A stretch of 64,000 nucleotides of DNA from Methylophaga sp. (GTDB lineage: Bacteria; Pseudomonadota; Gammaproteobacteria; Nitrosococcales; Methylophagaceae): contig DRHW01000002.1 of NCBI GenBank assembly GCA_011053005.1, positions 62,001 to 126,000 on the forward strand, written 5' to 3'. The translations under genes and the position numbers were made by a program. Of the stretch, positions 1 through 64,000 are shown in pieces (positions within the stretch are counted from its first letter, which is position 1; each line of letters opens with the position of its first letter). The notes beneath the pieces are model-generated. The model made no database searches and was not told the DNA's origin. It saw only the letters and a list, made by a program, of their open reading frames with translations.

Positions 1-448
1 TGACAAGCTCGGTATCAACAGCGTACATGCGGGTGTACTACCCGAACAAAAAGCGGCGATCATCAAACAACTTCAAGCCGAAGGTAAAGTTGTTGCCATG
101 GCGGGTGACGGTATTAACGATGCGCCAGCACTCGCACAAGCTGATGTCGGTATTGCCATGGGAACAGGCACCGATGTGGCGATAGAAAGTGCCAGCGTTA
201 CTTTAGTTAAAGGTGATTTACGCGGCATTTTAAAAGCCATACGGTTAAGTCGAGCGACGATGAGAAATATTCGTCAAAATCTATTTTTTGCCTTTATTTA
301 CAATGCACTGGGTGTGCCGATTGCCGCGGGTGTTTTATACCCAGTATTTGGACTTTTGCTGTCGCCGATGATTGCTGCTGCTGCGATGAGCCTAAGTTCA
401 GTATCCGTCATTAGTAATGCTTTAAGACTTAAACGGGCAAAATTATGA
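1..448 (+). CDS. copA: Cu+-exporting P1B-type ATPase, C-terminal fragment
   Basis: This is the last 148 residues of a copper(I)-exporting P-type ATPase; the gene enters from the left edge, read in the frame that begins at base 2. Visible are the hinge motif [10 protein letters not shown] (from base 104) and the last two membrane helices. Those helices carry the YN pair (AFIYNALG) and an MSLSS motif, which in the P1B-1 family form part of the Cu+ transport site. The CPC helix and the DKTG phosphorylation loop lie outside the window. The protein would pump cytoplasmic Cu+ outward across the inner membrane. Its stop overlaps the next start (ATGA), so the downstream hydrolase is probably translationally coupled. 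Cu+ specificity is inferred from the two motifs. Confidence 0.9.
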
Positions 449-1476
449 AAAAATATTATTTAGTCATCATTGTCGTTATTAGTCAGCTGATAGCAATTCC
501 TGCTTATGCAACTTCGCAAATTTCAGCATTAGCCACTCAAAGTACTGACTCAACGCTTTCTTACAATAAAGAGCTCGATGGTTTTGACTATCCATTTAAA
601 GTGGAGACTTATTCATTTACCTCACAAAACCAGACCTTAAACATGCGTTATATGGATGTGGGGGATAAAACAGCCACGCGTATCATTGTCTTATTACACG
701 GCAAAAATTTTGCGGGTTTTTATTGGGAAAAAACGGCTAGATTGTTAATGGAACAAGGTTATCGCGTCATTATTCCCGATCAAATCGGCTTTGGTAAAAG
801 CACCAAGCCAGAGCACTATCAATATAGCTTCGTCCAATTAGCGTTAAATACTCAATCTTTATTAAACGCCTTGAATATTAAGCACTATACGGTGGTCGGT
901 CATTCAATGGGTGGCATGTTAGCCACCACGATGGCGCTTGATTATGCTCAGTTTATTGAAAAACTAATCTTGATTAACCCTATTGGTTTAGAACCGTATT
1001 TGGATTATGTCGAGATAAAAGATCCGGAATTTTTTTATCACAATGAATTGAGTAACACGCCCGATAAAATACGTGCTTACCAAAAGAAAAATTATTACGC
1101 AGGCCAATGGACGCAAGCATACGAACATTTGATTACGCCACATATTGGCTGGTTAAATGGTCCTGATAAAAAAGTTGTAGCGTGGAATAATGCCCTAACT
1201 TATATGCCTATTTTTGCTGAAGATATTACGACTAAGTTTTCAAAAATCTCCGTCCCAACATCATTAATAATTGGCACAAGAGATCGCACAGGTCCTGGCC
1301 GTGGATGGAAAAAACCGGGGGTCGAATATTTGCTAGGTCAATATCAATATTTAGGTCAAAAAGCTGCCGATTTAATTCCTAATGCTCATTTGTACGAAAT
1401 GGCAGGTTTAGGGCATCTGCCACAAATAGAAGATTTTGAACGCTTTAAACCGATATTCATTCAAGCATTGAAATAA
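445..1476 (+). CDS. Exported alpha/beta hydrolase
   Basis: This is a 343-residue alpha/beta-hydrolase-fold enzyme with a Sec signal peptide (about residues 1-22, ending IPAYA), so it is probably periplasmic. Fold landmarks are [10 protein letters not shown] near residue 85 (oxyanion region), the nucleophile elbow GHSMGG with Ser154, a likely acid Asp280 (IIGTRDR) and the base His324 (GLGHLPQ). This matches the arrangement of small esterases and haloalkane-dehalogenase-like hydrolases; the substrate cannot be read from sequence. It overlaps the preceding copper ATPase gene by 4 bases, which suggests co-expression, but a copper-related role is only inference. It has no strong ribosome-binding site of its own, which fits translational coupling. 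Confidence 0.8.
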
Positions 1477-1517
1477 AATAAACAGCCACACTAAGCGATG
1501 AAAAATGAGGAACATCG

Positions 1518-1766
1518 ATGACAAATGAATCAGATACCCGCGACAAACTGGCTTTGGAACGCACACATTTAGCCAACGAACGGACTTTTCTTGCTTATGT
1601 TCGAACGGGACTATCGTTATTAGTGGCTGCGGCAGTATTATTTCAGTTTTTCTCATCACTCCACGCTTACATAGCAATTGCTTGGAGTTTGGCTGGCTTT
1701 GGTATCGCTTTTCTTATTATTGGATTCGTTCGGTTTAATACCGTTAGAAAGCGTCTTAATAGTTGA
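1518..1766 (+). CDS. DUF202 family membrane protein (YidH-like)
   Basis: This is an 82-residue inner-membrane protein of the DUF202 family. The conserved N-terminal block is present (ALERTHLANERTFLAYVRTG, residues 11-30), followed by two hydrophobic helices (about 30-48 and 54-70) and a short basic tail. The start has a clear ribosome-binding site (GAGGA, 7 bases upstream). The function of the family is unknown. It lies 41 bases after the exported hydrolase and 42 bases before the extradiol-dioxygenase-like gene on the same strand, so these genes may form one transcript with the copper ATPase. No cofactor or catalytic motif is visible. Confidence 0.85.
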   Translation: MTNESDTRDKLALERTHLANERTFLAYVRTGLSLLVAAAVLFQFFSSLHAYIAIAWSLAGFGIAFLIIGFVRFNTVRKRLNS

Positions 1767-1808
1767 CCTAATTACGAGAAATTAGTCGCACTCTCCAAGG
1801 GGGATTCA

Positions 1809-2624
1809 GTGATCAATCAGCAAAACAAACCGAATAAGCCTCGCGTATTATTTCTATCTCATGGTGGTGGCCCGATGCCACTGCTTGGCGATGAAGGGCA
1901 TAAGGAGATGGTTGCTTGTTTGAAACAAATAACCACTCACATAACAAAGCCCTCTGCGATTATTATCATTAGCGCGCACTGGGAAGAAAGTATCGCCACG
2001 ATTACTTCAGGTGAATCCCCATCACTTATCTACGATTATTATGGCTTTCCAAAAGCGTCATACGACCTTAAATATCCCTGTCAGGGAAAGCCTTTACTCG
2101 CTAATCAGATTCATAATCTGCTTGAAAAATCAGGCATTCCATCTGCTGTTGATGCAATACGAGGTTTTGATCACGGCCTGTTTGTACCGTTGACTATTAT
2201 GTATCCAGATGCCGACATTCCATGTGTTCAATTGTCGTTGATGAATAACCTTAATGCAGCTGAACATATTAAAATGGGACAAGCGCTTCAAGAACTTGAT
2301 TATGATAATTTATTGATCATTGGTTCCGGCTTTTCTTTCCATAATATGAGAGCATTTTTTACGGCTGAGACAAGCGAATCGAAAAAATTGAATGAATCTT
2401 TTGAAAACTGGTTATTAACGATCTTATCTAGCCCAGATATTGATGAAGAACAAAGAAAGCAAAGTTTAATAAACTGGGAAAATGCATCTGGAGCGAGATA
2501 TTGTCATCCCCGCGAAGAGCATTTATTACCACTGCATGTCTGTTATGGCATCGCCGGCAGAGCTTGTACGGAGTCGTACGAGCTAAAAATCATGAATAAA
2601 AAATCGAGCATGTATATTTGGTAA
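1809..2624 (+). CDS. Class III extradiol ring-cleavage dioxygenase-like protein (DODA/YgiD type)
   Basis: This 271-residue protein resembles the LigB/DODA superfamily, whose members use a non-haem metal to cleave catechol-type rings. Landmarks in order: LFLSHGGGPMPLLGD near the N-terminus, ISAHWEE, RGFDHGLFVPL in the middle, LIIGSGFSFHNM, and HPREEHLLPLH near the C-terminus. The conserved histidines in these blocks are the likely metal and catalytic ligands. The start is GTG, supported by AAGGGGG five bases upstream. Bacterial homologues are usually called 4,5-DOPA dioxygenase, but the natural substrate is seldom known. It is the last gene of a same-strand run starting at the copper ATPase. 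A short minus-strand reading frame overlaps its end and is not annotated. Confidence 0.82.
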   Translation: MINQQNKPNKPRVLFLSHGGGPMPLLGDEGHKEMVACLKQITTHITKPSAIIIISAHWEESIATITSGESPSLIYDYYGFPKASYDLKYPCQGKPLLANQIHNLLEKSGIPSAVDAIRGFDHGLFVPLTIMYPDADIPCVQLSLMNNLNAAEHIKMGQALQELDYDNLLIIGSGFSFHNMRAFFTAETSESKKLNESFENWLLTILSSPDIDEEQRKQSLINWENASGARYCHPREEHLLPLHVCYGIAGRACTESYELKIMNKKSSMYIW

Positions 2625-2759
2625 ACAAAGTAAAAATATAAAAACCGCCAACAGCAAGTCCAGTATTATTAATGGCATCTGCAACACCAATGTCATTAAA
2701 ACTCATCTGAATATACTATCAGCGGTATTAATATTTACTATTAGTTTTTCTGCTTCAAA

Positions 2760-4067
2760 CTACTGCGCAGATACTCTCCAAATAGTATTGCCCGCATCAT
2801 CAGCCACTAACAAACTACCGGTTTTTTGAACTAAAACCCCAACAGGGCGGCCTTGTGCATCACCATTTTTATCAATGAATCCTGTTAACACATCAACGGG
2901 AACACCTGATGGTTTGCCATCAGCAAACGGTACAAATATAACTTTATAACCACTGTAAGGTTTTCTATTCCATGAACCGTGTTGACCAATAAACATGCCT
3001 TCTGCAAACGGTGCGCCTAATTTATTGCCTTTTGCATTAGCTAAACCTAAAGAAGCAGTATGCGGACCTAACGCATAATCAGGCACAATGGCTTTAGCCA
3101 CTAGTTCAGGTTTTTGTGGTTCAACACGTTGATCGACATGTTGACCGTAATAACTATAAGGCCAGCCGTAAAAGCCACCGTCTTGTACTGAAGTAAGATA
3201 ATCTGGCACTAGATCACTACCTAGTTCATCTCGCTCGTTGACAACCGTCCACAGTTTTTTAGTTTCTGGCTCCCAAGCAAGACCATTAGGATTGCGAAGA
3301 CCTGAAGCAAAGATGCGATGGGTTTTTGCTTTAATATCCACTTCCCAAATAGCAGCGCGTCCTTCTTCAATATCCATTCCATTTTCACCGACATTACTAT
3401 TTGAACCGACGGTAGCGTAAAGTTTGCTGCCATCTGCAGATGCGATGATGTTTTTTGTCCAATGATGATTAAGTGGTAATCCCGGCAAATCGATCAACTT
3501 TGTTGGTGCCGCTTTAATAACAGTTTGACCTGACTTATATGGAAAACTGACAATATTATCGGCATTGGCGACATAAAAAACATCGCCAATTAATGCCATA
3601 CCAAATGGTGAATGTAGCCCACTGATAAACACCGATTTAGTTTCTGCAATGCCATTACCATCCGCATCACGCAACAAAGTAATACGTTCGGCACTTTCTG
3701 CTTTTGCCCCACCTTTATTTAAAAAATATTTTGTTATCCAGCCTTTAATACTCTTATCAAGTTCCTTTTTTGCAAAGTTAGTTTCAGCGACCAACACATC
3801 ACCATTGGGTAATTCATATAGCCAACGAGGATGTTCTAATTCACTGGCAAATGCATTTACTTTCACGCCTTGCATCGGAATAGGTTTATTGCCATTTTCC
3901 CAACCTATTGCGGTGGCGATATTCATGGTTGGCAGTAAAGTTTTTACCGGTTCAGGTAGTACGGGGTTAGGCCCCGTTCCTGCTGAGACATCATTTCTTG
4001 CTGACTCTCCGCAACCACTAAGTGCAAAAGCAATTAACATGGGAAAAATTAAAGGTTTTATTGTCAT
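2760..4067 (-). CDS. PQQ-dependent sugar dehydrogenase-like lipoprotein (sorbosone dehydrogenase family)
   Basis: This 435-residue protein has a lipoprotein signal ending in LSGC (Cys19), so the mature protein is probably lipid-anchored at the periplasmic face of a membrane. The rest looks like the six-bladed beta-propeller of soluble glucose/sorbosone dehydrogenases. Blocks include [74 protein letters not shown] and GRPVGVLV. Family members oxidise aldoses or sorbosone with PQQ, but no PQQ synthesis genes are in the window, so cofactor and substrate are unproven. The start is supported by AGGG eight bases upstream. It is a single-gene unit convergent with the gene to its left. Confidence 0.8.
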
Positions 4068-4286
4068 TTTCGTCGCCCTGTTTCAAAATAAATTTAATAG
4101 GATCGATACTCGCACAGTCATTTGGCATGGTATCAATTTAGAGTAATATGTTGGATATGCTTGCTAGACCAAGCTTAATCATCAACTCTTTTTTCTTAGA
4201 TGGCAAGTTGCTAAGCTTTCACAAGCATCGATAAAAACAAGCAGTTTATTAAGTGATGATTCTTTAAATTCGGAGGAAAATTAACA

Positions 4287-4484
4287 ATGAACGGACTAAT
4301 AGAAACAGTAATTTCTTGTCCATATTGCGGTGAACAACTGGATGTTATCGTCGAAATAATAGAAGAGAGTCAAGAATATATAGAAGACTGTCAGGTATGC
4401 TGCCGCCCTATAACCTTTGATATTATCACTGAGTTTGATGGTACTTATTCAATTTCTGTACGCGCCGAAAATGAAACCATGTAA
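4287..4484 (+). CDS. CPXCG motif-containing cysteine-rich protein
   Basis: This is a 65-residue protein with two CxxC-type pairs: CPYCG near residue 11 and CQVCC near residue 37, separated by an acidic stretch. This is the layout of the CPXCG family of small zinc-ribbon-like proteins, whose function is not established. The third cysteine in the second cluster could affect metal binding or redox behaviour. A strong ribosome-binding site (CGGAGGA) precedes the ATG. It stands alone between the divergent sugar-dehydrogenase-like gene and the broken DoxX gene. Confidence 0.85.
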   Translation: MNGLIETVISCPYCGEQLDVIVEIIEESQEYIEDCQVCCRPITFDIITEFDGTYSISVRAENETM

Positions 4485-4563
4485 AATAATATTTAGGCTA
4501 ATAAGTTTTAAAAATAAGAGCATTAATTTGTCTCGGCTTGATGACGGTAAATAGGGAAAGAAA

Positions 4564-4951
4564 ATGAAACAACTATTAATGTCATGTCAGCCTAAACTTT
4601 TGAGTATTTTACGAATGGTGACCGGCTTTTATTTATGCAACACGGCGCTCAAAAGATGTTCGGTTTTCCAGCACCACAACGTGACGAGTTTGATTTATTT
4701 TCAATGATGGGCGTTGCTCGCACTTTAGAGTTTTTGGTGGCTTGCTAGTTGTAATTGGTCTTTTCACCCGACCTACAGCATTTATCCTTTCAGGATTTAT
4801 GGCCTTTGCTTATTTTATTGCTCATGCGCCTCAAGCTTTCTGGCCAATACTTAATGGTGGCGAACTCGCGGCACTATTTTCATTTGTATTTTTATACATT
4901 GCAGCAGCAGGTGGCCGTGTGTGGAGTATTGATCATTATCGTTCAAAATAA
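4564..4951 (+). pseudogene. DoxX family membrane protein, two frameshifts
   Basis: A DoxX-type membrane protein is readable across three frames. The start MKQLLMSCQPKLLSILRMVTG is in one frame. From base 4632 the second frame reads FMQHGAQKMFGFPAPQRDEF and runs to ARTLEFL. From about base 4742 the third frame reads LLVVIGLFTRPTAF and ends in YRSK. Restoring one T in the TTTT run at 4627-4630 and one G in the GG near 4735 would give a continuous protein of about 130 residues of normal DoxX shape. Both lesions are single-base losses in homopolymers, so either a recent pseudogene or sequence errors are possible. The intact reading frames on either side of each break suggest the damage is recent. 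Confidence 0.85.
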
Positions 4952-5275
4952 TATTTTAACGACAGCCTTCAATTAAGGTTTTCCTCGGCCGAATAAAATA
5001 TTCAGTACTTTATTGGGCCTAGTTATTAGCACCGATTCTGATACGTATCCCCTACTTTTCTGCCCAATTAATACTTCATGCTTTATACAATTTTCTGCTT
5101 TCAATAATAGGAATTTTTCACCACTATTATTAGATTGTTGACAATAATATTTACGCTGTCAGACTACCTAGTTTTATGCGATGCATACTACTTTGAAACA
5201 TCAAAAATACGCATCGTACCGTAATTAATAAACTATGATTTATTCTGATCCTTATTAGGATTATTGAGGCTAAAA
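4952..5275. other. Gene-free interval before rnk
   Basis: I find no convincing gene in this 324-base AT-rich stretch. It contains an imperfect inverted repeat (GGCCGAATAAA at 4987-4997 against TTTATTGGGCC at 5009-5019, one mismatch) just after the DoxX remnant. It lacks a T-run, so it is only a weak terminator candidate. A TTGACA at 5138-5143 could be a -35 element for rnk, but no good -10 hexamer lies at the right distance. Confidence 0.5.
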
Positions 5276-5686
5276 ATGAATACAAGACCCAAAATAACTA
5301 TTTCATCATTAGATTCTGAACGATTGTATAAAATAATTGAATCGCTACCTGCAAATAGCTATGCAGGAGATCAACTTGAGTCCGAATTAGCTCGAGCCAA
5401 TGTTGTCGAGCCTTCGGAAGTACCTCCCACAATTGTGACAATGAATTCAACAGTAAAATTTGTGGTTGAATCATCTGAAAAAGAGTTCGAGTTAACCCTC
5501 GTCTACCCAAATGATCTAGATTCAAGTGGAGAGAAAATATCGATTTTAGCACCTATTGGTAGCGCACTAATTGGTCTGTCTCAAGGGGATCAAATTGAAT
5601 GGCCAAAACCAGGTGGTGGGTTAATCAAAGTAAAAATACAAGAAGTCACTTATCAACCAGAAAGAGCTGGTGAACTGTTTCGATAA
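5276..5686 (+). CDS. rnk: Regulator of nucleoside diphosphate kinase (GreA/GreB C-terminal domain protein)
   Basis: This 136-residue protein matches the Rnk family. It has an N-terminal helical hairpin (KITISSLDSERLYKIIESLP and onward) and a C-terminal FKBP-like GreA/B domain, with a conserved block reading ISILAPIGSALIGLSQGD, then IEWPKPGGG. Rnk proteins bind RNA polymerase at the secondary channel and were first described as affecting nucleoside diphosphate kinase levels. I chose the ATG at 5276 because GAGG sits just upstream; a longer frame would need a TTG start inside that site. It is a single gene, convergent with the TolC-like gene. Confidence 0.88.
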   Translation: MNTRPKITISSLDSERLYKIIESLPANSYAGDQLESELARANVVEPSEVPPTIVTMNSTVKFVVESSEKEFELTLVYPNDLDSSGEKISILAPIGSALIGLSQGDQIEWPKPGGGLIKVKIQEVTYQPERAGELFR

Positions 5687-5730
5687 AATAGTCAGCATTT
5701 TTAAAAATTTTATAACATGTAATAAAAAAC

Positions 5731-5790
5731 GCTCACCTAAATTTGAATATTACTTATTAAAAAGATCAATATATTTAATTATGGGTGAGC
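5731..5790 (-). terminator. Possible terminator of the TolC/OmpA unit
   Basis: GCTCACC (5731-5737) pairs with GGTGAGC (5784-5790) across a long 46-base loop. On the minus strand the second arm is followed by GTTTTTTATT, as in an intrinsic terminator. It lies between convergent genes and would act on the leftward TolC-like transcript. The long loop makes this uncertain. Confidence 0.4.
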
Positions 5791-5858
5791 TTACCTACTT
5801 TCAAACCCACCAGCATTAACATAGCAATACTGGTGTAATCTAAATGACTTGTAACAGA

Positions 5859-7208
5859 CTACGGCTGATTTTGTTTCGAACTTGATACGGTAATCGCTTC
5901 TTCCGGCGCTGTTAATTTCAATGTTTCCAGCAGCTTACCCATTGTTTCCGATAACCAATAACAGGCGTATAGACGATCATATTTAGCATTAGCGTAATCA
6001 ATTCGAGCAGTTAAATATTCATTTTCAGTATCTAGTAAATCTAATAATGTTCTCAAACCAAGATTAAATTGTTGCTGATATGCTTCCCGTGTTGTTCGAG
6101 TTAAGGCAACACGCTCATCTAAATATGACAAACGATTTGTAAGGGTGACAAGTGAGTTCCATGCTAAACGCACATCATTTTCGATTTCACGTTTAGTAAT
6201 GTTGGCCGTTTGTTTTACATTTTCACTTAGAAAAGCAGTTTCATCGATTCGGGCTTTATCTGCACCACCATTAAGTAAGTTATAACGCATTCGAAACATT
6301 GCTTGAGCGTCATTATCATGACCATTTTCGCCATCAATATCATTATTAGCCGTTGTGCTAAGTTCTAAGTCAACACGTGGCTGCATAGGCGCATTAGCAC
6401 CTTGTTGCTGTGCTAAAGCGGCTTCATGATCAGCAATAGCAGCATGCAATGCAGGATGTTGATGAGAAGCAATCTTGATAGCATCTTCTAATGTCGCTGG
6501 AGCATTATTACAACATTCATCACTTGGATCGATTAATGAGTCAGGAAGATGACCTACTACTCGAAGATAATTAGTCTGTGCATCTTCATAGTTACCCTTA
6601 CTTGCCGTCAAATTAGCTCTTGAAAGCGCTAAACGGCCAGAAGACTGCTCAACATCAGCTTGGTTACCTACGCCACTATCTGCTCGCTGTTTTATTTGTG
6701 AAAAGATATGATCGTGGTTCGCTAAGTTATCTTCAGTAAAAGATAATATTTGTTGTCTGCGTAATACATCAAGATAAGCTTTAATAGCACCAAGGCCGGT
6801 TGTTTCAGCAGTATCTGCAACATTGTATCCTGCTGATTCTGCTAAAGATGTCGTTTGATCAACAGCGTTTTTTGTAGCAAAACCATCGTACAACATTTGC
6901 GTTGCTGATAATTGAGCTTCACCGCGGGTTAGCCATTTTTTATCATCTGGTCTTGTTATCGGACTATCAGTACGTTCACGTCCAATACCTAAATTCAGGT
7001 CCACTTTCGGGTAATAACCCGCTCGTGCTTGATCGATAGTTTGATCGACACTAAGACGACGATTTGTTTCAGCTAAGATCGTAGGATTACTGTTAATTGT
7101 TTGAGCAACTGCTTCTGTTAACGTTTCAGCAAATAGTGGCTGAGACATGATAAATGTCGCCCCTATAATCGGGCCTGAAAGCATCGTTAACTTATTTTTA
7201 TATCCCAT
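5859..7208 (-). CDS. TolC family outer-membrane efflux/secretion protein
   Basis: This 449-residue outer-membrane factor of the TolC family has a signal peptide (ends near QPLFA) followed by the two repeated TolC halves. The first begins TLTEAVAQTINSNPTILAE and the second begins TLEDAIKIASHQHPALHAA. Each contributes helices to the periplasmic tunnel and strands to the outer-membrane barrel. The family subgroup, with YPKVDLNLGIG and a late NLGLRTLLDLLDTENEY block, is that of type I secretion partners (AggA/LapE). I chose the start at 7208 because CGGAG lies seven bases upstream; a start nine codons earlier is possible. It directly follows an OmpA-like lipoprotein gene, as in LapA/BpfA-type adhesin loci, but no adhesin, ABC transporter or membrane-fusion gene is seen here. 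Confidence 0.86.
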   Translation of the reverse strand: MGYKNKLTMLSGPIIGATFIMSQPLFAETLTEAVAQTINSNPTILAETNRRLSVDQTIDQARAGYYPKVDLNLGIGRERTDSPITRPDDKKWLTRGEAQLSATQMLYDGFATKNAVDQTTSLAESAGYNVADTAETTGLGAIKAYLDVLRRQQILSFTEDNLANHDHIFSQIKQRADSGVGNQADVEQSSGRLALSRANLTASKGNYEDAQTNYLRVVGHLPDSLIDPSDECCNNAPATLEDAIKIASHQHPALHAAIADHEAALAQQQGANAPMQPRVDLELSTTANNDIDGENGHDNDAQAMFRMRYNLLNGGADKARIDETAFLSENVKQTANITKREIENDVRLAWNSLVTLTNRLSYLDERVALTRTTREAYQQQFNLGLRTLLDLLDTENEYLTARIDYANAKYDRLYACYWLSETMGKLLETLKLTAPEEAITVSSSKQNQP

Positions 7209-7224
7209 TACAAAACTCCGTTTA

Positions 7225-7770
7225 TCAGCGTACATTGATTTCGACGCGACGATTTAATGGTTCAACTATTCCATCGGCAGTGGGGACTAACAATCTACTT
7301 TCACCTTCATGTGAGGTTTCAATAACATCACTAGCAATTCCTAGTTCAACTAAATCCTGTTGCACTTTTTCTACACGTCGTTTTGACAATGCATCATTAT
7401 AAGCGTTCGAAGCAGAAGTATCAGTATGCCCGCTAATTAGAATGACTTTATCATGACGCTTAAGCAGTGTTTGGTACACTTCTTTTGATTCGCGTTCTGA
7501 CTCTGGCGAAAAAATAGCTTGATCTAACAAGAAATACAATTTTGCATTATATGGAGCAGCTATAGTTACAAGTTCTTTTTGTGGCGATACTACGCTTTCT
7601 TTGACAACACATATTGGTGTTTCACCAACAGTAATATCTAAAGGCGCTTCTACCTGTTCACGTAACGGGGATTGTTTTTTATCTGGGCCAATACTATTGT
7701 GAATGGTACTGCAACCTGTCATAAAAAAAATCAGAATAGCGGGTAGATATAATCGATGTTTGCTGTTCAT
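7225..7770 (-). CDS. OmpA family lipoprotein
   Basis: This 181-residue protein begins with a lipoprotein signal (lipobox MTGC, Cys20) and ends with an OmpA-like peptidoglycan-binding domain (about residues 75-181). The domain shows YFLLDQAIFSPES, LISGHTDTSASNAYND, LSKRRVEKVQ and the final LNRRVEINVR. The conserved Asp and Arg of such domains (in GHTD and NRRVE) bind diaminopimelate of the cell wall. It would sit at the outer membrane and hold it, or a secretion assembly, to the peptidoglycan. It is the first gene of a two-gene unit with the TolC-like protein: the stop lies 16 bases before the likely TolC start. Confidence 0.85.
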   Translation of the reverse strand: MNSKHRLYLPAILIFFMTGCSTIHNSIGPDKKQSPLREQVEAPLDITVGETPICVVKESVVSPQKELVTIAAPYNAKLYFLLDQAIFSPESERESKEVYQTLLKRHDKVILISGHTDTSASNAYNDALSKRRVEKVQQDLVELGIASDVIETSHEGESRLLVPTADGIVEPLNRRVEINVR

Positions 7771-8281
7771 TCTAGATGTAATCTCGCAATGATAAAAATG
7801 TATCTGTTATTGATAAATAAAAATGATGAATATTTATGCTGAAATCGACTTATATTTTGTCAAATTCATAGGGCTTTATAACATGAATCGCATTATAAAC
7901 TAACCAACAGATATAACGGATCAATTATTAAGCCTCATCAATGAGGATGTCAATATAAAAAATATCCAAAAGATGGTTATACAGCTTAATTTTTTGTTTC
8001 ATTGTGTCATATTTACTAAACATTTAAATGTCAGTGACTTAGAACAAAGCAGTGTTGTTTTTTATCAAAAAAATACCTTTTGCTAATCACATACAAAACT
8101 GGCAAAAAAAGAGACCGTTAATCTCCATAAATCACTTTAATTTCTTGTTAATCATCACGTTAATCATAACGTGATTTTTAAGTTTATATATTTGAAACTC
8201 GCTATCATAATAATTATTTATAAACTGTGAAAAACTATGCAAAATAACCAAATAGCTATAGAATAACAACGATAATGACGC
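7771..8281. other. Divergent intergenic region
   Basis: This is 511 bases of strongly AT-rich DNA between the leftward OmpA/TolC genes and the rightward ANTAR gene, with no coding potential I can support. It presumably holds both promoters. The clearest structure is the perfect inverted repeat at 8154-8175, listed separately. TTGAAA at about 8189-8194 with AT-rich sequence after it may be part of the ANTAR promoter, but no good -10 can be fixed. Confidence 0.5.
8154..8175 (+). promoter_or_regulatory. Perfect 9-bp inverted repeat upstream of the ANTAR gene
   Basis: ATCACGTTA (8154-8162) and TAACGTGAT (8167-8175) are perfect reverse complements around the spacer ATCA, followed by TTTTTAA. It can be read as a regulator-binding palindrome or as a small hairpin with a U-run in the leader RNA of the ANTAR gene, about 105 bases before its start. 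Which one is not decidable by eye. Confidence 0.4.
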
Positions 8282-8998
8282 ATGGATAGGCCGACACCCC
8301 GCCTCACACAACCAACGCTACTCGAAAATGTAGACGGGATATCTATAACAATGGAAATAACACGCCCCCCGGTCAGGGTTGGTATATTTGGTAGTGAAGG
8401 ATTAGCATTGCATGAATGTGCTAATGAGCTCCATCAAGCAGGATATGTCTTAAATTTTTCTTCAGCGTCTCAAGATGAAACTGATAACGATATTTCTATT
8501 GTAGGAATGTCGGAGTTTGCTCACGCAGGCAATATCACACGCTGGAAAAACACACCCTCTCCTTTTTTAATTTCGGGTATCGATAGTTTGCCTCATGGCA
8601 CTGCGATGTCAGAAGTGTTCAACATTGCCGTAGGTTATATCCGCAGCGCACCGACATTGACTGAAATATTACTCAATCTAAGACTCGGCTTACACTGGCA
8701 TCACGAACGTCGTTCACATTCTGAACGTATCAGTAACATTGAAACTAAAATTGAAAACAATCGCATAATTGGCATGGCTGTAGGGGTATTAATGACTCAT
8801 TACGGCAAGTCTGAACAATATGTTTTTGATTCACTCAAGACGATTAGCAGAAATAAACAACGTAGAATCTCATCTGTAGCAAATGAGATTATTGCAAAAC
8901 ACAATGAAGATACTCAGACAGATAAGCCCGATATCAGGTTAAAGTCATCAGACTTACATGCCTGGCTTACAGATAATATTACGATGAAAAAAAGGTAA
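8282..8998 (+). CDS. ANTAR domain RNA-binding antiterminator-like protein
   Basis: This 238-residue protein ends in an ANTAR domain (about residues 155-215), seen in NRIIGMAVGVLMTHYGKSEQ and the following RRISSVANEIIAKH. ANTAR proteins such as NasT and AmiR bind paired hairpins in leader RNAs and prevent termination. The N-terminal part (about 30-140) looks like a degenerate receiver domain. It begins VRVGIFGSEGL, but no acidic pair or phospho-acceptor Asp is evident, so control by phosphorylation is unlikely. A helix (about 135-160) joins the two parts. The gene ends 6 bases before a diguanylate cyclase gene, which implies joint expression. The start is not fixed: ATG at 8351 is an alternative. 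No NasS- or AmiC-type partner is seen. Confidence 0.82.
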   Translation: MDRPTPRLTQPTLLENVDGISITMEITRPPVRVGIFGSEGLALHECANELHQAGYVLNFSSASQDETDNDISIVGMSEFAHAGNITRWKNTPSPFLISGIDSLPHGTAMSEVFNIAVGYIRSAPTLTEILLNLRLGLHWHHERRSHSERISNIETKIENNRIIGMAVGVLMTHYGKSEQYVFDSLKTISRNKQRRISSVANEIIAKHNEDTQTDKPDIRLKSSDLHAWLTDNITMKKR

Positions 8999-9004
8999 TA
9001 TTCA

Positions 9005-11119
9005 ATGGCAAGCATTAGCAAATACTACCAAACGCTTTTTTATCAAATTTGCATCATGGTGATGTATTTTGCGACTGCCGTCCTCGCCTTAAATTTTGCA
9101 GTGATAGCGCCAGGTAATGTAACGCTTTTATGGCCTTCTTCTGGCATCGCACTATTTATTCTCATTAAATTTGGCTATCGATACGCAATCGGTATATTTG
9201 CCGGTGCTTTTGCTGCTGGCGTATATGTTAATGATCCTTTGCATATTAGTGGTCTCATTGCATTGGGTAATACCCTAGAGCCATTATTTATTGTTTATAC
9301 CCTTCGCTTATTACCTTTTTCCGCTAATCTATTTCGTTTAAATGACTACTTACTGCTGATCTTTGTCAGTAGTATCGGTGCCATGATTAGTGCGTTATTA
9401 GGGACAGTATCGATGGTATTGGCTAACTTCGTCTCCTTCTCAAGTATTCCTGGTACGATATTGCATTGGTGGATGGGCGATGTCCTAGGTTTGGTTTTAA
9501 TAACGCCATTCTTATTGCTATTTAGCTTCAAAGCACTACTCAATGTAATTAAATCGCAGTTTATAGAAACATTATCGCTTGTATTTCTATCATCAGTAAT
9601 CGCTCTATTAGTATTAACAGATGCAAACATTGCGTTTACAGCAGATCTCAAAGGCAGTTATTTACTAGCCATTCCATTAACGTGGTCAATTGTTCGATAC
9701 GGCCATGTCATGAGCGCATTGATTAGTTTTGAATATTTCTTTATTGGTATCTGGGGTTTATTTTTAGAACGAGGCATCTTTATTGATGCTTTGCTAGAAC
9801 CTAATTTAATCTTATTTTGGGCTTATTTCATTGCAATGGCCTTAATTACACTTGTTTTATCTTATATCGTTAGCGAACGTAATACGCTTTATCAAGCTAT
9901 AAACAGCAGTGAAACTGAAATGTATGTCTATTATGAAGATGACATGCAGTTCGAGTTTGTTAATCGCGCTGCATTAGATAACTTAAATATTACATTGGTT
10001 GAAGCCTTGAAGTTGACCCCACTTTCATTAGCCCCACTGTTGACTAAACAACAATTACAATCGTTGCTCGCACCATTATTAAATACTGAAAATACGTCGG
10101 TTCGATATGAAACGCTACACCAAAGAAGTGACGGTTCTAGCTACCCGATTGAGGCCAGCGTGCAAAGTATCCAGCACAGTAGCCGTCAATGTTATCTTGC
10201 ATCAATAACGGATATTACTGCTCGTGTAGAAAAAGAGCAGCACCGAATTTTGGGAAATCATGTCTGCGATGTAAGTTCACAAGCCATTATGATTATTGAC
10301 AAAAACCATATTATTATTCGTATCAACGCCTCTTTTTCAGCAATGACAGGCTATCTTGCAGAAGAAGTCTTAGGCAAAAACCCACTTAGTTTATTAAGTT
10401 CTGGTCGACACGATAGGAAGTTTTATCATTTATTATGGTTAGATCTTAAAAATAAGGGCTACTGGCAAGGTGAAATATACAACCGCCGTAAAAATGGGGA
10501 ACTTTTTTTACAAGATTTAACGATGAAAGCACTGTATGACGCTAATGGGAAAATTCAAAATAGCATTGCGATGTTCACCGATATTACTCAAGAACGTGAA
10601 CAAATCTTACAAATCAAACATCTTTCCGAACATGATGTTTTAACAGGTTTACCTAACCGACGATTATTACAACAAGAGTTTCGATTTGCAAAAGCGGCAG
10701 CAAAAAGAAATGCTAGCCAACTAGGTTTATTGTTCATTGATTTAAATGGTTTCAAACCGATTAATGACACCTTTGGCCACACATACGGCGATGAAGTTCT
10801 CCAGGCTATAGCCATTAGAATGCAAGATTGTGTACGAGAAATGGATATGGTTTCTCGCGAAGGTGGCGATGAGTTTATTGTATTGCTAACCAATATTGAA
10901 AATAGCGAAACCTGTGTACTGCTTGCAGAAAAACTCAAATCGGTTATTACCGATCCCATTATTGTTAATGATATTCCCCTGCATGTTTCGGCCAGTATCG
11001 GTATGGCAAGTTATCCGAAAGATGGTGACAGCTTAGAAAAACTAATTTCTATCGCAGATTCAGCAATGTATTCCGAGAAGAAAACACTAAAAGAAGATGC
11101 ACAGGCGCTTTATGGCTAA
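9005..11119 (+). CDS. MASE1-PAS-PAS-GGDEF diguanylate cyclase
   Basis: This 704-residue membrane-bound sensor protein has an N-terminal MASE1-type module of about eight helices (residues 10-300), with the typical LLWPSSGIALFILIKFGYR block. Two PAS-like segments follow (about 305-405 and 415-525, the second with a PAC end at MFTDITQERE). The C-terminal GGDEF domain (about 535-700) has the signature EGGDEF intact and an RxxD inhibitory site (REMD) five residues upstream. It should therefore make c-di-GMP and be feedback-inhibited. The signal sensed by MASE1 is unknown. The gene follows the ANTAR gene by 6 bases with an AAGG site, forming an unusual pair. Confidence 0.88.
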   Translation: MASISKYYQTLFYQICIMVMYFATAVLALNFAVIAPGNVTLLWPSSGIALFILIKFGYRYAIGIFAGAFAAGVYVNDPLHISGLIALGNTLEPLFIVYTLRLLPFSANLFRLNDYLLLIFVSSIGAMISALLGTVSMVLANFVSFSSIPGTILHWWMGDVLGLVLITPFLLLFSFKALLNVIKSQFIETLSLVFLSSVIALLVLTDANIAFTADLKGSYLLAIPLTWSIVRYGHVMSALISFEYFFIGIWGLFLERGIFIDALLEPNLILFWAYFIAMALITLVLSYIVSERNTLYQAINSSETEMYVYYEDDMQFEFVNRAALDNLNITLVEALKLTPLSLAPLLTKQQLQSLLAPLLNTENTSVRYETLHQRSDGSSYPIEASVQSIQHSSRQCYLASITDITARVEKEQHRILGNHVCDVSSQAIMIIDKNHIIIRINASFSAMTGYLAEEVLGKNPLSLLSSGRHDRKFYHLLWLDLKNKGYWQGEIYNRRKNGELFLQDLTMKALYDANGKIQNSIAMFTDITQEREQILQIKHLSEHDVLTGLPNRRLLQQEFRFAKAAAKRNASQLGLLFIDLNGFKPINDTFGHTYGDEVLQAIAIRMQDCVREMDMVSREGGDEFIVLLTNIENSETCVLLAEKLKSVITDPIIVNDIPLHVSASIGMASYPKDGDSLEKLISIADSAMYSEKKTLKEDAQALYG

Positions 11120-11280
11120 TACACCGCTTTTTTAAAATATCTAACATTACAAAACAGCATTATCTTTAACAATTGAGCCTAGTTCATATCGATTGAAATC
11201 ATGCTTTAATGGTGAATTAAGCCTAAGATAATTTAATAAATACTCTACAATGACACACCACATTCAACAGAACTCGTCTT

Positions 11281-11805
11281 ATGGCCATTAGCTCCACCAT
11301 CAATAAAGTGTCACTTAATATTGCCAATATGGATCAGCATTATTACGAAACTCACGAATTAACCATCGCCCAACATCCTTCTGAAACGGACTTTCGATTC
11401 ATGATTCGCCTGATTGCTTTTATGGCAAATGCTCACGAACGACTTAGTTTTACTAAAGGTATCGACAGTAGTGAAGAACCCGATCTTTGGCAAAAGTCAC
11501 TCACCGATGAAATTGAGTTATGGATTGATCTAGGACAACCCGACGAAAAAAGAATTCGTAAAGCCTGCGGTCGCGCAAAGAACGTCATCATTTACACCTA
11601 TCATGAAGGCAAAGCTAAAGTTTGGTGGGAGCAGCAACGGGCAAAACTGCAACGGTTTAACAATCTGACTGTTATCCATATCAGTGCCGATGGCATAGAA
11701 ACAATGATAAAAAGAACAATGACATTACAGTGCAATATTCAAGACGGTGACATTTATTTAAATGATGACAATACAAATCTAACGGTTACGCTGAATAAAC
11801 TCTAA
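11281..11805 (+). CDS. yaeQ: YaeQ family protein
   Basis: This 174-residue protein matches the YaeQ family along its whole length. Conserved blocks are LTIAQHPSETDFRFMIRLIAF, ERLSFTKGI, EPDLWQ, ELWIDLGQPDEKRIRKACGR and RTMTLQCNIQDGDIYL. YaeQ has a PD-(D/E)xK-nuclease-like fold; the acidic and lysine residues in the IDLGQPDEKR region fit that fold. The cellular role is not established, although E. coli YaeQ was isolated as a suppressor of a transcription-elongation defect. It is a single gene with a bidirectional terminator just after it. Confidence 0.88.
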   Translation: MAISSTINKVSLNIANMDQHYYETHELTIAQHPSETDFRFMIRLIAFMANAHERLSFTKGIDSSEEPDLWQKSLTDEIELWIDLGQPDEKRIRKACGRAKNVIIYTYHEGKAKVWWEQQRAKLQRFNNLTVIHISADGIETMIKRTMTLQCNIQDGDIYLNDDNTNLTVTLNKL

Positions 11806-11837
11806 CAAGGCGTAAGCCGAGCATAACGGTCAGATCA

Positions 11838-11874
11838 AAAAAGCCTTAATTAAGCTGGTAAATTAAGACTTTTT
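11838..11874. terminator. Bidirectional terminator between yaeQ and the SQR-family gene
   Basis: AAAAAG-C-CTTAATT (11838-11851) pairs with AATTAAG-A-CTTTTT (11861-11874) with a single mismatch and a 9-base loop. A-runs on one side and T-runs on the other let it act in both directions between two convergent genes. Confidence 0.65.
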
Positions 11875-11903
11875 AAGATGATTCATATGACACATTAAAT
11901 ATA

Positions 11904-13175
11904 TTATTTTGTTTTAGCTAAGCCCATTAGCTTCAACAAATGCTTTTCAAAAGCAGGTTCAGCTACCCCTTTTTTCATTTTATAAATAAAGTACTTTTCA
12001 AAACCGACTTTGGCATAATGCACCCATTTACCTTTTTTCAGCCAGGCAACATTACGTGGTGGAATTTGTGGGCTAGCAACAAAGGCGGCACCGGTATTGC
12101 CCATATCAGCTAAACAAATTGCATCCCAAGACGCTCTCGTTGACGGCTCCTTACCTTCAATTGCAGCTTTGATATTACTGACCGATGCTTTGGCCATACT
12201 TTCAATCATATAACCTGTTTTAGGCACGCCAACCGTTAAAGGACTCCCACCAACAGGTGGAATTGCAATACACACCCCTACCCCATAAATATTGGCGTAT
12301 TTAGGATTACGTTGAAACTCATCGACCTTGATGAAACCACGTGGATTGACAACATCTTCTCCCATATTCGCCACACAATCTACACCTTTAAAGGCTGGAA
12401 GCATCATGGAAAAAGCAAAAGGTAATTCATGAGTGTTCATCGTTTCAGCTTGCTCATTGACTTGTTCCACGATCATTTTATCGGCATCAACTTTTATCAA
12501 TTTGGCATTAGTGATCCATTTAATGTCGTTATGACGAAACTCAGATTCTAATAAACCTTTAGAATCGCCGACACCACCTAAACCTAAGTGCCCAATATAA
12601 GGTTCAGAAGTCACAAAAGTCATCGGTACCCGATCACGTATTTTTGCTTTACGTAATGCATGATTAAGAATCAATGCATATTCGTAAGCGGGACCATAAC
12701 ATGACGCACCTTGCACCGCGCCCACAACAATAGGTCCAGGATTTTTAATAAACTCTTGCCACGATTTATAAGTGGCTTCAGCATGATCAATCGTACAAAT
12801 CGAGTGAGTAAATCCTGCTGGACCTAATCCTTCAATCTCATCAAAAGCAAGCTTTGGCCCTGTGGCAACGATTAAAAAATCATAATTTAATAGTGAGCCA
12901 TCACCCAATAATATTCGATTATTATCTGGCTGAATTTCGGTAACCCCTGCTGCAGAAAAGGCAATATTTTTAGCCGTTAAATAAGATTCAAGATAAAAAC
13001 TTATATCCTTTCGCTTACGCGAGCCTATCGCAACCCAAGGATTACTGGGCACAAAGTGAAAAATGGGGGTATTGGAAACAACGGTAATAGTATGTTCACT
13101 GCCTAATACATCTCGCGCCTCATAAGCAGCAGGTAAACCGCCCGTACTTGCACCAATAATAATGATATGTGCCAC
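11904..13175 (-). CDS. Sulfide:quinone oxidoreductase family flavoprotein
   Basis: This 423-residue FAD/NAD(P)-fold protein has an N-terminal dinucleotide site (IIIIGASTGGLPAAYEAR), the second FAD region FLIVATGPKL and a C-terminal block GVGVCIAIPPVGGSPLTVGVPKTG. Cysteines in GASCYGPAYEY and GVGVCIAIPP lie where SQR enzymes keep redox-active cysteines. SQRs oxidise sulfide and pass electrons to membrane quinone, and the basic, aromatic C-terminus (KGKWVHYAKVGFEKYFIYKMKKG) would suit membrane contact. The start is GTG at 13175, supported by AAGGAG eight bases upstream; the longer frame has no such site. The exact SQR type and the in vivo substrate are unproven. No other sulfur-oxidation genes are in view. 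Confidence 0.78.
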   Translation of the reverse strand: MAHIIIIGASTGGLPAAYEARDVLGSEHTITVVSNTPIFHFVPSNPWVAIGSRKRKDISFYLESYLTAKNIAFSAAGVTEIQPDNNRILLGDGSLLNYDFLIVATGPKLAFDEIEGLGPAGFTHSICTIDHAEATYKSWQEFIKNPGPIVVGAVQGASCYGPAYEYALILNHALRKAKIRDRVPMTFVTSEPYIGHLGLGGVGDSKGLLESEFRHNDIKWITNAKLIKVDADKMIVEQVNEQAETMNTHELPFAFSMMLPAFKGVDCVANMGEDVVNPRGFIKVDEFQRNPKYANIYGVGVCIAIPPVGGSPLTVGVPKTGYMIESMAKASVSNIKAAIEGKEPSTRASWDAICLADMGNTGAAFVASPQIPPRNVAWLKKGKWVHYAKVGFEKYFIYKMKKGVAEPAFEKHLLKLMGLAKTK

Positions 13176-13237
13176 GTTATCGCTCCTTAAATGTATCAAA
13201 CTAATGTGCTGAATTGATTAGATTATCTACTCTTTAC

Positions 13238-14164
13238 TTAATGTACGATTGACGAATCTGCACTCGGCGTCGAGTTAGCAGAAAAGATAGTGGCAACATC
13301 AACTTTATCAAAATGATAATGCTCATTACAAAACTCGCAAGCCACTTCGATACGTCCTTGTTCTTCAAGTAAATCATTGGCATCTTGCTCGCCTAACAGA
13401 GTAATCGTATCCGCCACTCGTTCACGCGAACAACTACAAGAAAAACTAAGCTCAGTTGAATCTAACAAACGACATTCTTCTTCATGAAATAAACGATGGA
13501 GCAATGAACCGGCACCTAAATTTAATAATTCACTTGGCGTTATCGTGCCCGCTAATGTACTTAGTCGTAACCAATTTTCTTCATCTTCTTCTTTGTTTTG
13601 TTCGGTACTTGGTAATTGCTGTAAGAACAAACCTGAAGTACGCTGAGCATCCGCCGCTAACCAAATTCGCGTATCAAGCTGTTCTGACTGATTAAAATAG
13701 GTTTCTAATACATCAGAAATTGACTCGCCATCTAAGCTGACAACACCTTGATAGGGCTGTTTTGAGCCTTCAACATCAATCGTTATCGCAAGCACACCCT
13801 TACCCGTAAGCTCACTCATCGTAGCGTCATCTTTAATAATACCTTCCCATTGGGCAAAAGCACGTAAAGTATTGTCGCTCGTACATTCAACCATCATCAA
13901 GTTGACTGGTCCAGATGATTTGCTTTGCAAAACAAGGCGACCTTTAATTTTTACCGTTGCCGTTAACAAAGCAGCTGCTGCCATCATTTCACCTAATAAA
14001 CGCTCAATGGCAGGTGGATAATCACGTCGTTGCAAAACTTGCTGCCATGTGTCTGTCAAATGCACCCATTCGCCTCGCACGGGCGCATTATCAAAGATAA
14101 AACGCTGTAAATTATCAGACTGAAAGTCCGTCGGTTCAATATCGGTCACTATTGTATCGGTCAT
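13238..14164 (-). CDS. hslO: Redox-activated chaperone Hsp33
   Basis: This 308-residue Hsp33 holds unfolding proteins in the cytoplasm under oxidative stress. The zinc-binding redox switch is complete: Cys243-Ser-Cys245 (FSCSCSRER) and Cys276-x-x-Cys279 (CEFC) near the C-terminus. The N-terminal substrate-binding core shows RGEWVHL, ERLLGEMMAAAALL and LLHRLFHEEECRL. I place the start at 14164 (MTDTIV) with GGA upstream, because the longer frame would begin inside the terminator hairpin at 14178-14209. It lies downstream of htpG on the same strand, so leftward read-through from the heat-shock promoter may feed it. Confidence 0.93.
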   Translation of the reverse strand: MTDTIVTDIEPTDFQSDNLQRFIFDNAPVRGEWVHLTDTWQQVLQRRDYPPAIERLLGEMMAAAALLTATVKIKGRLVLQSKSSGPVNLMMVECTSDNTLRAFAQWEGIIKDDATMSELTGKGVLAITIDVEGSKQPYQGVVSLDGESISDVLETYFNQSEQLDTRIWLAADAQRTSGLFLQQLPSTEQNKEEDEENWLRLSTLAGTITPSELLNLGAGSLLHRLFHEEECRLLDSTELSFSCSCSRERVADTITLLGEQDANDLLEEQGRIEVACEFCNEHYHFDKVDVATIFSANSTPSADSSIVH

Positions 14165-14177
14165 ATTTTTTCCAAAA

Positions 14178-14209
14178 AAAATGCTGGGTAACTTTCTACC
14201 CAGCATTTT
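14178..14209 (-). terminator. Intrinsic terminator between htpG and hslO
   Basis: A perfect 13-bp inverted repeat is present: AAAATGCTGGGTA (14178-14190) and TACCCAGCATTTT (14197-14209), with loop ACTTTC. On the minus strand it is followed by a run of T, so it should end the leftward htpG transcript about 40 bases past its stop. Confidence 0.85.
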
Positions 14210-14247
14210 AACTTAGCTTCGACATTTCTGCCGACTGAAACAAACTT

Positions 14248-16161
14248 TTATTTTGTTAAGGTTAATAATAGTTCATTCATTTTTTTAACGTAGCTTGCAG
14301 GATCTTCTAGCTGTCCGCCTTCTGCCAATAAGGCTTGGTCGAATAAAATAGATGACCAATCAGCAAACAAAGTATCGTCAGCTTCTGCTTTAAGACGTTC
14401 AACCATTGGATGTTCAGGGTTAAGTTCAAAGATAGGTTTTGAACCACCCACATCTTGACCCGCCGCTTTTAACATACGCTCAAGATTCGCACTCATTTCA
14501 TTACTATCAGCAACTAAACACGCAGGAGAATCTGTCAAACGATGCGTAATACGGACATCTTTAACTTTATCGCCTAATGCAGTTTTAACGCGCTCAACAA
14601 TACCTTCAAAGTTTTTATCGACTTCTTCTTGCGCTTTTTTCTCAGCTTCGTCTTCTAACTCACCTAAGTTTAAATCGCCTTTAGCAACAGATTGCAATTG
14701 TTTACCGTCAAACTCTGTTAATGAATTAATCATCCACTCATCAACTCGATCCGTCATTAATAAGACTTCGATGCCTTTTTTACGGAAGACTTCTAAATGC
14801 GGGCTGTTTTTAGCAGCAGCAAAACTTTCGGCAGTAATGTAATAGATCTTATCTTGCTTATCTTTCATTCGGCCTACATAGTCTGCCAATGAAACAGTTT
14901 GATCAGCATTGCCCGATTCAGTTGATGCAAAACGAAGTAATTTAGCTAAGGCTTCTTTATTAGCATAATCTTCGCCTAAACCTTCTTTGATTACTTGACC
15001 AAACTCAGCCCAGAACGTGGTGTATTTTTCAGCGTCGTTGTTAGCCATTTTGGCTAATTCGCTCAACACTTTTTTCACTGAAGCAGTACGAATACTGTCA
15101 ATGATTTTGCTGCCTTGTAAAATCTCACGTGAAACGTTCAATGGCAAATCGTTAGTATCAATCACACCACGCATAAAACGTAGATAACGCGGCATTAATT
15201 GATCAGCATCTTCCATAATGAAGACACGTTTTACATATAATTTAAGCCCTTTTGAACTATCACGGTCCCATAAATCAAACGGCGCTTTTGCAGGAATGTA
15301 TAACAAAGAAGTGTATTCAGTTTTACCTTCAACCTTGTTATGACTCCAACTTAATGGGTTTTGATAATCGTGAGCGATTTGTTTGTAAAACTCGTTATAT
15401 TCATCATCAGAAATTTCACTCTTAGATAATGTCCATAATGCCGTTGCTTTGTTGACTGTCTCGTCTTCAAGTGCCGCTGTTTTATCAATTTCACCTTCTT
15501 CATTTGGCTCAGGTTCTTTAGCCATAACAATCGGTAAATTGATGTGGTCAGAATATTTTGTAATGCAGTTACGTAAACGCCAGCTGTTTAAAAACTCATC
15601 TTGGTCATCACGTAAGTGCAAGGTAATTTCTGTACCGCGGCTTGGTTTATCAATCGTTTCAATCGTGAAATCACCTTTACCAGCTGATTCCCATTGCACG
15701 CCATGTTCACTTGATGAACCAGCACGACGTGTTTTTAATGTCACTTTATCAGCAACGATAAAAGCAGAATAAAAACCCACACCAAATTGACCAATCAATT
15801 GTGAATCTTTGCTTTGATCGCCGGTCATTTTATCGAAGAATTTTTTAGTACCTGAATTAGCAATCGTACCAATATTCTCGATAACTTCCTGACGATTCAT
15901 CCCAATACCGTTATCGGTAATGGTGATCGTTTTGGCTTTTTCATCAAAGGCAACTCTGATTTTTAATTCCGCATCATTCTCATAAAGCGCATCATCTGAT
16001 AACGCTTCAAAGCGTAATTTATCAGATGCGTCAGACGCATTCGATATCAACTCACGCATGAAAATTTCTTTGTTGCTATACAGTGAGTGGATCATCAGAT
16101 CCAATAATTGTGAAACTTCTGTCTGAAAACCTAGCGTTTCTTTATGTGCATCAACAGTCAT
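14248..16161 (-). CDS. htpG: Molecular chaperone HtpG (Hsp90)
   Basis: This is a full-length bacterial Hsp90 of 637 residues, an ATP-driven cytoplasmic chaperone. The N-terminal GHKL ATP-binding domain shows [20 protein letters not shown], the ITDNGIGM motif and [11 protein letters not shown]. The middle domain shows LYVKRVFIM, the [16 protein letters not shown] block and [11 protein letters not shown]. The C-terminal dimerisation domain ends with the tail after [10 protein letters not shown]. The start at 16161 ([12 protein letters not shown]) has GGAGG nine bases upstream; an in-frame ATG further out lies inside the promoter. A near-perfect sigma-32 promoter precedes it, so it should be heat-shock induced. 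Confidence 0.97.
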
Positions 16162-16207
16162 TAAATTGTGCCTCCATCTGGCATTGTTTGTTAACTTCAA
16201 TGTCAGC

Positions 16208-16235
16208 AAATGGGGACAACTGCTGATAGTTCAAG
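16208..16235 (-). promoter_or_regulatory. Sigma-32 (RpoH) heat-shock promoter of htpG
   Basis: On the minus strand, CTTGAAC (16235-16229) and CCCCATTT (16215-16208) are separated by 13 bases, matching the RpoH consensus CTTGAAA / CCCCATnT. Transcription would start near 16201 and give an htpG leader of about 40 bases. Confidence 0.82.
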
Positions 16236-16383
16236 GGCTAATCAATAAATTCCAATCTTTACTGAATAATCATCGTAGACAATATCGACAAAACAGCTTG
16301 CCTATTTTGCAAATACGACATAAATATTCATTATTCTAATAAACCTGCCGATACATTTAAGTAGGGCTATTGTGGGGGAAACG

Positions 16384-16950
16384 ATGATGGATATTAAGAC
16401 CAATAATGTATCAAGCTTAAATCAGAACAAAAATGTATCAAGCTTAAATCAGAACAAAAATGCAGCAAAAACCCAAGAATCAACGACATCGCTAGCTAAA
16501 AAGCAACTAAACGCAGCCATCTTACAATCTACCGTTGATATCAATGCATCTAATAAACCACTATCACTCACCTTTAAGGCAGCCATCGAAGGTATCAATG
16601 ACGCGTTAAAAGAAACGCTAGGTGATAACGCAATCCAAAGTGCTTACGATTCAGGAATAGACGTTAGCCCTGATGCAACCGCTGATCGTATTGTATCGTT
16701 GAGCACGGCCTTTTTTGGGGCTTATCAAAAACAACATCCAGAGTTATCACAAGAAGATGCACTCACCCAATTTACCGATATTATTAGTAGTGGAATTAAT
16801 ACCGGATTTAGCGAAGCACGAGATATTTTAAAAGGTTTAAACGTATTAGATGGCGATATCGCGAGTAATATTGATTTAACTTACGATCTTGTACAAAAGA
16901 AACTGACTGATTTTATCGACAGTTTTGGTCAAACGGCTGAGGCTGAATAA
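16384..16950 (+). CDS. DUF5610 domain-containing protein
   Basis: This 188-residue cytoplasmic-looking protein has a low-complexity N-terminus (residues 1-45) and a C-terminal DUF5610-like domain (about 70-180). The domain shows SPDATADRIVSLSTAFFGAY, LTQFTDIISSGINTGFSEA and ILKGLNVLDGDIASNIDLTY. The function of the family is unknown. The N-terminus holds a tandem duplication of nine residues (NVSSLNQNK twice), described separately. The start is taken at the first of two adjacent ATG codons after a GGGGGA site; GTG at 16372 is less likely. It is a single gene divergent from htpG. Confidence 0.75.
   Translation: MMDIKTNNVSSLNQNKNVSSLNQNKNAAKTQESTTSLAKKQLNAAILQSTVDINASNKPLSLTFKAAIEGINDALKETLGDNAIQSAYDSGIDVSPDATADRIVSLSTAFFGAYQKQHPELSQEDALTQFTDIISSGINTGFSEARDILKGLNVLDGDIASNIDLTYDLVQKKLTDFIDSFGQTAEAE
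16405..16458 (+). repeat. 27-base tandem duplication inside the DUF5610 gene
   Basis: Two identical 27-base units, 16405-16431 and 16432-16458, each encode NVSSLNQNK. The repeat is in frame and lies in the unstructured N-terminal tail, so it changes length only. Exact identity suggests a recent slippage duplication that may vary between strains. Confidence 0.95.
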
Positions 16951-17223
16951 TAATATAGAACAAGCTACAACAACGGCATTTATTTGTTTAGCTAAACGCT
17001 TTTTCAAGTTGAAGTCACACCACAATTCAGTCCAACAAGATCACGTGTTGCCAATAGAAAGCTAATCTTACATTTAACATTCTCTCAGTATTATTTTTCA
17101 ATAAACTAGCTAAATCGATTATTTCTTAAACTAACAGACGTGATATGGTTTATGGTGTGAACAACCTTTTTAGCAGCGCGTTTTTGACAAGGAGGACGAC
17201 TGTTATCTATAAACTACTGAAAA

Positions 17224-17994
17224 ATGAGAGATATCCTCACTATGCAGGAAAACCAGTTACGCATCCTGACTTATAACCTACATAAAGGGTTTAGCGCAGG
17301 TAATCGTCATTTTATATTACATAAAATTCGCGATGCATTGATTGAATCTGACGCTGACATTATGTTTCTACAAGAGATGCAGGGCCAACATACTGGCCAT
17401 GAAAAAAAACACTTAAATTGGCCTGATACACCTCACTCAGAATTTTTAGCTCACGATCGATGGCCACACTTTGCCTATGGTAAAAACGTGATGTACGATG
17501 CGGGGCATCATGGCAATGCTATCCTTAGCAAATATGATATTCAACGTTGGGAAAACATTAATGTTTCCCCTTATACATGGGCAAGCCGAAGTTTATTGCA
17601 CGGCGTGATTAGTTTGCCTAATCAAGGTGGCGATTTACACATTATATGTCTGCATTTGGGATTAATGGCGATAGAGCGTCGGCGCCAATTTAAAACATTG
17701 TGTGCACGAATTGATGAACATGTGCCACAGGATGCACCACTGATAATTGCTGGTGATTTTAATGATTGGGCGGGTCAGGCTGAAAAACTGTTTTCTCAAC
17801 ACCTTAATTTGAAAGAAGCTTATCGCACTCTTCATCAACAGCATGCCAAAACATTTCCTGCTTGGATGCCAGTATTTAAAATGGATAGAATTTATTACCG
17901 TGGTGTCGAGCCCGTAACTTGTGAGCGTCCAAATCGTAAGCTGTGGAATAATTTATCGGATCACTCGCCGCTTGTTGCCACATTTCAACTCTAA
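17224..17994 (+). CDS. Endonuclease/exonuclease/phosphatase family protein
   Basis: This 256-residue protein has the DNase I-like fold. Motifs in order: ILTYNLHKGFS (metal-site Asn), IMFLQEM (catalytic Glu), HGNAILSKYDI, HIICLHLGL, IIAGDFNDW (catalytic Asp and Asn) and LSDHSPLVATF (catalytic His). Such enzymes cleave phosphodiesters in nucleic acids or phospholipids; bacterial homologues of this size are often near cardiolipin-synthesis genes, but none is here. There is no signal peptide. The start is uncertain (17224 or 17242), as neither ATG has a good ribosome-binding site. A perfect AAGGAGG lies at 17189-17195, too far upstream to serve them directly. Confidence 0.82.
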   Translation: MRDILTMQENQLRILTYNLHKGFSAGNRHFILHKIRDALIESDADIMFLQEMQGQHTGHEKKHLNWPDTPHSEFLAHDRWPHFAYGKNVMYDAGHHGNAILSKYDIQRWENINVSPYTWASRSLLHGVISLPNQGGDLHIICLHLGLMAIERRRQFKTLCARIDEHVPQDAPLIIAGDFNDWAGQAEKLFSQHLNLKEAYRTLHQQHAKTFPAWMPVFKMDRIYYRGVEPVTCERPNRKLWNNLSDHSPLVATFQL

Positions 17995-18025
17995 TTCAAT
18001 TGTTCAAAATACTTTAATCGTTAAA

Positions 18026-18066
18026 AGCGAGGCAAAGTTAACTTTGTTGCCATCGAATGCCTCGCT
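18026..18066. terminator. Hairpin between convergent genes
   Basis: AGCGAGGCA (18026-18034) pairs perfectly with TGCCTCGCT (18058-18066) around a 23-base loop that itself contains AAAGTTAACTTT. Only a short T-run follows on the minus strand. It may end leftward yaaA transcription, but it is not a classical terminator. Confidence 0.4.
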
Positions 18067-18210
18067 ACAAGTACATTAATACGACTCACCGATGCTACTT
18101 CACACCTTGATTATTTTGGTCATGCAGGTAAGTCGTTGCTTTATCTGGTTGTTTAATTTCGATAGATTGAATTGCGTATACCGCAAATGTAGCACTCACT
18201 TTTTAAATGA

Positions 18211-18975
18211 TTATGCATGATCTCGCAAGAAGACCCATTCATCAGTTTGTGACATTTCAGAACTAAATCGGTAACCTTCACTATCAAATTTTTTGAGATC
18301 TTCAGGCTCCTTAATACGATGATCAATAATGTATCGACTCATTAAACCACGCGCTTTTTTTGCATAAAAACTAATGATTTTATATTGGCCATTTTTCCAA
18401 TCTTTAAAGACTGGCGTAATGATCCGAGCTTTTAATTTTTTAGCTTCAACTGCTTTGAAATATTCATTCGAAGCCAAATTGATAAGTACACCGTCTTTCA
18501 GTTCGCCCTCTATCGACTCACGAAGCAGACTACCCCAAAACTGATATAGATCTTTGCCTTTTTTATTGGCAAATTTAGTCCCCATTTCTAAACGGTAGGC
18601 TTGCATTAAGTCTAAAGGTTTGAGCACGCCATACAAGCCAGATAATATCCGTAAATGTTGCTGAGCAAAGCTTAAGCCTGCTTCATCTAATGTATCAGCA
18701 TCTAGACCGGTGTATACATCACCTTTAAAAGCCAATAAGGCTTGTTTAGCATTATTTAAGTCAAAAGGTTTTTGCCATGTCTGAAAACGCGTCATGTTCA
18801 ACGCAGCTAATTTATCGCTCAGCTTCATTAGTGATGCGATATCGGCTGTTGATAAATCTTTTAGCTCATTTATCAACTGTTGCGATTGCGTCAAGAAGCG
18901 AGGCTGACTGCATGTTTCTGTACTAGGCGCAGTATCAAAATCTAATGTTTTAGCGGGAGAAATAACGGTAAGCAC
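18211..18975 (-). CDS. yaaA: Peroxide stress protein YaaA (DUF328)
   Basis: This 254-residue YaaA family protein starts with the diagnostic [14 protein letters not shown]. It continues through [50 protein letters not shown] and [20 protein letters not shown]. coli YaaA lowers intracellular free iron under peroxide stress and has a DNA-binding-like fold. Length and ends agree with the family. It lies 12 bases downstream of the DUF4389 gene, so the two probably share a transcript. Confidence 0.92.
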
Positions 18976-18987
18976 AATGAGGTTATC

Positions 18988-19350
18988 CTATACGTCCGGT
19001 TTAATATCAGGTTTTTCATTGTTGTCTGAGGCTGACATTTGATATTCAGCATCGACAATATCGCTTTCTGATGCCGTTGTTTGCCATGCTTGAAATGGAT
19101 AAGGTCGAGTATCATCGGTATACGTTAAAAATGCTGCAATTTCACGTAAGTATCGCACCAACTGCTTTGAAAATCGTAGAATATCAGGATTCGGGCCTCC
19201 AGTTACCAAAGCAACTATCGCTTGCACAACGACCACAAGACAAAGCACCATCATCACTAAATATAAAATGGCGCCAAATAATGCCATATAGATAATACGA
19301 ACCCATTGGTTGCTATCGGTTATATTGTTTTTAATTTCCTGATTATCCAT
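18988..19350 (-). CDS. DUF4389 membrane protein
   Basis: This 120-residue protein has one long or two closely spaced membrane segments (about residues 20-60). The DUF4389 hallmark follows the membrane region as GGPNPDILRFSKQLVRYLREIAAFLTYTDD with RPYPFQAW near the end of the domain (residues spaced, about 60-95). The tail is polar. The function is unknown. The start at 19350 (MDNQEIK) has GGAG eight bases upstream; the longer frame lacks a site. It is first in a two-gene unit with yaaA and divergent from the TRAP permease genes. Confidence 0.8.
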   Translation of the reverse strand: MDNQEIKNNITDSNQWVRIIYMALFGAILYLVMMVLCLVVVVQAIVALVTGGPNPDILRFSKQLVRYLREIAAFLTYTDDTRPYPFQAWQTTASESDIVDAEYQMSASDNNEKPDIKPDV

Positions 19351-19469
19351 GTTCAATGCTCCAAGGTGATATAGAACCAACATTGTACATGACAGCCTGC
19401 ATAACTGCTTATAGTGCTTTCTAGCCAATTATGGGACACTTAATTTCTTCATCAAGATAATAATAATTA

Positions 19470-20006
19470 ATGACCTATAAACATCAGCTATTCTTACGTC
19501 TTATACATGCCATCGATACCTTTATAGAATGGACAGGCAAAGCAACATCTTGGTTAGTTGTTGGGCTGGTCCTATTAATTTGTTATGACGTTGCAATGCG
19601 TTATTTGTTTCAACAAGGTTCAGTGGCTTTACAAGAATTAGAATGGCATTTATTTGCTTTAATTTTTTTGCTCGGCTCAGCTTACACACTAAAACACGAT
19701 GAACATGTAAGAGTTGATATTATTTATAACAGCCGTGTGATGTCAGATAAAAAACGGGCTTTAGTCAATATCTTTGGTTGTCTATTTATGCTTTTACCTT
19801 TCTGCATTTTAATTTTGAGTAGCAGTTGGCCATTTGTAGAAAATGCATTTTATTATCATGAAGGCTCTCCTGATCCTGGCGGTTTACCTTATCGGTTTTT
19901 ACTCAAAGGCAGCTTATTGCTTGGATTTGGCTTATTGATTTTGCAAGCGTTGGCTGATCTAGCTAGAAATATTTTAATGCTCAGCAATAACACTGAGGTC
20001 AAATGA
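19470..20006 (+). CDS. dctQ: TRAP transporter small permease (DctQ)
   Basis: This 178-residue inner-membrane protein has four helices (about 20-45, 52-72, 98-120, 140-165), the typical size of the DctQ small subunit of TRAP transporters. Family features are the first-helix VLLICYDVAMRYLF and the loop LQELEWHLFALIFLLGSAYT with HDEHVRVD, followed by a late PDPGGLPYRFLLKG. TRAP systems use ion gradients to import organic acids. It overlaps the large permease by 4 bases. The periplasmic binding protein that should complete the system is not nearby. Confidence 0.9.
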   Translation: MTYKHQLFLRLIHAIDTFIEWTGKATSWLVVGLVLLICYDVAMRYLFQQGSVALQELEWHLFALIFLLGSAYTLKHDEHVRVDIIYNSRVMSDKKRALVNIFGCLFMLLPFCILILSSSWPFVENAFYYHEGSPDPGGLPYRFLLKGSLLLGFGLLILQALADLARNILMLSNNTEVK

Positions 20007-21307
20007 TGGAAATCTGGGCCTTAGTCATGTTTGCGGTGCTGTTTTTCTTTTTACTACTCGGTTTCCCTGTTGCCTTTACGCTCGGTGCTGTTGCCTTAGC
20101 ATTCGGTAGTTTTTTCCTTGGTTTTGATTTTTTTAATCTTTTGCCACTAAGAATTTGGGGCATCATGACCAACTTCACCTTGTTGGCTGTGCCCTTATTT
20201 GTATTCATGGGCGTTATCCTTGAAAAATCAGGAATCGCAGAGCAATTGTTAGAAACCATGGGGCGTTTATTCGGTCGAGTTCGAGGTGGTTTGGCAATAT
20301 CCGTTGTACTCGTAGGCGCTTTGCTTGCTGCAACAACTGGCGTAGTCGGTGCGTCGGTCGTTACGATGGCGGTCATCGCATTACCATCGATGTTAAAACA
20401 TGGTTATGCGCCCACATTAGCCAGTGGCACTATCGCGGCTTCAGGCACGTTAGGGCAAATTATTCCGCCGAGCATTATCTTAATTTTATTAGCAGATGTG
20501 GTTGGTGTTCCAGTCGGACAATTATTTATAGCGGCGGCCATGCCTGGCATGATGTTAGTTTTTGCTTATATTGTCTACATTATCTATGTCGCTTGGCGCC
20601 ACCCTCAATTAGCACCGGCTATTGTTGTTAATCCTAATAATGATCAACGTCTTGGCATCACAGTATTAAAAAGCCTGTTACCGCCTTTATTGTTGGTATT
20701 AGCCGTTTTAGGTTCTATCTTCTTTGGTATTGCTTCGCCGACAGAATCTGCTGCTGTCGGTGCATTAGGTGCGATGTTATTAGCCTTCACTCACGGCAAA
20801 TTAACCTTAAATAATTTGCAAGATGCTTCACGTCAAACTACTCGTTTAACCAGCATGGTATTTTTGATTTTAATCGGTGCAACGGCGTTTGGTCTGGTAT
20901 TTGTTGGTATGGGAGGCGACAAACTCATCTTCGATATTTTCACCCATCTACCCGGCGGAAAATGGGGATTTCTCATCATCAGCATGTTGCTGATTTTTGT
21001 ATTGGGATTTTTCTTAGACTTTATTGAAATTTGTTTTATCGTGGTGCCAATTATTGCCCCAATAGCGATTCATTTGGGACTAGATCCACTTTGGTTTGCA
21101 TTGCTGATTGCGTTGAACTTACAAACATCATTCCTGACGCCGCCGTTTGGCTTTTCTTTGTTTTATCTAAAAGCCAGTGCGCCGATGCTCAAACTTCAAG
21201 CTATTTATCGCGGCATCATCCCATTTATTATCATTCAACTTGTCGTATTAGTTGCTTTAATTAGCTTTCCAGAGATTGCGTTGTGGTTGCCACGTTTTAT
21301 GGAATAA
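20003..21307 (+). CDS. dctM: TRAP transporter large permease (DctM)
   Basis: This 434-residue, roughly twelve-helix inner-membrane protein of the DctM family forms the transport channel of a TRAP importer. Signature stretches are FPVAFTLGAVALAFG, LAVPLFVFMGVILEKSGIAE, GVVGASVVTMAVIALPSML, GTIAASGTLGQIIPPSIIL and ASPTESAAVGALGAM. The C-terminal half has FLDFIEICFIVVPIIAPI and LQTSFLTPPFGFSLFYLKA. The substrate cannot be told without DctP. It starts inside the stop of the small permease (ATGA), so translation is coupled. Confidence 0.93.
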   Translation: MMEIWALVMFAVLFFFLLLGFPVAFTLGAVALAFGSFFLGFDFFNLLPLRIWGIMTNFTLLAVPLFVFMGVILEKSGIAEQLLETMGRLFGRVRGGLAISVVLVGALLAATTGVVGASVVTMAVIALPSMLKHGYAPTLASGTIAASGTLGQIIPPSIILILLADVVGVPVGQLFIAAAMPGMMLVFAYIVYIIYVAWRHPQLAPAIVVNPNNDQRLGITVLKSLLPPLLLVLAVLGSIFFGIASPTESAAVGALGAMLLAFTHGKLTLNNLQDASRQTTRLTSMVFLILIGATAFGLVFVGMGGDKLIFDIFTHLPGGKWGFLIISMLLIFVLGFFLDFIEICFIVVPIIAPIAIHLGLDPLWFALLIALNLQTSFLTPPFGFSLFYLKASAPMLKLQAIYRGIIPFIIIQLVVLVALISFPEIALWLPRFME

Positions 21308-21369
21308 CCTGATTATTTTTGAGACAAAAATGATAAACAGTATTTGCAAAGAGGGCTTATTCATTAGCA

Positions 21370-21431
21370 CACCAAGAAAATATTAGAATGCTTGATTTTC
21401 TCATCGATGCTTCTAGCTATTTTTCTTGGTG
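21370..21431. terminator. Long stem-loop between dctM and glnB
   Basis: CACCAAGAAAA (21370-21380) is the exact reverse complement of TTTTCTTGGTG (21421-21431). The 40 bases between hold a further partial pairing (TAGAAtGC with GCtTCTA). It lies between convergent genes and may terminate both transcripts, though the loop is long and no clean T-run follows. Confidence 0.4.
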
Positions 21432-21452
21432 GGTTTGATGAGGCTTTGCGAG

Positions 21453-23448
<1,996 letters not shown>

Positions 23449-23454
23449 CAATGA

Positions 23455-24324
23455 TTAAGCCATCGCTTCAAGCATTCTGTCACCCATTTCAGCCGGTGAA
23501 CGAGCAATATGTACGCCTGCCGCAGCAAGTGCTTCTAATTTAGCTTCGGCTGTACCTTGACCACCACTGATAATGGCACCAGCATGGCCCATACGTTTAC
23601 CTGCAGGTGCAGTTAAACCGGCAATATATGCCACAACAGGTTTAGTCACATGTTGACGAATATACTCGGCCGCATCTTCTTCTGCCTGACCACCGATTTC
23701 ACCCACCATCACAATGCCTTCTGTTTGTGGATCATCTTCAAACAAAGCTAATACTTCAATGAAATCCATGCCATGAATCGGATCACCACCAATTCCAACA
23801 CAAGTACTTTGTCCTAAACCATTTTGCGTGGTTTGATGAACCGCTTCATAAGTCAATGTGCCTGAGCGCGACACGATACCAATTTTACCCGGCAAATGAA
23901 TTGAGCCCGGCATAATGCCAATTTTGCATTCGCCCGGCGTGATCAATCCTGGGCAATTTGGGCCAATCAAACGCGCATTTGAGTGTTTCAAAGCATATTT
24001 AACCCTCAACATATCTTGAACAGGAATACCTTCGGTAATACAGGCAATGATTTTAATACCTGCGTCGGCAGCTTCTAAAATCGCATCGGCAGCAAAAGCC
24101 GCTGGTACATATATCATTGTTGCATCGGCATTTGTTTCTTCTACCGCTTCAGCAACGGTATTAAATACAGGACGATCTAAATGGATTTGTCCACCTTTAC
24201 CCGGTGTTACACCACCGACAAACTGCGTGCCGTAAGCAATTGCTTGTTCTGAATGAAAAGTACCTTGTTTACCGGTAAAACCTTGGCAAATAACACGGGT
24301 ATCACGATTAATTAAAATACTCAT
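23455..24324 (-). CDS. sucD: Succinyl-CoA ligase alpha subunit
   Basis: This 289-residue alpha subunit of succinyl-CoA synthetase performs the substrate-level phosphorylation step of the TCA cycle. The CoA-binding Rossmann half begins [19 protein letters not shown] and has [20 protein letters not shown]. The active-site phosphohistidine lies in [17 protein letters not shown]. The related malate-CoA ligase of serine-cycle methylotrophs is close in sequence and cannot be fully excluded. The start overlaps the sucC stop by 4 bases. Confidence 0.92.
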
Positions 24325-25493
24325 GCTCTATTCTCCTTGGCTGAAGCAACGGCTTGTCTAGCAGCATCCGTTAAATTTTCGGCAACACGTAAATCCATTC
24401 CACTGCTTAGTAATAATTCACGTCCACGTTCGGCATTTGTGCCTTCTAAACGCACAATAACGGGCAAGGTTAAACCAACATCTTTTGCCGCATGAATAAT
24501 ACCTTCAGCAATCAAATCACAGCGCACAATGCCGCCAAATATATTGACCAAGATTGATTTCACTTTTTTATCTGACAAAATTATTTTAAAGGCTTCGGCA
24601 ACACGATCAGCTGTCGTACCACCACCTACATCAAGAAAATTAGCCGGTGAACCGCCTTCTTTTTGAATTAAATCCATCGTCGCCATCGCCAAGCCGGCAC
24701 CGTTTACCATGCAAGCAACTTCACCATCCAAGGTGATGTAATTAAGGCCATATTTTTGAGCGACAACTTCGGTCTCATCTTCTTGTGTTGGATCAAACAT
24801 GGCTGCTAATTCAGAATGTCTAAATAAGGCGTTATCATCCAAATTCAATTTAGCATCAACCGCGAGTAAGTGACCTTCACCCGTAATGACTAAAGGATTG
24901 ATTTCAACCAGACTCACGTCATTTTCAGTAAATAAACGATACAAACCTTGCATGACTGTTTGTAATTCCTTGAAAGTATTACCCGTTAAACCCAAGAAAA
25001 AACCAGCACGTCGACATTGGTAAGCTTGCAAGCCAACCACTGGATCAACAATTAAATTCAAAATAGCATCAGGGGTTTCTTCTGCAACGGCTTCAATATC
25101 CATTCCGCCTTGTGCCGAAACCATGAAAACAACACGCTGACTAACACGATCAACTAACACTGCAAGATATAATTCACTGACGATATCAGAAGGTTGCTCA
25201 ACTAAAATTTGATGAACAGGTAAACCTTCTGCCGTAGTTTGATGTGTGACCAGATTACGTCCCAACATGTCATAAGCCGCATCTGCCACACCATCAAGCG
25301 AATCAACCACTTTAACGCCGCCTGCTTTACCGCGACCGCCAGTGTGTACTTGTGCTTTAACCACCCAACGTTCGCCACCTAATTGTTCGGCGGCTTGTCG
25401 CGCTTGTGATCCGTTCGTCACGGCCTGACCTTTGGGAGTGGCAATGCCATAGCGAGTAAATAATTGTTTAGCCTGAAATTCGTGCAGGTTCAT
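24321..25493 (-). CDS. sucC: Succinyl-CoA ligase beta subunit
   Basis: This 390-residue beta subunit has an N-terminal ATP-grasp domain ([47 protein letters not shown]) and a C-terminal CoA-ligase domain with [28 protein letters not shown] and [13 protein letters not shown]. Together with SucD it interconverts succinyl-CoA and succinate with ATP or GTP formation in the cytoplasm. It is the first gene of the four-gene leftward run, divergent from pip. The other TCA genes that often accompany it are absent from the window. Confidence 0.93.
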
Positions 25494-25638
25494 CTTATAT
25501 TTTTGCCTTATTTATCATTTTAGCGATAATGCTGTCATTACGCTTTATGCGAGACCCAGTATTTTCTCGCAATCCTCAGATAATTACCATGCTTAGTCAT
25601 GATATAGTTTGAAGGACAATCCGCACAAAGAGACAGAT

Positions 25639-26628
25639 ATGACTCCACTTTATCCAGACATTGAACCTTATATTACCCACCAACTTGAAATGGAACCACT
25701 GAGCAATGGTCAGCACCATCAAGTTTATGTCGAAGAATGTGGCAATCCAGAGGGTATTCCCGTGGTGTTTTTACATGGCGGCCCTGGCTCTGGATGTAGA
25801 CCTTCTCACCGTTGTTATTTTGATCCCAATATTTATCGTATTGTTCTTTTTGATCAACGTGGTTGCGGCCGTTCATTACCCCATGGCGAGTTAGAAAATA
25901 ACAACACGTCATTTCTAATTGCAGATATGGAAACCATTCGTCAGCAGCTCAATATTGATCGCTGGCTTATCTTTGGTGGCTCATGGGGTAGTACATTAGG
26001 TTTATGCTATGCCCAACGCCATCCAGATAATGTCTTGGCAATGATTTTGCGAGGTATATTCCTAGGTCGACAGCAAGATATTGATTGGGTTTATAAAGAA
26101 GGTGGCGCATCACGTTTATTTCCTGATGCTTGGCAACAACTGGTTCAACATTTGCCAAAAGCCGATCAAACATCGCCATTAAACGCTTATTATCAACAAC
26201 TGACCGCGCCTGATGAGGTGCATCAAATGGCGGCGGCAAAATTATTACAAGCCTGGGAAAGTACCATCGTCACCTTACGCGATCATGAACATCAGCCCGA
26301 TTTAACAAAAGAACCGAGTCCCCTCGCACATTCACGAATCCAACTACATTTTTCATTAGATGAATGTTTTATTGCCGACAAGCCCATTTTGAAAAATATA
26401 GATACGATAAGAGACATTCCCACAATTATCGTACAGGGACGTTATGACATTGTTTGCCCTACTCAACAGGCATGGGAATTACATCAAGCATGGCCGGAAG
26501 CTAAGTTAGATATTATTCCTATGGCAGGTCATGCTGCAGGTGAACCCGCTTTAATTAATGCTTTAGTTCACGCTACTCGTCAGATGGCAAAACAACTATC
26601 TCCAAAACATTTTCAACCTTCTGCATGA
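25639..26628 (+). CDS. pip: Prolyl aminopeptidase
   Basis: This 329-residue alpha/beta-hydrolase peptidase (family S33) removes N-terminal proline from peptides. Diagnostic features are [20 protein letters not shown] (oxyanion region), [14 protein letters not shown], the nucleophile elbow [14 protein letters not shown] and [16 protein letters not shown]. The likely Asp is in GRYDIVCP and the His in MAGHAAGEP. The usual residue pattern after the His is GHSA or GHSA-like, so GHAA is a minor variation. The start at 25639 ([10 protein letters not shown]) follows an AGAGA site; the upstream TTG extension is not needed. The stop overlaps dtd by 4 bases. Confidence 0.9.
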
Positions 26629-27080
26629 TTGGTTTATTACAACGCGTCGATTTCGCGACAGTTCATGTTGCTGGCCAAGAAATCGCACGTATTCAACAAG
26701 GCTTGTTAGTATTTGTCGGTGTTGAACGTGGCGATACAAAAGTAGAAGCAGATCGCTTATTATCGCGATTATTGGGCTATCGTATTTTCAGTGATGAAAA
26801 CGATAAAATGAATTTATCATTACAAGATATCAAGGGCGGATTATTACTTGTACCCCAATTCACCTTACCAGCTAATACTGATAAAGGTATGCGACCTAGT
26901 TTTACGCCTGCGGCGGCACCGACAGAAGGTAATGAATTATTTCTCCATATTTGTGCACAAGCCAAACAACATCATTCTATAGTTGAAACAGGACAGTTTG
27001 GCGCTGATATGCAGGTTTCACTCACTAATAATGGTCCGGTCACGTTTTGGTTACACGTACCGCCACATTCTGCTAAATAA
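26625..27080 (+). CDS. dtd: D-aminoacyl-tRNA deacylase
   Basis: This 151-residue Dtd hydrolyses D-aminoacyl-tRNA and mischarged glycyl-tRNA(Ala), protecting translation. The family blocks are present: [57 protein letters not shown] and the Gly-cis-Pro motif NNGPVTFWL. The catalytic-site motif usually written SQFTL reads PQFTL here (VPQFTLPAN), so the Thr is kept and the Ser is replaced. It is coupled to pip by an ATGA overlap. Confidence 0.92.
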
Positions 27081-27094
27081 ATAGGTAAAACGTA

Positions 27095-27709
27095 ATGCGA
27101 CTATTTCGTAATTTTTTGATCGGTTTATTTCTAACTATCGCTGCCGTTGGGGCGATGTTGTTTATTCCGTCAAAACAGGCACCAGCACCCATGCCTTGGG
27201 AAATCACCATCATGCCTGATGGTAAAAGCAAAGTATTTGGTATTCATCTCGGTACCACTACCTACGCTCATACTAATGCACTATTTCATGAGTATGGCAA
27301 TATTGCTGCTTTTTCGGACGAAGGAAAAGCATCAACGGTAGAAGTCTTTTTTAATAGCATTCATCTTGCAGGCATTACTGGCAAGCTTGTGTTAAACCTT
27401 GATGTGCCCGAGCAACAAATAACAGATATGATGGCTCACGCTTATGAAGCAAGATTACAAGATAGTGGCGCCCATCGTTATGAAATAAATAACAAAGACA
27501 AAGCAACCGTCGTGACAGCGCCGATTATTGCTATCACTTATGTTCCTTCGGTTAAATTAAGTGCTGATATTGCACGCTATCGCTTTGGTGAGCCTGAGAG
27601 TATTAGCCAAGATCCGTTAGAACCTAAAACCACTATTTGGCATTATCCTGTATTTGGTTTGACTATCCGGATGAATGACGATGAAAAAACAATACTGCAG
27701 TATCAATAG
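27095..27709 (+). CDS. Membrane-anchored protein of unknown function
   Basis: I do not recognise this 204-residue protein. It begins with a single hydrophobic segment (about residues 7-24) after a short basic start, consistent with an uncleaved signal anchor or a signal peptide, so most of it would be periplasmic. The rest is mixed alpha/beta with no cysteines or catalytic motif that I can see. Blocks that look conserved-like are SKVFGIHLGTTTYAHTNALF, GITGKLVLNLDVPEQQI and FGEPESISQDPLEP. It lies 14 bases after dtd, so it is probably co-transcribed with pip-dtd. Confidence 0.7.
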   Translation: MRLFRNFLIGLFLTIAAVGAMLFIPSKQAPAPMPWEITIMPDGKSKVFGIHLGTTTYAHTNALFHEYGNIAAFSDEGKASTVEVFFNSIHLAGITGKLVLNLDVPEQQITDMMAHAYEARLQDSGAHRYEINNKDKATVVTAPIIAITYVPSVKLSADIARYRFGEPESISQDPLEPKTTIWHYPVFGLTIRMNDDEKTILQYQ

Positions 27710-27770
27710 TCGGTATTAACTGTTTAAGTTTGATATCTTTATAACAGTGGAACTACGTTTGATTGAATAA

Positions 27771-27800
27771 AGCGTCATTAATAATTAATTAATGATCGCT
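27771..27800. terminator. AT-rich stem-loop between convergent genes
   Basis: AGCG-TCATTAAT pairs with ATTAATGA-T-CGCT across a 5-base loop, with one bulged base. It sits between the unknown membrane-anchored gene and the GGDEF-EAL gene. No T-run follows, so a terminator role is only possible. Confidence 0.35.
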
Positions 27801-27820
27801 AAACAATGTTCAGTTCGCGT

Positions 27821-30800
27821 TCAAAGCCCTAGAACATCTTGCTCAACAAACTGACTAAACAATTCAAAACTCAATGGTTTACTAAAATAATAGCCTTGAA
27901 CGCGATCACAATCATGTGCTTGAAGAAATGCTAATTGCTCCTTCGTCTCGACACCCTCAGCGACTACTTCGAGTTGTAATCGATGAGACATTGCAAGAAT
28001 GGCATCCACAATCGCCGCATCACTAACATCATCATTTACATCTCTGATAAACGAACGATCTATTTTTAACACGTTTAATGGAAATTGTTTTAAATAGGAC
28101 AGCGATGAATAACCTGTACCGAAATCATCAATCGCTAAGGTGATGCCCATTTCGCTTAATTCAGTTAATGTTGTAATAGCTAAATCAGTATTTGCCATCA
28201 AAATACTTTCAGTAATTTCTAATTCTAGATTGATAGGTGACATACCTAATTCGGACAATAACTGCTTAATGTAAGACACCAAATGATCGCCTTTGAACTG
28301 TCGACCAGATAAATTCACTGCCATTTGAAAATCAGGAATGAGCTTATCCTTCATTGCCATATAAGCTTGGCATGCTTGAGCTAAAACCATTTCACCCACT
28401 ACGCCGATAAGCCCTGTATCTTCTAAGATAGGCACAAAATCTGCTGGCGAGACTTCTCCCCATTGTTCACTATTCCAACGTAATAGTGCTTCTGCACCAC
28501 TTATTTTGCCTGTTGTTAAATCAATCTGAGGTTGGAAATTTAAATACAGTTGACCCAACTCAACGGCGCGACGTAAACTATTTTCCATTGCCAATCGTTC
28601 AACGGCTTTTGCATTCATTTCGGCAGAATAAAATTGGAAATTATTGCGACCATTATCTTTGGCATGGTACATCGCCGCATCAGCATTTCTTAATAATACA
28701 TCCATATCACGGCCATCAGCGGGGTATAAACTAATACCAATACTCGGACTAATATTCACTTCGAAAGTATCTAATAAATAACTTTCAGATATGACTAATA
28801 ATATTTTCTCTGCTATTTTTGCAACATATTCGGCAGAGCGCACACTTTCTAAGATCACTGTAAATTCATCACCGCCTAATCTGGCCACCGTATCACCTTC
28901 TCTTATCGATGATTGCAAGCGTGATGCGACTTCGCAGAGTAATTTATCACCTGCTTTATGACCTAAAGAATCATTAATGTGTTTGAAATGGTCTAAATCG
29001 AGGAAAAAAACAGCCAATGTACCAGATTCACGATGGGCTTTATGTAAGGCATGCTCCAACCGATCAAGAAACACCGCTCGATTAGGCAAACCAGTTAAAC
29101 TATCAAAACTCGCTAGACTGATTAAACGTTCTTCATTTTCTCGCTGATGAGTCACATCCTCAAACAACCAAATAGCACCTTGCTCTGTGTGTTTTAGATC
29201 GATGGCTTGACCCGATAATGAACACCAAAAGCGCTCGCCATTTTGACGGACCATTTCTACTTGCCCTTCAAAATTTTCACCACGATCAAGCATCGTATAA
29301 GCATGCTCACCTAATTGTTCAAAGGCCGCGTTACTAGGATAAAGGATCCGAGTAGATTTACCTTCAATCTGAGAACGTTGGCAAGCAAATATTGATTCAA
29401 ACTTATTGTTAACACGTAAAAAGTGTCTATCTTTAAGAAAAGCGATGCCCACCATGGCATTCTCTAAAATAGCATCAAGTTCTGAACTTTTTGTTTTTAG
29501 ATTTTCTTCAGCCATTTTCCAAGCGCTAATATCTGAAATAACACAAACCCAAAGATTATTATTGGTACTAGGAATAGCACTTAATGATACCCACATATGA
29601 AATAGCTGTTTATTATAATCAAGCCCTTCAAATTCCTGACTATTTTTCTGAAGACGTATAATATCCTTGAGTACTTTTATAGGCTGGTTTTTGTTAAAAA
29701 ACTGAAGTAAATTTAATCCGATCAGTGTATTTTCATTTGCTTTTAAAACCTGACTCGCAGCATCGTTACTAGACTCAATTACACCTGATGTGGACACTGT
29801 TAGAATAGCTTCCGGTACGCTATTTAATATAGCCGTTAGATGTTGCTTGCCAATCTGTAGTGAGTCTTTAGCTTCAGCTAAATCATAGATCAGCTTTTGG
29901 GTATTTTCGGCAAATAAATTAAAGTCTTTGGCTAATACACCAAACTCGCTATTGCTAGACTTCACCACTAGACGAGTTGTAAAGTTTTTAGCCGATAAAG
30001 CCTGCATGGCATTGCTTAATTCAGCTAATGGCTTATTAATTCGTTCAGAAATAACAATGATAAATCTAAGTATTCCAAGCACTATCATAGTAGCAAGTAA
30101 GACAATAATCCATCTCGCCCGCTCAGCAACCAGGGCTGTTTGTGTCACTGTATTTAAACTTTCATCACTTACTAAAGCTAATAGTTTATTTAATTTAGAC
30201 ATCATCTCATTTAGCGAAACCGCAGATTCTTGCTGGGCTAATGCTAAAACATGTTGATTTTCTAATTGCTGTAAACGTAATTGATATACCGACGATTGAT
30301 CGAGAGATATGGTCTGAATTAATTGAATAACATCTTCATCTAAACGTTGAACTAATTTGAATAACGACTTGTTACTTTGCAGCGTCATTTTCAGCTGTTT
30401 TGTATTAATGGTTAATGCTGCTTGATATTGCTTTATCTGATTATCACGAATATTTTCTAATTGCTCTGCATTTTTTGCTTGAAGAATCGTGTGTGTTAGG
30501 TGGGTGATTCTTAATACGTTGAACTGCACCGACTGGCTGTGTTTTTGAATAATATTTTTCTTAATGTTCCGATTAATTTGATCTGAAATCGTTTCAATAG
30601 AATCATGAATTTCTACCTCTATTAAATCAACCACCGCCAGTTGTTGTTGCAACTTATTATTCACAACATACCGTTGTTTATTCAATGCTAATAATTTGGT
30701 ATCGACGGCGAGAAAACGCTGATAATAATCAAACAAAGAGGTAAAAACGGAGGCACCCTGTTGATTATCAGCTACAGCTATTCTGAGTTTTGCTAACTCT

Positions 30801-31084
30801 TTTTCAAACGCTGCTTCCAATTGTTGTCGTGGCATCAACGCTGAAATACTGCTTATTGAATCGGCAACAATAATTTGTTTTTGACGAGTGATAAATGAAG
30901 CGGCAACACGACTGACTTCTCTACTGGCATTCTCCATCGGCAACACATGTGAGGTCAACTCATGTTGAGTATGAGAGAACAAGATATTACTATATAAAGC
31001 CACAGCAGCAATAACTAGAATGGCAACGATGGTAACCAGTGACCATAATTGAAGAAGACTTTTTATACTCCATGTTTTAAACAT
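27821..31084 (-). CDS. HAMP-PAS-PAS-GGDEF-EAL c-di-GMP turnover protein
   Basis: This 1087-residue inner-membrane sensor has a first helix near residues 12-35 and a large helical periplasmic domain to about 325. A second helix (ARWIIVLLATMIVLGILRF) and a HAMP segment follow, then two PAS domains (about 420-530 and 540-650). The GGDEF domain is intact (RLGGDEF) with an RxxD inhibitory site (REGD). The EAL domain keeps the key motifs GAEALLRW, LELEITES, IDDFGTGYSSL and EGVETKEQL. Both synthesis and breakdown of c-di-GMP are therefore possible; which dominates cannot be read. The start at 31084 has AAGGA nine bases upstream. It is 81 bases downstream of ccoS with no terminator between them. Confidence 0.9.
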   Translation of the reverse strand: MFKTWSIKSLLQLWSLVTIVAILVIAAVALYSNILFSHTQHELTSHVLPMENASREVSRVAASFITRQKQIIVADSISSISALMPRQQLEAAFEKELAKLRIAVADNQQGASVFTSLFDYYQRFLAVDTKLLALNKQRYVVNNKLQQQLAVVDLIEVEIHDSIETISDQINRNIKKNIIQKHSQSVQFNVLRITHLTHTILQAKNAEQLENIRDNQIKQYQAALTINTKQLKMTLQSNKSLFKLVQRLDEDVIQLIQTISLDQSSVYQLRLQQLENQHVLALAQQESAVSLNEMMSKLNKLLALVSDESLNTVTQTALVAERARWIIVLLATMIVLGILRFIIVISERINKPLAELSNAMQALSAKNFTTRLVVKSSNSEFGVLAKDFNLFAENTQKLIYDLAEAKDSLQIGKQHLTAILNSVPEAILTVSTSGVIESSNDAASQVLKANENTLIGLNLLQFFNKNQPIKVLKDIIRLQKNSQEFEGLDYNKQLFHMWVSLSAIPSTNNNLWVCVISDISAWKMAEENLKTKSSELDAILENAMVGIAFLKDRHFLRVNNKFESIFACQRSQIEGKSTRILYPSNAAFEQLGEHAYTMLDRGENFEGQVEMVRQNGERFWCSLSGQAIDLKHTEQGAIWLFEDVTHQRENEERLISLASFDSLTGLPNRAVFLDRLEHALHKAHRESGTLAVFFLDLDHFKHINDSLGHKAGDKLLCEVASRLQSSIREGDTVARLGGDEFTVILESVRSAEYVAKIAEKILLVISESYLLDTFEVNISPSIGISLYPADGRDMDVLLRNADAAMYHAKDNGRNNFQFYSAEMNAKAVERLAMENSLRRAVELGQLYLNFQPQIDLTTGKISGAEALLRWNSEQWGEVSPADFVPILEDTGLIGVVGEMVLAQACQAYMAMKDKLIPDFQMAVNLSGRQFKGDHLVSYIKQLLSELGMSPINLELEITESILMANTDLAITTLTELSEMGITLAIDDFGTGYSSLSYLKQFPLNVLKIDRSFIRDVNDDVSDAAIVDAILAMSHRLQLEVVAEGVETKEQLAFLQAHDCDRVQGYYFSKPLSFELFSQFVEQDVLGL

Positions 31085-31165
31085 GACCAGCATTCCTTAT
31101 GCACGCACTCATTTCCTAATCATTCCTGTTTTTTGTAATAGGACCCATGTGGAACTTGATCATGT

Positions 31166-31372
31166 TTATAAATTTTTAGCATCATTATCTTGCGCTTCAT
31201 CATCAACAACTTCTGTATTTTTACTTGTCACTTCAGGATCGTCCATTAATATACGATTTGCCGCACCATCCATATCATCATATTGGCCACTGCGTACCGC
31301 CCAAAAAAACAAGGCAACCCCTATAATCCCCAGTAATAGCATCCCAGGTAATAAGCCATAAATAACGTCCAA
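31166..31372 (-). CDS. ccoS: cbb3 oxidase maturation protein CcoS
   Basis: This 68-residue single-helix membrane protein is CcoS, needed to insert haem and copper cofactors into cbb3 oxidase. The N-terminus MDVIYGLLPGMLLLGIIGVA is followed by FFWAVRSGQYDDMDGAANRIL and a DDPE motif, all typical. It begins 4 bases after the ccoI stop, so translation is probably coupled. It is the last gene of ccoGHIS. Confidence 0.93.
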   Translation of the reverse strand: MDVIYGLLPGMLLLGIIGVALFFWAVRSGQYDDMDGAANRILMDDPEVTSKNTEVVDDEAQDNDAKNL

Positions 31373-31376
31373 AGAA

Positions 31377-33809
31377 TTACCTCTTTATAAAATATTTTAT
31401 TCTAGCGGCATTACCAATAACCAATAACGAACTGATAGGCATCGTCACTGCTGCGATCAAGGGATTGATTAAGCCCATCATGGCTAGCGGCACCATAATA
31501 ACATTGTAACCTATTGATAATGCGATATTTTGCTTAATCGTTCGTAATGTCCGACTGGCTAAGCGCCTTGCTTCGCTGACGTTGTACAATTCATTATGCG
31601 ACAAAACAATGTCTGCACTTTCAATAGAAACATCCGTACCTGAAGCTAATGCGATGCCCACATCAGCCTGAATTAATGCTGGAGCATCATTAACGCCATC
31701 GCCCACCATTGCAACAATAGCACCTTGTTTTTGTAGTGCTCTGACTACATCCGCTTTATCTTTAGGCAGTACTTCAGCATATCGTTCAATATCGCCAAGT
31801 TCTGCTGTAATCGCTTCAACCACAGAGCCTTTATCTCCACTCAATACGGTGACAGTAATACCATGTTGTTGCAAATCATTCGCCATTGATTTTGCATCTA
31901 AACGCAATTGATCTGCTACGCCAATAAGCCCTACTATCTCGCTTTGTTGAGCTATGAAAACACAGCTTATTCCTTGTTTTTCTAAACTATCAACGCGTTC
32001 CAAAACCCGTTCACTGAAAATATAATCCAGGTCCGTCAACCATCTTTGTGTACCTAATAATACCTGATTGTTATCAAGCGTTGCCTGAACACCCTGACCT
32101 GCAGATGAGGAAAAATCGACTATAGGCAATAAGGTAAGGTTACGGCTAATGGACTCGTCCAATATCGCTTTAGCAATCCCATGTTCTGAATGTTGTTCGA
32201 CAGATCCGGCGAGTGTGACAATTTCACTTTCTGATAAATGATTGAAGGATTCAACATCAACAACTCGCAATTTTCCTTCCGTTAACGTGCCTGTTTTATC
32301 AAAAACAAAATGTGTCACTTTTGATAAATATTCCAACGCAGCACCTTGTTTAATGAGAATACCATGTTGTGCACCTACGCCTGTGGCAACGGCAACGGAC
32401 ATAGGCGTTGCCATACCAAAGGCACATGGACAGGTAATAATGAGGACTGATGTCGCAGCAAGTAGCGCTTGCTCAAAATCAAATTGATACCAATAGAGAA
32501 AAGTCACTGCCGCTAAAGTCAGAGTAACAACCACAAACCATGGCACAATTTTATCTGCTGTACATTGTATGGGTGCTTTAGACGCTTGCGCATCTTCCAT
32601 CAAAGCAACAATTTTAGCCAAAGCCGTATTTCGCAAAACTTGCTGTACTCTAACGGTAAAGGCACCTTCGCCATTCATACTCCCAGCAACAACCTGATCA
32701 TTGGCCCTTTTTACTACAGGTAATGACTCGCCTGTTAACATCGCTTCATCAACTGCACTTTGACCATCGATTAAAATGCCATCTACAGGGATCCTTTCAC
32801 CGGGTTTCACTAAGACATGATCATCGATACTAACTGAGCGAATAGGGACTATTTTTGGCATTCCATCAATGATCAGCGTGGCTAATTTTGGTTGAAATTC
32901 TAATAATCGACTTGTTGCAGATAACGCTTCACGTTTCGAAATTGCCTCAAGATAACGCCCTACTAATATGACAAATATAAAATTAACGACGGTATCAAAA
33001 TAAACATGGCCGTGTGTTGAGCCTGTTATCGTAATAAATGCTGAATAACTATACGTCACCGTTGCGCCAATCGCGATAGGTAAGTCCATCGTTAAATAGC
33101 GACGACGTAAGCCAATTAAGGCATTTCTTAAGAAAGGATAGCCAGCATAAAGCAAGGTTGGAGTAGCAATTAGAAAACTTATCCAATGAAACCAGTTTTT
33201 AAACTCACCCTCATCAGCACCGCTGTATAGCGCAATAGAAATCCAGAGTATATTCATCATCGCAAAACCTGCAAAAGCCATGCGATATAATAAACTCCGG
33301 TGTCTACGTGCTAAAGCACCTTCGGCAGTGTCTGGGTCAAAAGGAATAGCCGAGTAGCCTAAGCGACCTAATGCTTGAAGTATTGTAGACAGTGGTGTGA
33401 GTCGATTATCCCATTTTAAACGTAGTCGTTTAGATGTCAGATTGACTTCAGCAGACAACACACCTGGTTGTTTTACCAATGAATGTTCAATAAGCCAAAC
33501 ACAAGCGGCACAATGAATACCCTCCACCAATAAATGTATTGTTCTTATATCATCCAATTTATCAACATAATCGGATTGCACTTCATCTAAATCATATGAT
33601 GCAAGCTCTGACGATAAAGAGGGTGGCGGTGCTAAGAATTCACCTTCTGGCGTTTTTTGATAAAAACTTTGCAAACCTGCCTGATGAATCGTTTCACAAA
33701 CAGTTTGACAGCCGAAACAACAAAACTGATGATTTTCACCCACTACTTTAGCAGTGAAACTTCCTTCTTTATCAACAGGTAAGCCGCAATGATAACAAGG
33801 TGTAGACAA
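31377..33809 (-). CDS. ccoI: Copper-translocating P-type ATPase CcoI (FixI)
   Basis: This 810-residue P1B ATPase is thought to supply copper for cbb3 oxidase assembly. The N-terminus has a cysteine-rich metal-binding region (CYHCG, then CCFGCQ), followed by a heavy-metal domain with [10 protein letters not shown]. The transport motif CPC is in [12 protein letters not shown], the phosphorylation site in DKTGTLTEG and the hinge in [12 protein letters not shown]. The last helices carry YN and MPISS, as in Cu+ pumps. The start is TTG, with only a weak upstream AGG, but no later Met could include the cysteine cluster. It lies 30 bases after ccoH. Confidence 0.94.
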
Positions 33810-33839
33810 GGTTTATAATACCTAAGCCAACAACAAACG

Positions 33840-34343
33840 TTATGGTGAAATTGTCATTCGTTTAGTCACCATGAACTCGTGTTCATCTTTCTTGGCAACA
33901 ATAATAACGTCCCAAATACCAGGTAAATTAAAACTAACATCAGCGCCATACATTCCAGGATTGCTTGGTTCCATTTCTACTGCAAAATCTGCCCTTGCAT
34001 CAGAGGGACGATAGGCGTGCAAAGTCACAGAATCTAAATCTAAAGCAGCTGAATGCTTACCTTGTATAAGGACTTCATATTGTTGATGTTCATTAACACG
34101 TGTATTAGCCGGTGTCATAATCTGACCTGTCCAACCAAGTGCTTTTTGTTTTTCAACCAGCTCGTGTGCTTCGATATAATGCTCGCCACGCTCATAAAAA
34201 TCTTCTACCACCAAGTTTGGTGGTGAAGAAAAAGCAAGATAGATAAAAATACCATTCGCCGTTAAAAACGTAGCCAAGAACAATAGCATTCCTAACACCC
34301 ATGGATTTTTAAACGCTTCTTTATTACTTTGTGAAATATTCAT
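33840..34343 (-). CDS. ccoH: cbb3 oxidase assembly protein CcoH (FixH)
   Basis: This 167-residue FixH/CcoH family protein has an N-terminal membrane helix (about residues 15-38, WVLGMLLFLATFLTANGIFI). A periplasmic beta-rich domain follows, with VVEDFYERGEHYIEAH and GMYGADVSFNLPGIWDVIIVA. CcoH is needed for stable cbb3 assembly and acts with CcoI. The gene sits 22 bases after ccoG and before ccoI, in the standard order. Confidence 0.9.
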   Translation of the reverse strand: MNISQSNKEAFKNPWVLGMLLFLATFLTANGIFIYLAFSSPPNLVVEDFYERGEHYIEAHELVEKQKALGWTGQIMTPANTRVNEHQQYEVLIQGKHSAALDLDSVTLHAYRPSDARADFAVEMEPSNPGMYGADVSFNLPGIWDVIIVAKKDEHEFMVTKRMTISP

Positions 34344-34365
34344 ACTTTACCTAGTTCGATAACGA

Positions 34366-35784
34366 TTATTTTTCAGGGCTCATAAACATACTTTTATAGC
34401 TTATGGTGCTAGTCGAGTTGTCTATAGTGCCCTTAAATACAATCGGAATAAGATCATCTGTTAACTTATCTGCAGGTACACGCACTAATGCGGTAACAGG
34501 CACAACTTTACCTGGTTCAACCGTCATATCAGTTAGTTCATGCAGAGTTGCCCCTTCAAGACCTTCTATTTCAAAATGGATCTTAATTGGTTTTTTGGTT
34601 TTATTAAGCAGCTTAACCGTATATTTATTTTGAATAGAACCGTCACTCAGCAAGATATATAAAGGTTGGCGCTCATGAACCACTTTGAATTCTGTAGCTG
34701 ATAAGTGGGTGAAACCATAAACAATACCCCCCAAAGCCATTAATAATATCAAACCGTAAATGATAACTCGAAAGCGTTTGTAAAGGGGGATTCGTGGCGC
34801 GTTATGATGCAATTCTTTGAATGAAGCATAGCGAATTAGGCCGCGTGGTTGTTTAACTTTATCCATAATGCTATCGCAGGCATCAATACACAATCCACAC
34901 GTAATACAGCCCTCTTGTTGGCCTTTACGAATATCTATTCCCGTAGGGCAAACCGCTACACAGACATTACAGTCAACACAACTTCCTCTTTTAGAAAAGT
35001 CGTCGCCTTTCTTTAGTTTAGCTCTTGGCTCACCTCGTTCTGCATCATATGAAGGCAATACGGTATCTTGATCATACATAACACCCTGCAGACGTGCATA
35101 AGGACATAACCAGAAGCATACTTGTTCACGCATAAAACCAGCAAACAGATACGTACCGCCAGTAAATGATGCAATAATAATGATCGCCGTTAGTGAAACT
35201 TGGAAGCTGAACATATTATCCCAGAGTTGATAAGCATCAGTGAACCAAGCAACAAATGAAATACCGGTAAAGAGCCCAATCAGTAACCATAAGGTATGCT
35301 TTAGAATTTTTCGGCTGAGTTTATCAAATGTCCAAGGCGCTTTTTCGAATTTCATTGCCTTTTGTGGTGTATCACCTTCAATCTTACCTTCAATCAAGGT
35401 GAAGATATCCGTCCAGACTGTTTGAAAACAAAAGTAGCCACAAAAAACACGGCCAGCGACACTGGTTACTGCAGCAAGTAGAATGGCAAAAAATAGTAAT
35501 GTTAGGGATAACATCCATATATCTTGGGGATAGATAGTGACATGGAAGAGATTAAATTGACGCTGTGGTAAATCAAATAAAATAGCTTGAGAACCGTTAT
35601 ATCGAATGTAAGGACCTAAAAACAAAAGAGACCATATCGACATACCTAGCCATTTTAATGTTCTAAATCCACCGGGCAAACGTTTGGCAACGACCTTAAT
35701 ATCACCCGTATTAATACGCCACTCAGAGACATCTTTGTAAACATCATCAATATCAATATTTGGATTGTTTTTTACTTCACTCAC
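34366..35784 (-). CDS. ccoG: cbb3 oxidase accessory protein CcoG (RdxA/FixG)
   Basis: This 472-residue polytopic membrane protein contains two [4Fe-4S] ferredoxin-type clusters, seen in CVDCNVCVAVCPTGIDIRKG and CITCGLCIDACDSIMDK. The first helices lie around residues 40-60, 85-110, 160-180 and 195-215, and the C-terminal Ig-like domain follows a last helix near 340-358. CcoG proteins are reported to reduce Cu(II) for cbb3 assembly. The start is GTG with GAGAA upstream. A perfect TATAAT on the minus strand (35821-35816) may be its -10 element, but without a recognisable -35 hexamer. Confidence 0.93.
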   Translation of the reverse strand: MSEVKNNPNIDIDDVYKDVSEWRINTGDIKVVAKRLPGGFRTLKWLGMSIWSLLFLGPYIRYNGSQAILFDLPQRQFNLFHVTIYPQDIWMLSLTLLFFAILLAAVTSVAGRVFCGYFCFQTVWTDIFTLIEGKIEGDTPQKAMKFEKAPWTFDKLSRKILKHTLWLLIGLFTGISFVAWFTDAYQLWDNMFSFQVSLTAIIIIASFTGGTYLFAGFMREQVCFWLCPYARLQGVMYDQDTVLPSYDAERGEPRAKLKKGDDFSKRGSCVDCNVCVAVCPTGIDIRKGQQEGCITCGLCIDACDSIMDKVKQPRGLIRYASFKELHHNAPRIPLYKRFRVIIYGLILLMALGGIVYGFTHLSATEFKVVHERQPLYILLSDGSIQNKYTVKLLNKTKKPIKIHFEIEGLEGATLHELTDMTVEPGKVVPVTALVRVPADKLTDDLIPIVFKGTIDNSTSTISYKSMFMSPEK

Positions 35785-35878
35785 GTCATCGTTCTCGATT
35801 TACAGTAAACAGAGGATTATAGCATATCGCATCAATATTAGAGTGTACTGATATTAACGCAGTGTTACTTTAGACCAT

Positions 35879-35908
35879 AAAAAAGCCGACATTACTGCCG
35901 GCTTTTTT
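35879..35908 (-). terminator. Terminator after the cbb3 structural genes
   Basis: AAAAAAGCCG (35879-35888) and CGGCTTTTTT (35899-35908) form a perfect 10-bp stem with a 10-base loop. On the minus strand it ends in a T-run, 18 bases past the stop of the small CcoM-like ORF. It separates ccoNOQP from ccoGHIS. Confidence 0.82.
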
Positions 35909-35925
35909 ATTATTCTAAAAATGAA

Positions 35926-36048
35926 TTAGTTGTCTTGAGATTTATCTTCATCAACATGTTTCATTGCATAATAAATAAACGCACCTGTTGCAATAATCAT
36001 AGCAACGACACTTGCAATTACTGAAACTACGACCCAATCAATATTCAT
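35926..36048 (-). CDS. Small single-helix protein, probable CcoM-like cbb3 subunit
   Basis: This 40-codon gene lies between ccoP and the terminator of the cbb3 operon. It encodes a short N-terminus (MNIDW), one membrane helix (VVVSVIASVVAMIIATGAFI), an aromatic YYAMK boundary and an acidic, charged tail. The ATG has GGAGA eight bases upstream, and a terminator follows 18 bases after the stop, so it looks translated with the operon. Size, topology and position resemble CcoM, the fourth small subunit found in the Pseudomonas stutzeri cbb3 structure, which was also missed by annotation. Similarity is by layout, not a computed alignment. It could instead be an assembly peptide. Confidence 0.72.
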   Translation of the reverse strand: MNIDWVVVSVIASVVAMIIATGAFIYYAMKHVDEDKSQDN

Positions 36049-36100
36049 AATAAAATTCTCCATTTATGTAGGTCAATTCTAGACCCAACGCATAAAAATA

Positions 36101-37060
36101 TTATTGGCCACCGCCAAACTGGTGAACATAAACAGTTAATTTCTTAATATCTGTTTCGGATAAGCGCTCTGCTTCTGTACCGTCTAGTTCATCTGACCAA
36201 TCAATCTCATTAGGATCTTCACCATCAGCAATAGCATAAGCTTTAGCTTCTAGCATAACCGCTAATTTTTGGCTCCATTGTGGCATCACGGCAACGCGTG
36301 TTTGTTTATCATTAGCGTCATTCACACCATGCAGTATTGTTTTGCGAATTTCACTCTCTTCGCCTGAAAAACGCCAAATTTTATCTGTTAGGTTAGCCGA
36401 TCCCATTTCTTTAATGCCTTTAGCATCAGCACCATGGCATGCGAAACAACCTTTTGCCGTGAACAAAGCATGACCAGCTTCATTTTTTACGCCATTAGAG
36501 CTATCAATAACAAATTTAACTAATTGGTCAACTTCTTCTGGTTTCAACAATTTTTCATGTGCAGGCATCAGACCTTGACGCCCCTTAGCAATGCTCATTT
36601 GAATTTCATCAACTGTACCACCATACAACCAATCATCATCAGTAAGGTTTGGATACCCGGCTCCTTCAGCTGGAGCGCCACCTGCGCCATGGCAGGCTGC
36701 ACAGTTATCACCATAAAGCACTTTACTTGAACCGATAGCGTAGTTCAGCATTTCTTTATCAGCGAGAATTTCATCTACGCTCATTTTTGCAAGTTTATCT
36801 TCAAATGGTGCACGTTTAGCCTGAACTTTAGCTAAATCTTCTTTATACTCGCCAATTTGTGTCCAACCTAGCAAACCTTTAGTACTATCGTGTACAAGAG
36901 GTAGCGATGGGTAAAGAATAAAGTAAACAACAACAATTACCCCGCTCAAATACAGCGCATTCAACCACCAGCGAGGGCAAGGATTATCTAATTCACGAAT
37001 ACCATCCCACACATGGCCAGTGTCACCTACCTGCGTTGGTTCATTTTTATTATCTGCCAT
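36101..37060 (-). CDS. ccoP: cbb3 oxidase subunit III, dihaem cytochrome c
   Basis: This 319-residue membrane-anchored dihaem cytochrome c passes electrons to the cbb3 catalytic centre. The N-terminal CcoP block is seen in HVWDGIRELDNPCPRWWLNALYL, which leads into the membrane helix (about residues 35-55). Two haem-binding CxxCH motifs follow: CAACH (GDNCAACHGAGG) and CFACH (KGCFACHGAD). Axial-ligand methionines are plausible at GLMPAHEKL and VMPQWSQKL. The start at 37060 (MADNKNE) has GGAGA upstream and overlaps the ccoQ end by 11 bases. Confidence 0.95.
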   Translation of the reverse strand: MADNKNEPTQVGDTGHVWDGIRELDNPCPRWWLNALYLSGVIVVVYFILYPSLPLVHDSTKGLLGWTQIGEYKEDLAKVQAKRAPFEDKLAKMSVDEILADKEMLNYAIGSSKVLYGDNCAACHGAGGAPAEGAGYPNLTDDDWLYGGTVDEIQMSIAKGRQGLMPAHEKLLKPEEVDQLVKFVIDSSNGVKNEAGHALFTAKGCFACHGADAKGIKEMGSANLTDKIWRFSGEESEIRKTILHGVNDANDKQTRVAVMPQWSQKLAVMLEAKAYAIADGEDPNEIDWSDELDGTEAERLSETDIKKLTVYVHQFGGGQ

Positions 37061-37262
37061 CTTGTTTCTCCGATTTTCTTTCGTCTTCATCTATAAGCAT
37101 TGAACGATGAGATTCTAAGCTGTCTTTATTTTTAGGATTGAGTACCCAGAAATAAACAACGACCATTACTATAAACACGAATACGGTGAGTAGAAATCCA
37201 AACCAATCTGTGCCTGTCATTCCACTCCAATCCGTATGAAAATACTCTTGAAGTTTAGTCAC
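37050..37262 (-). CDS. ccoQ: cbb3 oxidase subunit CcoQ
   Basis: This 70-residue small membrane protein of the CcoQ/FixQ family is reported to stabilise the cbb3 complex. It has one hydrophobic helix ([20 protein letters not shown]) followed by [17 protein letters not shown], a typical CcoQ exit sequence, and a charged tail. The start is taken as GTG at 37262 after AGGG. An earlier TTG in the same frame, inside ccoO, is less likely. It overlaps both ccoO (8 bases) and ccoP (11 bases), which points to coupled translation. Confidence 0.88.
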
Positions 37263-37935
37263 GATAATCCCTACCTGGCTCAAATTTAACCATTGTGCCC
37301 AACACTTGTAGATAAGAAACTAAAGCTTGCATTTCAGTTTTACCTTCAACTGAAGCGGCTGCGCCATTAATCTGTTCATCCGTGTAAGGAACACCCATTA
37401 CTTTCATTGCTTTAACGCGTTTTTCTATACCTTTACCATCAATTGTCGCATGTTCAAGCCATGGATAATTCGGCATTACAGATTCTGGTACAACACTTCT
37501 TGGTGCACGCAAATGTTGATAATGCCAAGCATCAGAATATTTACCACCTACACGAGCAAGATCAGGCCCAGTTCGTTTTGAACCCCATTGGAATGGGTGA
37601 TCATATTTAGACTCAACTGCCAAAGAATAATGACCGTAGCGGTCTTTCTCATCACGGAAAGGTCTAACCATTTGTGAATGACACAAATAACAACCTTCTC
37701 GTTGATAAATATCACGACCAGCTAACTCTAACGCTGTATAAGGACGCACCCCTGACAACTCTTCATATTCAGGATGAACTTGATCTTCAAATGTCGTATT
37801 GAGATAGAACAAAGGAACAATCTCAACAATACCACCCACTGACACGACAATAGCTGTTGCTAAAACAAGTGCCCATACATTTTTTTCCAGCTTTTCTTGA
37901 AAAGTAACTGGTTTATTATCGTTGTGTTCAGACAT
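37255..37935 (-). CDS. ccoO: cbb3 oxidase subunit II, monohaem cytochrome c
   Basis: This 226-residue CcoO has an N-terminal membrane helix (about residues 18-42) and one haem c site CYLCH followed by [10 protein letters not shown]. Other family blocks are [23 protein letters not shown] split around residue 65, [20 protein letters not shown] and the methionine-containing [10 protein letters not shown]. It receives electrons from CcoP or a soluble cytochrome and hands them to the haem b centre in CcoN. It lies 13 bases after ccoN. Confidence 0.95.
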
Positions 37936-37948
37936 GCAAGACTCCTAC

Positions 37949-39373
37949 TTAAATATTAGCGGCAACAGCCATCTTTGCAGATGGATTTGCAATAGCTCTA
38001 CGAATAGTCACAGTAACGTTAAATAACATCACACAGGCGCCAGAGAAGAAAATCAACCCACCTACTGCACGCATCGCGTAGTACGGATGCATTTGAGCAA
38101 CTGACTCAACAAACGTATAAGCTAAATTACCGTAATCATCATAAGCACGCCACATGAGACCTTGCATAATGCCCGATACCCACATTGCTGTGATATAAAC
38201 CGCTGTACCAACCGTAGCCATCCAGAAATGTAAATTAACTAACTTAATCGAATACATTGTTGTACCCCATAAACGCTCTACCATATGGTAAATAGCACCT
38301 ATAGATACCATAGCAACCCAACCTAAAGCACCCGCATGTACATGCCCAATAGTCCAGTCAGTGTAATGAGATAATGCATTAACTGTCTTAGAGGCCATAA
38401 CTGGACCTTCAAAAGTCGACATCGCATAGAAAGCTAATGAAACAATCAAGAAACGTAAAATATAATCGGTACGTAATTTGTCCCATGCACCGCTCAGGGT
38501 AAATAGTCCGTTAATTGCCCCACCCCATGAAGGAATAATCATCGCTAAAGAAATAGCCGCGCCTAATGAACCAGTCCAATCTGGCAACGCAGTATATTGA
38601 AGATGATGAGCGCCTAACCATACATAACCAAATGTCAAAGCCCAGAAATGTATTACGGATAAACGGTATGAATAAATTGGACGGTTAGCTTGTTTAGGCA
38701 CGAAGTAATACATGATGCCAAGAAAGCCAGCTGTTAAGAAGAAACCAACAGCATTATGTCCCCACCACCATTGAATCATTGCATCTTGAACACCGGCAAA
38801 GATTGAATAAGATTTAAATAAATCAACAGGCAGCGCCAAGCTATTAATGACATGTAAATAAGTAATCATAATCATCATCGCTAAGAAGAACCAGTTAGCA
38901 ACATAGATGTGTGAAACTTTACGAATTGAGAGGGTCATGATGAAGTTAAAAGTATAAGATAACCATACAACCGCCAATAAAATATCTAAAGGCCATTCCA
39001 TTTCGGCATATTCTTTAGACTGGGTTAAACCTAGTGGTAAGGTAATTGCAAAACCTAGAATAACTAAGTTCCAGCCCCAAAAGGTAAACCATGCCAACTT
39101 ATCACTCCACAAACGCACACCTGATGTACGCTGTACGATGTAAAAAGCCGTTGCCATTAGTGTCGAGCCGCCAAAAGCAAAAATAACGGTGTTGGTGTGA
39201 AGTGGACGTAATCGTCCAAAAGAAATATACGGGTTATCAAAGTTCAAAACTGGCCATGCCAATTCAGAAGCGATGTATACCCCAATCCCCGTCCCTATTA
39301 CTAAGTATACGGTTGCCATATAGGCGAACCACTTAACTATTTGAAAACTATATTGATCTTGTTCCGCTTGCAT
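37949..39373 (-). CDS. ccoN: cbb3 oxidase subunit I (catalytic)
   Basis: This 474-residue, twelve-helix catalytic subunit holds haem b, the haem b3-CuB oxygen-reduction site and the proton path. Features include [18 protein letters not shown] with a haem histidine, [21 protein letters not shown] (CuB His region), [20 protein letters not shown] and [13 protein letters not shown]. The CcoN-type tyrosine lies within the helix around GYVWLGAHH. The start at 39373 has AGAAGG ten bases upstream; a GTG three codons earlier sits too close to that site. It is the first gene of the operon and has an FNR-like box about 135 bases upstream. Confidence 0.96.
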
Positions 39374-39749
39374 AGCGACCACACCTTCTCTCTATGAAAA
39401 ACACTATCTCGACATCTAAAATAAGTTAGAAATCTCGACTCCTTCCCTTCACACTTAATACATAATTATATTTTACAGCAAATATCACGCTTACTCCCAC
39501 TGTTTATCTGATCGAGATCAAACTATAGACAGAAAAGAGGATGACCTATGATTCGCTTCATACAAAAATTTATCGGACAATTCTCCTTACTTCGCTGCCA
39601 TGCGTCAAGCAAACCATAAATGTCTTCTTAGTTTTCTAGCGATTAAACCCTACACATCATATTGTTATAACACCTTGTTAACATTTCTTCTTTTCCTAAC
39701 ATTCTATAAAACCCGACATGCTTTGATTCATTCTTATCAAACTAAAATC
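39374..39749. other. Promoter region of the cbb3 operon
   Basis: This 376-base interval lies between ccoN and the upstream psiE-like gene on the same strand and has no convincing coding sequence (the longest small frame is about 23 codons). It holds the FNR-like box at 39508-39521. A second palindrome, TTTGAT and ATCAAA at 39722-39741, has the wrong spacer for FNR. The remainder is AT-rich. Confidence 0.6.
39508..39521 (-). promoter_or_regulatory. FNR/ANR-like binding site ahead of ccoN
   Basis: On the minus strand TTGAT-CTCG-ATCAG differs from the FNR consensus TTGAT-N4-ATCAA at one base. A GATATT at 39486-39481 fits a -10 hexamer at the distance expected for an FNR-activated promoter centred near -41. 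It would raise cbb3 expression at low oxygen. No FNR gene is in the window. Confidence 0.7.
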
Positions 39750-40154
39750 TTAATGCTGATTCTTTTGTACTTTTGATGCCAAAATTTCTTGGCAATAATG
39801 AATCACAATAATAGCGATCCCTATTACTAAAATTGCAGTGGCGATACCTAAAATACGCCATGTGTCAAAATTCTTCATATCTAATATTAAATAACGAGCT
39901 AGTGCGACTATTGCAATATACATAGGAATCTTGATGGGTAACTCACCAGACTTGTAATAGACAGCCACCATCGTTAAAACTTCGAGATAGATGAAAAGTA
40001 GCAATAAATCACTTAAAGATACCAATTGATTACTGAACATCAAATCGATTTCAATTCCAGTCGCGACTATTGTTGAAATAGCCACAATCATAAGGCCGAT
40101 ATCTTGTGTAATAGACAATGCTAGACAAATCGATTTTTTAATTTTATGTTGCAT
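39750..40154 (-). CDS. PsiE family membrane protein
   Basis: This 134-residue protein has four predicted helices (about residues 13-35, 45-65, 77-95, 100-122), matching the PsiE (phosphate-starvation-inducible) family. A conserved interhelix block is LLLFIYLEVLTMVAVYYKSG followed by IKIPMYIAIVALARYLI. The function is unknown. It stands alone: about 200 bases from the Mth938-type gene upstream and 376 from ccoN downstream, on the same strand as both. No Pho box is recognised. Confidence 0.8.
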   Translation of the reverse strand: MQHKIKKSICLALSITQDIGLMIVAISTIVATGIEIDLMFSNQLVSLSDLLLLFIYLEVLTMVAVYYKSGELPIKIPMYIAIVALARYLILDMKNFDTWRILGIATAILVIGIAIIVIHYCQEILASKVQKNQH

Positions 40155-40358
40155 ATTAGACCTAATTTATGAAGAATTATTAGAATAGTCAGAGCTTTAA
40201 ATACTGCTTTCGATACTATTTAATGACACCGATGGTTAATCAATTATTATAATTAAGTTAATTTTTCACGCTTGCCTCTGAGTCCCTAAATTTAAGGATG
40301 GTCAAGAATTTGAGACAAGTGAAATGGAGAAAGCCGCACTGTTGAACAATGCATTATT

Positions 40359-40748
40359 TCATTTCAAAATAACGGCTAGCAAGACATTTCTATCTTCTGC
40401 AACAAGTAAATTATAAGTGCGACAGGCTGCACCAAGCGGCATACACTCGATACCTATCGCCTGAGCATAAAATTCAATCATTAATTGTGGGGGAAGAGAA
40501 TAAACACTAGATCCATGTGCCAATATAAGCACTTCAGGATCTAGTTTTTTTAATTCTAGAACATCACTGATTTCTAACTGCGTGATATCTTTAATATGCC
40601 AATCAGAGATGATCTGATGAGGCATCAAAATTAGACTGCTGTCTAACCGTTGTAACTCTACATATTCTTTGCTTCTTACGACAATACTAAGTTCATCATA
40701 AGAATGTACTACATTCGCGTCTGATATCGTTTCCAGACTAAATTTCAT
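40359..40748 (-). CDS. Mth938-like domain protein
   Basis: This 129-residue protein of the Mth938/NDUFAF3-like family (DUF498) is recognised from VVRSKEYVELQRLDSSLILMP and LDPEVLILAHGSSVYSLPPQL. The C-terminal part reads AIGIECMPLGAACRTYNLLV. Relatives include the mitochondrial complex I assembly factor NDUFAF3, but the bacterial role is not known. It follows ihfB by 13 bases on the same strand, so it is probably co-transcribed. Confidence 0.82.
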   Translation of the reverse strand: MKFSLETISDANVVHSYDELSIVVRSKEYVELQRLDSSLILMPHQIISDWHIKDITQLEISDVLELKKLDPEVLILAHGSSVYSLPPQLMIEFYAQAIGIECMPLGAACRTYNLLVAEDRNVLLAVILK

Positions 40749-40761
40749 CGTTGCGTGACGA

Positions 40762-41049
40762 TTAAGCTATCGTTTCATTTACACGATCACGTAACTCTTT
40801 ACCGGGTTTAAAATGTGGTACAAATTTTTCACCCAATTCAACTGATTCACCGCTTTTAGGATTACGACCTACGCGAGGTGGTCTATGATGAAGAGTAAAA
40901 CTACCAAAACCGCGGATCTCTATACGCTCACCACCCGCTAAACTATTGCTCATTTGTCCTAATATTAGTTTTACAGCTAATTCGACATCACGATAATTTA
41001 ATAGTGATTGTTTTTCAGAAATTATTTCAATCAAATCCGACTTTGTCAT
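40762..41049 (-). CDS. ihfB: Integration host factor beta subunit
   Basis: This 95-residue IHF-beta bends DNA as a heterodimer with IHF-alpha in replication, recombination and transcription. Family marks are [14 protein letters not shown] at the start, the core block [20 protein letters not shown] and [24 protein letters not shown] near the end. The start at 41049 (MTKSD) follows an AAGGA site; an upstream TTG adds only three residues. It follows rpsA on the same strand, as in many gammaproteobacteria, but a terminator intervenes. Confidence 0.95.
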
Positions 41050-41134
41050 ATCTTTCAATTCCTTAGAATTAATCTATTCTAAATATTCTATAGTTAGCAA
41101 TCATTAGCCTGTAACAAGCAATGTTTCAAAAGAA

Positions 41135-41168
41135 AAAAAGCATCTAGGAAAATACCTAGATGCTTTTT
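41135..41168 (-). terminator. Terminator of rpsA
   Basis: AAAAAGCATCTAGG (41135-41148) and CCTAGATGCTTTTT (41155-41168) form a perfect 14-bp stem with loop AAAATA. A T-run follows on the minus strand, 16 bases beyond the rpsA stop. Confidence 0.88.
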
Positions 41169-41183
41169 AATTAGAACCTAAAC

Positions 41184-42857
41184 TTAGCTATCTTTTTGGT
41201 TCATTTGTTCTTTCAACAAGTCACCTAATGTTGTGTTACCTGTACCAACATTTGAGTACTCTTTCACTGCATTTGTTTCTTCTTGGCTATCTTTCGCTTT
41301 GATAGATAATGTCAAAGTGCGATCTTTACGTGACATACCCGTAAATTTAGCTTCAACTTCTTCGCCAACTGACAATACTTTACTTGCATCTTCAGTACGT
41401 TCACGTGAAATATCAGCTACACGGATATAACCTTCGATACCTTCAGCTAATGCGATTGTCGCGCCGCGTGCATCAACTTCAGTTACTTTACCAGTAACGA
41501 TGCTGCCACGTGGGTGCTCTGACATATATTCAGAGAACGGATCAGATTGCATTTGTTTAACGCCTAATGAAATGCGTTCACGCTCAGGATCAATCGCTAA
41601 AACGATCGCTTCTAAGTTATCACCTTTTTTGTAATCACGGATAAGGTCTTCATTCTCTTCATCCCATGAAAGGTCAGATAAATGAATCAAACCATCAATG
41701 TCGCCATCAAGACCGATGAATACACCAAAATCAGTGATTGATTTGATTGAACCAGACACTTTGTCGCCCTTGTTATGAGTCATTGCAAACTCTTCCCATG
41801 GGTTAACTTTGCACTGTTTCATACCTAATGAAATACGACGACGATCTGCATCGATGTCTAATACCATTACGTCAACTTCATCACCTAATTGAACGACTTT
41901 AGATGGGTGTACGTTTTTGTTAGTCCAGTCCATTTCAGACATGTGAACTAAACCTTCAACGCCATCTTCGATTTCAACAAAACAACCGTAGTCAGCAATG
42001 TTGGTAACTTTACCGCGAATTCGGCTGCTATTTGGGTAGCTGCTTGCAATGCTCTTCCAAGGATCATCGCCCATTTGTTTCAGACCTAATGAAACACGTT
42101 CGCGTTCTTTGTCGAATTTCAATACTTGAACTTCGATTTCATCACCGATTGCAACCACTTCAGATGGATGTTTAACACGTTTCCATGCCATATCTGTGAT
42201 GTGTAGAAGACCATCAATACCACCAAGATCAACGAATGCGCCATAGTCAGTAAGATTTTTGACAATACCTTTAACGATTTTGTCTTCTTCTAATGTTTCT
42301 AACAATGCATCACGTTCAACACTGTTTTCTTGTTCCATAATCGCACGGCGAGAAACAACGATGTTGTTACGTGGACGATCAAGTTTAATTAACTTGAACT
42401 CAAGCGGTTTGCCTTCAAGGTGTGTTGTATCACGAATTGGACGAACATCAACCAATGAACCCGGTAGGAAAGCACGGATATTATCTAGTTCGACAGTGAA
42501 ACCGCCTTTAACTTTACCAGAAATAACACCGATAACCGTTTCATTACCTTCAAAGGCATGGTCAAGTTTAATCCACGCTTCAGCTGCTTTCGCTTTTTCG
42601 CGTGATAATTGTGTTGCACCAAAACCATCTTCTAATGATTCCAAAGCAACATCGACGATATCACCAACTTGTACAGTGATTTCACCCTTTTCATTCATGA
42701 ATTCTTCAACAGGGATGGCGCCTTCTGATTTTAAACCAGCATTAACCATAACTACATCAGAACCAACACTAACAACCATACCTGAAACAATTTTGCCTGG
42801 TTGCATTGGTGTTGAATTTAAACTCTCTTCAAAGAGATCAGCAAAGCTTTCGCTCAT
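41184..42857 (-). CDS. rpsA: 30S ribosomal protein S1
   Basis: This is full-length ribosomal protein S1 of 557 residues with six S1 RNA-binding repeats. The four C-terminal repeats are clearest, for example [60 protein letters not shown] and [20 protein letters not shown]. The N-terminal 86 residues would bind the ribosome through S2. S1 brings mRNA to the 30S subunit, which matters for leaders with weak ribosome-binding sites. It lies about 100 bases after cmk, with a small hairpin between them. Confidence 0.97.
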
Positions 42858-42904
42858 TATTTATATCCTTGGTCCCAAAAAAACTAACGGACCACTCAAA
42901 AATA

Positions 42905-42919
42905 CCTGCTAAAAGCAGG
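42905..42919 (-). terminator. Small hairpin between cmk and rpsA
   Basis: CCTGCT and AGCAGG pair around a 3-base loop; on the minus strand the stem is followed by TATTTTT. It may be a weak terminator or attenuator that lowers read-through into rpsA, or part of the rpsA leader. Confidence 0.4.
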
Positions 42920-42956
42920 AAGTTAAAAAAACTTATCGAAATGATAAGCCACTAAA

Positions 42957-43634
42957 TTACACCTCAGTACACAATGCACTGACATGCTTAAAGACCGCAT
43001 CTATTCCCATCGCACTAGAATCTAACTGTACTGCATCGTCAGCTGGCCGTAATGGCGCTACTTGACGTTGCATATCGCGTTCATCTCGCTCAGAAATCTC
43101 TGTTATAAGAGCGGGAAGGTTACACTCAATCCCTTTTTCTTTCAACTGCTTATATCGTCTTTCCGCGCGCACTTCAGCGCTCGCCGTAAGAAATACCTTA
43201 TGATTCGCAAGTGGAAATACTACCGTGCCCATATCTCGGCCATCAGTCACGAGTCCTGGTAGCTGACGAAATGCGCGCTGACGTTCTAATAATGCTGCCC
43301 GTACTAACGGCAATGATGCGACTTTAGACGCCGCATTCCCAGCCTGTTCAGAACGAATAATCTGGCTAACATTCTCGCCTTCAAGCAATACTACTAAGAC
43401 ATCATTTTCTAAAACAAAAACTAAATCTAATTTCTTGGCTAAGTCCGCTAATAATTGTTCATTATCGAGTGCAACCTGATGTTTTATCGCTGCTTGTGCC
43501 AATACACGATAAATAGCGCCGCTGTCTAAGTAGTGCCAGCCTAATTTTTTGGCAATCATTTGAGCAATCGTGCCCTTGCCAGATCCACTAGGACCATCAA
43601 TCGTTAATACAGGAATATCAAACATCGAATTCAT
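42957..43634 (-). CDS. cmk: Cytidylate kinase
   Basis: This 225-residue (d)CMP kinase converts CMP and dCMP to the diphosphates. The P-loop [12 protein letters not shown] is near residue 14. Other conserved regions are [36 protein letters not shown] with RAERRYKQL, and [19 protein letters not shown]. The start overlaps the aroA stop by 17 bases. ATG at 43634 is used, but the ATG three codons on is equally possible because neither has a clear ribosome-binding site. Confidence 0.94.
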
Positions 43635-44937
43635 CTATCGCTAAACCGGCTTTAGTGGCTAAGCCAACAAAATCAGGGAATGAAGTCGCAACATTGGCAC
43701 AATCATTAATTTGAATTGTGCCGCCTGCTTGCAAACCAGCAATAGCAAACGACATTGCTATCCGGTGATCATCGTGACTTTCTACTTCACCCGAACCAAT
43801 AATACCGCCCGTAATAATAATGCCATCAGCCGTAGGTTGCGCATCAATACCTAGAATTTGCAAACCATCTGCCATCGCTTGAATACGATCACTTTCTTTG
43901 ACGCGCAACTCTTCAGCACCGGTTAATATTGTTGTACCTTCCGCACAAGCCGCTGCTATAAATAATGCTGGAAATTCATCAATTGCCAACGGCACTTGAT
44001 CTTCAGGAATTTGAATACCTTTTAATGGTGCATAACGCACTCGAATATCCGCTACGGGTTCACCGCCCGTTATACCTTCATTTGATAAGGTGATATCCGC
44101 CCCCATCAATTTCAAAATATTAATGACACCAATTCGCGTAGGATTAATACCTACATGCGTCAAGGTGATATCTGAACCTTCGGCAATCGCTGCGCCGACC
44201 ATAAAGAATGTGGCTGATGAAATATCGGCTGGCACATCAATAGATGTTGCCGTTAACTTGCCGCCACCTTCAATACTTATCGTATCGCCATTTACTTCAA
44301 CGGCATAACCCATACCCATCAACATACGCTCAGTATGATCACGTGTTGGTGCAGGCTCGATTACTGTCGTTTTGCCTTTGGCATACATGCCCGCCAATAA
44401 AATAGATGATTTCACTTGCGCACTAGCCATTGGTAAGGTGTAAGTAATGCCAGTTAATTGCTTACCTGCTTTTATTGTTAGTGGCAATTTACCATCATCA
44501 CTATCAATTTCAGCACCCATGGTTGCTAATGGGTCAGTGACCCGACGCATCGGACGACCTGATAATGATTTATCGCCAGTCAATGTTGTGGCAAAGTTTT
44601 GGCCTGCTAATAACCCACTTAATAAACGCGTTGATGTGCCAGAGTTACCAAGATAAATATCTTTATCTGCCACCTTAAGCCCGTGCATCCCAACGCCATG
44701 GATGGTCACTTTGCCATCTTTTGGTCCGTCAATTTGCACGCCCATCGCACGAAATGCAGCTAAAGTAGCAAGTGCATCCTCGCCTTCTAAAAAGCCGCTG
44801 ACGTGCGTTACACCTTCAGCCAATGAGCCCAACATAATTGAACGATGAGAGATCGATTTATCTCCAGGCACGCGTAATTCACCTTGTAATTTTCCACCTG
44901 GCTGTACGATATAGTGTTTCTTATGTTCAGTGCTCAC
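43618..44937 (-). CDS. aroA: 3-phosphoshikimate 1-carboxyvinyltransferase (EPSP synthase)
   Basis: This 439-residue EPSP synthase catalyses the sixth step of the shikimate pathway. Signature blocks are [58 protein letters not shown] and [17 protein letters not shown]. The sequence around Gly96 (LGNSGTS, then LAGQ) resembles class II enzymes, but I make no claim on inhibitor response. It lies between tyrA and cmk in the usual gammaproteobacterial order. Confidence 0.95.
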
Positions 44938-44970
44938 GCTTTAAAACTCCGCTTAATTTTATGCTTTTTC

Positions 44971-45858
44971 TTATACTTCACTATTGTCAATCAAACCCGG
45001 CTCGGCAAACCTAGTATCGCGTGCTTGTTTGGCACGTTTAAATTCATCAACAAGTCGATCACCATCATTATTCATAATGGCCTTCTCTAAGCTATCAAGA
45101 CCACGTCGATAGTCATTTAACAAATCTAAAATAGCTGAACTATTACTTAAACAGATATCGCGCCACATCACAGGATCACTCGATGCGATACGCGAAAAAT
45201 CTCTAAAACCACCCGCAGCAAACCGTAATACTTCATCACAATCAGCTGATTTTGCCAGCATGCCAACAAGGTTAAAGGCTAATAAATGAGGAAGATGGCT
45301 AGTTGCTGCCAATACTTTATCGTGATGCTCGACCGCCATATCGACTACTTCGGCACCCGTTACCTGCCACATGGCTCGTACTTTTTCTAACGATTGTGAA
45401 TTGGTTTCTGCAACCGGCGTTAGCACCACGCGATGATTGTTATATAGCGTTGCAAATGCCGCACTTGGTCCACTTTTTTCTGTTCCAGCAATCGGATGAC
45501 CCGCTACAAATTGACTAAATCGTTCACCTAAAGCATCTCTTGCTGCCGCAACAACTTGTGCTTTAGCGCTGCCACCATCGGTAACAATCATCTTGTCATT
45601 TAAATGTGGCGCTAACTCAGTCAATACCGATGCCATTGCACCCATTGGTACAGCCAAAAAGATTATATCCGCATCTTGCACTGCATCAGCAATTGAACTT
45701 GCAGCTCGGTCAATCACGCCTAAATCTAAGGCTTCTTGGCGGACACTTTCTGTTCGTGCATAACCCACCACTTCGCCAACTTGTCCCGCTTTTTTTAACG
45801 CAAGTGATAATGATCCGCCGATTAAACCGACACCAATAATGGCTAGCCTTTTAATCAC
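44971..45858 (-). CDS. tyrA: Prephenate dehydrogenase
   Basis: This 295-residue NAD-linked dehydrogenase turns prephenate into 4-hydroxyphenylpyruvate for tyrosine. The nucleotide site is IGVGLIGGSLSLALKKAG. Other blocks are FLAVPMGAMASVLTEL, GGSAKAQVVAAARDAL, VAGHPIAGTEKSGPSAAFA (catalytic His) and DEVLRFAAGGFRDFSRIASS. There is no chorismate mutase or ACT domain fused to it, so any feedback control must be intrinsic. It is linked to hisC by a 4-base overlap. Confidence 0.93.
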   Translation of the reverse strand: MIKRLAIIGVGLIGGSLSLALKKAGQVGEVVGYARTESVRQEALDLGVIDRAASSIADAVQDADIIFLAVPMGAMASVLTELAPHLNDKMIVTDGGSAKAQVVAAARDALGERFSQFVAGHPIAGTEKSGPSAAFATLYNNHRVVLTPVAETNSQSLEKVRAMWQVTGAEVVDMAVEHHDKVLAATSHLPHLLAFNLVGMLAKSADCDEVLRFAAGGFRDFSRIASSDPVMWRDICLSNSSAILDLLNDYRRGLDSLEKAIMNNDGDRLVDEFKRAKQARDTRFAEPGLIDNSEV

Positions 45859-46952
45859 AATGGTCGACCTAATAATGTCGATAACACTTCAAGAAAACGT
45901 TGATTTTCTGCTTGTAAACCAATACTGACTCGTAAATGTTGTGGCAAACCATAATTAGCTAAGGGACGAACGATGACGCCTTGTTGCAATAATAATTCAT
46001 AAAGCGCTGGACCATTTTGCTCGACATCAACCGTAATAAAATTAGCCTTTGATGGAATGTAGCTTATCGACATTGCATTAAAACCAGCGATCAACTGCGC
46101 CATACCTTGGTCATTAAGTTGTTTGGTGGCAGTAATATACGCATCATCAGTTAATGCCGCCGTAGCTGCTACGAGCGCTAAACCATTTACATTAAATGGC
46201 TGACGGATACGATTTAATAAATTGGCAACATCCGGATGAGACAAAGCAAAACCAACACGCAAACCAGCTAAACCGTAAGCTTTAGAAAATGTACGAGTAA
46301 TAATTAAATTCGGATATTTTGCTAACCAACTAATAGTATCTGCCGTTGCATCACCGTATTCTACGTAGGCTTCATCAAGAACTACTAGCGTATTCAATGG
46401 CACTTTTGCGATAAACGCTTCTAACTCCTCATCCGCAAGACACGTTCCGGTTGGATTATTGGGATTAGCAATAAAAATAAGCTTAGTGCGATCACTAATC
46501 AAAGCGCTCATTGCTTGTAGATCGTGACCATAATTATGCGCTGGTGCTACCACACCTTTTGCGCCAATCGCCTGCGTCACTATCGGATACACTGCAAATG
46601 TATATTGTGAAAATAAGACTTCATCTGCAGGTGATACAAAAGTTCTGGCAATAATTTCTAAAACATCATTAGATCCGTTACCTAAGGTAATTTGACTCGG
46701 TTCTACTTGATACTTTTCTGCCAAGGCCGTTTTTAGAATAAACCCATTACCATCAGGATAGCGAGTTAGATCTTTTGCCGCTTTAGCAAGCGCCGTCAAT
46801 GCTGATTTAGATGGGCCTAACGGGTTTTCATTAGATGCCAATTTAATGATATTTTTTATACCATATTGACGTTCTAATTCTTCTATAGGCTTACCCGGCA
46901 CATAAGGCTGAAGTTCATTAACGCAGGCTAGAGCAAGCTGATTAAAACTCAT
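45855..46952 (-). CDS. hisC: Histidinol-phosphate/aromatic aminotransferase
   Basis: This 365-residue PLP-dependent class I/II aminotransferase of the HisC type shows NIIKLASNENPLGPSKSAL, LGNGSNDVLEIIARTFV, IANPNNPTGTCL, VLDEAYVEYG and the PLP lysine in RTFSKAYGLAGLRVGF. Its place directly before tyrA suggests it aminates aromatic keto acids as well as histidinol phosphate, as in other gammaproteobacteria; that is inference. It overlaps both lspA and tyrA by 4 bases. Confidence 0.9.
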   Translation of the reverse strand: MSFNQLALACVNELQPYVPGKPIEELERQYGIKNIIKLASNENPLGPSKSALTALAKAAKDLTRYPDGNGFILKTALAEKYQVEPSQITLGNGSNDVLEIIARTFVSPADEVLFSQYTFAVYPIVTQAIGAKGVVAPAHNYGHDLQAMSALISDRTKLIFIANPNNPTGTCLADEELEAFIAKVPLNTLVVLDEAYVEYGDATADTISWLAKYPNLIITRTFSKAYGLAGLRVGFALSHPDVANLLNRIRQPFNVNGLALVAATAALTDDAYITATKQLNDQGMAQLIAGFNAMSISYIPSKANFITVDVEQNGPALYELLLQQGVIVRPLANYGLPQHLRVSIGLQAENQRFLEVLSTLLGRPL

Positions 46953-47416
46953 ATGTACTCCGTTTTAGAACGAAAGCTATCGATAATTAATAAGACAGCA
47001 CCAACCACAATCGCCGAATCAGCAACATTAAAAGCGGGCCAATGATAAGTACCGTAGTACACATCTAGAAAATCAATAACATAGCCATAGTACAAACGGT
47101 CAATCAGATTACCTAATGCGCCACCTAGAATCATCGCGATAGATACCGCTTCTAATTTTGCATTTGGTTTAAGCCTTTTCAGCCAAATTAATAAGGCAAT
47201 ACTAACTAATGATGCCAAACCAACAAAAAACCATTTTTGCCAGCCATCAGCATGCGCTAAAAAGCTAAATGCAGCGCCCGGGTTATGTGCCATTGTTAAA
47301 TTGAAAAAAGGCACTACGGCAAAAGTTTCATGTAATGATAACCACGACACCATGAACCATTTAGATATTTGATCTGATGCAATAACGAAGCTTGTTAACC
47401 ATAAATATTTCAACAT
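46949..47416 (-). CDS. lspA: Lipoprotein signal peptidase II
   Basis: This 155-residue membrane peptidase removes signal peptides from prolipoproteins, such as the OmpA-like and sugar-dehydrogenase-like lipoproteins encoded here. It has four helices and the conserved motifs ASDQISKWFM (near residue 13), NPGAAFSFL, GGALGNLIDR and FNVADSAIVVGA; the last two carry the catalytic aspartates. It lies between ileS (2-base gap) and hisC (4-base overlap). In many relatives lspA is followed instead by fkpB and ispH. Confidence 0.95.
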   Translation of the reverse strand: MLKYLWLTSFVIASDQISKWFMVSWLSLHETFAVVPFFNLTMAHNPGAAFSFLAHADGWQKWFFVGLASLVSIALLIWLKRLKPNAKLEAVSIAMILGGALGNLIDRLYYGYVIDFLDVYYGTYHWPAFNVADSAIVVGAVLLIIDSFRSKTEYI

Positions 47417-47418
47417 AA

Positions 47419-50220
47419 TTATACGTAAAGGCGTTGTTCGCCCTCTCCATCAACGTTATTAATACAACGATCACATAATTCCGGATGTGTTTCATTGCTG
47501 CCTACTTCAGGTGTTTGGTGCCAACAACGATCACAACGTGCATTTTCCGAAGCCGTCAACACAAGCGATAAACCAGATACAGAACTTGTAATTGCATCAG
47601 CTGGTTTTTCAGCGGCAGGTAATAATGTGGCCCGTGATGTAATCAAGACAAATTTCAACTCATCAGCCAAACTATTCAATGCTTCAAACAATACAGGTTC
47701 TGCATATAAGGTTACTTCAGCTGTCAAACCACCTTTGATTTTACCTTCAGCTCGTAAGGCTTCTAATTCTTTAGAAACCGAGTCACGTATCGTAAACAAT
47801 TGTTCCCAGAATGCTTCATCAAATTGGGTATTTGCCGTTAGTGGTGTTAAACCTTGATACCACTCATTCAGCAACACAGATTCATTACGTTCACCCGGCA
47901 AATATTCCCATAATTCATCAGCAGTAAAACTCAGAATTGGCGCCATCCAACGGGTTAATGCTTCAAGAATATGGAACATCGTTGTTTGTGCTGAACGACG
48001 ACCTAAGCTGTCTTTTTTCATCGTGTACTGGCGATCTTTGGTGATATCCAGATACAAACTACCCATTTCTTGAGCACAGAAATTATGGATTTTTTGATAA
48101 ATCACATGAAATTGATAGCTTTCATACGCTTTAATAATATCAGCTTGCACTTGATAAGCTTGATCAACAGCCCAACGATCTAAAGCCAGCATATCTTCAG
48201 GCGCGACCAAATCAGTTGCAGGATTAAAATCTGATAAATTCGATAATAAATACCGCGCTGTATTACGAATTCGACGATATGAATCGGCGGTGCGTTTTAA
48301 GATCTCATCAGACACGCTCATTTCAGCGCTGTAATCTGAAGAAGCCGTCCATAAACGGATAATATCAGCACCTAAGTTATTGACTACTTTCTGTGGTGAA
48401 ACAACATTGCCTAATGATTTAGACATTTTTTTACCAGCCGCATCGACCACAAAACCATGCGTTAACACGCCTTTATAGGGTGCTTTGCCCGTAGAACCGA
48501 TAGATGTTAATAATGAAGATTGGAACCAACCACGATGTTGATCGCTACCTTCTAAGTATAAATCCGCAGGACGACTCAAATAATCACGACGTGCTAATAC
48601 ACATGCATGTGACACACCAGAATCAAACCACACATCAAGCGTATCACTGACTTTTTCATAGTCAGCTGCTTCATCGCCTAACCAATCCGTTAAGTTAGAT
48701 TCAAACCAAGCATCAATGCCCTCTTGTTCTACTTTATCAGCGACTTGCGCCATTAAGGCTTCTGTTTTTGGATGCAAAGCACCGGTTTGCTGATGAACAA
48801 ACAAAGGAATCGGCACGCCCCAAGTTCGTTGACGTGATACACACCAATCAGGACGACCTTCGACCATGCCTTCAATACGTTTTTGGCCCCATGACGGCAT
48901 CCACTTAGTTTCTTTAATCGCATCCATCGCCGCTTGGCGTAGGCCATTTTGATCCATGCTGACAAACCATTGCGGTGTTGCACGGAAAATAATCGGCGTT
49001 TTATGTCGCCAGCAATGAGGATAACTATGCTTGATATCTACATGATTTAACAACGCACCATTTTCTGTCAGCAGGGCAATGACTTCTGGGTTCGCTTTAA
49101 ATACTGATTGGCCAGCGAAGAGCGGCGTATCTGGTAGGAAACAGCCATTGGCACCCACAGGATTATCGACTTCTAATTTATATTTTAATCCAACAGTAAA
49201 GTCATCTTGACCATGACCGGGCGCAGTATGAACAGCACCTGTACCGGCGTCTGCCGTAACATGATCACCCAAAATAATCGGCACTTGGCGGTCATAAAAT
49301 GGATGTTGCAATAATAAACCTTCTAACGCATCGCCTTTAAAACGTGCGATGACTTCACCCGTCATGTTGTAACGTGCTAAAGCTGATTCATATAACGCTT
49401 CTGCTAACACTAAACGTTCATCACCTGCTTGCACGACAACATAATCATATTCAGGATTAAGTGATACCGCTTGGTTTGCAGGCAAAGTCCACGGTGTTGT
49501 TGTCCAAATTGGCACACTGATTTTGCCGTTGCCTTTGGCACCAGATGCCGCAGTAAAGGCTACTTCATCAACAATCGCAAAACGAACATCAATCGCTGGT
49601 GATGTTTTATCTTCGTATTCAACTTCAGCTTCTGCTAAAGCACTCGCACAATCGATACACCAATGAACAGGCTTCACACCTTTATGTAAATGACCATTTT
49701 TGATAATTTCACCCAACGTACGGATGATATCGGCTTCAAAGCTGAAATCCATCGTTAGATAAGGATTATCCCATTCAGCTAATACGCCTAAACGTTTAAA
49801 ATCTTCACGCTGACCATCAACTTGTTTTTGAGCATAAACACGGCATGCAGCTCTAAACTCAGCCGCACTGACTTTAACACCCGGTTTGCCGACTTTCTTT
49901 TCAACATTCAGTTCAATCGGTAAACCATGGCAATCCCAACCTGGCACATATGGCGTATCAAACCCGCTTAATGTTTTAGATTTAAGAATAATATCTTTGA
50001 GAATTTTATTAACAGCATGACCAATATGAATATCACCATTGGCGTACGGAGGGCCGTCATGCAAGATAAAAGTAGGTCGCCCTTTTGCAGTATCACGCAT
50101 CTTTTGATACAGATTTTCATCCTGCCAACGCTTTAATATCAAAGGTTCACGATTCGGAAGACCAGCTTTCATCGGGAACTTGGTTTCAGGTAGGTTCAAG
50201 GTATGTTTATAATCTGCCAC
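47419..50220 (-). CDS. ileS: Isoleucyl-tRNA synthetase
   Basis: This 933-residue class I synthetase charges tRNA(Ile). It has the HIGH motif in [15 protein letters not shown], the editing domain with the usual [14 protein letters not shown] block, and KMSKS in [11 protein letters not shown]. The C-terminal zinc finger is present as [12 protein letters not shown] and CDRCINNV. It is of the bacterial, mupirocin-sensitive length class, judged only from its size. The start at 50220 ([11 protein letters not shown]) is the first in-frame ATG. It heads the long same-strand run, with a plausible promoter at 50293-50321. Confidence 0.97.
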
Positions 50221-50256
50221 TGGCTACTCTTTTTAGTTAAATGTGAGTTTAATGTG

Positions 50257-50276
50257 TTTAAAGTTTCAACTTTAAA
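50257..50276. promoter_or_regulatory. Perfect palindrome in the ileS leader
   Basis: TTTAAAGTT (50257-50265) and AACTTTAAA (50268-50276) are perfect reverse complements separated by TC. It falls about 10-30 bases downstream of the predicted ileS transcription start, where a bound repressor could block elongation. The two-base spacer makes an RNA hairpin less likely. Confidence 0.45.
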
Positions 50277-50292
50277 TCGATATAAATCCGCG

Positions 50293-50321
50293 ATTATACG
50301 ATGTTTATGACCGTCTATAAA
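50293..50321 (-). promoter_or_regulatory. Sigma-70-type promoter of the ileS run
   Basis: On the minus strand a perfect -10 hexamer TATAAT (50298-50293) has a 4-of-6 -35 match TTTATA (50321-50316) at the ideal 17-base spacing. Transcription would begin near 50286. Confidence 0.5.
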
Positions 50322-50562
50322 CAGCTGATATGCTTTAATATTAGCTTCTTGTGCTTTAGGCCAATCACCTTGCCCTAATCTGTATTTTTATCGCTCCGTC
50401 TGCACAAAAATTTTAAGTAAATATCGTAAGGTTTGAATCTAATTAAATTTATTTAAAATTTATTGAACAGGTTCCATTCTTCTAATGGATAAAGTATTAA
50501 AATGCCCCCATGTCATTATTAAATCGTGAAATCTAATACTTCAACATAAGGCGTTCACCATC

Positions 50563-51009
50563 ATGATGTTTGGTCAAAATAGACAACAGCTTCGCCAGTT
50601 TTATCACGATGTGTGGCAAAAACAAGCGGATAAACAATCACTTTCTGCTCTCGAAATAATCGTGGCTCAAGTGATTAATGAACATCCTGAATATCAGTCA
50701 ATTTTTAATAGTGATGCCAGCTTAGAGCAAGAATATTTTGTAGAACAAGGCCAAACGAACCCTTTTCTACATATGGGTTTACACATTTCTTTGCATGAAC
50801 AAATATCCACCGATCGACCCAATGGTATTCGGGCCATTTATCAACAATTAAAATCTCGATATGGCGATGTACATACCACGGAACATCATATGATGGAATG
50901 TCTGACCGAATCGCTCTGGCTAGCTCAGCGTAATAATCAGCCACCTTCAGAATCAGATTATTTACTCGCTTTACAACAACATGTTTCGGATAAAAATAAT
51001 GGCCAATAA
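50563..51009 (+). CDS. DUF1841 family protein
   Basis: This 148-residue soluble protein of the DUF1841 family is recognised from MMFGQNRQQLRQFYHDVWQK and LSALEIIVAQVINEHPEYQ. NPFLHMGLHISLHEQISTDR and HHMMECLTESLWLAQ follow. The several conserved histidines could bind metal, but the function is unknown. It overlaps the next unknown gene by 11 bases, so the two are probably translated together. Confidence 0.82.
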   Translation: MMFGQNRQQLRQFYHDVWQKQADKQSLSALEIIVAQVINEHPEYQSIFNSDASLEQEYFVEQGQTNPFLHMGLHISLHEQISTDRPNGIRAIYQQLKSRYGDVHTTEHHMMECLTESLWLAQRNNQPPSESDYLLALQQHVSDKNNGQ

Positions 51010-51442
51010 AGTAACAGCAAGCATTGTATTTGACTTCAAAGGTGAAACTTTTTACCCACATATTGAACTCGATTTAGACAATCTGATGCAGCGTTATCAT
51101 AGTTTGCCATTACGCTCTTCGCTCTATGAAATGCTAGCGACTAAAAACAATATTGGTAGTCATTCGTATGAACATGAATTGTTATTAGGTGCAACAATTC
51201 AATTTAGCGATGCCAAAGGTGATGCCATTAGCTTTTTTAATCATGGCGAATTTGATATTGCAGCCTACCAACAATATTGGTTACAAAACAAAATTCGTTA
51301 TCATCTCAAACAAATCATTCAAACCGAGCTCGATATCAACGAAGCTGAGCAACATCCTAGCCTTATCGACGCCATGTTGGCTGCTTTTAAATTTGGCCAA
51401 AACTATAAACAAACTTTAGAAAACTCTAAATGTAAGGAATAA
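50999..51442 (+). CDS. Conserved-looking protein of unknown function
   Basis: I do not recognise this 147-residue, soluble, acidic-helical protein. It starts MANKVTASIVFDFKGETFYP and has ELDLDNLMQRYHSLP and SHSYEHELLLGATIQFSD. The C-terminal half is helical and rich in Gln and Tyr (QQYWLQNKIRYHLKQII). There is no signal peptide, cysteine cluster or clear active site. The start at 50999 overlaps the DUF1841 gene; an earlier ATG at 50981 is possible. It is followed 4 bases later by a dehydrogenase gene. Confidence 0.7.
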   Translation: MANKVTASIVFDFKGETFYPHIELDLDNLMQRYHSLPLRSSLYEMLATKNNIGSHSYEHELLLGATIQFSDAKGDAISFFNHGEFDIAAYQQYWLQNKIRYHLKQIIQTELDINEAEQHPSLIDAMLAAFKFGQNYKQTLENSKCKE

Positions 51443-51446
51443 AATA

Positions 51447-52448
51447 ATGAATGCACTCGGATTTAGCAGTAATCATGGGCAACCGCAACAAATACAGCAA
51501 CCTACGCCTCTGCCAACAGGTCATGATTTATTAATCAAAATTGATGCAATTGGCGTCAACCCTGTTGATACTAAAGTTATTGCAGGAATGAAGGAGCTCT
51601 TAGAGGCACCGCGGATTGTCGGTTGGGATGCCACCGGAACGGTGATTGCCGCAGGCCCAGATACCGTATTATTCAAAACGGGTGATAAAGTTTTTTATGC
51701 AGGTGATATAACCCGTCCTGGCTGCTATGCCAGTCATCAATTAGTTGATGAACGCATCGTTGGCAAAGCACCATCGAAGCTAACACCGGAACAAATAGCA
51801 GTGATGCCGCTTACAAGTATTACCGCATGGGAAGCTTTATTTGAACGATTAAAAATTACTGAAGACCATGATGCCGGCAAAAACATATTGATTATTGGCG
51901 GCGCGGGCGGTGTAGGTTCAATCGCTATTCAGCTTGCTAAAAAAATAGCCAAACTCAATGTCACCGCCACGGCTTCACATTTAGCATCAATCGAGTGGTG
52001 TAAAAAAATGGGGGCGGATCAGATCATTAATCATCACGGTGATCTTGCTCATCAATATCGTGCTCATGGTATGCGAGATCCGGACTACATTTTATGCCTT
52101 AATGACACCGATCAACATTTTGCAGCAATGGCTGATCTCATCGCTCCACAAGGCATGATTTGTAGCATCGTAGAAAGCCAGCAAAAACAAAACTTAGATA
52201 AGTTAAAATCGAAAAGTGCCGGTTTTGTCTGGGAGTTTATGTTTACTCGTCCGATGTTTAAAACCCACGACCTCATTGCCCAACACCATTTACTCAATAA
52301 CATCGCCAAACTACTTGATGAAGGACATATCAGTAGCACACTCACTGAAAACCTTGGTGTAATGACTGCGGAAACAATCCAGAAAGCACACCAACAATTA
52401 CTTAGCGGCACAACTATTGGAAAATTAGCACTAACAGTAACAGCCTAA
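51447..52448 (+). CDS. Zinc-type alcohol dehydrogenase-like/quinone oxidoreductase family protein
   Basis: This 333-residue MDR-superfamily enzyme has an N-terminal GroES-like domain (DLLIKIDAIGVNPVDTKV, IVGWDATGTVIAAG, GDKVFYAGDI) and a C-terminal Rossmann domain with LTSITAWEALFERL and the NADPH site IIGGAGGVGSIAIQLAK. The catalytic and structural zinc cysteines of true alcohol dehydrogenases are missing. It is therefore probably an NADPH-dependent quinone or enone reductase; the substrate is unknown. It follows the unknown protein by 4 bases. Confidence 0.85.
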   Translation: MNALGFSSNHGQPQQIQQPTPLPTGHDLLIKIDAIGVNPVDTKVIAGMKELLEAPRIVGWDATGTVIAAGPDTVLFKTGDKVFYAGDITRPGCYASHQLVDERIVGKAPSKLTPEQIAVMPLTSITAWEALFERLKITEDHDAGKNILIIGGAGGVGSIAIQLAKKIAKLNVTATASHLASIEWCKKMGADQIINHHGDLAHQYRAHGMRDPDYILCLNDTDQHFAAMADLIAPQGMICSIVESQQKQNLDKLKSKSAGFVWEFMFTRPMFKTHDLIAQHHLLNNIAKLLDEGHISSTLTENLGVMTAETIQKAHQQLLSGTTIGKLALTVTA

Positions 52449-52592
52449 AAACTCAATATCACGACATTAATCTAGTAATTAAACAATGAAAAAGAATGGA
52501 TTGATACCGTCCTAAATCATAGACAGTTTCGCCAACAACAATATAACCGTATAATTCTTGGTTTAAATTACTTCAACCTTAAGGCTTTTATC

Positions 52593-53069
52593 ATGGTCAC
52601 CCAAAAATCAGGCAAATTCTTTGTTGGCAGTATCGTTGTTTTTCTTATTCTTTTTGGCATTGTTAAAATTATATTGGTGACCTCTTTAGATGCCGGAAAA
52701 CGTGCCGTGACACCAGCGAGCATGACTGAGGAAGATGTTGCTGAACGAATAAAACCTGACGCTGAAGTAACCGTTGGCGAAGTACCTGTGGTTGTCGCTG
52801 CAGCAGCTGTGGACGAGACTGAAACAGTAGGTGGTGGCGAACAAATAGTCACTCAAGTCTGCTCAATGTGTCATGGTTCAGGCATGATGAGCTCACCTAA
52901 ATTAGGTAATAAGGCTGACTGGGCTCCACGTATTGAAAAAGGTATTGATACCTTACACACTCATGCAATCGTTGGTTTTAATATGATGCCAGCACGTGGC
53001 GGTAAAGCTGACTTGAGTGATGACGATGTTAAAGCCGCAGTAGACTATATGGTATCACTAGTTAAATAA
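52593..53069 (+). CDS. Cytochrome c5-like membrane-anchored c-type cytochrome
   Basis: This 158-residue protein has an N-terminal membrane helix (about residues 10-30) and an Ala/Val/Glu-rich linker (40-85). It ends in a single class I cytochrome c domain with haem site CSMCH and a likely axial Met in GFNMMPARGGKADLSDDDV. The pattern SGMMSSPKLGNKADWAPRI is typical of cytochrome c5/CcdA-type small cytochromes. It is probably anchored in the inner membrane, facing the periplasm, and could pass electrons to cbb3 oxidase. A perfect -10 hexamer TATAAT lies at 52550-52555, and a strong terminator follows. Confidence 0.88.
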   Translation: MVTQKSGKFFVGSIVVFLILFGIVKIILVTSLDAGKRAVTPASMTEEDVAERIKPDAEVTVGEVPVVVAAAAVDETETVGGGEQIVTQVCSMCHGSGMMSSPKLGNKADWAPRIEKGIDTLHTHAIVGFNMMPARGGKADLSDDDVKAAVDYMVSLVK

Positions 53070-53080
53070 ATCTAAGATTG

Positions 53081-53110
53081 AAAAAAGCCCGCATTTAAGC
53101 GGGCTTTTTT
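53081..53110. terminator. Bidirectional terminator after the cytochrome c gene
   Basis: AAAAAAGCCCGC (53081-53092) and GCGGGCTTTTTT (53099-53110) form a perfect 12-bp stem with a 6-base loop, giving T-runs in both directions between convergent genes. Confidence 0.92.
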
Positions 53111-53143
53111 ATTTTAAATTGGTAGATGATTTAAATAACGTTA

Positions 53144-53359
53144 TTAGGCTTCATTAACTAATTTAATATAAAGCTTTTCAACTTTAGTCCTCGCCCAAGG
53201 GGTTTTTCTCAAAAACTTAAGACTCGACTTAATGCTCGGTTCGCTATTAAAACAATTGATATCAACCTGAGCGCCCATTTCTTCCCAGCCAAGTTGATCG
53301 ACCAACTTAATCAAAATTTGCTCTAATGTAATGCCGTTGAGTGGATCTGTCTGCTTCAT
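53144..53359 (-). CDS. VF530 family DNA-binding-like protein (DUF2132)
   Basis: This 71-residue protein matches the VF530/DUF2132 family. It opens [21 protein letters not shown], then [20 protein letters not shown], and ends [19 protein letters not shown]. The Vibrio structure shows a small helical fold suggested to bind DNA, but no role is proven. It is a single gene, convergent with the cytochrome c gene and divergent from the DUF1456 gene. Confidence 0.85.
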
Positions 53360-53498
53360 GTAGTCACTTTCAATAAAATGTTATGCAAACAAGATTAACA
53401 GAAAAAACCCGTAAAATCTGTTACAGTTTTGCCATTTATGGCAGTCTATCAACACGACATGACTGTATCTATACCACCTCATACCTAAGGCTTTATTT

Positions 53499-54035
53499 GT
53501 GACCAATAATGATGTTTTGCGCCGTATCCGTTATACCTTCGATTTTAATGATACAAAGATGATTGCGCTTTTTGCCGCCGCTGATGCTGAAGTGTCACGC
53601 GAACAAATCAGTAATTGGATGAAAAAGGAAGAAGATCCAGATTATCAAAACTGTGGCGACCAACAATTAGCCACCTTTCTTAACGGCTTAATTAATGATC
53701 TTCGTGGCAAAAAAGAAGGTGAACAACCTAAAGCTGAGAAAAAATTAACCAATAATATTATCCTCAGAAAACTGACTATCGCCTTAAATCTAAAAGCCGA
53801 AGATGTACTAGAAACTTTAGAGTTAGCCGATTTACGCATTAGCAAACATGAACTCAGCGCGTTTTTCCGTAAAGCGGATCACAAACATTACCGTAACTGC
53901 AAAGATCAAATTTTACGCAATTTCCTACAAGGCTTACAGTTACAACAACGTCCTGCTGATACAGAAGTTGAATTAAGAAATGATATCGCAGTCGAAACTG
54001 AAGAAAAACCAGCCTTTCAGTGGAAAAAACAGTAA
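53499..54035 (+). CDS. DUF1456 family protein (YehS-like)
   Basis: This 178-residue protein has two tandem DUF1456 repeats. The first shows NNDVLRRIRYTFDFNDTKMI with VSREQISNWMKKEEDPDYQN. The second shows NNIILRKLTIALNLKAEDVL with ISKHELSAFFRKADHKHYRN. Each ends in a short FLNGL or FLQGL helix. The repeats resemble small helix-turn-helix-like units, but the function of YehS is unknown. A basic linker joins them. The start is GTG without a strong ribosome-binding site. Confidence 0.88.
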   Translation: MTNNDVLRRIRYTFDFNDTKMIALFAAADAEVSREQISNWMKKEEDPDYQNCGDQQLATFLNGLINDLRGKKEGEQPKAEKKLTNNIILRKLTIALNLKAEDVLETLELADLRISKHELSAFFRKADHKHYRNCKDQILRNFLQGLQLQQRPADTEVELRNDIAVETEEKPAFQWKKQ

Positions 54036-54087
54036 CAATCACTATCAACAAACTAATCCAAAATAAATATCCTAAGAGGAAAATACT

Positions 54088-54564
54088 GTGGCAAAAACAA
54101 CCGACACATCACGCAGAGATTTATTAAAAGGCTTAGGCGTTGCTTCAGCAGTATTGGGTACAGGACTATCATTAAAAGCTAATGCCGTTACTGTTGATCA
54201 TAGCAAGATGAATCACCAGATCCCGATCGATGTGAAATTAGAAGAAGTGATTGATACGCTTTTAGAATGTATCAAGATGGGCGAAATATGTAATCAGCAT
54301 TGTATGCACATGTTTCAAATGGGTGATACCACATTAGCAGATTGTTCAATTTCAGTTCAGGAATTGATTGCCGCTAGCACAGCAACCATAAAGTTCGTCG
54401 CCAATAATTCGACTCATTTAAAGACGATTCTTGAAGCAACCATCAAAGTCTGTGAAACCTGCGAAGAAGAATGCTTGAAACATGATCAACATATTCAGTG
54501 TAAAGACTGTGCAGAAGCGTGCCGTGATGGCATTGATTTTTTTACGCAATATCTTGCAGCGTAA
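54088..54564 (+). CDS. Tat-exported four-helix copper-storage-like protein (Csp family)
   Basis: This 158-residue protein has a twin-arginine signal (SRRDLLKGLG, cleavage probably after KANA). The mature part is a four-helix bundle of the DUF326/Csp family with many Cys and His residues facing inward: CIKMGEICNQHCMHM, TTLADCSISVQ, CETCEEECLKHDQH and CKDCAEACRDG. Csp1 of methanotrophs is Tat-exported and stores many Cu(I) ions in such a bundle; cytosolic Csp3 lacks the signal. The start is GTG with AGAGGA upstream. With the CopA and cbb3 genes in the window, a copper role is likely. Confidence 0.87.
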   Translation: MAKTTDTSRRDLLKGLGVASAVLGTGLSLKANAVTVDHSKMNHQIPIDVKLEEVIDTLLECIKMGEICNQHCMHMFQMGDTTLADCSISVQELIAASTATIKFVANNSTHLKTILEATIKVCETCEEECLKHDQHIQCKDCAEACRDGIDFFTQYLAA

Positions 54565-54585
54565 TAACGAACTCATCATATGATT

Positions 54586-54623
54586 TGAAGGGATAGATTT
54601 AATCAAATAAATCTATCCCTTCA
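54586..54623. terminator. Perfect 15-bp hairpin between convergent genes
   Basis: TGAAGGGATAGATTT (54586-54600) and AAATCTATCCCTTCA (54609-54623) pair perfectly around an 8-base loop. No T-run follows on either strand, so it may block exonucleases or terminate inefficiently rather than act as a classical terminator. Confidence 0.55.
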
Positions 54624-54632
54624 TCACTGTCA

Positions 54633-55646
54633 CTAACTGATCTTAACCACCTTGCCTGTTGTTGCTGATGCCAAAGCAGCTTCAATCGTTTTACAGTTCA
54701 CTTTTGCATCTGCAAACGATAATGCGGGCTTTGTATTATTCAAAATACAATCACTAAAATGTTCAATTTCCAGCACAAAATGATTGGCAATATCTAGTTC
54801 GACATTGTGCTGCTCACCGGCATCTGTCCACCACGAAATAACAGGCGCATCATCAGGATTTTGCCAAACGGTATCGCATTTAATGCCACCTAAAGTGCCG
54901 ATAATTTCATATTCACTGCGACGTGCACGCTCAAAACTCATATCAAAATGAGCAAATTTGCCATCGTCGTAATCCAACACACCACTTAAGCTAATATCTG
55001 CACCACTGTCGATAAATTTTGCCATTGCCGTTACCGCTACAGGTTCAGTTGTAAACCATTTGCGTGCAGTGTGAATTGCATAAGGACCAATATCCCACAT
55101 CGCACCGCCGCCATGAGCAATATCTTTTTCAAGTCGATACAGACGTGCAGGTTTCATAGGAAATGAAAAACAGGTATTGACCGTACGCACCTCGCCGATA
55201 GCGCCTGAATCAATAATTTTTTGTACATAAGCATGTTGAGGATGAAAACCATACATAAAGCCTTCCATCACCGTGACGTTATGTTTAAGTGCTGCCGCTT
55301 CAATTGCTTCGATATCTTTTACTGTTAACGCCATCGGTTTTTCAATTAAAACGTGTTTGCCTTTTGCTATCGCTTTTAATGCCCATTCCGTATGTTCATC
55401 ATTCGCCATCGGTAAATAAATCGCATCGATATCAGTATTATTGAGCAAATCATCAGGGTTATCTAAAGCTAATACATCGGTTTTTTGTGGTGCATATTTA
55501 GCTAATGTGTCAGCGGCAGCGCCTTTACGGCGGCTCGCAATTGCAATCAACTTTGCATTGGCAGCTTCTACAATCGCTGGCATTAAACGTTCATTAACAC
55601 GTGCAGCCCCAAGAATTCCCCAACGTAATACTGATTGATTCGACAT
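54633..55646 (-). CDS. Gfo/Idh/MocA family oxidoreductase
   Basis: This 337-residue NAD(P)-dependent sugar-type oxidoreductase has an N-terminal Rossmann domain (WGILGAARVNERLMPAI, DAIYLPMANDEHTEWALKAI, GKHVLIEKPMALT with the conserved EKP). The C-terminal domain shows GGGAMWDIGPYAIHTARKWF, including the likely catalytic His. The start at 55646 follows GGGA by 7 bases; the longer frame would begin with TTG. Substrate unknown; relatives act on xylose, glucose or inositol derivatives. It is a single gene. Confidence 0.87.
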   Translation of the reverse strand: MSNQSVLRWGILGAARVNERLMPAIVEAANAKLIAIASRRKGAAADTLAKYAPQKTDVLALDNPDDLLNNTDIDAIYLPMANDEHTEWALKAIAKGKHVLIEKPMALTVKDIEAIEAAALKHNVTVMEGFMYGFHPQHAYVQKIIDSGAIGEVRTVNTCFSFPMKPARLYRLEKDIAHGGGAMWDIGPYAIHTARKWFTTEPVAVTAMAKFIDSGADISLSGVLDYDDGKFAHFDMSFERARRSEYEIIGTLGGIKCDTVWQNPDDAPVISWWTDAGEQHNVELDIANHFVLEIEHFSDCILNNTKPALSFADAKVNCKTIEAALASATTGKVVKIS

Positions 55647-55809
55647 AATCATTCCCAAAGTTTAAATATTTATAATAAGCGGACATCATAACGATTTAAG
55701 CGTTTGAATTCCATGTTTGTAAAACCCTGCAATTTTAGTGTTTTTATCTGCCTTTTTTTAGCCTATGCTAGTAAATTTACACGCCAAACTAACCAAGGAA
55801 TTTTTAATT

Positions 55810-56316
55810 ATGACTATTGAAGTTGGACAACATTTACCTGCCGGTAGCTTAACTGAATGTATTGAATTTGACCCTGAAAATGGTTGTCCTTTAAATCCTC
55901 AACCACAAGATGTCGCAGAATTAAGCAAAGGTAAAAAAATTGTTATCTTCGCAGTACCAGGCGCTTTCACACCACTTTGCTCTGCTCAACATTTACCAGG
56001 TTATGTAAAACTTGCTGATCAAATCAAAGCAAAAGGTGTTGATGAAATTTGGTGTTTAGCGGTTAATGATGCCTTTGTTATGGCCGCTTGGGGCAAACAA
56101 AGTAAGGTTGCAGGCAAAGTGCGCATGATGGCTGATGGTAGTGCGGTATATACCAAAGCATTGGGCTTAGATCGCGATTTAACAGGTGGCGGCATGGGCG
56201 TACGTGCATACCGTTTTGCGATGATTGTAGACGATGGCGTTGTCACTTACTTGGGTGTTGAAGGCTCTGGTGAATTCAACGTATCTAAAGCTGAAACTAT
56301 TTTAGAACAACTATAA
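55810..56316 (+). CDS. Peroxiredoxin (Prx5/AhpE-like, glutaredoxin-type)
   Basis: This 168-residue thiol peroxidase of the Prx5 type has the peroxidatic Cys57 in VPGAFTPLCSAQHLPGY. WCLAVNDAFVMAAWGK and LDRDLTGGGMGVRAYRFAMI follow, the latter with the conserved Arg and Gly-rich turn. It reduces hydrogen and alkyl peroxides in the cytoplasm, normally with glutaredoxin or thioredoxin. Other cysteines at 17, 26 and in IWCLAV offer possible resolving partners. The start at 55810 (MTIEVGQ) has AAGGA ten bases upstream. A strong terminator follows. Confidence 0.92.
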   Translation: MTIEVGQHLPAGSLTECIEFDPENGCPLNPQPQDVAELSKGKKIVIFAVPGAFTPLCSAQHLPGYVKLADQIKAKGVDEIWCLAVNDAFVMAAWGKQSKVAGKVRMMADGSAVYTKALGLDRDLTGGGMGVRAYRFAMIVDDGVVTYLGVEGSGEFNVSKAETILEQL

Positions 56317-56331
56317 GTCTGAATTAACGTC

Positions 56332-56366
56332 ACTAGCCCAAGTAGCAACTTGGGCTAGTTTTTTTC
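56332..56366 (+). terminator. Terminator of the peroxiredoxin gene
   Basis: ACTAGCCCAAGT (56332-56343) and ACTTGGGCTAGT (56348-56359) form a perfect 12-bp stem with loop AGCA, followed by TTTTTTT. It overlaps the end of the convergent rpiA gene. Confidence 0.9.
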
Positions 56367-57056
56367 AATGATTTTACCTTTATCACCAATAAAAATAGTG
56401 GTGGCAAGTTGGTAAAAAATGCCATGTTCAATAATGCCCGGCACGGCATTTAGTTCGGCATTAAGCTCTTCGGCATTCAAACTGGCATCAAATGCCATAT
56501 CAATAATCAAGTTGCCTTGTGAGCTAATCGCTAAACCATCACCGTTGGCATTTTTACGTAAATCCCCCGTACCGCCAATCTGTTGCAAACTTCGTAATAC
56601 CATCTGCCAAGAAAACGGCGCGACTTCTACCGGAATGGGATAAAACTCACCAATGCGGCTGACTATCTTGCTGTTATCAACCAATACATAAAATTTAGCA
56701 CTGGCTTTCGCTAATAGTTTCTCCTTCACGAGATCAAAACCTCGGCCTTTTAATAAGCTCATTTCTGGCGAGACTTCATCAGCGCCATCGACATATAAAT
56801 CAAGCTGATCAATATGCTCTATCGCCATCATATTAAGCCCTAACTGCTGCGCTTTAATGGTACTGACAACTGAGCTTGCAACGGTCGTAAAATGTAAATT
56901 TTCTTGCTGTTTGCGATGGGCTAATTGTTCAATAAAATAATTGGCCGTTGAACCCGTGCCTAGCCCGACAATCATGCCCTCTTCGACTAAGTTAGCCGCA
57001 TGATGTGCGACACGTTGTTTATCGTTCATTTCAGGCATCGAATTTTGTTGTGACAT
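56355..57056 (-). CDS. rpiA: Ribose-5-phosphate isomerase A
   Basis: This 233-residue enzyme interconverts ribose-5-phosphate and ribulose-5-phosphate in the pentose phosphate pathway. It has VGLGTGSTANYFIEQL (phosphate loop), DLYVDGADEVSPEMSLLKGRG (catalytic Asp and Lys region), KFYVLVDNSKIV and FYPIPVEVAPFSW. The common KGGGAAL loop reads KGRGFDL here, as in several proteobacteria. The start at 57056 has GGAG five bases upstream. It is a single gene. Confidence 0.94.
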   Translation of the reverse strand: MSQQNSMPEMNDKQRVAHHAANLVEEGMIVGLGTGSTANYFIEQLAHRKQQENLHFTTVASSVVSTIKAQQLGLNMMAIEHIDQLDLYVDGADEVSPEMSLLKGRGFDLVKEKLLAKASAKFYVLVDNSKIVSRIGEFYPIPVEVAPFSWQMVLRSLQQIGGTGDLRKNANGDGLAISSQGNLIIDMAFDASLNAEELNAELNAVPGIIEHGIFYQLATTIFIGDKGKIIEKN

Positions 57057-57133
57057 TGGTGCTCCAGCGGTTAACTTGGCAAAAACAGGCTATCAGCATA
57101 CCATGCTATTTTGTGTTTACTAAGGCGATTATC

Positions 57134-58018
57134 ATGACAATTAATATCGAGAATATTGTTCATCAAATTGAACTCACTACAGGTCATGTCTTAAATAATT
57201 ATCGCCTAAACCCAATTGGCGGTGGCAGCATCAATGATGCTTATCAATTACACACAGATCAGTATGCATATTTCGTCAAACTCAATCGAGCACAATTGTC
57301 AGCAATGTTTGAAGCAGAAGCACTCGGCTTAGCAGAAATGCGAGCGTTAAATTGTGTGCGAATCCCTGAAGTCATTTGTCACGGGCAAACGGCGGAACAT
57401 AGTTATATCGTTTTAGAATACATTCAACTCAGCCGTTTAAGCGGTCAGGCATATAAATTACTTGGTTCACAACTCGCTCAATTACATCGCCAACAACAAC
57501 CTTATTATGGCTGGCATATCAATAATACGATTGGCAGTACACCACAACATAATGATCGCGAACATGATTGGCTAAGTTTTTGGCAACGTCATCGATTAGG
57601 TCAGCAACTCAAATTCGCAGCAAAAAATGGTTTTGGTGGGCGATTGCAGGATAAAGGTGACAAATTGTTAGCTAATCTACATCTATTTTTTGATACATAC
57701 ACGCCTGCTCCAGCCTTATTGCATGGTGATTTATGGGGCGGTAATGCGGGTGCGGATCAACATGGAAATCCTGTGATATTTGATCCAGCGTGTTATTACG
57801 GCGATCGAGAAACGGATATTGCCATGACAGAATTATTTGGTGGTTTTGGTGCTGATTTTTTAGCGGCATATCAAGCAGAATATCCCTTAGACGCAGGCTA
57901 TAAAACAAGAAAGACACTTTATAATCTTTATCACATTCTTAATCATGTCAATCTTTTTGGCAGCGGCTATGTTGGACAAGCAGAAGCCATGCTTGGGCAA
58001 TTGTTATCGGAAATTTGA
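57134..58018 (+). CDS. Fructosamine kinase family protein
   Basis: This 294-residue small-molecule kinase of the fructosamine/aminoglycoside phosphotransferase fold has GGSINDAYQLHTDQYAYFVK (nucleotide loop, catalytic Lys), ALLHGDLWGGNAGADQ (catalytic HxDxxxxN) and VIFDPACYYGDRETDIAMTELF (metal-binding DP). Such enzymes phosphorylate glycated amines as a repair reaction; bacterial members are mostly ribulosamine kinases. The start at 57134 has AAGG nine bases upstream. It is divergent from rpiA, which fits a sugar-phosphate setting. Confidence 0.88.
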   Translation: MTINIENIVHQIELTTGHVLNNYRLNPIGGGSINDAYQLHTDQYAYFVKLNRAQLSAMFEAEALGLAEMRALNCVRIPEVICHGQTAEHSYIVLEYIQLSRLSGQAYKLLGSQLAQLHRQQQPYYGWHINNTIGSTPQHNDREHDWLSFWQRHRLGQQLKFAAKNGFGGRLQDKGDKLLANLHLFFDTYTPAPALLHGDLWGGNAGADQHGNPVIFDPACYYGDRETDIAMTELFGGFGADFLAAYQAEYPLDAGYKTRKTLYNLYHILNHVNLFGSGYVGQAEAMLGQLLSEI

Positions 58019-58148
58019 TCGTTAAGTACAACTAACCCATTATTTATGAAAGATATTTTTTCATCATGAGCAACCGTACATCTTTAAGTTTCATTGCGCT
58101 ACATTGAGCATAGCGTTAAGCTATTACAATAAATCTTGAGGCGTCATT

Positions 58149-58688
58149 GTGAAAATCAGTTTTTTAGTCTTGTTACTCATTATTTCGAACGCTAGCTATG
58201 CTGGTGAGCGCATTAAGGGTATATCTGGCTCAATGGGTAAAAGTGCAACCCCATTTTCAACCTTACTGGTCAATAGTACCGTCATTGACAACAGTACCAA
58301 CCACGTTCAATCACAAACGGAACAAGATACTGCCGTTAGTTTACTGGCTCAACAAAACGAAAATTCAACATCAGGTCCTACTGAAATAAACCCCATTGCA
58401 GACATTAATGCAGAATTTGATGACATTCATAAACCCGCAGTGACAGACTCAACATCGACACATAAAAAACCAACACAATTATTCAGCAACACGATTGAAA
58501 GTGAACAATCAGCAAGTGAAAAAAAATCTATTCAAGCAGTTAATCACCTCGCGCCACCTCAAGTTCAAGAAGATACTGAGACTTGCATGAAAGAAAAAGT
58601 CTATTCTTTAAATGTCGAGAATGCCGCGCAATATGAACGTTTAGAAGATTTCCCATTCACTTATGAATGCGTTACACCCCGAGAATAA
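58149..58688 (+). CDS. Exported protein of unknown function
   Basis: I do not recognise this 179-residue protein. A signal peptide is clear (residues 1-18, ending ASYA). The mature part is polar, rich in Ser, Thr, Asn and Gln and probably disordered (30-140). It ends in a short structured-looking piece with the only two mature cysteines (TCMKEKVYSLNVENAAQYER and FPFTYECVTPRE), which could form a disulfide. The start is GTG, with a weak GAGGCG site upstream. It stands alone between the fructosamine-kinase-like gene and the two-component system. Confidence 0.65.
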   Translation: MKISFLVLLLIISNASYAGERIKGISGSMGKSATPFSTLLVNSTVIDNSTNHVQSQTEQDTAVSLLAQQNENSTSGPTEINPIADINAEFDDIHKPAVTDSTSTHKKPTQLFSNTIESEQSASEKKSIQAVNHLAPPQVQEDTETCMKEKVYSLNVENAAQYERLEDFPFTYECVTPRE

Positions 58689-58755
58689 AACGACAAATCG
58701 TCCGATTATTATCTAAGAACGAAAAAGTACAGAGCTGACAATAAAATAAACTACC

Positions 58756-60060
58756 CTACCCGTTATTTGTCATCACAGTAAGTTGTCTATATAGAAACTG
58801 AACACCACCTTCCGAACGATTGATCAATGTAATTTCTCCACCCAATTTCCGTGCAACTTCAAGACTAATCGTTAGTCCTAAACCGTTACCAGGATGTATA
58901 TTTTCATGTGACCGGTAAAAAGGCTCAAAGATATGCTGTAATTCTTCTTCCGGAATCCCTTTGCCCGTATCTTCAACACAAAAGACTGCATAAGCCCCGT
59001 CACTAAATAGACTGACATTCACTGTTCCGCCAACGGGTGTATAACGGATCGCATTATCAATGGCATTACGAACCAAATGACTCAGCCCTGCCCCTTTATC
59101 TAAAACCATTAGTTTTTCTTGTCGTGATACACCAAGATCAATATTTTTTGCTTCTGCCAATGGGTAAAGATCAGCAATCACATGTTGAACCACTTGGTTC
59201 AATGATACCGTTTCATTATGGCTTTCATAATCACTTTGTAAACGTGCAAGATCAAGTAATTGTGCGACTAATAATCGTAATCGTTCAAATCCTTGCTGTA
59301 AAAGTAATTCACGCTGTTCACGGTCTTGTTCCGTGTTTGCTTGTTTGATATTTTCTGCTAATAAAGAAAGTGCTGTTACCGGCGTTCTTAACTCATGGGC
59401 AGCATCAGCGATAAACCGTTGCTGTTTTTGCATTGTTTGCTGCAAACGTGCTAATAAGCCATTAATCGAGACTAAAAAGGGCACGATTTCTTTAGGCATA
59501 TTGGTTTCAGGCAGCACCGATAACTGGCTGCCATCGTGAGTATCCAAATGTGTCGCAAGTCGTTTTAATGGCTTGAATGCTTGTCTAATAAACACATTGA
59601 TAATCAACAACAAAATAACCACTAAGGAAACAATTGGCCAAAAAACATTGAGTGTACTGTTCCACGCTATATCATCTCGCAGTTCAGTTTGTTGGCCAAC
59701 GACAAAGCGTTGTTTAGTCGATGACTGAGTGACAACGTACACTCGCCAATCATCGTCATCTATCGTAATCGTCTGAAAACCATCATCAAGCTTGTAACTT
59801 ATATCTTTATTATTTTTTTCTAAACGCTGGATTAAGATAGATTCATCTGACTCTGGGACCTTATTTTCTGTCAGCTGATTAACGCGAACTAAGCTCGCAA
59901 TTTCTTGCAAAATATCATCTTGTAATTCTCTTGCTTCAAAAAAAGTAAGCGCGCCAGACAAAACAGCCGCAACCGTGACAAAAATAAAGGTCGTCGTTAA
60001 TATCCAACGATTAAGTTGGTGTTGAAGAGAAGGATGATGCGTTACTTGCTGACCATCCAT
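58756..60060 (-). CDS. Sensor histidine kinase (QseC/PmrB-like)
   Basis: This 434-residue membrane sensor has two helices (about residues 18-40 and 140-162) with a periplasmic domain of about 100 residues between them. A HAMP-like linker, the phospho-acceptor box FIADAAHELRTPVTAL and an ATPase domain follow, the latter with the N-box VRNAIDNAIRY, the G1 box EDTGKGIPEEELQHIFEPF and the G2 box NGLGLTISLEVARKLGG. It autophosphorylates on His and drives the adjacent regulator. The start overlaps the regulator gene by 19 bases. The signal is unknown; neighbouring PepSY proteins may take part. Confidence 0.92.
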   Translation of the reverse strand: MDGQQVTHHPSLQHQLNRWILTTTFIFVTVAAVLSGALTFFEARELQDDILQEIASLVRVNQLTENKVPESDESILIQRLEKNNKDISYKLDDGFQTITIDDDDWRVYVVTQSSTKQRFVVGQQTELRDDIAWNSTLNVFWPIVSLVVILLLIINVFIRQAFKPLKRLATHLDTHDGSQLSVLPETNMPKEIVPFLVSINGLLARLQQTMQKQQRFIADAAHELRTPVTALSLLAENIKQANTEQDREQRELLLQQGFERLRLLVAQLLDLARLQSDYESHNETVSLNQVVQHVIADLYPLAEAKNIDLGVSRQEKLMVLDKGAGLSHLVRNAIDNAIRYTPVGGTVNVSLFSDGAYAVFCVEDTGKGIPEEELQHIFEPFYRSHENIHPGNGLGLTISLEVARKLGGEITLINRSEGGVQFLYRQLTVMTNNG

Positions 60061-60698
60061 CCTAACCCCCTGACATTTTTGATCGTTTCTCGGCCCATTT
60101 TTTTTCTCAAACCATGAATAATAAACTCTATCGCATTACTCGCGACTTCTTCATTCCAGCCATAAATACGATCTTCTAACTCATCGCGCGATAAAATATG
60201 GCCGGGCCGCAACATTAAGGCATGCAATAACGCATATTCGCGTGCTGATAATACATAGGCTTCATTATCAACCGTTACTTCATGTGTCGCGGGATTAAGA
60301 TCGAGAATATCATTAGACAAAATAGGATCGGCGACGCCTTGATTACGACGTACCACAGCACGGATCCTTGCCTGTAACTCAGTAATTAGAAATGGTTTAA
60401 CTAGATAATCATCCGCACCGCCATCGAGACCTTTGATGCGGTCTTCTACGGCATCGCGTGCCGTAATGATGATAATGGGTATGGGATTTTTCGCTTTTCT
60501 TAAGGTTTGTAATACTTCAATACCATCTTTTTCTGGCAGACCTAGATCAAGTAATAAAACCCCATATTCTTGTGTTTGAATGGTAGACAATGCTGCATGA
60601 CCATCTTTAACCCAATCGACGGCATAAGCCGCATCGTGTAACGCTTGCTCAATAGCGCTACCGATAAAATAATCGTCTTCGACCAGTAAAATACGCAT
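60042..60698 (-). CDS. OmpR-family response regulator (PmrA/QseB-like)
   Basis: This 218-residue regulator has a receiver domain with phospho-acceptor Asp51 (LLLDLGLPEKDG), acidic residues at positions 7-9 and the Lys in DYLVKPF, then a winged-helix DNA-binding domain (about 125-218, ending NVRGLGWMVSK). This is the PmrA/QseB/TctD type, which binds direct repeats with half-sites one helical turn apart. A fitting repeat lies ahead of the nearby PepSY gene. It is 6 bases downstream of the small membrane protein gene and overlaps the kinase gene. Confidence 0.94.
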   Translation of the reverse strand: MRILLVEDDYFIGSAIEQALHDAAYAVDWVKDGHAALSTIQTQEYGVLLLDLGLPEKDGIEVLQTLRKAKNPIPIIIITARDAVEDRIKGLDGGADDYLVKPFLITELQARIRAVVRRNQGVADPILSNDILDLNPATHEVTVDNEAYVLSAREYALLHALMLRPGHILSRDELEDRIYGWNEEVASNAIEFIIHGLRKKMGRETIKNVRGLGWMVSK

Positions 60699-60704
60699 GG
60701 CGTT

Positions 60705-60947
60705 TTATTTATCTATAACCGTATATTCAGCATCTATAATCGTCTTTTCTGATGATTTATTAACTGTTTGTTGTCGTGATCTTGTTTGCTTCCACCACAT
60801 GCTAATAGCAACTGCAAATGCCAATATCGTCGTTGCAGCTAAGACAAAAAAAGTCATAAAAAAGGCAGCCACAACAAAAAAGATACCGATAAAAAGTCTT
60901 ATGCTATTACGGATAAAATTACTCATATTTATTTGGCTATTTGTCAT
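60705..60947 (-). CDS. Small two-helix membrane protein ahead of a two-component system
   Basis: I do not recognise this 80-residue protein. It contains a long hydrophobic region (FIRNSIRLFIGIFFVVAAFF and on, about residues 10-50) that can form two helices. A polar basic tail ending in IIDAEYTVIDK follows. The start at 60947 has AGGA six bases upstream, and the longer frame crosses a terminator hairpin. It lies 6 bases before the response regulator gene, so it is likely the first gene of that operon and may tune the kinase. Confidence 0.6.
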   Translation of the reverse strand: MTNSQINMSNFIRNSIRLFIGIFFVVAAFFMTFFVLAATTILAFAVAISMWWKQTRSRQQTVNKSSEKTIIDAEYTVIDK

Positions 60948-60958
60948 TAGAATCCTAT

Positions 60959-60988
60959 AAAAGCCACCCAAATCATTGGATGGCTTTT
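60959..60988 (-). terminator. Terminator downstream of the short PepSY gene
   Basis: AAAAGCCACCC (60959-60969) pairs with GGATGGCTTTT (60978-60988) through one G-U pair on the minus strand, with an 8-base loop and a short T-run. It separates the PepSY gene from the small membrane protein gene. Confidence 0.6.
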
Positions 60989-61106
60989 TAATGAAAATGA
61001 AAGAATACTCATTCTCGTTGATTAGCTTATTGATAATCAACTTTGTTTGCTCAGCGTAGCATTATCTACAAGCCTGATATCTTCACTGACAAAACATTCA
61101 TTGAAA

Positions 61107-61406
61107 CTAGTCCATATCTACTTGTTTTTTAATCACTTTGCCATCATTTGCATCAATGTCTAATTCCATGACTTTTTGGTCTGCTGTTAATACTTCAACT
61201 TCCCAAATTAATTGACCATGTTCTTTATCGAATCCTGCACTAACAACGGTACCCGGTACGGCTTTAACAGCAATTGCAATTGCCTGCTCGATATTGACGC
61301 TAGCTTGTTTAACAAGCATTTCATCATCCGCATTAACAGCTAAGCTACCAAAAGTAAAAGCGGTACCGATTAATGTTGTTGCGATTATTGTTTGTAGTTT
61401 TTTCAC
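61107..61406 (-). CDS. Exported PepSY domain protein (short)
   Basis: This 99-residue periplasmic protein has a signal peptide (ends near AVNA) and one PepSY domain (about residues 35-97). The domain is visible in VNIEQAIAIAVKAVPGTVVSAGFDKEHGQLIWEVEVL split by spacing, and in ELDIDANDGKVIKKQ. PepSY domains are thought to inhibit or hold back proteases or sensors outside the cytoplasm. It stands upstream of a two-component system, and its promoter carries an ACTTAG direct repeat likely bound by that regulator. Confidence 0.82.
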   Translation of the reverse strand: MKKLQTIIATTLIGTAFTFGSLAVNADDEMLVKQASVNIEQAIAIAVKAVPGTVVSAGFDKEHGQLIWEVEVLTADQKVMELDIDANDGKVIKKQVDMD

Positions 61407-61461
61407 GTGTAATCTCCATGATTAATTGAAATTTGCGCATTAACAAATGCGTGAATTACAG

Positions 61462-61491
61462 ATTATCAAGCAAGACTTAGCTGATACTTAG
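61462..61491 (-). promoter_or_regulatory. Direct-repeat operator and -10 element of the short PepSY gene
   Basis: On the minus strand CTAAGT-N5-CTAAGT (61491-61475) is an exact direct repeat with 11-base periodicity, as used by PmrA/QseB-type regulators. It is followed after 7 bases by GATAAT (61467-61462), a 5-of-6 match to the -10 hexamer. The box takes the place of a -35 element, typical of activated promoters. Regulation by the adjacent response regulator is inferred. Confidence 0.6.
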
Positions 61492-61590
61492 AGCAAGTAA
61501 ATTAGATTTTAATGCGGGAGAATAATCATGTTGAACCTACGATGGCTTGAGAATACGCTCAGACAATATGTATAAGCTTTTAAAACAAAA

Positions 61591-61619
61591 AGGGCAGTTG
61601 CCAAAACGACAACTGCCCT
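61591..61619. terminator. Bidirectional terminator after the long PepSY gene
   Basis: AGGGCAGTTG (61591-61600) and CAACTGCCCT (61610-61619) form a perfect 10-bp stem with a 9-base loop. T-rich sequence lies on both sides (TATTTTATTTTT on the plus strand, TTTTGTTTT on the minus strand). It lies 27 bases past the stop of the 181-residue PepSY gene. Confidence 0.85.
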
Positions 61620-61645
61620 ATTTTATTTTTGGTGGATAAAAGTGA

Positions 61646-62191
61646 TTATTCTTTTTCCATACCAATTTCGTAAAGTTCGATATTTGCTTCTTCAACGTCA
61701 CCTGTCACAGCATTGATATCAATTTTAATTTCGTGACCGATATCAGTTTGAATATCAAATTCATATGTCACACTACCGTCATAACCGACTTCACGTTCTG
61801 AAGCGACAACTTGTCCAGGATGAAACATCAATGCGATATCTTGTGCTTCTGCTTGACTGATTTTAGCGAATTTTTTGAAAACCGCATCGTTTTCATCAAC
61901 TTCACGTTCAATTTCAGTAACAACACCGTCTTTTGCATTACATTCTACGTTGTATGATTTACCATCTTTGCCATCAACATCAAATTCATAAACTGGCTCG
62001 CCTTCTTCCAATTTAAATTCAACTTTACGAGCATCACCAGGAACCGTGTCTAAAGCTGCATCAAGACATGTTTCGATACTAACTTTGTCCATGTTTTTAA
62101 TATCGTCAAGATCCATATTGTCATTCGCCATAGTAGCGGCTGATGAGAGTGCAAAAACAAAGGGAATAAGGGTATATAGTGATTTTTTCAT
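61646..62191 (-). CDS. Exported double-PepSY domain protein
   Basis: This 181-residue, strongly acidic, periplasmic protein has a signal peptide (ends near ATMA) and two PepSY domains. The first (about 35-100) contains ETCLDAALDTVPGDARKVEF and YEFDVDGKDGKSYNVE. The second (about 110-178) contains ISQAEAQDIALMFHPGQVVA and YEFDIQTDIGHEIKIDINAV. It is related in layout to the short PepSY gene downstream, with its own terminator. A 12-base motif 80 bases upstream of its start matches one at the same place before the short PepSY gene. Confidence 0.83.
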   Translation of the reverse strand: MKKSLYTLIPFVFALSSAATMANDNMDLDDIKNMDKVSIETCLDAALDTVPGDARKVEFKLEEGEPVYEFDVDGKDGKSYNVECNAKDGVVTEIEREVDENDAVFKKFAKISQAEAQDIALMFHPGQVVASEREVGYDGSVTYEFDIQTDIGHEIKIDINAVTGDVEEANIELYEIGMEKE

Positions 62192-62422
62192 AGTGAGCTT
62201 CCTTGTAGTTTAAAAATTCTTCAAAACCCAATCTCTATCCACAAGAGCATTGGTAAATAGCGTCATTGTAATAGTTAGAGCATTATGTGTATAGGAATTT
62301 TTCCTTTTTTGAAAGGTGGTGACGTCACATTAAGTCATATTTACTCGTTACAGTGACACTATAAGAAAAGGGGTAGGGCTGCTAAAATAAACCTTAAATT
62401 AATCAATATTAAGGGACGCGGA

Positions 62423-62899
62423 ATGAAACCAATAAAAGTGCTATTCGTTTGCATGGGCAATATATGTCGCTCGCCCACCGCGGAAGGCGTCTTTAACAAA
62501 GTGATTGCTGACATGGGTACCACCGATCGGTTTGTTGTCGATTCAGCTGGCACGCATGCTTATCATGTTGGCGAACCTTCCGATCCTCGGTCACAACAAA
62601 TGGCGCGTAGTCGTGGGATAGACTTATCTAATATTCGGGCTCGTAAGGTAATGCAATCTGATTTTGAACATTTCGATTATATTCTTGCTATGGATACCGA
62701 TAACTACAATATATTAATAGATGCCTGCCCAAGTGACTATCTTCATAAAGTTAAACTGTTTTTAGAATATGCCGCTGATCGAAAAGAGCAAGATGTGCCC
62801 GACCCTTATTATGGCGGCCAGAATGGGTTTACCCATGTGTTTGACTTAGTTGAGGATGCATCTAATGGGTTTTATAACACTGTTATCAACCAGCATTGA
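62423..62899 (+). CDS. Low-molecular-weight protein-tyrosine phosphatase
   Basis: This 158-residue LMW phosphatase has the P-loop VCMGNICRSPTAEG (catalytic Cys10, Arg16) and the general-acid loop DVPDPYYGG. Further blocks are VVDSAGTHAYHVGEPSDPRS and ILAMDTDNYN. It would dephosphorylate tyrosine residues in the cytoplasm; family members often control capsule or exopolysaccharide kinases, but no such genes are here. The start has AAGGGA upstream. An 18-bp terminator follows. Confidence 0.93.
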   Translation: MKPIKVLFVCMGNICRSPTAEGVFNKVIADMGTTDRFVVDSAGTHAYHVGEPSDPRSQQMARSRGIDLSNIRARKVMQSDFEHFDYILAMDTDNYNILIDACPSDYLHKVKLFLEYAADRKEQDVPDPYYGGQNGFTHVFDLVEDASNGFYNTVINQH

Positions 62900-62922
62900 T
62901 ATGGGCACCCGTTTTTAAATAC

Positions 62923-62965
62923 AAACTAAAAGGCCACCTTATCAGACAAGGTGGCCTTTTAGTTT
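62923..62965. terminator. Perfect 18-bp bidirectional terminator
   Basis: AAACTAAAAGGCCACCTT (62923-62940) and its exact reverse complement (62948-62965) are separated by ATCAGAC. T-runs arise on either strand. The stop codon of the minus-strand gene lies inside the right arm, so this hairpin serves both convergent genes. Confidence 0.92.
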
Positions 62966-63255
62966 ACAGTCATTTTTGCCGATGCCACACGATCGCCCAG
63001 CCCTTTTATCAAGCATGAGTAATCAGAAAAACTTGCTGGTGTACTTGCTGTAGCGTGCCATTTCAAGTCGTCAACATTACCCAAGTTGAGCCTAATATTT
63101 TTTTCATAAGCTAAATCCAACACATATTGTTTAGTCATATTTGACTTAAGTTCACCGCAAAAATTATTCAGTTGTTCGTTATTCCACATGGCGTAGACAG
63201 GGTAGACCATTCCTGCAATCAGTATGATTTGCACAAGATTAACAAACATTTTCAT
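62959..63255 (-). CDS. Exported small protein of unknown function
   Basis: I do not recognise this 98-residue protein. It starts with a hydrophobic signal or anchor (residues 4-24, MFVNLVQIILIAGMVYPVYA), so it is probably periplasmic. Two cysteines (NNFCGELKSNM and SDYSCLIKGLGD) could form a disulfide, and the spacing between them suggests a small folded domain. The start at 63255 has AAGGAG nine bases upstream; the longer frame would place extra residues before the signal. It lies about 100 bases downstream of yajD. Confidence 0.65.
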   Translation of the reverse strand: MKMFVNLVQIILIAGMVYPVYAMWNNEQLNNFCGELKSNMTKQYVLDLAYEKNIRLNLGNVDDLKWHATASTPASFSDYSCLIKGLGDRVASAKMTVN

Positions 63256-63351
63256 TGCGGGATTCTCCTTTGGCATAACAGATACAGAGCATATCTAGCT
63301 TAGCCAAATCATTCCGCCAACAGTTTCACATTTTAGAGTAAAGCGCCCTCA

Positions 63352-63714
63352 TTATTTTTTAAGTAAGTCGCTAAGTGCTGCAAAGGGATTATGTGTTGTT
63401 GTATTTTTTGCAGAATCTGAACCTGTACTACCATAGCGAACTTGTTCAATGTAACGAGAATGTTCGTTATCATGGCAATAAATACACAATAGTTCCCAGT
63501 TACTGCCATCGTTTGGATTGTTATCGTGATTATGATCACGATGATGCACTGTCAGTTCTTGTAAATTGGTATGGGTGAATTCACGTGAACAACGACCACA
63601 AACCCAAGGGTACATTTTTAATGAGCGCTCTCGATAGGTTTGCTCACGTTCTGCTTGATACTTTTTAGATTGAGCAACAAGATCATCAAGTCGTTTATTT
63701 TTATCAGTAGCCAT
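63352..63714 (-). CDS. yajD: HNH nuclease family protein YajD
   Basis: This 120-residue YajD-type HNH protein has a first Cys pair (WVCGRCSREF), the ELTVHHRDHNHDNNPNDGSNW core with its HH and N residues, and a second Cys pair (LLCIYCHDNEHSRY). These form the zinc-stabilised beta-beta-alpha metal site of HNH nucleases. A basic, helical N-terminus precedes it. The natural target is unknown. The start at 63714 (MATDKNKRLDD) is used, without a strong ribosome-binding site. Confidence 0.9.
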   Translation of the reverse strand: MATDKNKRLDDLVAQSKKYQAEREQTYRERSLKMYPWVCGRCSREFTHTNLQELTVHHRDHNHDNNPNDGSNWELLCIYCHDNEHSRYIEQVRYGSTGSDSAKNTTTHNPFAALSDLLKK

Positions 63715-63797
63715 CAGTCTTATCCATTTTAAAACATTAATATTGTTGCAAACCCAGTAAACTACCACCATCATTTTATTCTATAAGGTTTATTTTT

Positions 63798-64000
63798 ATG
63801 GCACAAACTACCATTAGCGTTATTCTCACACAATCACCTACTGAGCTTTATAAAATTTTAAAGTTTGAAGGTTTATCATCGAGCGGTGCCGAAGCAAAAA
63901 TCGCGATTGCTGATGGCTTAGTTAAAGTGAACGGCATTGTTGAACGCCAAAAACGTAAAAAAATTGTTGATGGCGATGTCGTTGAGTTTGAAGGTAATAT
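63798..64000 (+). CDS. S4 domain RNA-binding protein, N-terminal fragment
   Basis: The first 67 codons of a small S4-type RNA-binding protein are read before the window ends. ELYKILKFEGLSSSGAEAKI, then ADGLVKVNGIVERQKRKKIV and DGDVVEFEG, are the S4 fold as in the YbcJ family. The basic surface would bind structured RNA, possibly ribosomal. AAGG lies nine bases before the ATG. The end of the gene is outside the window. Confidence 0.88.
   Translation, partial: MAQTTISVILTQSPTELYKILKFEGLSSSGAEAKIAIADGLVKVNGIVERQKRKKIVDGDVVEFEGN

Follow-up and report, generated by a model that had tools for sequence, protein, structure and literature searches.

We found a conserved 40-codon gene behind ccoP in a 64,000-nucleotide stretch of Methylophaga sp. 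DNA (hereafter the window), and its product can be read, with a probability of roughly 0.7 judged from sequence, as an operon-encoded, single-helix accessory subunit of the CcoM type that would stabilise the cbb3 oxidase. According to the available text of PMC8267372, CcoM is a single-helix subunit that the Pseudomonas enzyme needs for stability, not activity, and its introduction presents CcoM as a subunit that may be present in the oxidases of certain Pseudomonas species. A variant of this known small subunit that is encoded in the operon of one clade of cbb3 oxidases would be new. No operon-encoded ccoM was found in the available parts of the literature on CcoM, ccoNOQP, small genes close to ccoP and ccoG, and the Methylophaga cbb3 oxidase, which does not prove its absence from print. 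If the operon gene is the counterpart of CcoM, a fifth subunit has been overlooked throughout an entire clade of cbb3 oxidases, and both the models and the purifications of these enzymes lack a component.

A small gene at the end of the structural operon

The features of the locus are collected in Table 1. The small gene begins with the ATG at 36048-36046 and ends with the TAA at 35928-35926, and its 40-residue product is MNIDWVVVSVIASVVAMIIATGAFIYYAMKHVDEDKSQDN. A longer version of the frame was also listed, beginning five codons upstream at 36063 and encoding 45 residues. Because the upstream ATG is missing in relatives such as L004, L006, and L009, and because a GGAG precedes the downstream ATG by nine bases, 36048 is the likely translation start. 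Read by eye, the 20 bases upstream of the other family loci also contain GGAG. The gap between the ccoP stop and the small gene is 52 nt, and a predicted terminator stem lies 17 nt past it, which bears out the preliminary description of a 40-codon frame with its own ribosome-binding site between ccoP and the operon terminator.

Table 1. Features of the cbb3 gene cluster in the window
Feature	Position	Strand	Basis or remark
ccoN	37949..39382	(-)	PF00115 4.9e-115
ccoO	37255..37935	(-)	PF02433 2e-84
ccoQ ORF, exact start uncertain	37050..37283	(-)	PF05545 20.7 bits, below cut-off 29
ccoP, FixP_N and two cytochrome c domains	36101..37060	(-)	PF14715 2.6e-19, PF13442 1.3e-18
GGAG, putative ribosome-binding site	36058..36061	(-)	9 nt 5' of ATG; sequence reading
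CcoM-like small membrane protein gene	35926..36048	(-)	40 codons + stop, likely start 36048; after ccoP in 28/59 genomes; pN/pS 0.28
Predicted stem-loop terminator closing the unit of ccoNOQP and the small gene	35879..35908	(-)	own script
ccoG, first gene behind the terminator	34366..35784	(-)	PF11614 7.5e-26, PF13746 3.8e-38
ccoH (FixH), a different single-helix assembly factor	33840..34343	(-)	PF05751 1.7e-25

The stem has 12 bp with one mismatch and a T-run at its end. It was found with our own script, run without a shuffled control, and it is not among the results of a consensus scan of the window, which gave a 5-bp stem at 36117-36104 over the ccoP stop. Stems with a T-run were observed 14-49 bases past the stop of the small ORF in 28/28 family loci and 38/45 loci overall, counts likewise made without a shuffled control. 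Between ccoP and the small ORF, terminator-like stems were seen in 6/45 loci (L023, L028, L039, L041, L048, and L049). In our reading, the structural operon ccoNOQP ends with the small ORF. Behind ccoH, the ORFs 33809-31377 and 31372-31166 resemble, by sequence and gene order, what we take to be ccoI and ccoS.

The protein itself consists of a hydrophobic helix followed by the charged tail KHVDEDKSQDN, and one helix (residues 3-38) is the only feature of its single-sequence AlphaFold2 model (pLDDT 86.8); the description of one helix with a charged tail, made earlier from the letters of the DNA, holds. Among members of the small-ORF family, D4 is invariant and K30 nearly so, and D4 is also invariant in the wider 39-sequence alignment A3 described below. 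Like CcoM, this is a short single-helix protein with an acidic residue near the N-terminus and a basic residue after the helix. Searched alone against PDB sequences, Pfam, and NCBIfam, the window's protein gave weak matches at best, none of them reaching a curated Pfam or NCBIfam threshold. Its nearest named records are metagenome assemblies labelled Methylophaga, Piscirickettsiaceae, or Gammaproteobacteria, the best being Methylophaga sp. LH_M6 at 88% identity.

Small size, a single-helix topology, and a common operon are also what a drifted second copy of CcoQ (FixQ, PF05545) would have. This origin is highly improbable and was rejected, given that a separate CcoQ-like ORF is present and that the window's protein has no match to FixQ at E <= 10. 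In 44/45 loci, the stretch from ccoO to ccoP yielded a CcoQ-like ORF, and the profiles of the two proteins align with a probability of 20.2% over 16 columns only (hhalign score 18.9, one control set). The window's own CcoQ falls below the FixQ cut-off, and a whole-genome FixQ search returned nothing at E <= 0.001; the CcoQ of this lineage may therefore also go unnamed.

Conservation within the window's family

The small ORF was found downstream of ccoP in 28 of the 59 genomes searched (its own included), every one of them a member of the window's family, which is represented by 36 genomes. The preliminary description had staked its reading on the frame being conserved after ccoP in relatives, and with 28/36 family genomes carrying it, it is. 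Matches at E <= 1 came from 30/59 genomes, including G003 and G011, where they fell in long frames that had no neighbouring ccoP. A ccoP match was obtained in 31/36 family genomes; 27 of these 31 have the small ORF, as does G024, in which the contig cuts ccoP. The next gene is ccoG in 26/28 family loci, while L007 reaches the contig end and no ccoG was found in L026.

Pooled over 18 window-type sequences, pN/pS was 0.28 in the frame of the small ORF, compared with 0.47-1.49 in the five other frames, and variation was greatest at third codon positions and least at second positions. The small ORF is a real, conserved gene. Its length of only 40 codons would suit a chance ORF that is no gene at all, but the probability of this is practically negligible, being contradicted by the conservation after ccoP, by the pN/pS ratio, and by a terminator behind the ORF in every one of the 28 family loci. 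Its position just ahead of the terminator and ccoG would also suit a translated regulatory peptide or leader that controls how ccoG and the genes downstream of it are expressed. We regard this as very unlikely, since selection acts on the amino-acid sequence in this frame, copies unlinked to the operon exist, and in L026 the gene still follows ccoP although no ccoG was found downstream.

Four family genomes (G003, G010, G012, and G016; loci L123, L125, L126, and L127) have ccoP and ccoG with no such ORF between them. They belong to the window's genus, their assemblies measure 1.6-2.0 Mb, and their ccoP proteins form one tree branch. With these four as a natural comparison and an operon gene that could be cleanly deleted, the system would make a simple test bed.

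Comparison with CcoM

For comparison, CcoM homologues were gathered independently of the operon genes, from 22 of 115 genomes in the order of G201 (taken as Pseudomonadales). All 23 CcoM sequences match the NCBIfam CcoM model (NF041600) at E <= 0.01. When the operon-gene alignment was compared with the CcoM alignment, hhalign gave a probability of 95.8% over 40 columns without gaps (E 7.8e-9 for one comparison), and trimmed alignments scored 33.2 (95.1%). In three sets of 100 alignments with permuted CcoM columns, mean scores were 12.2-15.9 and the largest 20.7-26.4, although the hhalign probability rose as high as 89% for single permuted alignments. Seven blocks of real helices from CcoG, CcoP, and CcoH, two of them overlapping, scored at most 16.2. 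By HMM score, column permutations reached the observed mean in 0/400 cases in five tests and in 2/400 in a sixth.

Searches with the operon profile pointed the same way in part. On the 23 CcoM sequences it gave more than 11 bits for 14 and less than 7 bits for nine. In the 22 CcoM genomes, ccoM was the best six-frame match in eight and a lower match in one more, at E-values of 2.9e-4 to 0.67, three of them below 0.01; in the remaining 13/22 ccoM was unmatched, the best match lying elsewhere in five of them. Among 18950 NCBIfam models, CcoM was the one matched by most members of the operon family (3/39, best E 1.4e-4). The same proteins gave scattered chance matches of comparable E-value in Pfam, where no CcoM model was among the matches and the best was Syndecan at 3.5e-4.

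The likeness is also visible in the residues. The chain of CcoM in the crystal structure of the P. stutzeri enzyme (5djq_N) has 36 residues against 40 here, and both proteins are a single helix with a Mx[VI]DxVV-like N-terminal motif, the pair S/T13-V14, and a basic residue after the helix; D4, V6, V7, S/T13, and V14 are common to the operon family and CcoM. Conversely, F20, G23, and D31, which are invariant or nearly so in the 23 CcoM sequences, are not conserved in the operon family (alignments A2 and A3). Gene location differs as well: the operon family follows ccoP, whereas the ccoM genes of the G201 order are unlinked to oxidase genes, none of which lay near ccoM in the 22 loci (fetched flanks of at most 1.5 kb on each side, two cut by contig ends). 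In G201, the neighbours of ccoM resemble, by eye, a hydratase gene and rapA.

Single-sequence and curated-model searches did not make the connection. The window's protein had no match at E <= 10 to either 5djq_N or the NCBIfam CcoM model, and no family member scanned reached the 40-bit cut-off of that model, the best relative scoring 22.2 bits. A single CcoM query run on 274 genomes of the class at E <= 1 did not return the operon genes; it found G201 at 2.2e-16 and otherwise only matches at E >= 0.01. The NCBIfam CcoM model run on the same 274 genomes found G201 over the cut-off and 0/28 operon genes at E <= 0.1. The profile search with CcoM sequences that the preliminary description had called for succeeded in part: the alignment-to-alignment match stood, while the single CcoM query and the NCBI model missed the operon genes.

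These misses, together with the absence of F20, G23, and D31 from the common residues, are what would be expected of a small cbb3-associated membrane protein unrelated to CcoM, either a helix of independent origin placed at the CcoM site or at another one, or an assembly factor absent from the mature oxidase. We consider such a protein unlikely, though with a probability that deserves weight. Neither the 300 permuted alignments nor the seven real helix blocks reached the score of the full-length ungapped match, ccoM came first genome-wide in 8/22 genomes, and the gene is grouped with the structural genes ahead of the terminator. The likeness to CcoM suggested at the outset thus finds support at the profile level, and the operon-encoded protein is probably of the CcoM type, distantly homologous to CcoM and outside the curated CcoM family. 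We call it a distant relative, not a textbook CcoM, because the window's protein alone was unmatched and no scanned member reached the cut-off.

Proposed role

The small gene would be co-transcribed as the last gene of ccoNOQP, ahead of the terminator and of the assembly genes from ccoG and ccoH onward, and the protein would be made together with the catalytic subunits. Going by its charges, it may insert into the membrane with the acidic N-terminus (D4) outside and the K/H-flanked C-terminus inside. The helix could then pack on the membrane part of the complex and keep the oxidase from falling apart once assembled, in the manner of the Pseudomonas stutzeri CcoM. Since the gene is grouped with those for the structural subunits, ahead of the terminator, we infer that the protein is made with CcoNOQP and stays as a stabilising helix. 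An analogous extra single helix, that of CcoH/FixH, is seen adjoining CcoN in the Rhodobacter capsulatus supercomplex, according to the available text of PMC7876108; in the window, ccoH is a separate gene.

Distribution and the ccoP clade of the carriers

Two profiles were run on the 274 genomes of the class: A1, built from the 28 family members, and A3, built from 39 sequences (20/28 family members, 16 of 17 class loci, and three later loci). A3 matched in 35/274 class genomes at E <= 0.01, its matches to its own member loci being by construction because those loci are in A3. In 28 of the 35 genomes, from 20 families, the gene lies between ccoP and ccoG, and 21 of these 28 had already been matched by A1, which holds family members only, at E <= 1. 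The remaining A3 matches comprise G119, where the contig ends at the gene, and six weak ones (E 7.5e-4 to 0.009), five of which fall within frames of at least 147 residues. As ccoP (FixP_N) matches in 157/274 class genomes, the small gene is present in a minority. For part of the class matches the regions 3' of ccoP were read, giving 92 loci that were mostly chosen because the first profile had missed them; three of these have the small gene by HMM score and one (L146) by eye.

In a sample of the phylum, 30/249 genomes matched; a single family outside the class, f231 of another class, accounts for 24 of them. We fetched 19 loci of that family; ccoP was readable in 18, and the small ORF directly follows it in 18/18. 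Among five weaker f231 matches, L288 and L290 also follow ccoP, and those at L286, L287, and L289 represent a divergent small membrane protein encoded immediately ahead of ccoN. At these last three loci the match to the single-helix protein starts 123-169 bases before the ccoN match, and ccoG is divergent on the other side. The L287 protein, the one of the three that was scanned, reached no Pfam or NCBIfam family cut-off. Plasmid records with ccoP matches were all below 60% identical.

Relatives of the small gene were also observed away from the operon, at L229:4308-4418 (G165), L231 (G177:C7:702677-702787), L232 (G381:C223:77403-77513), and L285 (G367:C1:599306-599407). The window's cco proteins were unmatched in the 3.5-4 kb fetched on each side of these four. 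G165 and G177 have an operon copy in addition to the unlinked relative. Against the NCBIfam CcoM model, the unlinked copies of G381 and G367 gave E-values of 1.5e-4 and 0.11.

A ccoP tree was made from chosen rows, 128/128 of which were kept; 15 of the 28 family carrier loci were included, and f231 was left out. In this careful IQ-TREE run, whose bootstrap had not quite settled, all 41 carrier ccoP rows grouped in a single 47-row clade, which had a support of 100/99 and was recovered in 100% of 200 bootstrap trees. The carrier label needs four changes on the tree, such as one gain and three losses. The six non-carriers of the clade are the four family genomes described above, L149, where ccoH directly follows ccoP, and L148, which lies near a contig end. 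On a measure of CcoP N-terminal hydrophobicity that is rough because start codons were not fixed, no hydrophobic stretch was seen ahead of the usual anchor in the 34/41 carriers where the conserved motif was found (largest mean 0.08), and 48/61 ccoP rows exceeded 1.3 in the clade holding the CcoM-bearing G201. The available text of PMC7876108 gives two predicted N-terminal helices for the CcoP of P. stutzeri and one for that of R. capsulatus.

We tentatively propose, at somewhat less than an even chance, that the cbb3 lineage with a single N-terminal helix in its CcoP had from early on a fifth structural subunit, a CcoM-type helix encoded in the operon, which is thus ancestral there and spans at least two classes of the phylum. 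The unlinked ccoM of Pseudomonas would then be a relocated descendant, and the unlinked relatives in G165, G177, G381, and G367 would record the move.

Other observations at cbb3 loci

With one mismatch allowed, the pattern TTGATNNNNATCAA, which we take to be the Anr/Fnr-box, has 20 occurrences in the window where 6.6 would be expected, a count reached in no shuffle. One such copy (with one mismatch) lies upstream of ccoN at 39508-39521 and was not used as evidence.

Different proteins occupy the site between ccoP and ccoG elsewhere. At four loci of the other CcoP clade (L091, L092, L099, and L113) it holds a protein some 90 residues long that carries the motif VLWPSFL or ILWVSFL; a Pfam scan of those from L092 and L099 gave no family at E <= 1. 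At two class loci (L100 and L110), a small single-helix protein of the DUF3149 type (PF11346) lies between the two genes. This is a separate sequence family, although similar in size and topology, and just one of the 39 members of the small-ORF family touches PF11346 (E 0.0054). The L100 protein matches DUF3149 at 27.6 bits, above the cut-off of 23.2, and the L110 protein is alike by look only.
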